From Sphingobacteriaceae bacterium (GTDB lineage: Bacteria; Bacillota; Sulfobacillia; Thermaerobacterales; RSA17), in assembly GCA_035303785.1 (NCBI GenBank), contig DATGRI010000021.1:1-34450 (forward strand): DNA of 34,450 nucleotides, read 5' to 3'. The number at the start of each line of letters is the position of its first letter. Position 1 is the first letter of the stretch. Both the position numbers and the translations under genes were made by a program. This document shows, in pieces, positions 1-34,450 of this stretch. The notes under the pieces are model-generated. The model was not told where the DNA came from and made no database searches. It saw only the letters and a list, made by a program, of their open reading frames with translations.

Positions 1-1
1 C

Positions 2-1030
2 ATCGGCATCTGGGGCGGTGAGCAGCGGGAGTTCGCCGCTCTGAAGTTCTTCATCTACACCATGGTGGGCTCCGTCATCATGCTGGTGGGCTTCATCGCC
101 TTGTACATCCTGACCGGGTCCACCACCTTCAACATCGTGGAGATGTACAGCCTGGCGCCGGCCATGATTTCCCCGGCGGCCCAGAAGGCCATCTTCCTGG
201 CCCTGTTCCTGGGCTTCGCCGTCAAGGTGCCGGTGGTGCCCTTCCATACCTGGCTGCCCCTGGCCCACGTGGAAGCCCCCACTCCCATCAGTGTGCTGCT
301 GGCAGCCATCATGCTGAAGACCGGCGGCTACGGCTTCCTGCGCATCACCCACCCCACCCTGCCTGAAGCCGCATCCTCCTACGCCTACCTGTTCGGCGTG
401 CTGGGCGTCGTCGCCATCGTGTACGGCGCCCTGACGGCCCTGGCCCAGCGGGACTTCAAGCGCCTGGTGGCCTACTCCAGTGTGGCCCATATGGGCTACA
501 CCGTGCTGGGCATCGGCGCCGGCACCCAGGAAGGCCTCATGGGAGCCATGTTCGGCATGATCTCCCACGGCGTCATCTCCGCCATGCTGTTCATCCTGGT
601 GGGGGTTTACTACGAGCGTACGGGAACCCGGGATCTGCACCGGCTGGGCGGCCTCTTCGGGCCCATGCCCTTCGCCGGCTCCATCCTGGCCTTCGCGGCC
701 TTCGCCAACTTGGGGCTGCCGGGCCTGTCCGGGTTCATTTCGGAGTTCTTTACCCTGGTAGGGACCTTCCCCGTCTGGCGCAACCTGGTCTACACCGCCT
801 TGATCGGCCTGGTCCTGACGGCGGCCTTCAACCTGGTGGCCCTGCGGCGGGTGCTTATGGGTCCCACGTCCGCGGAACACGCCCAGTTGCCTGACTTGAA
901 GGGGTACGAGAAGGTCACCCTGCTGCCCTTGGCGGCCTTCACCATCCTGCTGGGCGTATACCCCATGATCATGTTCCGGCTCTTCGACATCCGGTTGGCT
1001 GAACTGGTAGCCTTGCTGGCCGGGTCCTAG
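2..1030 (+). CDS. nuoM: NADH-quinone oxidoreductase subunit M (5' truncated by the window)
   Basis: This is the proton-pumping, antiporter-like membrane subunit M of respiratory Complex I, which moves protons while electrons pass from NADH to quinone. The reading frame is open from base 2, and the residues before the first ATG at 62 (ending KFFIYT) already match the family, so the true start lies outside the window. About 342 of the usual 480-540 residues are present. The antiporter core VKVPVVPFHTWLPLAH followed by EAPTPISVLLAAIMLKTGGYG holds the conserved lysines of the proton channel. Many hydrophobic helices follow. nuoN lies 24 bases downstream with its own AGGAGG site, as expected for the end of a nuo operon. 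Confident. Confidence 0.95.
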   Translation: MGIWGGEQREFAALKFFIYTMVGSVIMLVGFIALYILTGSTTFNIVEMYSLAPAMISPAAQKAIFLALFLGFAVKVPVVPFHTWLPLAHVEAPTPISVLLAAIMLKTGGYGFLRITHPTLPEAASSYAYLFGVLGVVAIVYGALTALAQRDFKRLVAYSSVAHMGYTVLGIGAGTQEGLMGAMFGMISHGVISAMLFILVGVYYERTGTRDLHRLGGLFGPMPFAGSILAFAAFANLGLPGLSGFISEFFTLVGTFPVWRNLVYTALIGLVLTAAFNLVALRRVLMGPTSAEHAQLPDLKGYEKVTLLPLAAFTILLGVYPMIMFRLFDIRLAELVALLAGS

Positions 1031-1054
1031 GCCGCGCAGGAGGAGGTAAGAGCC

Positions 1055-2581
1055 ATGGCAGAGTTTACGGCAACGGTAGTGCAGCAACTGCCCAGCATCA
1101 TGCCCGAGCTGGTGCTGGCCGTTGGCGCCATCGTCCTCCTGGCCTTGGACCTGTGGACCAAGCCCGAGAGCAAGGTCCTCCTCAGCGACCTGGCCGCCGC
1201 CATCGTAGTGGTGGCCCTGGCGGCCTTGCTCTGGAGCACCGACTTCGGGCGGACACCGGTGCTGGGGGGCATGTTCTTCGCCGACCGCTTCAGCATCTTC
1301 CTGCGGGCGGTGCTGTACAGCGGCCTGCTCCTGGTCTACCTGATGGGCCAGGGCTACCTGCGGCGCAACAACGTGCCCCAAGGGGAGTACTTGGTGCTCC
1401 TCATGTTCGCCACCATAGGCACGGCCTTCATGGTGGGCGCGGCGGATCTCATCGCCTTCTATCTGGGGCTTGAGGTGCTGTCTATCGCTTCGTACGTGCT
1501 GGCCGGCCTGCGCCTGGGCAATCACAAGTCCCAGGAGGCCGCTCTCAAGTACTTCCTCAACGGCGGCCTGTCGTCGGCCATCATTCTGTTCGGTCTGTCC
1601 TTGCTCTTCGGCCTGACGGGCACCACCGCCCTGCAGGAAATGGCCGGCGCCCTCGCCGCTGGCGGCACCCAGACGGCGGTGCTGGCCACGGCCCTGGCCT
1701 TCGTCATCGGCGGGCTGGGCTTCAAGGTGGCGGCCGTGCCCTTCCACTTGTGGGTACCCGATACTTATGAAGGTTCGCCCACGCCCGTCACGGCATTCCT
1801 GTCGGTGATCTCCAAGGGCGCTGCCTTCGGAGCGGCCCTGCGGATCTTCTACGTGGGCCTGGCCCCCGTCATGGGCTCCTGGACGGCGGGGTTCGCCCTG
1901 CTGTCGGCCATTACCATGCTGGTGGGCAACGTATCGGCCTTGCATCAAGACAACGTGAAGCGCCTCCTGGGCTACTCCTCCATCGCCCAGGCGGGCTACA
2001 TCCTCATCTCCCTGGCGGCGGGCACCCGGGAAGGAATGGCGGCAGGCCTCTTCTACATCCTGGCTTATCTGTTCACCAACCTGGGCGCCTTCGCTGTGGT
2101 GGTGGCGGTCAGCAACGACACCGGCTCCGACCACCTGGACGCCTTCAGGGGGCTGAGCCGGCGCAACGGCTTCCTGGCCGGGGCCATGGTGCTCTTCGCC
2201 CTGTCCCTGGTGGGCGTGCCCTTCACGGCGGGTTTCTTCGGCAAGCTGTACCTCATGCGGGCCGGTCTGGACGCAGGCCTGAACTGGCTGGTCATCTGGA
2301 CGGCCATCAACAGCGTCATTTCCGTGGGCTACTACTTCAAGATCATCCAGGCCATGTACCTGCGGAAATATGAGCCGGCGCTCGAGACCACGGTGCTGGG
2401 CGCCGGGGACCATCCCCCGGCCATGGCCGGCGGCTCCCGTGAAGAGAATGACGCCGTGCCTCCCCTGCGACCGGGGAGGCCCGTCATGGTGACGGTGTTC
2501 ATCGCCCTGGCGGGCACCGTCCTCATCGGCACCATGCCCATTTTCATCGAATGGGCCGGCCTTGCCGCCCTGGTGCCATAA
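1055..2581 (+). CDS. nuoN: NADH-quinone oxidoreductase subunit N
   Basis: This is the second antiporter-like proton-pumping subunit of Complex I, a membrane protein of 508 residues and of normal length for the family. The channel motif FKVAAVPFHLWVPDTYEG followed by SPTPVTAFLSVISKGAAF is clear, and about 14 hydrophobic helices can be followed. The ATG at 1055 is preceded by AGGAGG at about 1039-1045, ending ten bases before it. Residues about 435-475, between the last two helices, are a loop rich in Pro, Gly and charge (around HPPAMAGGSREEND). nuoN is the last gene of the nuo operon here, and a terminator-like hairpin follows. Confidence 0.95.
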   Translation: MAEFTATVVQQLPSIMPELVLAVGAIVLLALDLWTKPESKVLLSDLAAAIVVVALAALLWSTDFGRTPVLGGMFFADRFSIFLRAVLYSGLLLVYLMGQGYLRRNNVPQGEYLVLLMFATIGTAFMVGAADLIAFYLGLEVLSIASYVLAGLRLGNHKSQEAALKYFLNGGLSSAIILFGLSLLFGLTGTTALQEMAGALAAGGTQTAVLATALAFVIGGLGFKVAAVPFHLWVPDTYEGSPTPVTAFLSVISKGAAFGAALRIFYVGLAPVMGSWTAGFALLSAITMLVGNVSALHQDNVKRLLGYSSIAQAGYILISLAAGTREGMAAGLFYILAYLFTNLGAFAVVVAVSNDTGSDHLDAFRGLSRRNGFLAGAMVLFALSLVGVPFTAGFFGKLYLMRAGLDAGLNWLVIWTAINSVISVGYYFKIIQAMYLRKYEPALETTVLGAGDHPPAMAGGSREENDAVPPLRPGRPVMVTVFIALAGTVLIGTMPIFIEWAGLAALVP

Positions 2582-2647
2582 GAGCCCTTGGACAGGCATT
2601 CAACAGCAATCGGCTGCCTGGCGGCGGCTCCGGCCGTTCCTTGGGAT

Positions 2648-2666
2648 CGGCGGGGCCGCCGTTTTT
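2648..2666 (+). terminator. Rho-independent terminator after nuoN
   Basis: A GC-only inverted repeat (CGGCG, loop GGGC, CGCCG) is followed directly by five T residues at 2662-2666. It lies about 67 bases after the nuoN stop and before the nrdR regulatory region, so it probably ends the nuo transcript. Confidence 0.7.
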
Positions 2667-2810
2667 GGTGGGACGGGTTGTTGCACTTTTTGCCCGGGTA
2701 GCAGGCCCTAGGGAAACCGGCCCTTTTGCCCCCTGCGAAATGCTGCCAAAAATCTATTCCCGCCGGCAGGAATGTCCCCTCCAGGGGCAGAATGTTTGCC
2801 CTGCCACAAA

Positions 2811-2858
2811 ACACAATATATTGTGTTAGCCTGTGGATAACTTCACAATATCTTGGCG
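2811..2858 (+). promoter_or_regulatory. Pair of NrdR boxes in front of nrdR-nrdJ
   Basis: ACACAATATATTGTGT at 2811-2826 is a perfect 16-bp palindrome and matches the known NrdR-box pattern. A weaker copy at 2843-2858 (TCACAATATCTTGGCG) agrees with it at 11 of 16 positions. The two starts are 32 bp apart, leaving a 16-bp gap, so both sites face the same side of the helix, as in known tandem NrdR boxes. The pair sits 27-74 bases before the nrdR start, which implies that NrdR represses its own operon when dATP is high. The AT-rich stretch stands out sharply from the GC-rich surroundings. Confidence 0.85.
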
Positions 2859-2884
2859 ATATCTTGGCGCAAGGGGGCACGGCT

Positions 2885-3346
2885 GTGCGCTGTCCCGTTT
2901 GCCGCCACCCCGACAGCCGGGTGCTGGATTCCCGCCCGACGGAAGAAGGGGCGGTCATCCGCCGCCGCCGGGAGTGCACGGCACCCGATTGCCGGGAGCG
3001 GTGGACCACCTACGAAAAGATGGAGGTCACTCCCCTGTGGGTCGTGAAGAAGGACGGCCGCCGGGAAATGTTCGACCGGGACAAGATCCTGAACGGCCTC
3101 CTCATCGCCGCCGAAAAGCGGCCCGTGGCCTTGGAGGCCCTGCAGGATCTGGCCGCCGATGTGGAGCGGGAATTGCGCAGCCGTTTCGAGCGGGAAGTGG
3201 ACAGCCGGCTTATCGGCGAGCTGGTCATGGAGCGCCTCCGCCACGTGGATGAAGTGGCGTATGTGCGGTTCGCCTCGGTGTACCGGCAGTTCCGCGACTT
3301 GGAGACCTTCCGCCGGGAATTGGAGAAATTGCTGTCCAACAGCTAG
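2885..3346 (+). CDS. nrdR: Transcriptional repressor NrdR
   Basis: NrdR is a nucleotide-sensing repressor of ribonucleotide reductase genes. It has an N-terminal zinc ribbon that binds NrdR boxes and an ATP-cone that senses ATP/dATP. I take the GTG at 2885, with AAGGGGG at 2871-2877, giving 153 residues, the normal length; upstream in-frame ATGs would add non-homologous residues. The ribbon has C3-x2-C6 and then RRRREC with C31 and C36. The usual second pair is C-x2-C, here C-x4-C, a two-residue insertion. The ATP-cone runs from about residue 48 to 138 ([17 protein letters not shown]...). The gene lies 11 bases ahead of nrdJ and behind two NrdR boxes. Confidence 0.95.
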
Positions 3347-3357
3347 GGGGACACAAA

Positions 3358-6300
3358 TTGCCGGTAAGGGGGCATGGTAATTTGGAGCTTGAAGGCATTC
3401 GCCGGGATGTTTTCCTGGACCGGTACAGCATGAAGGATCCCGATACGGGGGAGCCGGTGGAGACGTCGCCGGCGCAGATGTGGGACCGGGTGGCCCGGGC
3501 CATTGCGGCGGAGGAGAAGCCTGAAGACCGGGAGTACTGGGAAGGCCGGTTCCGCAAGGCCCTGCAGGATTTCAAGTTTGTGCCGGGCGGCCGCATCCTG
3601 GCCGGCGCCGGCACGGGCCATGGGGTGACTTTTTACAATTGCATGCCCCCTGATCAAGAAGTTTTGACGCCGGAAGGCTATCGTCCCATCGGCCTGCTGC
3701 GGGTGGGGGACCAGGTCATCACCCACCGGGGGCGTCCCCGGACCATCACCCATGTTTTCAGCCGGGAGACGGAGGAGACGGTCTACCACATCCGGGCCGC
3801 CAAGCTGGGCTTCGATGATCTGCGGCTGACGGGGGAGCACCCGGTTCTGGCCCTCCGGGCCGAGTGGGTGGACAAGCAGGGCGGCCGGGGCGGCATCACC
3901 GTGCGCCGGGAGCCCGAATGGATTCCCGCCCGGGAACTGCGGGTGGGCGATTACGTGGCCGCGGGCTACCGGGCGTGCACCAACGACAATTTCCACTACG
4001 AAGTGGATATGGACGACTACATCCGCCGGCCCTCCGGCGCCGATGACGACGGCGGGCCCGCCGGCGAGACCCGGGGGAAGACCAGCCTGGCCACCAAGGT
4101 CAAGGTGGACGAGGACTTCATGCTCCTGGTGGGCCATTACCTGGGCGGCGGCTCCCTGGTGCACCGCCCCGACGGCCAAGGCCCCGCCGGCATCCAGTTC
4201 ACCATCCCGGACCGGCAGATTCAATGGGCCGGCCAGGTGGCCCGGATCATCGAAGAGAAGTTCGGCGTCCAGCCGGTGCAGTGGTTGGTGGATGAGCAGC
4301 GGGCCGTGAAGGTAGCGGCTTTTTCCGAGACCTTGGGGCAGTTTTTCAGTGCCTATTGCGGCGGCCGCTTCAAGCCCGGCCGGATTCCCCAGGATCTGTA
4401 CACCCTGCCCAACCACCTGACCATGGCCCTGCTCCGGGGGCTGTTCCGCAGCGCCGGCTCCGCTTCAGTGCAGGGCCGCCAGAAGACCATCGGGCTCCGG
4501 CTGGCCGACCGGGAGCTGGCGGTGCAGGCCCACCAGCTGCTGCTGAAAAACGGCTATTTCTTCTCCATTTCCGAAACCGCCGGCGTCGGCCGGGGCGGCT
4601 GCCGCCTCACCGCCGGGCCCGGCGAGGCCGCCCTGCTGTTTGAAGATTTCTTCGGTAAGACCGTCAGCACCCTGGGGCACAACCGGAAGCATTACTTCGA
4701 GTACGGCGGCCACAAGTGGGTGCGCATCCGGGCCATCGAAGAGGAGCACTACACCGGCACCGTCTTCGACCTGGAGGTGGAGGAGGACCACTCCTTCGTC
4801 AGCGCCGGCATCGTCGTCTCCAACTGCTACGTCATCCCCAGCCCTGAGGATTCCCGCAAGGGCATTCTGGACAACGTGGCCCTCATGGTGGAGATCATGT
4901 CCCGGGGCGGCGGCGTGGGCGTCAACCTGTCCAGCCTGCGGCCCAGGGGCACCTTCGTCAAAGGGGTCAACGGCACGGCCAGCGGCCCCGTCTCCTGGGC
5001 CGAGGTTTACAGCACCGCCACGGGCAGCGTCATCCAGGGAGGCAGCCGGCGGGGCGCCCTGATGCTCATGCTGGACGACGACCACCCCGACGTGGAAGAG
5101 TTCATCAACGTAAAGCGGGACCTGTCCAAGATCACCAACGCCAACCTGTCGGTGTGCGTGTCCGACCGGTTCATGGAGGCGGTGAAGCAGGACGCCGACT
5201 GGGAGCTGAAGTGGGGTGGCAAGGTCTACAAGACCATCCGCGCCCGGGATCTTTGGGATTCCATCTGCCAGGCGGCCTGGGCCTCGGGGGAGCCGGGCGT
5301 GGTGTTCATGGAGCGCTACCAGAAGTGGTCCAACACCTGGTACTGCGAGGAAATCCGCTGCGTGAACCCGTGCGGCGAGCAGGGGCTGGGCCCGTGGGGC
5401 GTGTGCAACCTGGGGGCCATCAACCTGGCTGCCTTCGTCCACGACGGGCAGGTGGACTGGGAAGGGCTCAAGGAGACCACCCGCATCGCCACCCGCTTCC
5501 TGGACAACGTCATCGAGGCCACCGAGTACTTCTTCCCCGAGAACGAACAGGTGCAGCGGTTCGGCATCCGGCGGACGGGCCTGGGCACCATGGGCCTGGC
5601 CGATGCCTTGATTAAGCTGGGCATCCGCTACGGCAGCCAGGAGGCCATCGAGCTGACGGAGCGGTTTTTCCGCACCATGCGGGACGAGGCCTACCGCACC
5701 TCGGCCCTCCTGGCAGCGGAGAAGGGCCCGGCGCCGGCCTTCGACCGGGAGAAGTACATGCAGGGCGTCTTCATCCGCAGGCTGCCCCAGGACATTCAAA
5801 ACTTGATCCAGCAGCACGGCATCCGGAACCTGGTCCTGCTGACCCAGGCGCCCACGGGCACCACCAGCCTGCTGGCCGGGGTGACGTCGGGCATCGAGCC
5901 GGTGTTTGCCTTCTCCTTCGTGCGGAAGGACCGGACGGGCACCCACGTGGTCTACCACGACCTGTACAAGGAGTGGCGGGAGGCCAATCCGGGGGCGGAG
6001 CCGCCCGACTACTTCGTCACCGCCGACCAGCTGACGCCCCAGGAGCACGTGCGCATGCAGGCGGCGGTGCAGAAGTACGTGGACAGCTCCATCAGCAAGA
6101 CCGTCAACGCTCCCCGGGACCACACCGTGGAGGAAGTGAAGACCCTGTACACCCTGGCTTACGAGCTGGGGTGCAAGGGCGTCACCTACTTCCGGGACGG
6201 CTGCCGGGACGCCGTCTTGACCAAGCTGGAGGACGACGAGCCCAAGGAGGCGGCCGGGGAGGAGAAGGCGGCCCAGGGGGCGGCGGCGGGAGCGGCCGCG

Positions 6301-7038
6301 GCGCCTGTCGGGGTCAACGCCGGCACCGGCGACGGCCCGCTGCGGGTCAACGGCACCTGGGGCCAGATCCGGCCCATTCCCCGCCCGGCCCAGCTCCGGG
6401 GGGTCACCATGCGCCGGGAGACGCCCCTGGGCAACTTGTACCTGACCTTGAACACGTACCACGGCCGGCCCTTCGAGATGTTCGCCCAGATCGGCAAGGC
6501 GGGCAGCGATGTGACGGCCTTCACCGAGGCCATCGCCCGGCTGGTTTCCCTGGCTTTCCGCTGCGGGGTGGACCCGAAGGAGGTCATCGACCAGTTGTCG
6601 GCCATCGGAGGCAGCCGGACCGTAGGCTTCGGCATCCACCGGGTGCGCTCGGTGCCCGACGCCATGGCCATCGCCTTGTCCGAGTACCTGGCGGGGGGCG
6701 GGCCTGCCGACGGTGAAGGCCAGACGAGCCTGTTCACCGACGGCGCCGGCGAAACCGCCGGGCGGGAAGGCGACCAGGGTGCCGCCGCCGGCGACCGGGG
6801 CGCCGTGGCCACTGCCGCCCAGGGCGGCGGCCAAGCCCCGGGGCAGGCCAACGCCCAGGGCCAGGCCAATGCCAATGCGGCAGGGCCGGCTGTGGGCATG
6901 GAGATGGAAGAAATCATCGGCGGCAACGGCCACGGCCCGACGGCCAGCTTCAACCTGTGCCCCGATTGCGGCTCTTACGCCTTCGTCTACCAGGAAGGCT
7001 GCGCCACCTGCCTGGCCTGCGGCCACTCGGAGTGCTAG
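3358..7038 (+). CDS. nrdJ: Class II (B12-dependent) ribonucleoside-diphosphate reductase with an intein
   Basis: The enzyme makes deoxyribonucleotides from ribonucleotides using adenosylcobalamin to start radical chemistry. The precursor has 1226 residues; removing the intein (residues 95-489) leaves 831. Extein motifs are FYN/CYVIPSPEDS at the splice site, NPCGEQ with active-site C672 and E674 (precursor numbering), and APTGTTSLLAG. Two Ala/Gly-rich linkers (about 958-990 and 1121-1192) flank the C-terminal NrdJ domain. The tail carries C1201, C1204, C1215, C1218, C1221 and the terminal C1226, a zinc-ribbon or redox-shuttle tail typical of NrdJ. The TTG at 3358 follows AGGGGG at 3345-3350. 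A second in-frame TTG at 3382 follows AAGGGGG at 3366-3372 and is equally possible. Co-transcribed with nrdR. Confidence 0.95.
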   Translation: MPVRGHGNLELEGIRRDVFLDRYSMKDPDTGEPVETSPAQMWDRVARAIAAEEKPEDREYWEGRFRKALQDFKFVPGGRILAGAGTGHGVTFYNCMPPDQEVLTPEGYRPIGLLRVGDQVITHRGRPRTITHVFSRETEETVYHIRAAKLGFDDLRLTGEHPVLALRAEWVDKQGGRGGITVRREPEWIPARELRVGDYVAAGYRACTNDNFHYEVDMDDYIRRPSGADDDGGPAGETRGKTSLATKVKVDEDFMLLVGHYLGGGSLVHRPDGQGPAGIQFTIPDRQIQWAGQVARIIEEKFGVQPVQWLVDEQRAVKVAAFSETLGQFFSAYCGGRFKPGRIPQDLYTLPNHLTMALLRGLFRSAGSASVQGRQKTIGLRLADRELAVQAHQLLLKNGYFFSISETAGVGRGGCRLTAGPGEAALLFEDFFGKTVSTLGHNRKHYFEYGGHKWVRIRAIEEEHYTGTVFDLEVEEDHSFVSAGIVVSNCYVIPSPEDSRKGILDNVALMVEIMSRGGGVGVNLSSLRPRGTFVKGVNGTASGPVSWAEVYSTATGSVIQGGSRRGALMLMLDDDHPDVEEFINVKRDLSKITNANLSVCVSDRFMEAVKQDADWELKWGGKVYKTIRARDLWDSICQAAWASGEPGVVFMERYQKWSNTWYCEEIRCVNPCGEQGLGPWGVCNLGAINLAAFVHDGQVDWEGLKETTRIATRFLDNVIEATEYFFPENEQVQRFGIRRTGLGTMGLADALIKLGIRYGSQEAIELTERFFRTMRDEAYRTSALLAAEKGPAPAFDREKYMQGVFIRRLPQDIQNLIQQHGIRNLVLLTQAPTGTTSLLAGVTSGIEPVFAFSFVRKDRTGTHVVYHDLYKEWREANPGAEPPDYFVTADQLTPQEHVRMQAAVQKYVDSSISKTVNAPRDHTVEEVKTLYTLAYELGCKGVTYFRDGCRDAVLTKLEDDEPKEAAGEEKAAQGAAAGAAAAPVGVNAGTGDGPLRVNGTWGQIRPIPRPAQLRGVTMRRETPLGNLYLTLNTYHGRPFEMFAQIGKAGSDVTAFTEAIARLVSLAFRCGVDPKEVIDQLSAIGGSRTVGFGIHRVRSVPDAMAIALSEYLAGGGPADGEGQTSLFTDGAGETAGREGDQGAAAGDRGAVATAAQGGGQAPGQANAQGQANANAAGPAVGMEMEEIIGGNGHGPTASFNLCPDCGSYAFVYQEGCATCLACGHSEC
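3640..4824 (+). other. Intein inside NrdJ (395 residues, LAGLIDADG type, degenerate)
   Basis: This in-frame protein-splicing element interrupts the conserved FYN/CYVIP segment of NrdJ. It begins with Cys (block A: C-MPPDQEVLTPEGYRPIG, then L-RVGDQV). Block B has T158-G-E-H161. Block F has FDLEV with D471 and EEDHSF with H478. It ends VVSN followed by the extein Cys490. The usual penultimate His is Ser488. The central domain is of LAGLIDADG type, but motif 1 reads LVGHYLGGG (4126-4152) and motif 2 reads LRGLFRSAG (4432-4458), so both catalytic acidic residues are replaced (Gly, Ala). Splicing should be possible, since C1, the TxxH motif, Asn and C+1 are intact, while DNA cleavage is probably lost. 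Boundaries rest on the block motifs and the continuity of the joined extein. Confidence 0.93.
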
Positions 7039-7089
7039 GGCCTGACCGGACCGGGCGCCGGCGGGCAGCTATAACGAGGCAAAGACGAT

Positions 7090-7121
7090 GGGGGGATATG
7101 CCCCGGGCATATCCCCCTCTG
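7090..7121 (+). terminator. Perfect GC-rich hairpin after nrdJ, likely terminator
   Basis: GGGGGATATGCCC at 7091-7103 is repeated in inverted form as GGGCATATCCCCC at 7105-7117, about 50 bases after the nrdJ stop. The trailing sequence TCTGCTTT is only mildly T-rich, so termination efficiency is uncertain. The position between two operons supports the call. Confidence 0.6.
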
Positions 7122-7172
7122 CTTTGATTGTGGCCCGTCCCGTGTCATGCTACGGTGTGGGGAGGACGGTGC

Positions 7173-8111
7173 TTGCCCACAATGATTGTCATTAAAGATG
7201 TAAAGAAGCGGTTCGGGGAGACGGTGGCCCTGGCGGGCATCGACCTGCATGTGGAGCGGGGCGAGATTTTCAGCCTGCTGGGCCCCAACGGCGCCGGCAA
7301 GACCACTTTGCTGCGGATCCTGACGACCTTGCTGCGGCCCGACCAGGGGGAAGCCCGGGTGGCGGGCTTCAGCGTCATCACCGAGCCCGACGAAGTGAGG
7401 CGGCGCATCGGCGTCACCTTCCAAGAACATGCCTTGGACCCCAACCTCACCGGCCGGGAAGTGCTGCTGGACTCGGGCGCCCTCCACGGCTTGAGCCGGG
7501 CGCGGGTGCTCCAGCGCATGGACGACCTGGCCGCCATCATCAACATGGACGAAGCCCTGGACCGCCGGGTGAAAACTTATTCCGGCGGCATGAAGCGGCG
7601 TCTGGAACTGGCCCGGGCCCTCCTGCCCGAGCCGGAGATTTTGTTTTTGGACGAGCCCACCCAAGGCCTGGATCCCCAGAACCGGCGGGCCCTATGGGAC
7701 CACCTGGAGGGGCTGAGCCGGGACGTGGGCATTACCATCTTTTTGACCACCCACTACATGGAGGAGGCGGAGCACCTGTCGCACCGGGTGGCCATCATGG
7801 ACCACGGCCGCATCCTGGCCCTGGGGCAGCCCAAGGAACTGGCCGCCGGCATCGGCGACGTCATCTACCTGCGGGGCGAGGGGGAGGGCAACGCCGCCGC
7901 CCAGGCCTTGTCGGGGGCTTCGTTTGTCCGCTGGGTGGAGCAGGGGGACGACGGGCTCCTGCGGGTGGCGGTGACCGACGGCGGCCGCGACCTGGTGGAC
8001 ACCATCACCACCGTGGCCGGCACCGGCTATGAAATCCGCGATGTGGAAATCCGGCGGCCGAGCCTGGATGAAGTGTTTCTCCGCCTTACGGGAAGGGGGC
8101 TGCGGGACTAG
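7173..8111 (+). CDS. ABC transporter ATP-binding protein (DrrA-like, ABC-2 exporter)
   Basis: This is the ATPase half of a two-gene ABC-2 exporter; the substrate cannot be read from sequence. The 312-residue protein has Walker A GPNGAGKTT at about residues 37-45, signature YSGGMKRRLELARAL near 136, Walker B ILFLDEPTQGLDP, and the H-loop TTHYMEEAE. The C-terminal extension of about 90 residues, ending RRPSLDEVFLRLTGRGL, is typical of DrrA/YadG-type ATPases. The TTG at 7173 follows GGGGAGGA at 7159-7166. The internal ATG at 7182 has no site at a suitable distance. The stop overlaps the permease start by one base, so the pair is translationally coupled. Confidence 0.9.
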   Translation: MPTMIVIKDVKKRFGETVALAGIDLHVERGEIFSLLGPNGAGKTTLLRILTTLLRPDQGEARVAGFSVITEPDEVRRRIGVTFQEHALDPNLTGREVLLDSGALHGLSRARVLQRMDDLAAIINMDEALDRRVKTYSGGMKRRLELARALLPEPEILFLDEPTQGLDPQNRRALWDHLEGLSRDVGITIFLTTHYMEEAEHLSHRVAIMDHGRILALGQPKELAAGIGDVIYLRGEGEGNAAAQALSGASFVRWVEQGDDGLLRVAVTDGGRDLVDTITTVAGTGYEIRDVEIRRPSLDEVFLRLTGRGLRD

Positions 8112-8869
8112 TGCACGCCGCCTGGGTGTTGTGGAAACGGCAAATGCGCAAATTCTTCCGCGGCCATATGGAAATGGTGGCGGCCCTGCTCTTTCCCCTG
8201 ACCATCATGCTTTTCTTCGGCGTCATGATGCGCCGGTTCCTGGCCGGCACCGACCTGCTGGGCGGGGCCGACTACTTGGGGTACATTACGCCGGGCATCG
8301 TGGCCCTGACGGGGGTGACGGCCAGCATGCTGGCGGGCACCTCGGTCCTTAACGATCGGATGCGGGGGGTCATGCAGGAGTACCTGGTGGCGCCCATCCC
8401 CCGGGCCAGCATTACCGCCGCCGTCATGGCGTCGGGGGTGACCCGGGCCGTCATTCAAGCCGTGGTGCTGGTGGCCGTGGCCCTGCTGCTGGGGGCGACC
8501 ATCGAGAGCTTCGGGGGGCTGCTGGTGGGAGCAGCGGCCTACATTCTTTTTTGTGCCGGCTTCACCGGGTTCGCCGTGGCCGGCGCCGCCCGGGCCGGCA
8601 GCATGGAGGCTTACCACGGCATCATGCTGCTGCTGAACGTGCCCCTGCTGTTTCTCAGCAACGCCTTGTATCCCATGGATGCCATGCCCACTCTCCTGCG
8701 GGTGGTGGCCTGGCTGAACCCGGCCACCTATGCCGTCAGCGCCATGCGCCACGCCTTCCCGCCGGCTTCGCCGTGGCACCCCTTCATCGACGGCGCCGTC
8801 CTGGCCGCCTTCGCCCTGGTGGGCCTGTGGACCGGCGTCCGGGCCCTGCGGGAGGTAACGGAGCTGTAG
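8111..8869 (+). CDS. ABC-2 type transporter permease
   Basis: This is the membrane partner of the preceding ATPase. It has 252 residues and about six hydrophobic helices, with a cytoplasmic basic start (WKRQMRKFFRGHMEM) and the ABC2_membrane hallmark near the end (LFLSNALYPMDAMPTLLRVVAWLNPATYAVSAMR). The GTG at 8111 uses the last G of the upstream TAG stop, and GAAGGGGG lies at about 8092-8099. DrrB-like permeases export drugs, lipids or polysaccharides. The neighbour ctaB hints at a role in heme or cytochrome oxidase biogenesis, but this is only inference from position. Confidence 0.88.
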   Translation: MHAAWVLWKRQMRKFFRGHMEMVAALLFPLTIMLFFGVMMRRFLAGTDLLGGADYLGYITPGIVALTGVTASMLAGTSVLNDRMRGVMQEYLVAPIPRASITAAVMASGVTRAVIQAVVLVAVALLLGATIESFGGLLVGAAAYILFCAGFTGFAVAGAARAGSMEAYHGIMLLLNVPLLFLSNALYPMDAMPTLLRVVAWLNPATYAVSAMRHAFPPASPWHPFIDGAVLAAFALVGLWTGVRALREVTEL

Positions 8870-8908
8870 GTTCCCCGGTGCGGGGCCGCATCCCGGCCGC
8901 ATGCCCGG

Positions 8909-8991
8909 ATGCCTGCCCAGGTGCCTGCCCAGGTGCCTGCCCGGGTGCCTGCCAGGTGCCTGCCCGGGTGCCTGCCCGGGTGCCTGCCCGG
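8909..8991. repeat. 12-bp tandem repeat (seven units)
   Basis: Seven consecutive copies of GTGCCTGCCCRG run from 8909. Unit starts are 8909, 8921, 8933, 8945 (one base shorter, 11 bp), 8956, 8968 and 8980. The first unit begins ATG instead of GTG, and the third-to-last base alternates between A and G. The array lies in the 211-base gap between the permease stop and ctaB and is not part of any gene I support. Confidence 0.9.
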
Positions 8992-9080
8992 CCGGCAGCG
9001 GGCTGGGTGAAGATGGGGAACGGTTGTGCTATTATGCACTTGCACCGGATGGCCTTTGGCCGGATTGCAGGTGAAAAGTT

Positions 9081-9983
9081 TTGAAGGCGGAAGTTGGCGT
9101 CGCCCCCGGCTCCGTTGCAGGCACCATCCGCGACTACGTGGCCCTGACCAAGCCACGCATCATCGTCCTGCTGCTGATCACCACGTGGGCCGCCATGCTG
9201 GTGGCTGCCCGCCAGGCGCCGCCTGCCGGGCTCACCTTGCTGACCATGCTGGGCGGCGCCCTGTCGGCCGGGTCGGCCAACACCTTGAACATGTACTTGG
9301 AGCGGGATCGGGACCAACTGATGGACCGGACCCGCAACCGTCCCCTGCCCTCGGGGCGGCTGGCGCCCGTCAACGCCCTGGTCTTCGGCATAGTCCTGGG
9401 CGTTCTTTCATTTGTAATCCTGGCCGTGGGGGTCAACCTGGTGGCAGCCTTGCTGGCCACCGCCGGTCTCTTGTCGTACGTCTTCATGTATACGTGGTGG
9501 CTGAAGCCCCGATCCGTCCACAACACCCTGGCCGGCGGCATCGCCGGGGCCATGCCGCCCCTGGTAGGCTGGGCGGCCATCACCGGGCGGGTCGATCTGG
9601 CCGCCGTCTTCCTCTTCGCCATCGTCTTCTTTTGGGAACTGCCCCATACGTGGGCCCTGGCCACCCTGCGCCTGGACGACTACGCCCGGGCAGGCTTCCC
9701 CATGATGCCGGTAGTGGCGGGGCTGCCCAGCACCCGGCGCCAGTCCATGTTCTACTCCATCATCATGGTGGCCTCCAGCCTGGGCTTGTACTTCACCGGC
9801 ACCTTGGGCTGGCTCTACTTGGCGGCGGCCGTGCTGCTGGGGGGCGGCTTCCTCTACAGCGCCTGGCGCTACCTGCGGGACGAGGGGATGGGCGCTGCCA
9901 AGCTGCTGTTCCGCTACTCCACCCTGTACCTGGCCTTCCTTTTCTTCGCCATGGTGGTAGACGCCGTCTTGCCCACCACGTGA
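9081..9983 (+). CDS. ctaB: Protoheme IX farnesyltransferase (heme O synthase)
   Basis: This integral membrane prenyltransferase attaches a farnesyl group to heme b, giving heme O for cytochrome oxidases. The 300-residue protein (family about 280-310) has the KPRI start motif, then ANTLNMYLERDRDQLMDRTR with RPLPSG, the polyprenyl-diphosphate/Mg binding region, and about eight to nine helices. A second Asp-rich loop (TLRLDDYARAGFPMMP) is present. The TTG at 9081 follows AGGTGA at 9069-9074 with a six-base gap. No oxidase subunit gene is in the window. The gene stands alone behind a 12-bp repeat array and ahead of the non-coding palindrome array. Confidence 0.93.
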   Translation: MKAEVGVAPGSVAGTIRDYVALTKPRIIVLLLITTWAAMLVAARQAPPAGLTLLTMLGGALSAGSANTLNMYLERDRDQLMDRTRNRPLPSGRLAPVNALVFGIVLGVLSFVILAVGVNLVAALLATAGLLSYVFMYTWWLKPRSVHNTLAGGIAGAMPPLVGWAAITGRVDLAAVFLFAIVFFWELPHTWALATLRLDDYARAGFPMMPVVAGLPSTRRQSMFYSIIMVASSLGLYFTGTLGWLYLAAAVLLGGGFLYSAWRYLRDEGMGAAKLLFRYSTLYLAFLFFAMVVDAVLPTT

Positions 9984-10089
9984 CGGGGGAGGGGTTTCCC
10001 CTGGGGCGTGTTGCAGCCTGCCTTTGACGACCTGCCTCCGGCCGCCGGTCCTGCCTCGGGGGGTACATGCCTGCTGCCTAGGCCCCAGC

Positions 10090-10141
10090 CTGACATGCTA
10101 AGCACCCCTGCTGCAGTCTGACATGCTAAGCACCCCTGCTG
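10090..10141. repeat. 24-bp direct repeat at the edge of the palindrome array
   Basis: CTGACATGCTAAGCACCCCT plus CTG occurs at 10090-10113 and identically at 10118-10141, separated by four bases. The second copy runs into the first 21-nt palindromic unit of element A. The first copy holds only the left half of such a unit. This looks like a short tandem duplication at the boundary of the element. Confidence 0.9.
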
Positions 10142-10320
10142 GGCTTATGGCGCCGGTTTTGCCCCTCTGCCAGCAGGTAAAGCCCAGGAAATGGGCTTAT
10201 TTCGGCTATTTTCCCCGATCTCGAGCAAGATTTCCAGGAATAAGCCCAGCGCATGGGCTTAGCTTTCCTTTTCTGGTTGTTCACAGGGAAATAAGCTGCT
10301 TTCCTGGGCTTAAGGGTTTC
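10127..10320. repeat. Palindrome-rich repeat element, copy A
   Basis: This copy, of about 194 bp, contains four 21-nt imperfect palindromes of the form TAAGC-N10-GGCTTA at 10127-10147, 10179-10199, 10241-10261 and 10292-10312. The best is TAAGCCCA, loop GCGCA, TGGGCTTA, an 8-bp perfect stem. Unit starts are 52, 62 and 51 bp apart. Conserved linkers include GCAGGTA before unit 2 and GGAA(A) just before units 3 and 4. The DNA is richer in A+T than its surroundings and codes for nothing I support. It could be an interspersed repeat, a structured RNA or an array of protein-binding sites. I do not recognise it as a named family. Confidence 0.8.
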
Positions 10321-10417
10321 ATCAGTCAAACTCGGTGCCGTTGCAGCAGTGGATCCGCCACCCGGCGGCTGGGATTATCATCTCTTTGCTCCATGGTTCT
10401 GAGAGGGTGCCCTAGGC

Positions 10418-10611
10418 GAAGCACTCTCTCTGAGCTTATTGCGCCCTTTGGGTGGTTCGGGCGGCAGGTATAGCCCAGATACGAGGCTTATTTCCTGCCA
10501 TTTTCACTGGGAGAGGCCAATTCCTGAGGAATAGGCCCACTACATGGGCTTAGCTCGCAATTCCAAGCTATTACACGAGGAAATAAGCACACTTGGTGGG
10601 CTAATGGGTTC
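10418..10611. repeat. Palindrome-rich repeat element, copy B
   Basis: This is a diverged copy of element A at a constant offset of 291 bp (292 at the last unit), alignable almost without gaps. Its four 21-nt units lie at 10418-10438, 10470-10490, 10532-10552 and 10584-10604, with start spacings of 52, 62 and 52 bp. Shared blocks include GCAGGTA, GGCTTATTTC, CATGGGCTTAGCT and GGAAATAAGC, while the bases between them differ widely. Unit 3 reads TAGGCCCA against TGGGCTTA, so one A-U pair of copy A becomes a G-U pair in RNA. The 10321-10417 stretch between the copies shows no repeat or gene. The element ends about 20 bases before a possible sigma-G promoter. Confidence 0.8.
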
Positions 10612-10632
10612 TTTGCGGGGGGTAGGGCACGG

Positions 10633-10662
10633 GCATAGGAATAGCCGGGCCCGGCCATACTG
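10633..10662 (+). promoter_or_regulatory. Possible sigma-G (forespore) promoter for the SASP gene
   Basis: GCATA at 10633-10637 and CATACTG at 10656-10662 are separated by 18 bases. This is close to the known sigma-G pattern (gnATR, 17-18 bases, cATnhTA), with a mismatch at the last position. SASP genes are normally transcribed by sigma-G. A weakness is that the predicted transcript start would leave only about 12 bases before the GTG, so the site is tentative. Confidence 0.3.
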
Positions 10663-10680
10663 GATGAGGAGGTGATGTCT

Positions 10681-10983
10681 GTGGCCAGACCGCCGGTGGT
10701 GGTGCGGCGCCGGCAGCGTCCCCGGTGGCAGGTGCCGCCGTCGCTGCCCAGCAGGCCCGATCCCCTGTACCCGTTGAAAATCAAGATCGTGCTGGACTTG
10801 GGGCTGCTGGAAAAGGTGCGCCGGGAAGGATGGGGCGGCCTCACCTCGGCGGAGTCGGGCCGGGTCGGCGGTCTGATGACCAAGCGGCTCAAGGGAGCCA
10901 GGCAGGCCTTGCGCCTTCGGCCGGGCCCTGCCAGGGGGATGGCCGGGGATGCGGTGAATGATATGCGGGCTCAAACCAAGTAA
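10681..10983 (+). CDS. Alpha/beta-type small acid-soluble spore protein, divergent
   Basis: Alpha/beta SASPs coat and protect DNA in the dormant spore. The 100-residue product has the family core GWGGLTSAESGRVGGLMTKRL at residues 50-70, preceded by the expected helix (LKIKIVLDLGLLEKV). The GTG at 10681 lies eight bases after AGGAGG of a perfect AGGAGGTGAT at 10667-10676; the ATG at 10675 overlaps that site and is unlikely. Compared with typical SASPs of 60-90 residues, it has a basic Arg/Pro-rich N-terminal tail (about 30 residues) and a basic C-terminal tail. The Glu-Ile-Ala site normally cut by the germination protease is replaced by K-I-V. A promoter resembling sigma-G lies upstream. The family call rests on one motif but is fairly specific. 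Confidence 0.75.
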   Translation: MARPPVVVRRRQRPRWQVPPSLPSRPDPLYPLKIKIVLDLGLLEKVRREGWGGLTSAESGRVGGLMTKRLKGARQALRLRPGPARGMAGDAVNDMRAQTK

Positions 10984-11027
10984 AGGGTTGCCGGAGACAC
11001 AGGGTGCAGGCCTGTCCCAGACCTGTG

Positions 11028-11046
11028 GATTCTTAAAGGAATCTTT
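11028..11046 (+). terminator. Short hairpin after the SASP gene, possible terminator
   Basis: GATTC (11028-11032), loop TTAAAG and GAATC (11039-11043) are followed by TTT, 45 bases after the SASP stop. The stem is short and the T run brief, so this is tentative. Confidence 0.4.
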
Positions 11047-11124
11047 CCCCCCGCCTGCGAATGACCCATAATGGTTTGGGCTGTCCCGAAGCAGAGGCTG
11101 CCCAATGGATGGGGGGACGGCGGC

Positions 11125-11943
11125 GTGGGTTTGAGCCTGACGGTATTGGGGCGTTCGGGGCCGTATCCGGAAGCCGGCGGCGCCTGCTCCGGCTACCTGG
11201 TCACAGCGGGCGGCACCCGGGTCTTGGTGGACTGCGGCAACGGCATCACGGGCAACCTGCTCCAACGATGCTCCCTGGCGGAACTGGACGCCATCGTTCT
11301 TTCCCACCTGCACCCCGATCATGTAAGCGACCTGTACGTCATGCGCTACGGCTTCCACTACCAACTGATGACGGGCGTCAGAACCAAGGGCCCCATTCCC
11401 GTCTACGCCCCCCGGGAACCGGCCGGGGAGTTCGCCCGGCTGGCCTATCCCGACTCCCTGGATGTTCGCGGCTACTGGCTGGAAGCCGGGACCTTCACCG
11501 TTGACCCGGGCACCGCGGGTGATGGGGTGACCGGCGGGGCCGGCGGCAGCGACAGCCATCTGGTCATCGGCGACCTGCGCTTCACCTTTGCCCCCACCCG
11601 CCATGCCATCCCTTGCTTTGCCATGGCCATCGAAGCGGGGGGCCGGCGGCTGGTGTACTCCGCCGACACGGGCCTGAGCCCTGAGGTGGAGGAACTGGCC
11701 CGGGGCGCCCACCTGTTTTTGTGCGAAGCCAACATGGTCAAGGGGCAGGAGGAAGCGGCCGCCCGGGTGGGCCACCTGACGGGCGAGCAGGCCGCCCGCA
11801 TGGCGGCGGACGCCGGGGTGGAGCGCCTGGTGCTCACCCACCTCCTGCCGGACACGCCGCCCCAGCGGGTTTACGAGGAAGCCAGGGCGGTGTTCCCCGG
11901 GTCCCTCGACCTGGCGACGGTGCTGCATACTTATGAAGTTTGA
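11125..11943 (+). CDS. MBL-fold metal-dependent hydrolase (YhfI-like)
   Basis: This metallo-beta-lactamase-fold hydrolase binds two metal ions. The 272-residue product has the H61-L-H63-P-D65-H66 metal motif after LDAIVLS. It also has an early DCGNG loop, a later TRHAIPCFAMAIEAGGRRLVYSADTG segment with the third His and bridging Asp, and the closing LTHLLP. The resemblance is to Bacillus YhfI and the RNase Z-like group, whose substrate is unknown to me. GTG at 11125 follows a run of G at 11111-11116. TTG at 11131 or the upstream ATG at 11071 are alternatives, but the residues before 11125 look non-homologous. It lies 33 bases ahead of the aminotransferase on the same strand. Confidence 0.85.
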   Translation: MGLSLTVLGRSGPYPEAGGACSGYLVTAGGTRVLVDCGNGITGNLLQRCSLAELDAIVLSHLHPDHVSDLYVMRYGFHYQLMTGVRTKGPIPVYAPREPAGEFARLAYPDSLDVRGYWLEAGTFTVDPGTAGDGVTGGAGGSDSHLVIGDLRFTFAPTRHAIPCFAMAIEAGGRRLVYSADTGLSPEVEELARGAHLFLCEANMVKGQEEAAARVGHLTGEQAARMAADAGVERLVLTHLLPDTPPQRVYEEARAVFPGSLDLATVLHTYEV

Positions 11944-11976
11944 GAGTGGTCCATTTTCGAAGCGGAGATGATTTTC

Positions 11977-13182
11977 ATGAATAACGACGCCCTTGCTCCA
12001 TCTCAGCGGGTCAGGCAGATTCAACCCTCTCCCACCTTGCGGGTCGACACCCGGGCCAAGGAACTGAAGGCCGAAGGCGTGGACATCATCAGCCTGGGAG
12101 CGGGCGAGCCCGACTACCCGGCGCCCCTCCACGTCAAGGAGGCGGCCATCAAGGCCGTCCACGACGACATCAGCCATTACACCGCCGTCAACGGCTTCCC
12201 GGAATTGCGGCGGGCCATCGCCGCCAAGCTGGAGCGGGACAACAACCTGAAGTACAGCCCCGACGAGATCCTGGTCAGCGTAGGGGGCAAGCACGCCCTT
12301 TACAACGCCTTCATGGCTTTGGTGAACCCCGGGGATGAAGTGATCATCCCGGCGCCTTACTGGGTTTCCTATCCGGAGCAGGTGCGCCTGGCGGAGGGGG
12401 TGCCGGTCTTTGTCGAAACCGACCCGGCGGCGGGCTTCCGCCTGGATCCCCAGGCCCTGGCCGACGCCGTCACTCCCCGGACCAAGGGCCTGGTCCTCAA
12501 CAGCCCCAACAACCCTACCGGCGCCGTGTACAGCCCCGAAGACCTGGAGGCCATCGCCGAGGTGGCCAGGGCCCACGACTTGTGGGTGATCAGCGATGAG
12601 ATTTACGAGCGGCTCATTTACGACGGCCTGCAGCAGGTGAGCATCGCCACCTTCCCCGGCATGTGGGAGCGCACCATCGTCATCAACGGCTTCAGCAAGG
12701 CCTATGCCCTGACGGGCTGGCGCCTGGGCTACGCCGCCGGGCCCCAACCCATCATCAAGGCCATGGCGACCCTCCAGGGCCATGTGACTTCCAACGCCGC
12801 CTCCTTGGTGCAGGCCGCCGGCATCGCCGCCCTGGAAGGGCCCCAGGAGCCCATCGACGCCATGGTGGCCGACTACGCCGGGCGCCGGCAGCTGGTGTTG
12901 AGCAAGCTGGCGTCCATGCCCGGCATCACCTGCCAGCGGCCGGGCGGGGCCTTCTACGTCTTCCCCGACGTATCGGGCTTGATGGGCAAGACCCTGGCCG
13001 GCAGGACCATCGACTCTTCCAACACCTTGGCGGAAATCCTGCTGGAAGAAGCCCGGGTGGCGGTAGTGCCGGGAGAAGGGTTCGGCGCGCCCGGCTACAT
13101 CCGCATTTCCTACGCCACATCCCGGGAGGAGTTGACGGAGGCTCTGGGACGCATAGCCGCCGCCCTGGCACGGATAGAATAG
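11977..13182 (+). CDS. Pyridoxal-phosphate aspartate aminotransferase (class I)
   Basis: The enzyme moves the amino group between aspartate and 2-oxoglutarate (class I, subgroup Ib as in Bacillus AspB); other keto-acid partners are possible. The 401-residue protein starts with the typical PSPTLRVDTRAKELKAEG. It contains NSPNNPTG, the PLP lysine K241 in NGFSKAYALTGWRLG, and the substrate arginine region near the end (GYIRISYATS). The ATG at 11977 has GCGGAG nine bases upstream. The in-frame ATG at 11968 touches that site and is less likely. murD follows after four bases, so the two are probably co-transcribed. Confidence 0.92.
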   Translation: MNNDALAPSQRVRQIQPSPTLRVDTRAKELKAEGVDIISLGAGEPDYPAPLHVKEAAIKAVHDDISHYTAVNGFPELRRAIAAKLERDNNLKYSPDEILVSVGGKHALYNAFMALVNPGDEVIIPAPYWVSYPEQVRLAEGVPVFVETDPAAGFRLDPQALADAVTPRTKGLVLNSPNNPTGAVYSPEDLEAIAEVARAHDLWVISDEIYERLIYDGLQQVSIATFPGMWERTIVINGFSKAYALTGWRLGYAAGPQPIIKAMATLQGHVTSNAASLVQAAGIAALEGPQEPIDAMVADYAGRRQLVLSKLASMPGITCQRPGGAFYVFPDVSGLMGKTLAGRTIDSSNTLAEILLEEARVAVVPGEGFGAPGYIRISYATSREELTEALGRIAAALARIE

Positions 13183-13186
13183 TCCG

Positions 13187-14656
13187 ATGGCGAATGCAAG
13201 GTGGTCGGCAGGAGACGTGCGCTACTTGGGGATCCCCCTGCGGGGCGCCCGGGCGGCCGTGGTCGGGATAGGGGTGGAGAACACACCTCTGGTGGAATTC
13301 CTCGCCCGGCACGGCGCCCAGGTGACGGCCTGCGACGGCAAGGAGGCCGATGCCCTGGAGGCCTACCGGCGCCTGGGCTCCCTGCCGGTGCACTGGTCCC
13401 TGGGCCCCGGCTACTTGGAGCCTTTGGTCCGGGAAGCCTTTGACTTCGTGTTCCTCACCCCGGGCTTGATCAAGGACCGGCCTGAAATCAAGGCAGCCAA
13501 GGCCCGGGGCGCCCGCATCACCGGCCAGGTGGACCTGTTTCTCAGCCTGTGCCCCGCCCCTGTAATCGGCATCACCGGCAGCTCCGGCAAGAGCACCACC
13601 ACCAGCCTCCTGGGGGACATCCTGGCCGCCGGGGGAGCGCCGGTCCATGTGGGCGGCAACATCGGCCGGGTGCTGCTGCCCGACTTGCCCGCCATCGAGG
13701 CGGGCCACCAGGTGGTGCTGGAACTGTCCAGCTTCCAACTGGAATTGGTGCACCGCAGCCCCCAGACGGCGGTGCTCCTGAACATCCGGCCCAACCACTT
13801 GGACATCCACGGTTCCTTTGAGGCCTACCGGGAGGCCAAGGCCAACATAGCCCGGCACCAGGGGCCCGACGACTTCTTCGTCTTTGCCGCCCACGAGCCC
13901 GAAGCTGCGGCGGTGGCGGGCCAAACCCCGGCCCGCCTGGTGGCCTTCGGCCCCGAACCGCCCGTGCCGCCGCCGGATGCGCCGGCGGATCATTGGTCCC
14001 GCCGGCTCCACGGCTGGGCCGCCGTGGTGGACGGCCAGATCGTCTTCCAGCGGGGCGGGGAGCGGGAAGTCATCATGCCGGTGGCGGAGGTGCCGCTGAT
14101 GGGCCGGCACAACCTGGCCAACGTCCTGGCCGCGGTGGCCGTAGGCCGCCTGCGGGGGATCGACCCCGCGGCCATGGCCGGAGCCATTACCGCCTTCCGC
14201 CCCTTGGAGCACCGGCTGGAGCCCGTCGTCACCTGGCGGGGCGTGGAGTTTTACAACGACTCGGTGGCCACCGCCCCCGACCGGACCGCCGCCGCCCTGG
14301 CGGCTTTCGACCGGCCCATCGTCCTGCTGGCGGGGGGCTACGACAAGGGCATACCCTTCAACGGGCTGGGCCGCCACATCTTGGCGCGGCCCGTGCGGGC
14401 CGTGGTGCTGCTGGGCGATACCGCCGGGGCCATCGCCGAGGCCATCGCCGCCGCCGCCCGGGCCGCAGGCAAGGAGGCGCCGCCCGTATTGATGGCGGGT
14501 GACTTGGCCGAGGCCGTCCGCCTGGGGGCCGAAGCCGCCCGGCCCGGGGATGTGGTCCTCTTCTCCCCGGCCTGCTCCAGCTACGACATGTTCCCCAGCT
14601 TCGCCGTCCGGGGACGGCGGTTCAAGGAAGAAGTGAAGAAGCTGGCCGCTTCCTAG
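13187..14656 (+). CDS. murD: UDP-N-acetylmuramoylalanine--D-glutamate ligase
   Basis: This Mur ligase adds D-glutamate to UDP-MurNAc-L-Ala in the cytoplasm during peptidoglycan synthesis. The 489-residue product has an N-terminal Rossmann-like domain (AAVVGIGVENTPLVEFLARHG) and the ATP loop GITGSSGKSTTT at about 128-139, where the family usually has GTNGKST. The central motif NIRPNHLDIHGSFEAY, the HRLEPV segment, and FYNDSVATAPDRTAAAL with the closing LFSPACSSYDMF are all present. MurD is usually in the division/cell-wall cluster, but here it sits alone behind an aminotransferase. The start ATG has a weak binding site, and translation may be coupled to the upstream gene. Confidence 0.93.
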   Translation: MANARWSAGDVRYLGIPLRGARAAVVGIGVENTPLVEFLARHGAQVTACDGKEADALEAYRRLGSLPVHWSLGPGYLEPLVREAFDFVFLTPGLIKDRPEIKAAKARGARITGQVDLFLSLCPAPVIGITGSSGKSTTTSLLGDILAAGGAPVHVGGNIGRVLLPDLPAIEAGHQVVLELSSFQLELVHRSPQTAVLLNIRPNHLDIHGSFEAYREAKANIARHQGPDDFFVFAAHEPEAAAVAGQTPARLVAFGPEPPVPPPDAPADHWSRRLHGWAAVVDGQIVFQRGGEREVIMPVAEVPLMGRHNLANVLAAVAVGRLRGIDPAAMAGAITAFRPLEHRLEPVVTWRGVEFYNDSVATAPDRTAAALAAFDRPIVLLAGGYDKGIPFNGLGRHILARPVRAVVLLGDTAGAIAEAIAAAARAAGKEAPPVLMAGDLAEAVRLGAEAARPGDVVLFSPACSSYDMFPSFAVRGRRFKEEVKKLAAS

Positions 14657-14699
14657 CGGGGCTTGCCGGCTGGGCCGGCGGGCCGGCGGGGCCCGCGGT

Positions 14700-15968
14700 C
14701 TAGCGGGGCCGGTAGTCGGAAGGCAGGCCGAAATATTCCCGGCAGAGGCCGGCCACCTGCTCCACCGCCTCGGTGGGGGCGAAGACGTAGAAGCGCCACA
14801 AGTCCTCGTACTGGTGGATGAGGGCCCTCACCTCGCTGGCCATGGGCTCCTGCATGCCGGTCAGGGGCTGGAGCCCCGAGGGCAGGATGACCAGCACCCC
14901 TACCTCTTTGAACATGGACTTCTGGGGGCAGTGGATGATGACGCTGCCGGGGGGCAGCCCCGCTGCGGCGGCCAGTTCCTCCTCCAGCTGCCGGCGGCGG
15001 GGGGCGCCGGCCCGCCCCGAATACTGCTCCACCAGGTGGTCCCGGAGCCCCCTGCCGGCCCCCTGGGGAGACAGCACATAGGCCCGCTTCAGCAGGCGCC
15101 GCCGCCGCACCCCTTGGGCCAAGGCAGCCGCCATAGGCTGGGATCCTACCGCTAAGCGCAGCAACAGGGTCTCATCGGTCAGGTGGTAGAGGTCCTCTTC
15201 CCGCCAGCCGTCCAGCACCGCCCTTTCCACCGCCCGGGCCACCATGGCCCCCGCCGCCACCTTGGCATGGTGGAGGTACACCCGTTCCGTCAGGAAGTAG
15301 CGCATCCGGAGCAGGGACATGATCTCCGAGCGGGCGTCGGCCCGCAGCAGGCCGTGGCGGGTCAAGTTGAGGGCCAGCCGGCCGTCCACCACGTGGAAGT
15401 AATGGTAGACCCGCTCGTCGTACTGCTGGCGCAGGCCGGCGAAGTAGGAGTCCCGCTTCAAATAGTCCAGCATGTCGGCGTCCACGGTGCTGGTGATGAT
15501 GGCCCGCATCCAGGGGGCCACCTCCGGGTGCTCCCGCCCCGTCAGAAGGGCCGTCACCGGCTCCGCCAGCCCCTGGCGGGCCAGCACCTGGGCCAAAGGC
15601 CCGTCCTGGAGGAAGACGTCCAGCCGCTCCCGCCGGTCGTGGCGGTCGAACAGGCCGGCTTCGTCTTCCAAGGTGTGGCCGAAGGGTATGTGGGAGATGT
15701 CGTGGACCAAGGCAGACGCCCGGACGATGCGGGCCTCCCGGGGCGTCACCGGGTGGCCGTGGCGGGCCACCTGGTCCAGCAGCTTCTGGGCCGCCGCCAG
15801 CACCCCCAGGCTGTGATCGAAGCGGGTGTGGACGCAGCCCGGGTAGACCAAATAGCCGGTGCCGTTCTGCTTGATGCCCCGCAGCCGCTGCACCGGCGGC
15901 GAATCCAAAATTTCCTCCTCGCCGGGCAGCAAGTATATATCGCCGTGGACAGGATCGCGGATAACCAT
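14700..15968 (-). CDS. HD-domain phosphohydrolase (dGTPase-like, COG1078 type)
   Basis: HD phosphohydrolases of this group are related to dNTP triphosphohydrolases and SAMHD1. Many are of unknown substrate. The 422-residue protein opens with the group signature VIRDPVHGDIYLLPGEEEIL, then QRLRGIKQNG and H47-TRFD-H52-SLGV. The metal pair H89-D90 is in ALVHDISHIPFGHTLEDE, and VDADMLDYLKRDSYFAG supplies the later conserved Asp. The ATG at 15968 follows GGGGGAGG with a six-base gap; an upstream in-frame ATG at 15992 has none. The gene is convergent with murD (43 bases between stops) and lies 67 bases beyond the ytrI-like stop on the same strand. Confidence 0.88.
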   Translation of the reverse strand: MVIRDPVHGDIYLLPGEEEILDSPPVQRLRGIKQNGTGYLVYPGCVHTRFDHSLGVLAAAQKLLDQVARHGHPVTPREARIVRASALVHDISHIPFGHTLEDEAGLFDRHDRRERLDVFLQDGPLAQVLARQGLAEPVTALLTGREHPEVAPWMRAIITSTVDADMLDYLKRDSYFAGLRQQYDERVYHYFHVVDGRLALNLTRHGLLRADARSEIMSLLRMRYFLTERVYLHHAKVAAGAMVARAVERAVLDGWREEDLYHLTDETLLLRLAVGSQPMAAALAQGVRRRRLLKRAYVLSPQGAGRGLRDHLVEQYSGRAGAPRRRQLEEELAAAAGLPPGSVIIHCPQKSMFKEVGVLVILPSGLQPLTGMQEPMASEVRALIHQYEDLWRFYVFAPTEAVEQVAGLCREYFGLPSDYRPR

Positions 15969-16035
15969 GGGCAGCCTCCCCCAAACGTACATTCGAGTTT
16001 CGAAGGCGGCTACCTGCTTGGCCGGCGATGGGAAG

Positions 16036-16515
16036 CTACAGGCCGGGACCCGGCCCGGAATTGCCGTCCCCCACGGCTGCGACTCCCAGCACCACCCGGA
16101 TATGCTCGCCGAGGATGAAATACTTGACGGTCAGCCGGTAGCGGCCGTGGTCCAGCTCCACCAGCCGGCCGTCGAAAACGGAGTGGACCAGGTACGGGTC
16201 GATGCCCGCCACAGGGCGCCCTTCCAGCCCGTCCAGCAAGGGGGTCAATTGTTCCTGGAGATCCAGGCGCACCGCTTCATCGTGCCAGAGGAGGTCCAGT
16301 TCCGCGGTGCGGACCACCAGGGGGGCGGGCGTCGCCTGCTCCTGCTGGAGCCGCTCCAGGCGGGCCCGGTAGCGCATCAGGTCCCGCACCAGCAGGGTGT
16401 ACTGCACCTGCAGATCCTGCATGCGCTGGGCCGCCAAGGGCGCCAGGGTCGCGGCGCCGCACATGACCCCCACGATGAAGGCGGCGATGACCGCCCTGGC
16501 CGGCGTCCTGCCCAT
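16036..16515 (-). CDS. YtrI-like sporulation membrane protein
   Basis: The 159-residue protein has one N-terminal membrane helix (about residues 8-29), a coiled-coil-like stretch (about 30-60) and a soluble domain outside. It lacks a motif I recognise with certainty. The assignment rests on architecture and position: it starts one base after the ytrH stop, and both lie next to dnaE, as ytrH-ytrI do in Bacillus, where they are mother-cell (sigma-E) proteins needed for normal sporulation. Sequence similarity alone is not enough for me to give a symbol. Confidence 0.6.
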   Translation of the reverse strand: MGRTPARAVIAAFIVGVMCGAATLAPLAAQRMQDLQVQYTLLVRDLMRYRARLERLQQEQATPAPLVVRTAELDLLWHDEAVRLDLQEQLTPLLDGLEGRPVAGIDPYLVHSVFDGRLVELDHGRYRLTVKYFILGEHIRVVLGVAAVGDGNSGPGPGL

Positions 16516-16516
16516 G

Positions 16517-16840
16517 CTAGCCCTGCCGCAGCATCATTACCAGCAGTTCCAGCCCCAGGTGGGCCCCCAGAAAGGCGGTCATGATATGAAATAATTGACG
16601 CCCCACCAAATCCAGCCGGCCGGTGAGGATGCCTCCCTCCAAGGAGCGGATGGTGGTCAAAGTGCCTCCCAGGGCGGCCAGAATGGCCCAAAATTTCAAT
16701 TCTTCCGCGGTGCGCATCATGGTGGTGACGGGCAGCCGCCCCGTCAAGAGGGCCGCCGCGGCGCTGAACAGGCTGCCGCCCACCACCATGCCCATGGGCA
16801 CAAAGAAGGCATTGACCAGATCGGGCCAGCGCAGTTCCAT
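16517..16840 (-). CDS. ytrH: YtrH-family sporulation membrane protein
   Basis: The 107-residue protein has three hydrophobic helices (about 11-34, 48-64, 83-104). It carries the family pattern AFFVPMGMVVGGSLFSAAAALLTGRLP, with WAILAALGGT and LEGGILTGR later. YtrH proteins of spore formers act in the outer forespore membrane system during cortex formation. The ATG at 16840 has GAGG nine bases upstream on the minus strand. It is divergent from dnaE, with 174 bases between the starts. In Bacillus the genes are also neighbours of dnaE, which supports the call. Confidence 0.8.
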   Translation of the reverse strand: MELRWPDLVNAFFVPMGMVVGGSLFSAAAALLTGRLPVTTMMRTAEELKFWAILAALGGTLTTIRSLEGGILTGRLDLVGRQLFHIMTAFLGAHLGLELLVMMLRQG

Positions 16841-17014
16841 GACCGACCGCCTCGTTCCTCATGGCGTTGTGCTCTGACTGACGGCTATGCGGGCCGGGCC
16901 GCCGCAAGAACCGCCGGGGGCCGGAACCGCCGGATCAGGCGGGCGGGCCGTCGGCCCCAGGGGGGTACCGGCGGGGTGATGGCGAATTTATCCGGTGGGG
17001 AAGGAGAGTTGTTT

Positions 17015-20000
17015 GTGTCCCGATCAGCCGCCGACTTCGTTCACCTGCATGTTCACAGCCAATACAGCCTCCTGGACGGCGCCGCCCGCATCGACGACCT
17101 GGCCCAACGGGCCGCCCAACTAGGCATGCCGGCCCTGGCCCTGACGGACCACGGCGTCCTGTACGGCATGGTGGATTTTTACAAGGCGTGCCGCAAGGTG
17201 GACGTCAAGCCCATCCTGGGCTGCGAGATCTACGTGGCGCCCCGCAGCCGCCATCAGCGGGAGGCGCGCATCGACGACCGCCTCATGCACCTGGTGCTCC
17301 TTGCGGAAAATGAGACGGGCTACCGCAACCTGCTGCGCATCGTCTCCCGGGCCTATATCGAGGGGCTGTACTACAAGCCCCGGGCCGACTGGGAACTGCT
17401 GCAGGAGCATTCCGAAGGTCTCATCGCCACCTCCGCCTGCCTGGCGGGCCCCATCGCCCGGGCCCTGGCCGACGGGGACGAAGAAGACGCGGTGCGCCGC
17501 ATCCGGCAGCTCCAGGACATTTTCGGACCGGAAAATTTCTTTTTGGAGATTCAAGACCACGGGCTGCCCGAGGAGGCCCGCATCTACCCGGCCGTGGCCG
17601 ACCTGGCCCGGCGCTTGGACGTGCCCCTGGTGGCCACCAACGACGTCCACTACCTGGAGCAGCGGGATGCCCGGGCCCAGGAAGTGTTGATGTGCATCCA
17701 GTCGGGCAAGACCTTGGACGACCCCAACCGCCTGCGCTTCGACAGCGACCAATTTTACTTCAAGTCGGGCCAGGAGATGGCGGCCCTCTTCGGCGATGTG
17801 CCCGGCGCCCTGCGCAACACCCGCCTCATCGCCGAGCGCTGCAACGTGGAGCTGAACTTCAACCAGGTCTTGTGGCCCGAGTTTCCCGTGCCCGAGGGCC
17901 ACACCCGGGAATCGTACCTGCGGGAATTGTGCCGCCGCAATTTGAACTGGCGCTACCCGAAAGTCACCCCCGAGGTGGAGGAGCGCCTGGAATACGAACT
18001 GGGCATGATCGAGCGGCTGGGCTTTGCGCCTTACTTCCTCATCGTGCAGGATTTTGTCGACTTCGCCCGGCGCCGCCGGATTCCCGTGGGCCCCGGACGG
18101 GGCTCCGGCGCCGCCAGCATCGTGGCCTACCTGCTGGGCATCACCAACGTGGATCCCCTGCGCTATCGCCTGGTTTTCGAGCGGTTCATCAACCCCGAGC
18201 GGGTGAGCCCGCCCGATTTCGACATCGATTTTTGCTACGAGCGCCGGGGCGAGGTCATCGACTACGTGGTGGAAAAGTACGGCAGCGACCGGGTGGCCCA
18301 GATCATCACCTTCGGCACCATGGCGGCCCGGGCCGCCATCCGGGACGTGGGCCGGGTGCTGGGCATGTCCTACGGCGAGGTGGACCGCATCGCCAAGATG
18401 GTGCCCAACCAGTTGGGCATCACCCTGGACAAGGCCCTGGAACTCAGCCCCGATCTGGCCCAGGCGGCGGAGCAGGACGAGCGGGTGGCCGAACTCATCG
18501 ACCTGGCCCGGCGCCTGGAGGGCGCCCCCCGCCACGCCTCGGTCCATGCCGCCGGGGTGGTGATCACCCCCGGCCCCGCTTCCGACTACCTGCCCCTGCA
18601 GCGGATGAACGACGGCACCGTGGTCACCCAGTTGAGCTGGGCCAAAGTAGAAGAACTGGGCATGCTGAAGTTCGACTTTTTGGGCCTGCGCACTTTGACG
18701 GTCATGGAAGAGACCCGGCGGCTGGTCAAGGACTTGTACGGGGAAGAACTGGACTACGACCGGCTGCCCTTGGATGACGAGCCCACCTACCGCCTGCTGG
18801 GCAAGGGGGAGACCGACGGCGTCTTCCAGTTGGAGTCCCCGGGCATGCGGGAAATGCTGCGGGAGCTGAAGCCCAGCAGCATCGAGGACATCATCGCCGC
18901 CGTGGCCCTGTACCGGCCCGGGCCCATGCAGCACATCCCCGACTTCATCAAGAACAAGCACAGCGGCAAGGTACAGTACCTGCACCCCGTGCTGGAGCCC
19001 CTCCTGGCCGACACCTACGGCATTATCGTCTACCAGGAGCAGATCATGCAGATCGCGGCCAAGATGGCCGGCTTCAGCCTGGGGCAGGCCGACATCCTGC
19101 GCCGGGCCATCGGCAGCAAGAACCGGGCCCTGCTGGACACCATGCGCAGCAATTTCGTGGAAGGCTGCATCGCCCAGGGCTACGACGAGAAACTGGCCAA
19201 GGAACTGTACCTGCTCATCGAGCGGTTCGCCGACTACGGCTTCCAGCGGGCCCATTCCACCTGCTACGGCATGCTGGCCTATCAGACGGCCTACTTGAAG
19301 GCCCATTACCCGGCGGCCTTGATGGCGGCCACCTTGACTTCCTTCATGAACAACACCGACCGGATCGCCGAGTACATCGCCGCCTGCCGCCGCATGGGCA
19401 TCCAGGTGCTGCCCCCCGATGTCAACCAATCCGACGGGTCCTTCACCGTCATCCACACCGGTAATGCCGGCCGCAACGGCGCCGGCGGGCAGGGGGGCGT
19501 CATCCGCTTCGGCCTGGCAGCGGTGAAAAACGTGGGCCGGGCCTGCATCGACGCCATCGTGGCGGCCCGGGAAGAGGGCGGGCCCTTCGCTTCCCTGCGG
19601 GATTTCTGCGAGCGGGTGGACCACCGGCACTTGAACCGCCGGGCCTTGGAAAGCCTCATCAAGGCCGGCGCCTTCGACAGCCTGGGCGGTCGCCGGGAAC
19701 AGTACCTGGCCGTGGCGGAAGAGACCCTGGCCGCCGGAGCCCAGTGGCAGAAGCAGCGGCAGGACGGGCAAATGTCCTTCTTCGACATGGCGGGCGGGGG
19801 GCCGGAGGCGGCAGCCCCGGGTTCCGAAGCTTTGGAGGCGCCGGGTGACGTGCTGCCCGGCGACGTGGAGGAACTGCCGCCCCTGCGGCGGCTGGCCCTG
19901 GAGAAGGAGGTGCTGGGCCTCTACCTGACGGGGCACCCCTTGGGGGGGGTCCTGCACGACCTGGCGGCTGCGGCCACCGTCACCACCGCCGGCATCGAGC

Positions 20001-20524
20001 ACCTGGCCGACGGCGCCCGGGTGATCCTGGCGGGCATGGTGGCGGGACTCAAGACCCACGTGACCCGCACCGGCGCCACCATGGCCTTCGTCACCTTGGA
20101 GGACATGGCCGGTCAGGTGGAGGTGGTGGTCTTCCAGAACACCTTCCGGGAAGCGGGCGGGGTGCTCCAGGAAGACGCCGTGGTGGAGGTGGCGGGCCGG
20201 GTGTCGTGGCAGGACGAGACTGCCAAAGTGGTGGCCGACGCCGTGCGGCCCTTGTCCTCCAAGCCGAAATTGTATATAAATTTGGACCCGGCTTCCGTCG
20301 ATTTATATAGACTAAAGCAGGTGCTGGGGCTTCATCCCGGGCAGGTGCCGGTGTTTCTCCGCTTCCGGCCCGACGGCCCGACGGCCCTGGCCGGGCGCCG
20401 CTACTGGGTGAACCCCCGCCGGGACCTGCTGTCTGAATTGGCATCATTGCTCGGCAGCGACGGCTATGAACTGGTGGCCGGGGCCAACGGCGCCGCCGGG
20501 CAGCCTGTGGAAGCCCCGGCCTAG
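17015..20524 (+). CDS. dnaE: DNA polymerase III subunit alpha, DnaE type
   Basis: This is the replicative DNA polymerase of the C family. The product has 1169 residues. It has an N-terminal PHP domain (FVHLHVHSQYSLLDGA, TDHGVLYGM), the catalytic palm with GPGRGSGAAS and PDFDIDF (D401, D403, D405), and a third acidic segment at KFDFLGL. It continues with a tandem helix-hairpin-helix region and an OB fold (about 1010-1090). The GTG at 17015 follows AAGGAGA at 17001-17007 and puts the PHP motif eight residues in, as usual. The upstream ATG at 16979 is less likely. A cluster of rare codons with an AT-rich inverted repeat lies at 20273-20309, just after the OB fold. pgpA follows 29 bases later. 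Confidence 0.96.
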   Translation: MSRSAADFVHLHVHSQYSLLDGAARIDDLAQRAAQLGMPALALTDHGVLYGMVDFYKACRKVDVKPILGCEIYVAPRSRHQREARIDDRLMHLVLLAENETGYRNLLRIVSRAYIEGLYYKPRADWELLQEHSEGLIATSACLAGPIARALADGDEEDAVRRIRQLQDIFGPENFFLEIQDHGLPEEARIYPAVADLARRLDVPLVATNDVHYLEQRDARAQEVLMCIQSGKTLDDPNRLRFDSDQFYFKSGQEMAALFGDVPGALRNTRLIAERCNVELNFNQVLWPEFPVPEGHTRESYLRELCRRNLNWRYPKVTPEVEERLEYELGMIERLGFAPYFLIVQDFVDFARRRRIPVGPGRGSGAASIVAYLLGITNVDPLRYRLVFERFINPERVSPPDFDIDFCYERRGEVIDYVVEKYGSDRVAQIITFGTMAARAAIRDVGRVLGMSYGEVDRIAKMVPNQLGITLDKALELSPDLAQAAEQDERVAELIDLARRLEGAPRHASVHAAGVVITPGPASDYLPLQRMNDGTVVTQLSWAKVEELGMLKFDFLGLRTLTVMEETRRLVKDLYGEELDYDRLPLDDEPTYRLLGKGETDGVFQLESPGMREMLRELKPSSIEDIIAAVALYRPGPMQHIPDFIKNKHSGKVQYLHPVLEPLLADTYGIIVYQEQIMQIAAKMAGFSLGQADILRRAIGSKNRALLDTMRSNFVEGCIAQGYDEKLAKELYLLIERFADYGFQRAHSTCYGMLAYQTAYLKAHYPAALMAATLTSFMNNTDRIAEYIAACRRMGIQVLPPDVNQSDGSFTVIHTGNAGRNGAGGQGGVIRFGLAAVKNVGRACIDAIVAAREEGGPFASLRDFCERVDHRHLNRRALESLIKAGAFDSLGGRREQYLAVAEETLAAGAQWQKQRQDGQMSFFDMAGGGPEAAAPGSEALEAPGDVLPGDVEELPPLRRLALEKEVLGLYLTGHPLGGVLHDLAAAATVTTAGIEHLADGARVILAGMVAGLKTHVTRTGATMAFVTLEDMAGQVEVVVFQNTFREAGGVLQEDAVVEVAGRVSWQDETAKVVADAVRPLSSKPKLYINLDPASVDLYRLKQVLGLHPGQVPVFLRFRPDGPTALAGRRYWVNPRRDLLSELASLLGSDGYELVAGANGAAGQPVEAPA

Positions 20525-20553
20525 AACAGAGGGAGCAGAAGGGGGCGCGGGCC

Positions 20554-21060
20554 TTGCCCCGAAAGGACGTAGACAAAGATCTAAAAGTCGTAGTAGTGGA
20601 TTGGCTGGCCCAGCGGGGCGTGGCCCTGGAGGACATCGCCGCCGTAGTGCTGGAAGTGCAGGACCAGTTCCATGCCAATTTGACCTTGGAGGACTGCCTG
20701 GAAAGCGTGAAGGCGGTGGTGGCCAAGCGGGAAGTGCAGCATGCCCTGCTGACGGGCATCGCCTTGGACATGGCCGCCGAGGCCGGCGCCGTGCCTGAGC
20801 CCCTCCTGACCATCTTGCGCCGGGACGACGCCCTCTACGGGGTGGACGAGGTGCTGGCCTTGGCCATCACCAACGTCTACGGCTCCATCGGCATGACCAA
20901 CTTCGGCTACCTGGACAAGAAAAAAATCGGCATCATCGGCACCTTGAACAGCCGGCAGCAGCCGGGCATGGTGCACACCTTCCTGGACGACATGGTGGCG
21001 GGCATCGCCGCCGCCGCGTCGGCCCGGCTGGCCCACAACAGCCTGGATCATACCCGCTGA
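20554..21060 (+). CDS. pgpA: Phosphatidylglycerophosphatase A, soluble YutG type
   Basis: The PgpA family removes the phosphate from phosphatidylglycerophosphate to give phosphatidylglycerol. The 168-residue product matches the soluble Bacillus YutG branch. It has GVALEDIAAVVLEVQ, then ECLESV-type helices (here DCLESVKAVVAKREVQHALLTG), LYGVDEVLALAITNVYGSIG with NFGYLDK, and the acidic HTFLDDMVAGIAAAASARLAH near the end. It has no membrane helix, unlike E. coli PgpA, so substrate preference could differ. The TTG at 20554 follows GAAGGGGG at about 20538-20545. It is probably co-transcribed with dnaE and is convergent with the niacin transporter gene 19 bases further on. Confidence 0.88.
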   Translation: MPRKDVDKDLKVVVVDWLAQRGVALEDIAAVVLEVQDQFHANLTLEDCLESVKAVVAKREVQHALLTGIALDMAAEAGAVPEPLLTILRRDDALYGVDEVLALAITNVYGSIGMTNFGYLDKKKIGIIGTLNSRQQPGMVHTFLDDMVAGIAAAASARLAHNSLDHTR

Positions 21061-21079
21061 GGCGTGGGAGCCGCTGCCG

Positions 21080-21616
21080 CTAAAGGACGGGGCGCCTCCC
21101 GGTGGGGCCCAACTGGATCCCCGCCGCCGTCAAGGCCCGGATGATAAACCAGGTGATGACGGCGTCCAGCATGTGGTGAACGGCGGTCCCGCCGCTGATG
21201 ATGACCCACGTGAGGGGCACCTGGAAGCCCACCATGACCATCAGGTGGACGGCGGCCCCTTCCGCCAGGGCGTGGATGGGCAGCACCGCCAGCAGCACGG
21301 GCCAGACGCCCCATCCCCGGCGGTACAAGTAGGCTCCCACTACGCCGAAGATGACGTGGGTGAAGGCCCGGGCGGCCACCACCGGGCCCAAGGTGACGAG
21401 AAAGCCGAAGGTGGAGCCCAGGCCCACGATGGCCGCCGTGGTCGGGCTGATGAACATGGCCAGCATGGACGGCACATGGGAAGCCAAGGTGGCGGTGAAG
21501 GGCGGCAGTTGAAACTGCAGGGTGCCTTGGAAGGCGATGGGGATGATGATGGCCAGCGCCGCCAGCAGGGCGCCCAGAACCATTTCACGGGTACGGGTCC
21601 AAGTTCCGGTGGACAT
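21080..21616 (-). CDS. niaX: Niacin ECF transporter S component (NiaX-like)
   Basis: The 178-residue membrane protein has five to six helices and the look of an energy-coupling-factor S component. It has a basic start (RTREMVLGALLAALAIIIPI), then PPFTATLASHVPSMLAMFISP and a His-rich stretch (PIHALAEGAAVH, AVHHMLDAVITW). NiaX is the S component for niacin in several Firmicutes. The assignment is strengthened by the divergent niaR and the palindromic site between them. The ATG at 21616 has GGAGGT eight bases upstream on the minus strand, and the operator overlaps this region. No ECF ATPase gene is nearby, so it would have to use shared ECF modules. Confidence 0.78.
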   Translation of the reverse strand: MSTGTWTRTREMVLGALLAALAIIIPIAFQGTLQFQLPPFTATLASHVPSMLAMFISPTTAAIVGLGSTFGFLVTLGPVVAARAFTHVIFGVVGAYLYRRGWGVWPVLLAVLPIHALAEGAAVHLMVMVGFQVPLTWVIISGGTAVHHMLDAVITWFIIRALTAAGIQLGPTGRRPVL

Positions 21617-21629
21617 GCAGGGTTACCTC

Positions 21630-21654
21630 CCTGTATATACAGGTGACTATACAG
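21630..21654. promoter_or_regulatory. Palindromic operator, probably for NiaR
   Basis: CCTGTATATACAGG at 21630-21643 is a perfect 14-bp palindrome, and a third TATACAG half-site follows at 21648-21654. With CTGTATA at 21631-21637 it also forms a wider inverted pair. It sits between the divergent niaX-like and niaR genes, 14 bases from the niaX start and overlapping its ribosome-binding region. Repression by NiaR in the presence of niacin is inferred from the gene context. Confidence 0.65.
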
Positions 21655-21713
21655 CAGCAGTAAATTAAACTTATTGAAGGAATCATCACCGGTCAAGGGC
21701 GGGGTGAAAATTC

Positions 21714-22250
21714 ATGGAACCCCAAGACCGCCGCCGGGCCCTGCTGGAACTGCTGGCCCAAAGCCGGGAGCCCGTCACCGGGGCCGCCCTGGCCGACCGC
21801 TTCGGCGTCACCCGGGCCGTCATCGTCCAGGATATCGCCCTTCTCAGGGCCGGCGGGGCCGCCATCCTGGCCACTCCCCAAGGCTACGTCCATGGCGCCG
21901 CGCCCCGGTCCCGGGGGGAGTACACCACCCAGGTGGCCGTGCGCCACGGTCCCTCCCTGGCCGATATCCAAGCGGAACTGAACGCCATGGTGGATGCGGG
22001 AGCCTTCATTCGGGACGTGATCGTGGAGCACCCCCTGTACGGCGAACTGCGGGGGCTGCTCATGCTGGGCTCCCGGCGGGACGTGGCGGAGTTCTGCGCC
22101 CGCATGGAAGCGGAAGGAGCCGAGCCCCTGCTCACCTTGACCGGAGGCGTGCACCTGCATACATTGGAAGCCGGCAGCGAGGAAGTATTCGCCCAGGTCC
22201 GCCGGTCCCTGGCCGCCTTGGGCATGCTGGTTGAAGATGACAGTCGTTGA
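21714..22250 (+). CDS. niaR: Niacin-responsive transcriptional repressor NiaR
   Basis: NiaR (Bacillus YrxA) represses NAD synthesis or niacin uptake genes when niacin is plentiful. The 178-residue product has an N-terminal winged-helix domain (RRRALLELLAQSREPVTGAALADRFGVTRAVIVQDIALLRAGG). A C-terminal 3H domain carries the conserved histidines VRHGPS, VEHPLYGELRG and TGGVHLHTLE that bind metal and ligand. The ATG at 21714 has GGGGTGAAA upstream. It is divergent from the transporter gene with a shared palindromic operator, so it likely controls both. Confidence 0.9.
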   Translation: MEPQDRRRALLELLAQSREPVTGAALADRFGVTRAVIVQDIALLRAGGAAILATPQGYVHGAAPRSRGEYTTQVAVRHGPSLADIQAELNAMVDAGAFIRDVIVEHPLYGELRGLLMLGSRRDVAEFCARMEAEGAEPLLTLTGGVHLHTLEAGSEEVFAQVRRSLAALGMLVEDDSR

Positions 22251-22356
22251 TGACGGTTGCGCCCGAAGGGTTTTTAAGGTTACGTTAGGTGTATCCATCT
22301 TCAGGTGGAGCCCGATGGCGCTGAAAGGTTGAACATTCAGCCTGGGGGGAACCGGC

Positions 22357-22617
22357 ATGACATGGGATCTGTTCTGGCTGCTGGTGCGCTTGCTTTTGAT
22401 TTTCGTCTTCCTCGGCATCGGCTTCTCCCTGGCCTTGGGCTTTTGGCGGAACGGCCGGGTGCCTGCCGCCCTGTGCCCCAGTTGCGGTCACATCACACCC
22501 ATCACTCGTGCCAAGCGTAATCAACACTGCCGCGGGTGCGGCACAGCCGTGGTTGAAAATCATGCCGTCCTGCCCGGGGTGAGCCTGGTGAAGGTAGGCA
22601 CCGACGGGCGGTACTAG
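22357..22617 (+). CDS. Small membrane-anchored zinc-ribbon protein, unknown function
   Basis: The 86-residue product has one N-terminal membrane helix (about residues 5-29) followed by a four-cysteine zinc-ribbon (C40-x2-C43 in LCPSCGH and C58-x2-C61 in CRGCG). The ATG at 22357 follows GGGGGGA at 22344-22350 at a good distance. I do not recognise a named family. The ribbon suggests a structural metal site facing the cytoplasm, and the orientation is not certain. It stands between niaR and the CBS gene, with about 80-105 bases on each side that show no other feature. Confidence 0.7.
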   Translation: MTWDLFWLLVRLLLIFVFLGIGFSLALGFWRNGRVPAALCPSCGHITPITRAKRNQHCRGCGTAVVENHAVLPGVSLVKVGTDGRY

Positions 22618-22698
22618 CGTCCGGCCCGGCACGGCCGGTGCCGCCGGTCCCGCCGGGCAAGGGGCGGCCGGTCATTGCGCCATGGAGGTGAAGTTTTG

Positions 22699-23121
22699 AT
22701 GAAGGTTAAGGATGTCATGAGCTCGCCGGTGATCACCGTCGACCAGCACGACACCCTCTGGCATGTGCTGCAGGTGTTTCGGGCCAACGGCTTCCGTCAC
22801 ACCATCGTGACGGACCTGAACGACAAGGCCCTGGGCATGGTGTCGGAAACGGATCTGCTGCGGGTGGTTCCCCTGGAGCCCGGCGAGCAGCTGGAAGCCC
22901 AGCGGGAAGCCCTGGAAAAGCTGCAGGCCCAGGATATCATGCAGGCCATGGTGAACTTTCGTCCCGATGACGATTTGAGCAGCCTGGTCCAGGTGTTCCT
23001 CACCGACCGCCTGGATATGGCCCAGGTGGTGGACGAAAAGAGGCGCCCCGTGGGCATCGTCACCATCACCGACGTGCTGCGGGCCCTCATGAAGCTGTTG
23101 ACGGAAAAAGAACAGGAATAA
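22699..23121 (+). CDS. Tandem CBS-domain protein
   Basis: The 140-residue protein consists of two CBS domains, a fold that binds adenosine nucleotides and regulates partners. The first runs KVKDVMSSPVITVDQHDTLW to GMVSETDLLRVV, the second DIMQAMVNFRPDDDLSSLVQ to PVGIVTITDVLRAL. The ATG at 22699 is eight bases after GGAGGTG at 22684-22690. A TTG directly before it is an alternative. No partner enzyme is fused, so its target is unknown. Confidence 0.85.
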   Translation: MKVKDVMSSPVITVDQHDTLWHVLQVFRANGFRHTIVTDLNDKALGMVSETDLLRVVPLEPGEQLEAQREALEKLQAQDIMQAMVNFRPDDDLSSLVQVFLTDRLDMAQVVDEKRRPVGIVTITDVLRALMKLLTEKEQE

Positions 23122-23138
23122 GGGTATCAGCCGGTACT

Positions 23139-23195
23139 AGTTGCATCGCCCGAGGTTTCCGAAAATTTGACTAGAGATATGCAACTCCGTTGTTA
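23139..23195 (+). promoter_or_regulatory. Inverted repeat and possible promoter before the TPR gene
   Basis: AGTTGCAT (23139-23146) and its exact reverse complement ATGCAACT (23179-23186) flank 32 bases. Within the region TTGACT (23167-23172) and TTGTTA (23190-23195) are 17 bases apart and could be -35 and -10 elements. If so, the right arm of the repeat lies inside the promoter spacer, as an operator would. Weak. Confidence 0.3.
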
Positions 23196-23218
23196 GCCCC
23201 GTGCATTTGAGGTGGGCT

Positions 23219-24568
23219 ATGAATTTGGAGTTCCTCCGGGATAAAGGCGATAAACTTCATCAACACGATGCTCATTGGGCCGCCGAACAAGTTTGGCTGG
23301 CCTGGGCCGAGGAAGCCCAGGCCCACGGTCGGGCTTGGGAGGCGGCCCAAGCTTTGGAGCGGCTTTCCCGGTTGACGCTCTATCTGGGGGATTACAGCCG
23401 GGCCATAGCCTATGCCCGCCGGGGGGTGGCGGCGGTGGAGCATGCCGCCGCTTCCGGCCCGGACCTGGTAAAGGCAAACCTCATCCTGGCCCAAACCTTG
23501 ATGTGCGCCGGCCACCTGCCTGCCGCCGCCGGACTGCTTCAGGACATCCGCCGGGAATTGGCGGGCAGCCGGGGCGATCCCCTGGTGGCCGCCTGCGTAT
23601 CCTTGCTGGAAGGAATCCGGGCCGTCGCCCAAGGCGACTTTGCCGGCTGGGAAGAGCCCATGGCTCAGGCTCTGGCTGTTTTTGAAGAATACGGGGAAGA
23701 GTATTGCTCTTCCTGGGCCCATTGGGTCTTGGGCTCCCTGTGGGCCGCCCAGGGACGCCGCCTGGAAGCCCGGAGCCGGTTCACCACCCTGCTCCAGCGG
23801 CTGGAAACCCAACAAGAGCCGGTGCTGGCGCTGGTCGTCTGGGCCGACCTGGCCCTCCTGGCCGCCGAGGAGAGGGATTGGGACGCCTGCCGGAGCCACT
23901 TGATCCAGGGAACCACCCTACTAAGGGAAAACCCGGTTTTTATCGATTATAGACTTGTGGGACGGTTCATGGCTGCCTACGCAGCCCTGGCCGCGGCAGC
24001 GGGCCGGGTGCGGGAGGGGGCCCGCAACGCCCTCATGGCCCAGCTTTGGCTCAGCCGGGGAAGCACGTCGGAGCACCTAGTCCGGCGGGCGCACCAGTTG
24101 GTGAAAGGGCCATCGGGCGTGGCCGATCCGGCGGTCTGGGACTACTCCCTCATGGACCGCATGTTTCGCATAGAAAGCCTCCTGCTGCATATGAGGCCGC
24201 ACCCGCAAACCACGGCCCTGCCGGGGGTTGTGCGCCTGGCCCGGCAGGTCATTTCCCTGGCCCCCAAGCTGGCCGATGAGGTGCAGTCCCTGGCAGCCAT
24301 GCAGCACAACGCCCTGGTCCGCAGGTTGTCGGCAGGGGACGGGCCTGGCCGGCGGCATTGGTTCCGCCGGGAGGCCGTGGATTTTTGGTCCAACATCCCC
24401 ATCACCGACCACGATTCCGTGGTGGTGGAGGTGCTGGACGACTATGACCGGGCCATAGAAGCCGGTGAACCCTACGACCGGGTGCTGGCCCGGATGCACG
24501 CCGCCGCCGGTGATCCCCACCGCCTGGCGGTGATCAGGCGCCTGGCCTCGTGCCACGCTATCGATTGA
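23219..24568 (+). CDS. TPR-repeat protein of unknown function
   Basis: The 449-residue protein is largely alpha-helical, with tetratricopeptide-like repeats from about residue 20 to 300. Examples are AAQALERLSRLTLYLGDYSRAIAYARRGV and AHWVLGSLWAAQGRRLEARSRFTTLLQRLE. The last 130 residues differ. They contain ARQVISLAPKLADEVQSLAAMQHN and VEVLDDYDRAIEAGEPYDRVLARM, which faintly recall a degenerate HD-GYP domain without its metal residues. This resemblance is a guess. The ATG at 23219 has GAGGTGG close upstream; GTG at 23201 is possible. It ends 18 bases before the FapA-like gene and is probably in the same operon. Confidence 0.7.
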   Translation: MNLEFLRDKGDKLHQHDAHWAAEQVWLAWAEEAQAHGRAWEAAQALERLSRLTLYLGDYSRAIAYARRGVAAVEHAAASGPDLVKANLILAQTLMCAGHLPAAAGLLQDIRRELAGSRGDPLVAACVSLLEGIRAVAQGDFAGWEEPMAQALAVFEEYGEEYCSSWAHWVLGSLWAAQGRRLEARSRFTTLLQRLETQQEPVLALVVWADLALLAAEERDWDACRSHLIQGTTLLRENPVFIDYRLVGRFMAAYAALAAAAGRVREGARNALMAQLWLSRGSTSEHLVRRAHQLVKGPSGVADPAVWDYSLMDRMFRIESLLLHMRPHPQTTALPGVVRLARQVISLAPKLADEVQSLAAMQHNALVRRLSAGDGPGRRHWFRREAVDFWSNIPITDHDSVVVEVLDDYDRAIEAGEPYDRVLARMHAAAGDPHRLAVIRRLASCHAID

Positions 24569-24586
24569 AAGGAGCAAGGGAACATC

Positions 24587-25966
24587 ATGGCCCCCGACGG
24601 CCAAGGCCGCCCCTATGTGGCGGTGCAGAATGGAAAAATAGTCGTGGGGCAGGGAAGCGGCATGGCCCAGTTGACCATACCGGCGGAACTGCCCCTTCGG
24701 GTGCTGGTGGACGGGGTAGCGCGGCAGGGAACGGTGGACCTGGCCGGCACGGAGACCATCGATGTGTATTTGCTGCCGCCCAAGGAAGGCCGCTGGTCCG
24801 TCACCGTGGACCCCGACGGGATGACCGCCTGGCTGGAGGTGGAGCCGGGCACCCGCTACGGGCTGCCGGATCAGGAGCCTGCCCAGCAGCTGACTCTGGC
24901 GGTGAAAACCTACCCCACCTTGCCTCCCGGTTTGACCGATGAAGCGGTCCGGGCCGCTCTGGCGGAGGCCGGTGTTGTAAAAGGAATCGATGAGAATGCC
25001 ATATTCAAAGGGGTTACGGCCCTGGTCCCCCAGCGGCTGGCGGTGGCGTCGGGCCAGCCGGCGGTGGACGGCCGGGACGGCCGGCTGGAAGTCTTGGTGG
25101 ACACCGGTGAAGAGCGGCCCTATGTGGTGCGGCCCGACGGCTCCATCGACTACCGGGACCGGGCCGACGTGCCCTCGGTGAGCGCCGGTACGCCTTTGGC
25201 CCTCATTCACCCGCCCACGCCCGGGCAAGGGGGCTGGGACCTTTTCGGCCGGGAGAAGCCGCCCCGGCCGGGCCTGCCCGTGGCGGTGGCCACCGGCCGG
25301 GGAGCCGTGGTGGAAGAGGGCCAAGGGGCCCGCTGGGTAAAGGCGGTCCGGGACGGCCGGCCCGTAATCCGCAGCCAGCGGCAGCGCCGGTGGTTTGCCG
25401 ATGTGCTGCCGGTGTATGATGTCCGGGGCGACGTGGACATGTCCACGGGCAACATTCGCTTCAACGGCGACGTGGTGGTCCGGGGGGATGTGACCGACGG
25501 CTTCTCCGTCCAGGCCGTCGGCAGCGTGACGGTTCACGGCTCCGTCTTCCAAGGCGAGATCGTCGCCGGAGGCGGCATCGTGGTCAAGGGAGCGGCCCTG
25601 GGCAGCCGGTTCACCGTCCAGGGGGCCGGGGCCGGGGTTGAAGTGGGCCGCCTGCACCACAGCCGGGTGGCATCGGCCGGCTACGTGAAGGTCGGTTCCC
25701 AGGGGGCCTATTTCTCCGACATCACCGCCCAAGGGGATGTACTGGTGGCGGGCGGCTTGGTGGGCGGCACCATCCGCAGCCACGGCCGCGTGGTGGACTT
25801 GGGGCAGGCCGGGTCCCGCATGGGGGCGGAAACATACATCGAAGTGCCCGCCCATGCCGTGGTGACCGCCCGGAAGGCCTATCCCGGCGTCAAGGTGCGC
25901 CTGGGCAAGCGGCTTTACGCCAACCAGCAGGAGCGGGGCCCGTGGATTGTGAAAGAGGATGAATGA
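24587..25966 (+). CDS. FapA-family protein (DUF342)
   Basis: The 459-residue protein belongs to the FapA/DUF342 family. It has an N-terminal beta-rich part and a C-terminal right-handed beta-helix of repeated short strands, such as DMSTGNIRFNGDVVVRGDV, FSVQAVGSVTVHGSVF and YVKVGSQGAYFSDITAQGDV. The HPPTPGQGGWDLFGREKPPRPG segment with VY-DVRGDVD is typical. Family members are linked to flagella, polar localisation or bactofilin-like scaffolds, but no flagellar gene is in the window. AAGGAG at 24569-24574 lies upstream. It probably works with the preceding TPR protein. Confidence 0.82.
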   Translation: MAPDGQGRPYVAVQNGKIVVGQGSGMAQLTIPAELPLRVLVDGVARQGTVDLAGTETIDVYLLPPKEGRWSVTVDPDGMTAWLEVEPGTRYGLPDQEPAQQLTLAVKTYPTLPPGLTDEAVRAALAEAGVVKGIDENAIFKGVTALVPQRLAVASGQPAVDGRDGRLEVLVDTGEERPYVVRPDGSIDYRDRADVPSVSAGTPLALIHPPTPGQGGWDLFGREKPPRPGLPVAVATGRGAVVEEGQGARWVKAVRDGRPVIRSQRQRRWFADVLPVYDVRGDVDMSTGNIRFNGDVVVRGDVTDGFSVQAVGSVTVHGSVFQGEIVAGGGIVVKGAALGSRFTVQGAGAGVEVGRLHHSRVASAGYVKVGSQGAYFSDITAQGDVLVAGGLVGGTIRSHGRVVDLGQAGSRMGAETYIEVPAHAVVTARKAYPGVKVRLGKRLYANQQERGPWIVKEDE

Positions 25967-25975
25967 CCCCTGGGC

Positions 25976-25992
25976 CGGGGGCGGCCTTTGGG
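25976..25992 (+). terminator. Short hairpin after the FapA-like gene
   Basis: GGCCG, loop GGGG and CGGCC (25976-25989) are followed by TTT, ten bases after the stop. The stem is strong but the T run is short, so the call is tentative. Confidence 0.4.
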
Positions 25993-26047
25993 GTATTCTG
26001 ATGCGTGAGGGGTTGCGCCCCCGCAGTACCTTTGGAGGAGGATTTAC

Positions 26048-26248
26048 GTGGAAGGCTGGACCAAGATTCTCGTTTACTTCGGTACCGCCGGTTTGGGCGG
26101 CTTGCTCCTCTTGATCGGTATGGCCGCGGTTATCGACGGCCGGTTCATGTCCCGGAAGCTGGGTATGATTTTGCTGGGCTTGGGCACCGCCCTGGTCATC
26201 ATGTTCGGTGAGCCCAACCTGCTGACCCAGCTGCTCAACCAGTTTTAA
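26048..26248 (+). CDS. Small two-helix membrane protein, unknown function
   Basis: The 66-residue product has two hydrophobic helices (about residues 7-29 and 37-54) joined by a short basic loop (DGRFMSRK). GGAGGAGG at 26034-26041 lies six bases before the GTG start, so translation is well supported. I recognise no family. It is flanked by the FapA-like gene and a methyltransferase-like gene with 20-80 bases between. Confidence 0.75.
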   Translation: MEGWTKILVYFGTAGLGGLLLLIGMAAVIDGRFMSRKLGMILLGLGTALVIMFGEPNLLTQLLNQF

Positions 26249-26268
26249 CTTACGGGGGTCGACTCCCT

Positions 26269-27096
26269 TTGCCTTCTTCCTTGGACGCGGAGCACTTGGC
26301 TGCGCGTCTTTATGATGCCTTTCATCCCGACCCGGAGCCCGAAGCGGAATTCTGGCTTAGCTGGCTTCCCGGGAACGGGGAGCCGGCGGGCGGGACGCCG
26401 GCGGCCAAGGATATCCTGGTCCTGCCGGCCCGCACCGGCGAATTGGCGGCGGCCATGGCCCGCCGGGGCCACCGGGTATGGGCGGTGGACACCGCCGCCG
26501 TCATGCTGAGGGAAGGCGCCCGCCGCTGGCTGGACCATGCCGGACCGGACCGCCTGCACCTGGTGCCCGGGGAGTTGTCCCGCCTGCAACTGGATCGAAC
26601 CTTCGACTTCGCCTGCATGCCCCGGGACGGCTTGAACTTCCAGGAAGGCTCCACCGCTATGCGCAATACGGCGGCCGGCATTCTGGCCCACCTGCGGCCG
26701 GGCGGTGGGCTGGCGGCCCAAATCCAGGCGCCCCCGCCCCCGGGTACGCCCCGGGGGCCCATCGGCAGCACCGAGCCCACCGGCCCCCAGCGGCCCCATT
26801 TGATGCCCGCCGGCTGGCAGGCCGTCCGGGCCGTGGAAGAGCGGTGGGACGGCAAGCAGCGGGTCCGCCGGGTCAGCATCTACCGGGTGGCGGTGGACGG
26901 CGGCCAGCCGGTGGAAGTGCGCCACGTGGAGGAATTGTGCCGGCCCACCTTGGCGGATGTCCAAGGCATCATGCAGGACGTAGGTTTTGTGGACGTGGAG
27001 ATCCGGCAGGCCGGCGGCGGGTCCATGGTGCTCCTGGCCCGGCGTCCCGGCAGCGGCGCAGCGGGCCGGCCGGCGGGGGGAGACGGCGGGCGGTGA
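26269..27096 (+). CDS. SAM-dependent methyltransferase-like protein, degenerate
   Basis: The 275-residue product resembles class I methyltransferases: ILVLPARTGELAAAMARRGHRVWAVD lies where motif I is expected, and a late PTLADVQGIMQDVGFVDVEI matches the family's C-terminal strand. The glycine loop, normally a GCG-type sequence, reads PAR, so SAM binding may be weakened or lost. A Pro/Gly-rich loop (about 155-175) and a Gly-rich C-terminal tail are unusual. TTG at 26269 follows GGGGGT at 26254-26259. The stop overlaps the next gene's GTG (GTGA), indicating translational coupling with folP. Confidence 0.7.
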   Translation: MPSSLDAEHLAARLYDAFHPDPEPEAEFWLSWLPGNGEPAGGTPAAKDILVLPARTGELAAAMARRGHRVWAVDTAAVMLREGARRWLDHAGPDRLHLVPGELSRLQLDRTFDFACMPRDGLNFQEGSTAMRNTAAGILAHLRPGGGLAAQIQAPPPPGTPRGPIGSTEPTGPQRPHLMPAGWQAVRAVEERWDGKQRVRRVSIYRVAVDGGQPVEVRHVEELCRPTLADVQGIMQDVGFVDVEIRQAGGGSMVLLARRPGSGAAGRPAGGDGGR

Positions 27097-28031
27097 CTTG
27101 GGTCTGGGGCCGTTGGTACCGCCAGCCCCGGCCGGTGGTGGACTACCGGGGCCGCAGCCTGGCCTACGGCGACGCCACCCACGTCATGGGCATCCTCAAC
27201 GTGACCCCCGATTCCTTCTCCGACGGCGGCCTGTACATGGATGTTGACGCGGCGGTGGCCCGGGCCCGGGCCATGGTGGAGCAGGGAGCCGCCGTCATCG
27301 ACGTGGGGGCCGAAAGCGCCAACGTGGCCGCCTCCCGACCCCGCCTGGAAGAAGAACTGGGCCGGCTGCTGCCCGTCATCCAAGCCCTGGTGGAATTGCC
27401 CGTCCTCATTTCCGTAGACACCTACAAGGCCGACGTGGCCGAAGCAGTATTGGCAGCCGGCGCCCACATCATCAACGACATCAGCGGCCTGCGGGCCGAT
27501 CCCCGCATGGCCGGCGTCGTGGCCCGCTACGAAGCCGGCGTGGTCATCATGCACAGTCTGGGCACGCCCCCCGATTTGTCCCGGGATCCCCACTACGTTG
27601 ACGTGGTTAAAGAAGTAAAGGAAGCCCTGGCCCAAGCCGCTGAAAAAGCCGTGGCGGCCGGGGTGGCGCCCCAGCGCATCATCGTGGATCCCGGCATCGG
27701 GGTGGGCAAGCGCACGGAGCACAACCTGGAGCTGCTGCGCAGCCTGGGGGAGTTGAAGATGCTGGGCTATCCCGTGCTGCTGGGGGCCTCCCGTACTTCC
27801 GTCATCGGCAACGTTTTGTCGGCGCCCATCCATGAGCGGGATGTGGGCACCCTGGCCACCACCGCCCTGGCCGTCGCCCAAGGGGTGGATATGGTGCGGG
27901 TGCATGAGGTGGAGGCCAACGTCCAGGTGGCCCGCATGGCCGACGCCGTGGTCCGGGGCATGGACCCGCCCCCGGGGGGTTGGCCCTTCGACGAGGTGAC
28001 GGGGGAGCGCCGCTCCCCGCAGGGCGGGTAG
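27093..28031 (+). CDS. folP: Dihydropteroate synthase-like protein
   Basis: DHPS joins p-aminobenzoate and a pterin diphosphate in folate synthesis. The 312-residue TIM-barrel protein has MGILNVTPDSFSDGG (32-46), SVDTYK (107-112), NDISG (128-132), DPGIGVGK (199-206) and RVHEV (269-273). Several usual residues differ. The loop GGESTRPG reads AESANVAA (73-80), losing the conserved Thr-Arg. The GSRKS segment reads GASRTS (231-236), losing the pterin lysine. MHMRGTP reads MHSLGTP. The GTG at 27093 overlaps the stop of the methyltransferase gene. It could be a diverged DHPS or a paralog with another substrate. The symbol is given on family grounds only. Confidence 0.75.
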   Translation: MTWVWGRWYRQPRPVVDYRGRSLAYGDATHVMGILNVTPDSFSDGGLYMDVDAAVARARAMVEQGAAVIDVGAESANVAASRPRLEEELGRLLPVIQALVELPVLISVDTYKADVAEAVLAAGAHIINDISGLRADPRMAGVVARYEAGVVIMHSLGTPPDLSRDPHYVDVVKEVKEALAQAAEKAVAAGVAPQRIIVDPGIGVGKRTEHNLELLRSLGELKMLGYPVLLGASRTSVIGNVLSAPIHERDVGTLATTALAVAQGVDMVRVHEVEANVQVARMADAVVRGMDPPPGGWPFDEVTGERRSPQGG

Positions 28032-28051
28032 TACGGGTAGGACGAGGCCGG

Positions 28052-28828
28052 TTAGGCGACCCCGCCCCGCACCCGGTAGCGCAGGAACAGTTCCCCTGTG
28101 GGCTGATAAAAGTAAGCCGTCCGCAGTTCCAATTGGGGCAGGGGGTCCAAGGTGACGGGGCCGTCCACCATGGTCAGATCGTCCCGGTTGCCGCCCACCT
28201 TGGGCGCCACGGTCCAGAAGATCTCATCCAGCAGCCCGTGCTTGAGAAACCAGTAGTTCAGGTAGGGGCCGCCCTCCGACAGCAGGTGGGTGATGCCGTG
28301 CTCCCGCCGCAGCACCGCCATGGCGGCGGGCAGGTCCATGGGGTCGCCGTCCACGGTGACGATGTGGGCTGCCTGGGCCAAAGCCTCCCGCCGCTCCGCC
28401 TTCAGGTCTTTGGCAGTAATGATGATGGGCCGGTGGGCCGCCTCTTGGAACACCGGCGCCGTCAAGGGCAAATCCCCCGATTGGCTGACGATGACCACCT
28501 TGGGCTGGTCGGGCCGGCCGGCGGCCCGGCGGGCGGCGGCTTCTTCCTCGCCTACCAGCGGGTAGCGGCCGTGGGAGCGCACGGTGCCGGCGCCCCGGAG
28601 GACGGCGTCCACCGGCGCCCGCAGCTTAATCATCAGCCGGTGGTCCATATCGCTGCCGATCTCGTTCACCCGGTGGCCGTCCAAGGTGGTCTTGCCGTCC
28701 ACCGTGGTCACCATGTTCAGAATGGTGTAGGGACGGTGGGGCGGCGGCGGGGGCAGATCCAGGCGGTCGTAAATGCCGGCCTCCACCGGCCCCGCGGGAG
28801 CCGGGTACAACTGCAGCATCCCTGCCAC
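28052..28828 (-). CDS. RibD C-terminal-domain reductase (dihydrofolate reductase-like fold)
   Basis: The 258-residue protein has the RibD-C fold of 5-amino-6-(5-phosphoribosylamino)uracil reductases. It includes ILNMVTTVDGKTTLDGHR near residue 38, the NADPH region PKVVIVSQSGDLPL, and LLSEGGPYLNYWFLKHGLLDEIFWTVAPKVGG. Stand-alone RibD-C proteins act in riboflavin synthesis or in other pterin/flavin reductions. The RibD deaminase domain is absent. The GTG at 28828 is about seven bases after AAGGAGG, which overlaps the end of the upstream gene; the ATG at 28819 is an alternative. It is convergent with folP (20 bases between stops). Confidence 0.82.
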   Translation of the reverse strand: MAGMLQLYPAPAGPVEAGIYDRLDLPPPPPHRPYTILNMVTTVDGKTTLDGHRVNEIGSDMDHRLMIKLRAPVDAVLRGAGTVRSHGRYPLVGEEEAAARRAAGRPDQPKVVIVSQSGDLPLTAPVFQEAAHRPIIITAKDLKAERREALAQAAHIVTVDGDPMDLPAAMAVLRREHGITHLLSEGGPYLNYWFLKHGLLDEIFWTVAPKVGGNRDDLTMVDGPVTLDPLPQLELRTAYFYQPTGELFLRYRVRGGVA

Positions 28829-28842
28829 CGGCGTCCCTCCTT

Positions 28843-29244
28843 CTAGCCGTCCTGGGGGCGGCGGAACAACAGCCACGCTTCCAGCAAAGTCGAGCCCAGG
28901 CGCACTTCGATGCGGTCGGTCACTTCCACCCCGGCAGATTGTTCCCACCGGGCCACCTGGTCATCCAGGGGCTGCACGGAGGGGCTTGCACCGGGCCCGG
29001 CGGGCGGCGGGAGAAAAGCTTTCACTTGATACCGGTGCCCGGCTTCAGGGTCGCCGGTTTCCGCGTAGGCAAAGGTGATGGCGGTGACCGTCTCCGGCCC
29101 CCCCAAGGGAGTCCCCGGCCCCGTCTCCCAACTCCACCGCAAGGCGGTGAAGCGCCGGCGGGAAAGCCACTGGTTGATCTCGTTCTCCAGGCGCTTTCCT
29201 GCTGTGGCCGGGCGCATGGTCTGGATTTGCCGGTCAAAGCGCAT
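28843..29244 (-). CDS. Hypothetical protein of about 133 residues
   Basis: I do not recognise a family. The product begins MRFDRQIQTMRPATAGKRLENEINQWL, which looks helical. The later part is beta-rich (TVTAITFAYAE, GHRYQVKAFLPP, RIEVRLGSTLLEAWLLFR). No signal peptide or membrane helix is present. The start is uncertain: ATG at 29244 has a poorly placed binding site, TTG at 29253 has GGGGGCGG six bases upstream, and ATG at 29268 has none. Its stop lies 14 bases before the RibD-C gene, whose ribosome binding site overlaps it, so the two form an operon. Confidence 0.6.
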   Translation of the reverse strand: MRFDRQIQTMRPATAGKRLENEINQWLSRRRFTALRWSWETGPGTPLGGPETVTAITFAYAETGDPEAGHRYQVKAFLPPPAGPGASPSVQPLDDQVARWEQSAGVEVTDRIEVRLGSTLLEAWLLFRRPQDG

Positions 29245-29350
29245 TTCCGACAAGAGTGCCGCCCCCATCAAAGCAAAAGGGGCGAGGACTGTTGCAGCCC
29301 CCGCCCCTGTGCAGACCTTTTCACAAGCACCGCTATGAAGCGGAAGGTCA

Positions 29351-29758
29351 TTACCTGGCCGTGACGGTGCCCTCCATGCCCGCCTCCCGGTGGCCGGGAA
29401 CGGTGCAGTAGAAGGGATAGGTGCCGGCCTCCTCAAAGGTCACCTCGAAGGTGGCGGTATCGCCGGCAGACACCAGGTCGCTGACCTGATCCAGGTCGTC
29501 AAAGGCCATGTCGTGCTCCAGGCTGCCTTCGTTCTTCAGGACGAAGGTGATAGGCTTGCCTACGGGCACTTCAATGTTGTTGGGCGTGAAGGAGTACTCC
29601 TGCAGGACAACCTCGATCTCGCCATCGGCTACGGTGCCGCCGCCGTTGTCGCTGGTACCGCCGCCGCCACCGCCGCCACCGCAGGCGGCCAGGACCACCA
29701 GGGCCAGGAGCATTACGGCGGCCAGGCCTACCCGCTGCAAACCGCGCAGCTTAATCAC
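29351..29758 (-). CDS. Blue copper (cupredoxin) lipoprotein
   Basis: This is a small electron-transfer protein anchored outside the membrane. The 135-residue precursor has a lipoprotein signal ending VVLAAC (C26), a run of eight glycines as linker, and a cupredoxin domain. The type 1 copper ligands are visible: H82 (EHDMAF), C118, H123 and M128 in YCTVPGHREAGM. The GTG at 29758 follows GGGAGGG with an eight-base gap. The gene is divergent from doxX. It may donate or accept electrons in a respiratory chain with the Complex I and heme O genes of the window, but this is inference. Confidence 0.88.
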   Translation of the reverse strand: MIKLRGLQRVGLAAVMLLALVVLAACGGGGGGGGTSDNGGGTVADGEIEVVLQEYSFTPNNIEVPVGKPITFVLKNEGSLEHDMAFDDLDQVSDLVSAGDTATFEVTFEEAGTYPFYCTVPGHREAGMEGTVTAR

Positions 29759-29971
29759 CAAAATTTCCCTCCCGGATGGAATTGTGGTGGAGCTGTTCCG
29801 GCGGGCCGGGGCTGGGCCCCGGCGAACACCCTCCGTACAGCCCACCTCCTAATATTAGCGGAGGCCCAAGGGCCTCACAATCCCAGACTCGGTAATTCGC
29901 CCACGGCAGAAAATACCCTGCAGGAAATTCCGAACTGGCCGGGGGCAAACTTTGGGGGGAGGTGGTCCCCC

Positions 29972-30547
29972 ATGGCGAGGGATTCCTTTACCACGCCCTT
30001 CAAGGAGCCCCCTTGGGTCAGGTTCCTGGTGGCCGACACCCGTTCGGCGCCCTTGTGGTTCGTGCTCCGCATATGGCTGGGCTGGCAGTGGCTCACCGCC
30101 GGGCTGGGCAAGGTGGGCAGGCCCGGCTGGACCGGTGCCGACGCCGGCGCCGCCGTCCGCAGCTTCTTGAACGCCGCCCTGCTGCGGGCCCAGGGGCCCA
30201 GGCCCGACGTCCAGCCCTGGTACGCCTTCTTTTTGGAGCAGGTGGCCCTGCCCAACGCCCGGCTCTTCGCCTACCTGGTGGCCTACGGGGAGCTGCTGGT
30301 GGGCATCGCCTTGATCTTGGGCCTGCTGACGGGCATCGCCGCCTTCGTGGGCAGCTTCATCAACATGTCCTTTCTGCTGGCCGGCACCGTCAGCACCAAT
30401 CCCATCCTGTTCGCCGTGGCCACCTGGCTGGTCCTGGCCTGGCGGGTGGCGGGCTGGTACGGCTTGGACCGTTGGGCCCTGCCCGCCCTGGGCACCCCTT
30501 GGGATCCCGGCTCCTTGTTCTTGAAGGAGGAAGTGCGGCGGGACTGA
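29972..30547 (+). CDS. DoxX-family membrane protein
   Basis: The 191-residue protein has four or five helices with the DoxX/DoxD pattern: RSAPLWFVLRIWLGWQWLTAGLGKVGRPGW, then LVAYGELLVGIALILGLLTGIAAFVGSFINMSFLLAGTVSTNPILF. DoxD is the small subunit of thiosulfate:quinone oxidoreductase in archaea, but most DoxX relatives have no proven role. The ATG at 29972 has GGGAGGT at 29957-29963. Upstream, 213 bases separate it from the divergent cupredoxin gene, room for two promoters, though I see no clear boxes. Confidence 0.85.
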   Translation: MARDSFTTPFKEPPWVRFLVADTRSAPLWFVLRIWLGWQWLTAGLGKVGRPGWTGADAGAAVRSFLNAALLRAQGPRPDVQPWYAFFLEQVALPNARLFAYLVAYGELLVGIALILGLLTGIAAFVGSFINMSFLLAGTVSTNPILFAVATWLVLAWRVAGWYGLDRWALPALGTPWDPGSLFLKEEVRRD

Positions 30548-30700
30548 GGGCGGCTCCGGCTCCAAGGACGCTGTCCCATGCAGGGGGCGGCTCCCAGTGA
30601 CAAATTGATTACAAATGGTTCCGGCGGCCCCTTTCCTGGAACACCACGCCTTTCCTTGGCGACATAATGGTGGCAATCCAGGGGAGGGGTTTGGTTTTAT

Positions 30701-32812
30701 ATGGGATTTCACATGCGGATGATAAAGAAATTTCTGGCCGGCGTAATGGCAGCCGCCGCCCTTTGGCCCGCCGGCCCGGCCATGGCGGCCACAGCCCCCG
30801 TCAACTTGGTCATCGACGGCATTGGGGTGACATCGGATCCGGCGCCCTTCATCCAGCAAAATCGGACTTTGGTGCCCCTGCGGGTCGTGTTCGAGCGGCT
30901 GGGCGCGGAAGTGGACTGGGATGAGGCCACCCGCACCGTCACCGCCCGGCGGGGAGACCGGTGGGTGAGCCTCCGGGTGGACGACACCCGGGCCTGCCTG
31001 TCGGAGGATTGCAGCAGGACCACCACCTTGGACGTGCCGGCCCGCATAGTGGACGACCGCACCTTCGTGCCGGTGCGTTTCGTGGCCGAGACTTTGGGCG
31101 CTTTCGTCGATTGGAACCCCGCCACCCGCACCGCCATCATCAACGGCGACGGCAGCCCCATTCCCGCCGGCTCCGGCGCCGTCACCATCGCCACGGTGCA
31201 GCCCGGTCAAACCATTACCGGGGCCACCAACCTGCAGGTGCAGGTGGCCGACGGCAATCTGGCGGCCCAGGCCCGGGAAGTGCGCTTCTTCCTAGTGCGG
31301 CCTGAGACCGGCCGGGGACCCGTGGTGGCCCGGGGCGGTAGTCTGAACGCCTCCTACCATTGGCTGCCGGATCCGGCGGAATCCGGCCAGCGCATCTTGT
31401 TTGCCGGCTTGTACGACGCCCAGGGCCGCTTCCTGGACGGCGGTTCGGTGCCGGTCAACATGGCGGTGGCGCCGGCGGTCAGCCTGGCGGGAGTGCCCGC
31501 GGGCGGGCAAATCGCCAGCGCCGTGGAGTTGACGGCCCATGTGAATTTCCGGGCCACCCACGTGACCTACGAGTTGATCCCCGCCGGCGGCGGCCCGGCG
31601 ACGGCCATCGCCGATGCCGATCCCTACGGGCCTTTCTCCTGGACGCCCCAGGTGGGCCATAACGGCGCCTGGTCCTTGCGGGCCGTGGCCCACGACCGCC
31701 TGGGGCGCAGCTACCCCTCCCCGGCAGTGCCCGTCTCCATAGCGGTGGAACCCCGGGTGTCCCTGACGGGGGTGGCGGCGGGCAGCACTGTGCAGCGCCC
31801 GGTTACCTTGGGCGCCGCTGCCAACTTCCCCGTCCAGGAAGTGCGCTATGTGCTACGGAACCCCGCCACCGGCGGGGAAGAGGTGCTGGCGGCCTACGGT
31901 AGTGCATCCCAGCACCGGTGGCTGCCCCATCCCGGCCAAAACGGCTCCCGGGAGCTGGTGGCGGTGGTGGTCGACACCGCCGGCAACACCTTCCGCAGCC
32001 CCGGGGTGCCGGTGACCATCAACGCGGCACCCTCGGTGTTCATTGAAACCGTCGGGCCCCAGCAGGTGCTGGCGGGTACCGTGGACCTACGGGCCATGGC
32101 CAACGTCCCCTTGACGGGCATCTCCTACCGGCTCGTGGGCCCATCGGGCGCGCAGCGGGTCTTGACGGGCGGGGCCGACGCCCTGGCCACCTACAAGTGG
32201 ACGCCCGCCGCCGGCGACGGGGGCCAATGGCAGCTGCAGGCCGTGGCCACCACCGCCGACGGAGCCACCTTGACCAGCGAAGCCTTGCCCGTAAGGGTCC
32301 ACACCGGCCGGCTGTACTCGGCCCAGCCGGTCATAGCCAAGGATCAGTTCAAGGATTTTGCCGCCGCCCTGGCGGGCCCCAGCCAGGCCCGCACCGGCAT
32401 GTCGGCGGCGGTGCAGGTGGCCCAGGCCATCTTGGAGACGGGCTGGGGCCAGAGTTCCCCGGTGGACAAGTATACCGGGCAGGCGTCCAACAACTTGTTC
32501 GGCATCAAGGGGGAAGGGCCGGCGGGTTCGGTCATTTCCAACACATGGGAAGAGTATCATGGGGTGGTGTTCCGGGTGGATGCGGCTTTCCGGGCCTACC
32601 ACAGCCTGCAGCAAAGCTGGGACGACCACAAGAGCCTGCTCCTGACCAGGCCCCGGTACGAACAATTCCGGGCCGTGATGCACGACGGCATCCAGGGAGC
32701 CTGGGCGCTGCGCCGGGCCGGCTACGCCACCGACTCCCAGTATCCCGTCAAGCTCATCAACTTGATGAAGCAGCACAACCTCTTCGATTTGGAGGTAGTG
32801 CCGCCCCTGTAA
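30701..32812 (+). CDS. Secreted cell-wall glucosaminidase with copper-amine-oxidase N domain and Ig-like repeats
   Basis: The 703-residue protein is exported by a signal peptide (MIKKFLAGVMAAAALWPAGPAMA, cleavage near 29). Next comes a copper-amine-oxidase N-like domain, a common wall-binding module in spore-forming clostridia (two copies of a TLVPLRVVFERLGAEVDWD-like unit, residues about 30-150). Four related beta-rich repeats of about 95 residues start near 160, 255, 349 and 443. The C-terminal domain (about 542-703) is of the glucosaminidase/FlgJ type with AILETGWGQS, where E579 is the likely catalytic residue. It presumably cuts peptidoglycan glycan strands. GGGGAGGGG lies about 11 bases before the ATG. 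Confidence 0.85.
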   Translation: MGFHMRMIKKFLAGVMAAAALWPAGPAMAATAPVNLVIDGIGVTSDPAPFIQQNRTLVPLRVVFERLGAEVDWDEATRTVTARRGDRWVSLRVDDTRACLSEDCSRTTTLDVPARIVDDRTFVPVRFVAETLGAFVDWNPATRTAIINGDGSPIPAGSGAVTIATVQPGQTITGATNLQVQVADGNLAAQAREVRFFLVRPETGRGPVVARGGSLNASYHWLPDPAESGQRILFAGLYDAQGRFLDGGSVPVNMAVAPAVSLAGVPAGGQIASAVELTAHVNFRATHVTYELIPAGGGPATAIADADPYGPFSWTPQVGHNGAWSLRAVAHDRLGRSYPSPAVPVSIAVEPRVSLTGVAAGSTVQRPVTLGAAANFPVQEVRYVLRNPATGGEEVLAAYGSASQHRWLPHPGQNGSRELVAVVVDTAGNTFRSPGVPVTINAAPSVFIETVGPQQVLAGTVDLRAMANVPLTGISYRLVGPSGAQRVLTGGADALATYKWTPAAGDGGQWQLQAVATTADGATLTSEALPVRVHTGRLYSAQPVIAKDQFKDFAAALAGPSQARTGMSAAVQVAQAILETGWGQSSPVDKYTGQASNNLFGIKGEGPAGSVISNTWEEYHGVVFRVDAAFRAYHSLQQSWDDHKSLLLTRPRYEQFRAVMHDGIQGAWALRRAGYATDSQYPVKLINLMKQHNLFDLEVVPPL

Positions 32813-32822
32813 ATTCGGGGCT

Positions 32823-33362
32823 TCAAACCCAGAAGGCCGGGTACTTCCGGGCTTCCCGGCCCATGCGGCCCCAGACGTTGTTGTAAATCAGGGCCACCAG
32901 CACGATGACCACAGCGCCGGCCAGCACCGGGCGCAGCAGCCACATGGGATTGGTGATGCCCGACACGGCGGGGGCCAGGGAAGTGGCGCCGGCGGGCGGG
33001 TGCACCGTTTTGGTTGCCACCATGACGGCGATGGCCAGGCCGTTGGCCAGGCCCAGCACCCACCAGGCGCTGTGATCGAAGATGTTGAACACGATGAAGC
33101 CTACGGTGGCTGCCAGAAAGTGGCCGCCGATGATGTTGCGGGGTTGGGAGAAGGGGGCCGCCGGGGCGCCGAAGGCCAGCACCGCCGAGGCGCCGAAGGG
33201 CAGGAAGAAGATGTCCAGGGCGCCCCAGTTGAAGTGGATCAGGGCCAGCAGGCTGATGAGGATCAGGCCGCCCAGCCCGGAAACGGCCGCTTCCGAAAGT
33301 TTCGGATAGGGAGCCGGTGAGACCGTTTCCTTGCCTTTGAACTGGCTCAAGTACGCGCGCAT
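32823..33362 (-). CDS. HPP-family membrane protein
   Basis: The 179-residue protein has about four to five helices and the family signature HPPAGATSL within VATKTVHPPAGATSLAP. Its opening helix region ends LPFGASAVLAFGAP, as in HPP proteins. Some plant and cyanobacterial relatives transport nitrite, and bacterial members are mostly untested. The ATG at 33362 has AAGGGG 11 bases upstream; a TTG two codons earlier at 33368 has it at about five. It lies 124 bases after the cyanase stop on the same strand, with a hairpin between, and is convergent with the glucosaminidase gene (10 bases). Confidence 0.85.
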   Translation of the reverse strand: MRAYLSQFKGKETVSPAPYPKLSEAAVSGLGGLILISLLALIHFNWGALDIFFLPFGASAVLAFGAPAAPFSQPRNIIGGHFLAATVGFIVFNIFDHSAWWVLGLANGLAIAVMVATKTVHPPAGATSLAPAVSGITNPMWLLRPVLAGAVVIVLVALIYNNVWGRMGREARKYPAFWV

Positions 33363-33424
33363 GGCCAATACAACCCCTTATCGGAGAAGTGCAACCGGTT
33401 GACAAACAATCCCATGAAAAGGGA

Positions 33425-33467
33425 ACCGCGGGCCCACCCTGCCGGAAGACAGGGGTAGGCCCGCGGT
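33425..33467 (-). terminator. Hairpin between cyanase and HPP genes
   Basis: A long inverted repeat with arms ACCGCGGGCCcACCC at 33425-33439 and GGGGTaGGCCCGCGGT at 33452-33467 can form a stem of about 15 pairs. On the minus strand it is followed by a pyrimidine run including TTTT. It lies about 20 bases after the cyanase stop and probably ends that transcript. Confidence 0.65.
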
Positions 33468-33486
33468 CCGCCGGCGTCGGTCGGCC

Positions 33487-33936
33487 TTAAAACTTCCGGT
33501 ACACCAGCCACTTGCCGTCGAAGGTGATCTTGGCCCGGTCCTCGCCCTCTTCACCCTTCACCTTCTGAATGTCGATGAAGAAGTCGATGGCGCTCATGAT
33601 GCCGTCGCCGAACATCTCGTGGCAGACATCCTTGAGCACGGGGCCGTAGAGCAGGATCACCTCGTAGAACCGGTAGACGAAGGGATCCGTGGGCGGCCAC
33701 GGCTGGACCGGCGTCCGGTGGGGGGCCGCCATGAGATCCCGCCGGGCTTCCGCCGGCAGGCCCAGCAGGTTGATGAGGGCCGAAGCCTCCTCTTCAGTGG
33801 CGGCGCCGTAGCCGTAGCAAAGCATGGCGGCGTAAACCGGGCTCCGGTTGATGGCGTTGGCGATCTGCTCCCACGTCAATCCCTTTTCTTCCTTGGCTTC
33901 CAAGATGGCTTCCCGAAGGTCATCCTTGTCGACCAT
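33487..33936 (-). CDS. cynS: Cyanate hydratase (cyanase)
   Basis: Cyanase converts cyanate and bicarbonate to carbon dioxide and ammonia, detoxifying cyanate and giving usable nitrogen. The 149-residue protein (E. coli 156) has an N-terminal helix-turn-helix-like domain (LTWEQIANAINRSPVYAAMLCYGYG). The catalytic C-terminal part has R89, E92 and S115 in YRFYEVILLYGP and FGDGIMSAIDF, matching Arg96, Glu99 and Ser122 of the E. coli enzyme. The ATG at 33936 has GGAAGGGAG nine bases upstream; the TTG at 33945 touches that site. No cynR or cynT is in the window, and the HPP gene downstream may be a transport partner. Confidence 0.93.
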   Translation of the reverse strand: MVDKDDLREAILEAKEEKGLTWEQIANAINRSPVYAAMLCYGYGAATEEEASALINLLGLPAEARRDLMAAPHRTPVQPWPPTDPFVYRFYEVILLYGPVLKDVCHEMFGDGIMSAIDFFIDIQKVKGEEGEDRAKITFDGKWLVYRKF

Positions 33937-34047
33937 ACGTGCCAACTCCCTTCCTTTGGCAGCCGGGTCCGCGCCCAGCTTGTCCTGGAGTGTCTAAGAT
34001 TTTAGCCATACTGAGGATGGCCGTCTGTCGAATTGACCTCCTCTCTT

Positions 34048-34078
34048 TTCGTCACTTTTCGCGAAATTTCGACACGAA
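34048..34078. promoter_or_regulatory. Overlapping palindromes between cyanase and asparaginase genes
   Basis: TTTCGCGAAA (34057-34066) and CGAAATTTCG (34062-34071) are perfect 10-bp palindromes that overlap by five bases. Flanking TTCGT (34048-34052) and ACGAA (34074-34078) add an outer inverted pair. The region lies between the divergent cynS and asparaginase genes, so an operator is plausible. I cannot name a regulator. Confidence 0.35.
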
Positions 34079-34172
34079 CAGGGATGGGGAGCGTACTGTG
34101 ATATATTTCCCCGTGGAGCGGCGGCTTGATTCAGCCGCAGCCGCCCATCACCCAGGAAAGGCCGGATGCGCC

Positions 34173-34450
34173 TTGCTGCCCAAGATCGTCGTTCTCGCCC
34201 TCGGGGGCACCATCGCCATGACCAAAAACCAAGGGGACGCGGGGGTGCAGCCCTCTTTGACCGCCGCCGATTTGGTGGCGGCTGTGCCCGGGCTGGCGGG
34301 CGTTGCAGATATAGAAGCCCGTTCTTTCCGCAACGTGCCCAGCACCCAGTTGACTTTGGACGACATGGTGGCTTTAGCCGGTGAAATCGAGCAGGCGGTG
34401 GCCGGTGGTGCTCAAGGGGTGGTCATTACCCAAGGCACCGACACCATCGA
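34173..34450 (+). CDS. L-asparaginase, type I/II family (3' end outside the window)
   Basis: Asparaginase hydrolyses asparagine to aspartate and ammonia. About 92 residues are present: KIVVLALGGTIAMT carries the first catalytic Thr, and VVITQGTDTI near the end carries the second Thr and Asp. TTG at 34173 is the only start in frame close to the motif, with GGAAAGG at about 34155-34161. The ATG at 34166 is in another frame. No signal peptide is seen, so a cytoplasmic enzyme is likely, but the C-terminal half is outside the window. Confidence 0.88.
   Translation, partial: MLPKIVVLALGGTIAMTKNQGDAGVQPSLTAADLVAAVPGLAGVADIEARSFRNVPSTQLTLDDMVALAGEIEQAVAGGAQGVVITQGTDTI

Follow-up and report, generated by a model that had tools for sequence, protein, structure and literature searches.

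A phased four-palindrome repeat linked to a predicted DUF559 nuclease/winged-helix gene in Bacillota

BIMEs are dispersed intergenic mosaics of palindromic units in a defined orientation, and in nucleosome-like or multi-dimer wrapping complexes, such as those of the Lrp family, phased sites and an AT periodicity of approximately 10 bp suit the wrapping of DNA. In REPIN/RAYT systems a usually single-copy gene has cognate palindromic repeats beside it, while more copies are dispersed in intergenic DNA; the repeat sequence is lineage-specific, and several distinct pairs may coexist in one genome (PMC3116915). Here we analyse an array of phased palindromes in a stretch of 34,450 nucleotides (the window) from a genome of 1.64 Mb in 69 contigs (G000, the source genome), together with its relatives in that genome and beyond.

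Architecture and genomic distribution of the element

The window region 10127-10604 contains two tandem copies, A and B, of an element of approximately 190 bp, each with four of the eight 21-bp inverted repeats (table 1). The gene on one side is cyoE, that on the other encodes a small spore protein, and a codon model finds no coding across the repeats. The units are spaced 52/62/51 in copy A and 52/62/52 in copy B, with an offset of 291 bp between the copies and 126 bp from the last unit of A to the first of B. This is the arrangement that the original prediction had described, and its spacings, offset and gap all hold. In contrast, the unit form that it gave, TAAGC-N10-GGCTTA, is literally exact in three of the eight units (those starting at 10127, 10241 and 10292), while the remaining five are at least one base off. 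Likewise, the 126 bp that it read as 12 helical turns between A and B was measured correctly, but other tandem copies are 61, 83 and 93 bp apart. Just upstream of copy A the left portion of A unit 1 appears again, in a 28-bp direct duplication (10086-10141; CAGYCTGACATGCTAAGCACCCCTGCTG twice). The alpha/beta-type spore protein gene at 10672-10983 suggests that the host is probably an endospore former.

Table 1. Coordinates of the two elements, their flanking genes and the linked gene (window positions, except the last line)
Feature	Position	Strand	Remark
Copy A, four-unit element, including 3 bp beyond the outer unit at either end	10124..10315	.	Conservation and AT periodicity stop at about -3/+3 of the outer units
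A unit 1, TAAGCACCCCTGCTGGGCTTA	10127..10147	+	
A unit 2, AAAGCCCAGGAAATGGGCTTA	10179..10199	+	
A unit 3, TAAGCCCAGCGCATGGGCTTA	10241..10261	-	TTCC flank on the inner side, hence reversed relative to units 1-2
A unit 4, TAAGCTGCTTTCCTGGGCTTA	10292..10312	-	
Copy B, four-unit element	10415..10607	.	
B unit 1, GAAGCACTCTCTCTGAGCTTA	10418..10438	+	
B unit 2, ATAGCCCAGATACGAGGCTTA	10470..10490	+	
B unit 3, TAGGCCCACTACATGGGCTTA	10532..10552	-	
B unit 4, TAAGCACACTTGGTGGGCTAA	10584..10604	-	
cyoE/ctaB (haem o synthase), flanking host gene, outside the element	9081..9983	+	
Alpha/beta-type small acid-soluble spore protein, flanking host gene, outside the element	10672..10983	+	PF00269, 24 bits, cut-off 22
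Predicted DUF559 nuclease/winged-helix protein gene, beside one of the 20 copies	C10:10350-11003		

The palindrome array is far beyond chance. Over both strands of the genome the exact unit pattern occurs 23 times against 0 for the reversed pattern, and TAAGCCCA-N5-TGGGCTTA with up to two mismatches is found in 47 places, again against 0. A sequence model of half-elements identified 20 elements with all four units, distributed over 15 intergenic loci, besides which the genome-wide search gives only two degraded traces. Each element is composed of four 21-bp dyads TAAGCCCA-N5-TGGGCTTA at 52/63/52 bp (±1), and since units 1-2 point in one direction and units 3-4 in the opposite one (as read from TTCC-type flanks), it is mirror-symmetric. 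The spacing stays within 52(51-53)/63(62-64)/52(51-53) in 20/20 elements: the first is 52 in 19 and 53 in one, the second 63 in 16, 62 in three and 64 in one, and the third 52 in 16 and 51 in four, which amounts to 5, 6 and 5 turns of the helix at about 10.4-10.5 bp each. Far from being randomly spaced and without palindromes, which would have counted against the original prediction, the copies elsewhere in the genome keep both palindromes and spacing.

Tandem duplicates are present at five loci; linkers are alike in C19a/b, C50a/b and C50d/e and mostly unlike between different loci. By hand tally six loci lie between convergent, five between co-directional and three between divergent genes, and one at a contig end, and no function common to the flanking genes was found. 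Mapped onto the chromosome of a complete relative of the same order (G002), with partial coverage, the loci are scattered, with no clustering at the origin or terminus, and do not show the origin-proximal grouping of sites of a ParB/parS-type centromere. The origin- or partition-like role once considered is thus unlikely, given copies that are scattered and whose positions turn over between genera. Three of the 15 loci have an isolated tRNA gene no more than 160 bp away (L008 3409-3483, Val; L010 2933-3006, Ala; L014 2921-2994, Thr), which is not clearly over expectation. At L009 3084-3225 (C28), two or three degraded units approximately 60 bp apart stand between two intact elements and perhaps represent a decaying element.

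Conserved spacing, changing half-sites and the linked gene

The search of the whole genome and of related genomes proposed with the original prediction recovered, besides the source elements, the same architecture in relatives. The exact motif of the source half-site has no real match in 40 relatives, and a sequence model of the source element (R1) gives nothing beyond background in 150 class genomes. A further scan used no motif, asking for four similar dyads at 52/63/52, and anchored patterns were used afterwards. In the motif-free scan, a sister genus of the same family (G001) shows the 52/63/52 architecture with the half-site TAAGGCAC, with nine distinct elements in the part read, about half its genome, against 0 with permuted half-sites. 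Anchored patterns revealed 52/63/52-type architecture with other half-sites in two genomes of other families, G067 and G039, and the 1.2 Mb read of G002 contains no element. Four matches to the source half-site came from a genome-contig collection; three are due to chance, and the fourth sequence (L021, Paenibacillus whitsoniae) holds a four-unit element with another half-site. A viral match is also due to chance, and L110, from a phylum-wide pattern search, is a minisatellite. We set aside G009, which has four TAAGTATG-type palindromes at 52/51/52 between atpC and a DUF885 gene (L093 1528-1703), with GGTTAACATAAC in a linker, and no detectable homologue of the linked protein described below. 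Linkers of G067 and G001 (L090 1658-1688 and 1710-1751; L080 1011-1052) share GGTTGACATAA(C/G), a motif similar to a Xer-type half-site or to a -35 box that was not seen in the source-genome elements.

The positions of the copies differ between the two genera. Ten source flanking positions have orthologues in the G001 DNA read, and a TAAG-type element is present only at the one adjacent to the linked gene; the other nine loci checked are unshared. At the M23/tRNA-Thr/TrmI locus, for example, the sister genus has approximately 90 bp where the source genome has 431 bp with an element. Unshared positions together with a retained gene-adjacent copy indicate that copies have been gained or lost, in the manner of a dispersed repeat that has a resident gene.

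The gene in question encodes a 218-aa protein, P0003, and is followed by the C10 element; in G001 its orthologue has an element 16 bp downstream, composed of the different half-site of that genome. Gene-adjacent elements occur in G000, G001 and G067, and in the last the element downstream of the gene, TAAGCCAA-N5-TTGGCTTA at 51/62/51, is the best one observed. Full-length homologues of P0003 are found in 4/154 class genomes (G000, G001 with three, G067 and G039), exactly the four with 52/63/52 elements, a coincidence of 1 in 22.5 million if genomes are independent and somewhat less striking given that G000 and G001 are relatives. A search of a plasmid collection further identified homologues on a 2.7-Mb replicon of Paenibacillus cellulosilyticus, where one gene copy is flanked by 9 units on one side and 14 on the other, at 51 bp. 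A second copy lies 640 bp from a 14-unit array of a different palindrome, also at 51 bp, and the first motif has an array approximately 0.8 Mb from the gene to which it belongs. Ten more homologues come from four genomes, probably of Paenibacillaceae (a placement made in part from the P. cellulosilyticus match); six of the ten have an adjoining motif-free score of at least 50, and 51/62/51 elements, each with its own half-site, stand beside Paenibacillaceae homologues. Overall, a score of at least 50 is reached at 10/17 gene loci versus 1/68 background blocks, and the sole background block is a genuine dispersed element in P. whitsoniae. This four-unit score replaced a pair-based control that was affected by N runs and unspecific in GC-rich DNA. 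Weaker four-unit arrangements at L211, L213, L218, L219, L220 and L225 score near background, and one G001 gene copy (L212) has no clear element. Behind one homologue gene, L217 2198-3539 holds four tandem 51/62/51 elements, recalling the tandem pair of the window. In G001, CAGGTCC-type inverted repeats (L075:9069 and L212:2259-2345), one set at 52/64/51, are possibly the cognate motif of the second paralogue. Half-sites differ by lineage (TAAGCCCA, TAAGGCAC, TAAGCCAA, TAGAGGCG, TAGGTGCA and others), several paralogues with different palindromes occur per genome, and the distribution of the gene is patchy.

P0003 joins a C-terminal winged helix to a region that matches the nuclease domain DUF559 (PD-(D/E)XK-like). 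Matches to DUF559 are weak, at 17-22 bits: PF04480 reaches 22.5 bits in P0003, above the cut-off of 20.6, exceeds it in L212, L213 and L211, and falls under it in L209 and L210. D69, E82, D84 and H89, which include acidic residues of PD-(D/E)XK type, are invariant in seven homologues, as are G85, R104-Q105-N106, D111, W113, R117-F118 and D121. An AlphaFold2 model (mean pLDDT 78) has a helical N-terminus, then an alpha/beta part, then the winged helix; Foldseek/PDB matches are mainly winged helices, of MarR/IclR type, and the nuclease matches are very weak. We thus regard the protein, from its domain match and conserved residues, as a putative nuclease of the DUF559 / MTES_1575 family. PADLOC gives it no match better than E 0.04, Cas proteins included.

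Helical periodicity and rival readings

AT-rich minor grooves on one side at every turn are a signature of bending or wrapping DNA. Pooled half-elements show an AT/GC period of 10.25 bp all along their linkers, in register with the units, which the flanks lack; the linker-interior power is 0.44 vs 0.009 +/- 0.007 in permuted data (0/500 permutations). The linker sequence has diverged, yet the periodicity is present in it and stops at the element ends. The AT profile of the sister genus correlates with that of the source genome at 0.56 over the interior (0/2000), and the periodicity appears again in a set of G067 and Paenibacillaceae elements (0/1000); it recurs, then, in other lineages despite different half-sites and linkers. 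The element is probably a DNA-wrapping, multi-dimer target.

The units might instead be transcribed and form hairpins or, as the original prediction also allowed, a switching RNA, given that inverted repeats exist and that GGCTTATTTC can pair with GGAATAAGCC. When the left half of each of 80 units is compared with the reverse-complemented right half, their identity reaches at most the value expected of independent halves at 8/8 positions, and mismatch counts in the two half-sites correlate at -0.25. The RNAalifold covariation term is -0.01, mismatched half-sites are common in the sister genus, and the element has no credible Rfam match; it has neither of the marks looked for in a structured regulatory RNA, covarying stems or an Rfam family. 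Covarying stem pairs, named as a check with the original prediction, are likewise missing, with no compensatory change in the 80 units, and the A-U to G-U stem change once pointed out does not generalise. Since the half-sites of a unit do not covary, they are DNA sites rather than RNA hairpins: independent half-site variation is expected if a protein dimer reads them, and contrary to a maintained hairpin. We give the RNA reading practically no credence, and only a sliver more to the view that these dyads, although of operator size, serve the regulon of one ordinary transcription factor, which would explain neither flanking genes without a common function, nor six loci between convergent genes, nor the strict set of four sites with fixed spacing that every locus shows.

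A binding array that serves the host is a more serious contender, albeit an unlikely one. The element would then organise the chromosome or anchor supercoils, with the nuclease inactive or used in repair and the copies kept by selection. The wrap-like periodicity would suit such a role, as would copies that are scattered over the chromosome, intergenic and often between convergent genes (6/14 placed loci), and all complete (20/20) despite diverged linkers, with no lone or half elements elsewhere. Against it stand element positions that are not conserved between the two genera, a copy number that varies widely and includes local tandem duplicates, the invariant nuclease residues and the patchy gene distribution. 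Improbable in our view is a defence or self-marking module, in which the winged helix would hold the nuclease on chromosomal arrays, while array-less DNA is attacked or the arrays buffer the nuclease level. A nuclease joined to a DNA-binding domain of lineage-specific specificity, and several paralogues per genome with different palindromes, would fit this scheme. However, the PADLOC search is negative at the level given above, no defence neighbours occur among the flanking genes examined, and no phage or viral homologues or elements were found.

Proposed explanation and comparison with known systems

We propose that several dimers of one dedicated DUF559 nuclease/winged-helix protein bind the element of approximately 190 bp as a composite target. 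Each of the four dyads of approximately 21 bp would take one dimer, all on one face and 5, 6 and 5 helical turns apart, and AT-rich minor grooves every ~10.25 bp on the same side would help the DNA to curve toward the protein; a single wrapped, mirror-symmetric complex of four dimers with ~190 bp might then form. The nuclease domain may act on DNA in or from this complex, and by doing so could have let copies spread into intergenic sites, functionally like REPINs with their RAYT. We infer binding, wrapping, cutting and mobilisation alike, and give this explanation as a whole a probability of roughly 0.6. That the element is the multi-dimer target of the linked protein is very likely. The suggestion of cooperative binding by a dimer on one DNA face, made when the phasing was first noticed, is strongly supported by the 5/6/5 turns in 20/20 elements, the independent half-sites, the in-phase 10.25-bp AT period and the linked winged-helix protein. 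That the protein also spreads the element is put forward more tentatively, at somewhat less than even odds. No target-site duplications were seen by eye at the element ends, nor were closely related empty sites found, and the copies have diverged strongly from one another, which argues against recent mobility.

The open-access literature searched contains no description of such a gene-element pair and nothing that joins DUF559 with palindromic repeats. Chances are about even that the pair stands for an undescribed class of gene-repeat systems in Bacillota, in which a DUF559/winged-helix protein would assemble several dimers on phased palindromes in a nucleosome-like wrap and spread its own target, recognition and element would drift together in each lineage, and one genome could hold a number of independent pairs. 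The sequence of a bacterial element here reveals helical phasing over 18 turns, which can be traced across lineages in which the half-site has changed. With one small protein and a fragment of 190 bp it becomes possible to test how protein and DNA co-evolve, how several dimers wrap DNA and where dispersed bacterial repeats come from.

Among known systems, complexes of Lrp type share the phased sites and the AT periodicity of approximately 10 bp, but here the dyads are sequence-specific, at 5/6/5 turns rather than about three, and the protein family is different. The regularly repeated palindromes that adjoin the putative nuclease gene in Paenibacillus recall CRISPR arrays; unlike these, the linkers are not foreign spacers, the units vary and number four per element, each period comprises a whole number of turns of the helix and no Cas match better than E 0.04 was found, and we reject that assignment. 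Set against MITEs, which have terminal inverted repeats with target-site duplications and a transposase elsewhere, the element shows mirror symmetry and, by eye, no duplications at its ends. BIMEs, as mosaic REP clusters, are similarly dispersed, intergenic and made of oriented palindromic units, whereas here there is no REP consensus, spacing is strictly 5/6/5 turns and the linked gene belongs to another family. The resemblance to REPIN/RAYT goes further: cognate repeats flank the associated gene (here of a different family), copies are dispersed in intergenic DNA (here 20 elements at 15 loci), the repeat is lineage-specific and several distinct pairs can coexist. Nevertheless, the protein is of DUF559/winged-helix type rather than an HUH (Y1) transposase, the dyads are double-stranded sites without conserved hairpin pairing, and four units at fixed helical phase take the place of two REPs. 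Y1_Tnp (PF01797) has no match in the source genome, while control genomes do match, and with no maintained hairpin pairing either, REPIN/RAYT proper is rejected. If our explanation is true, the pair would represent a second, independently evolved solution to the REPIN/RAYT problem, that of a nuclease gene living with scattered small repeats.
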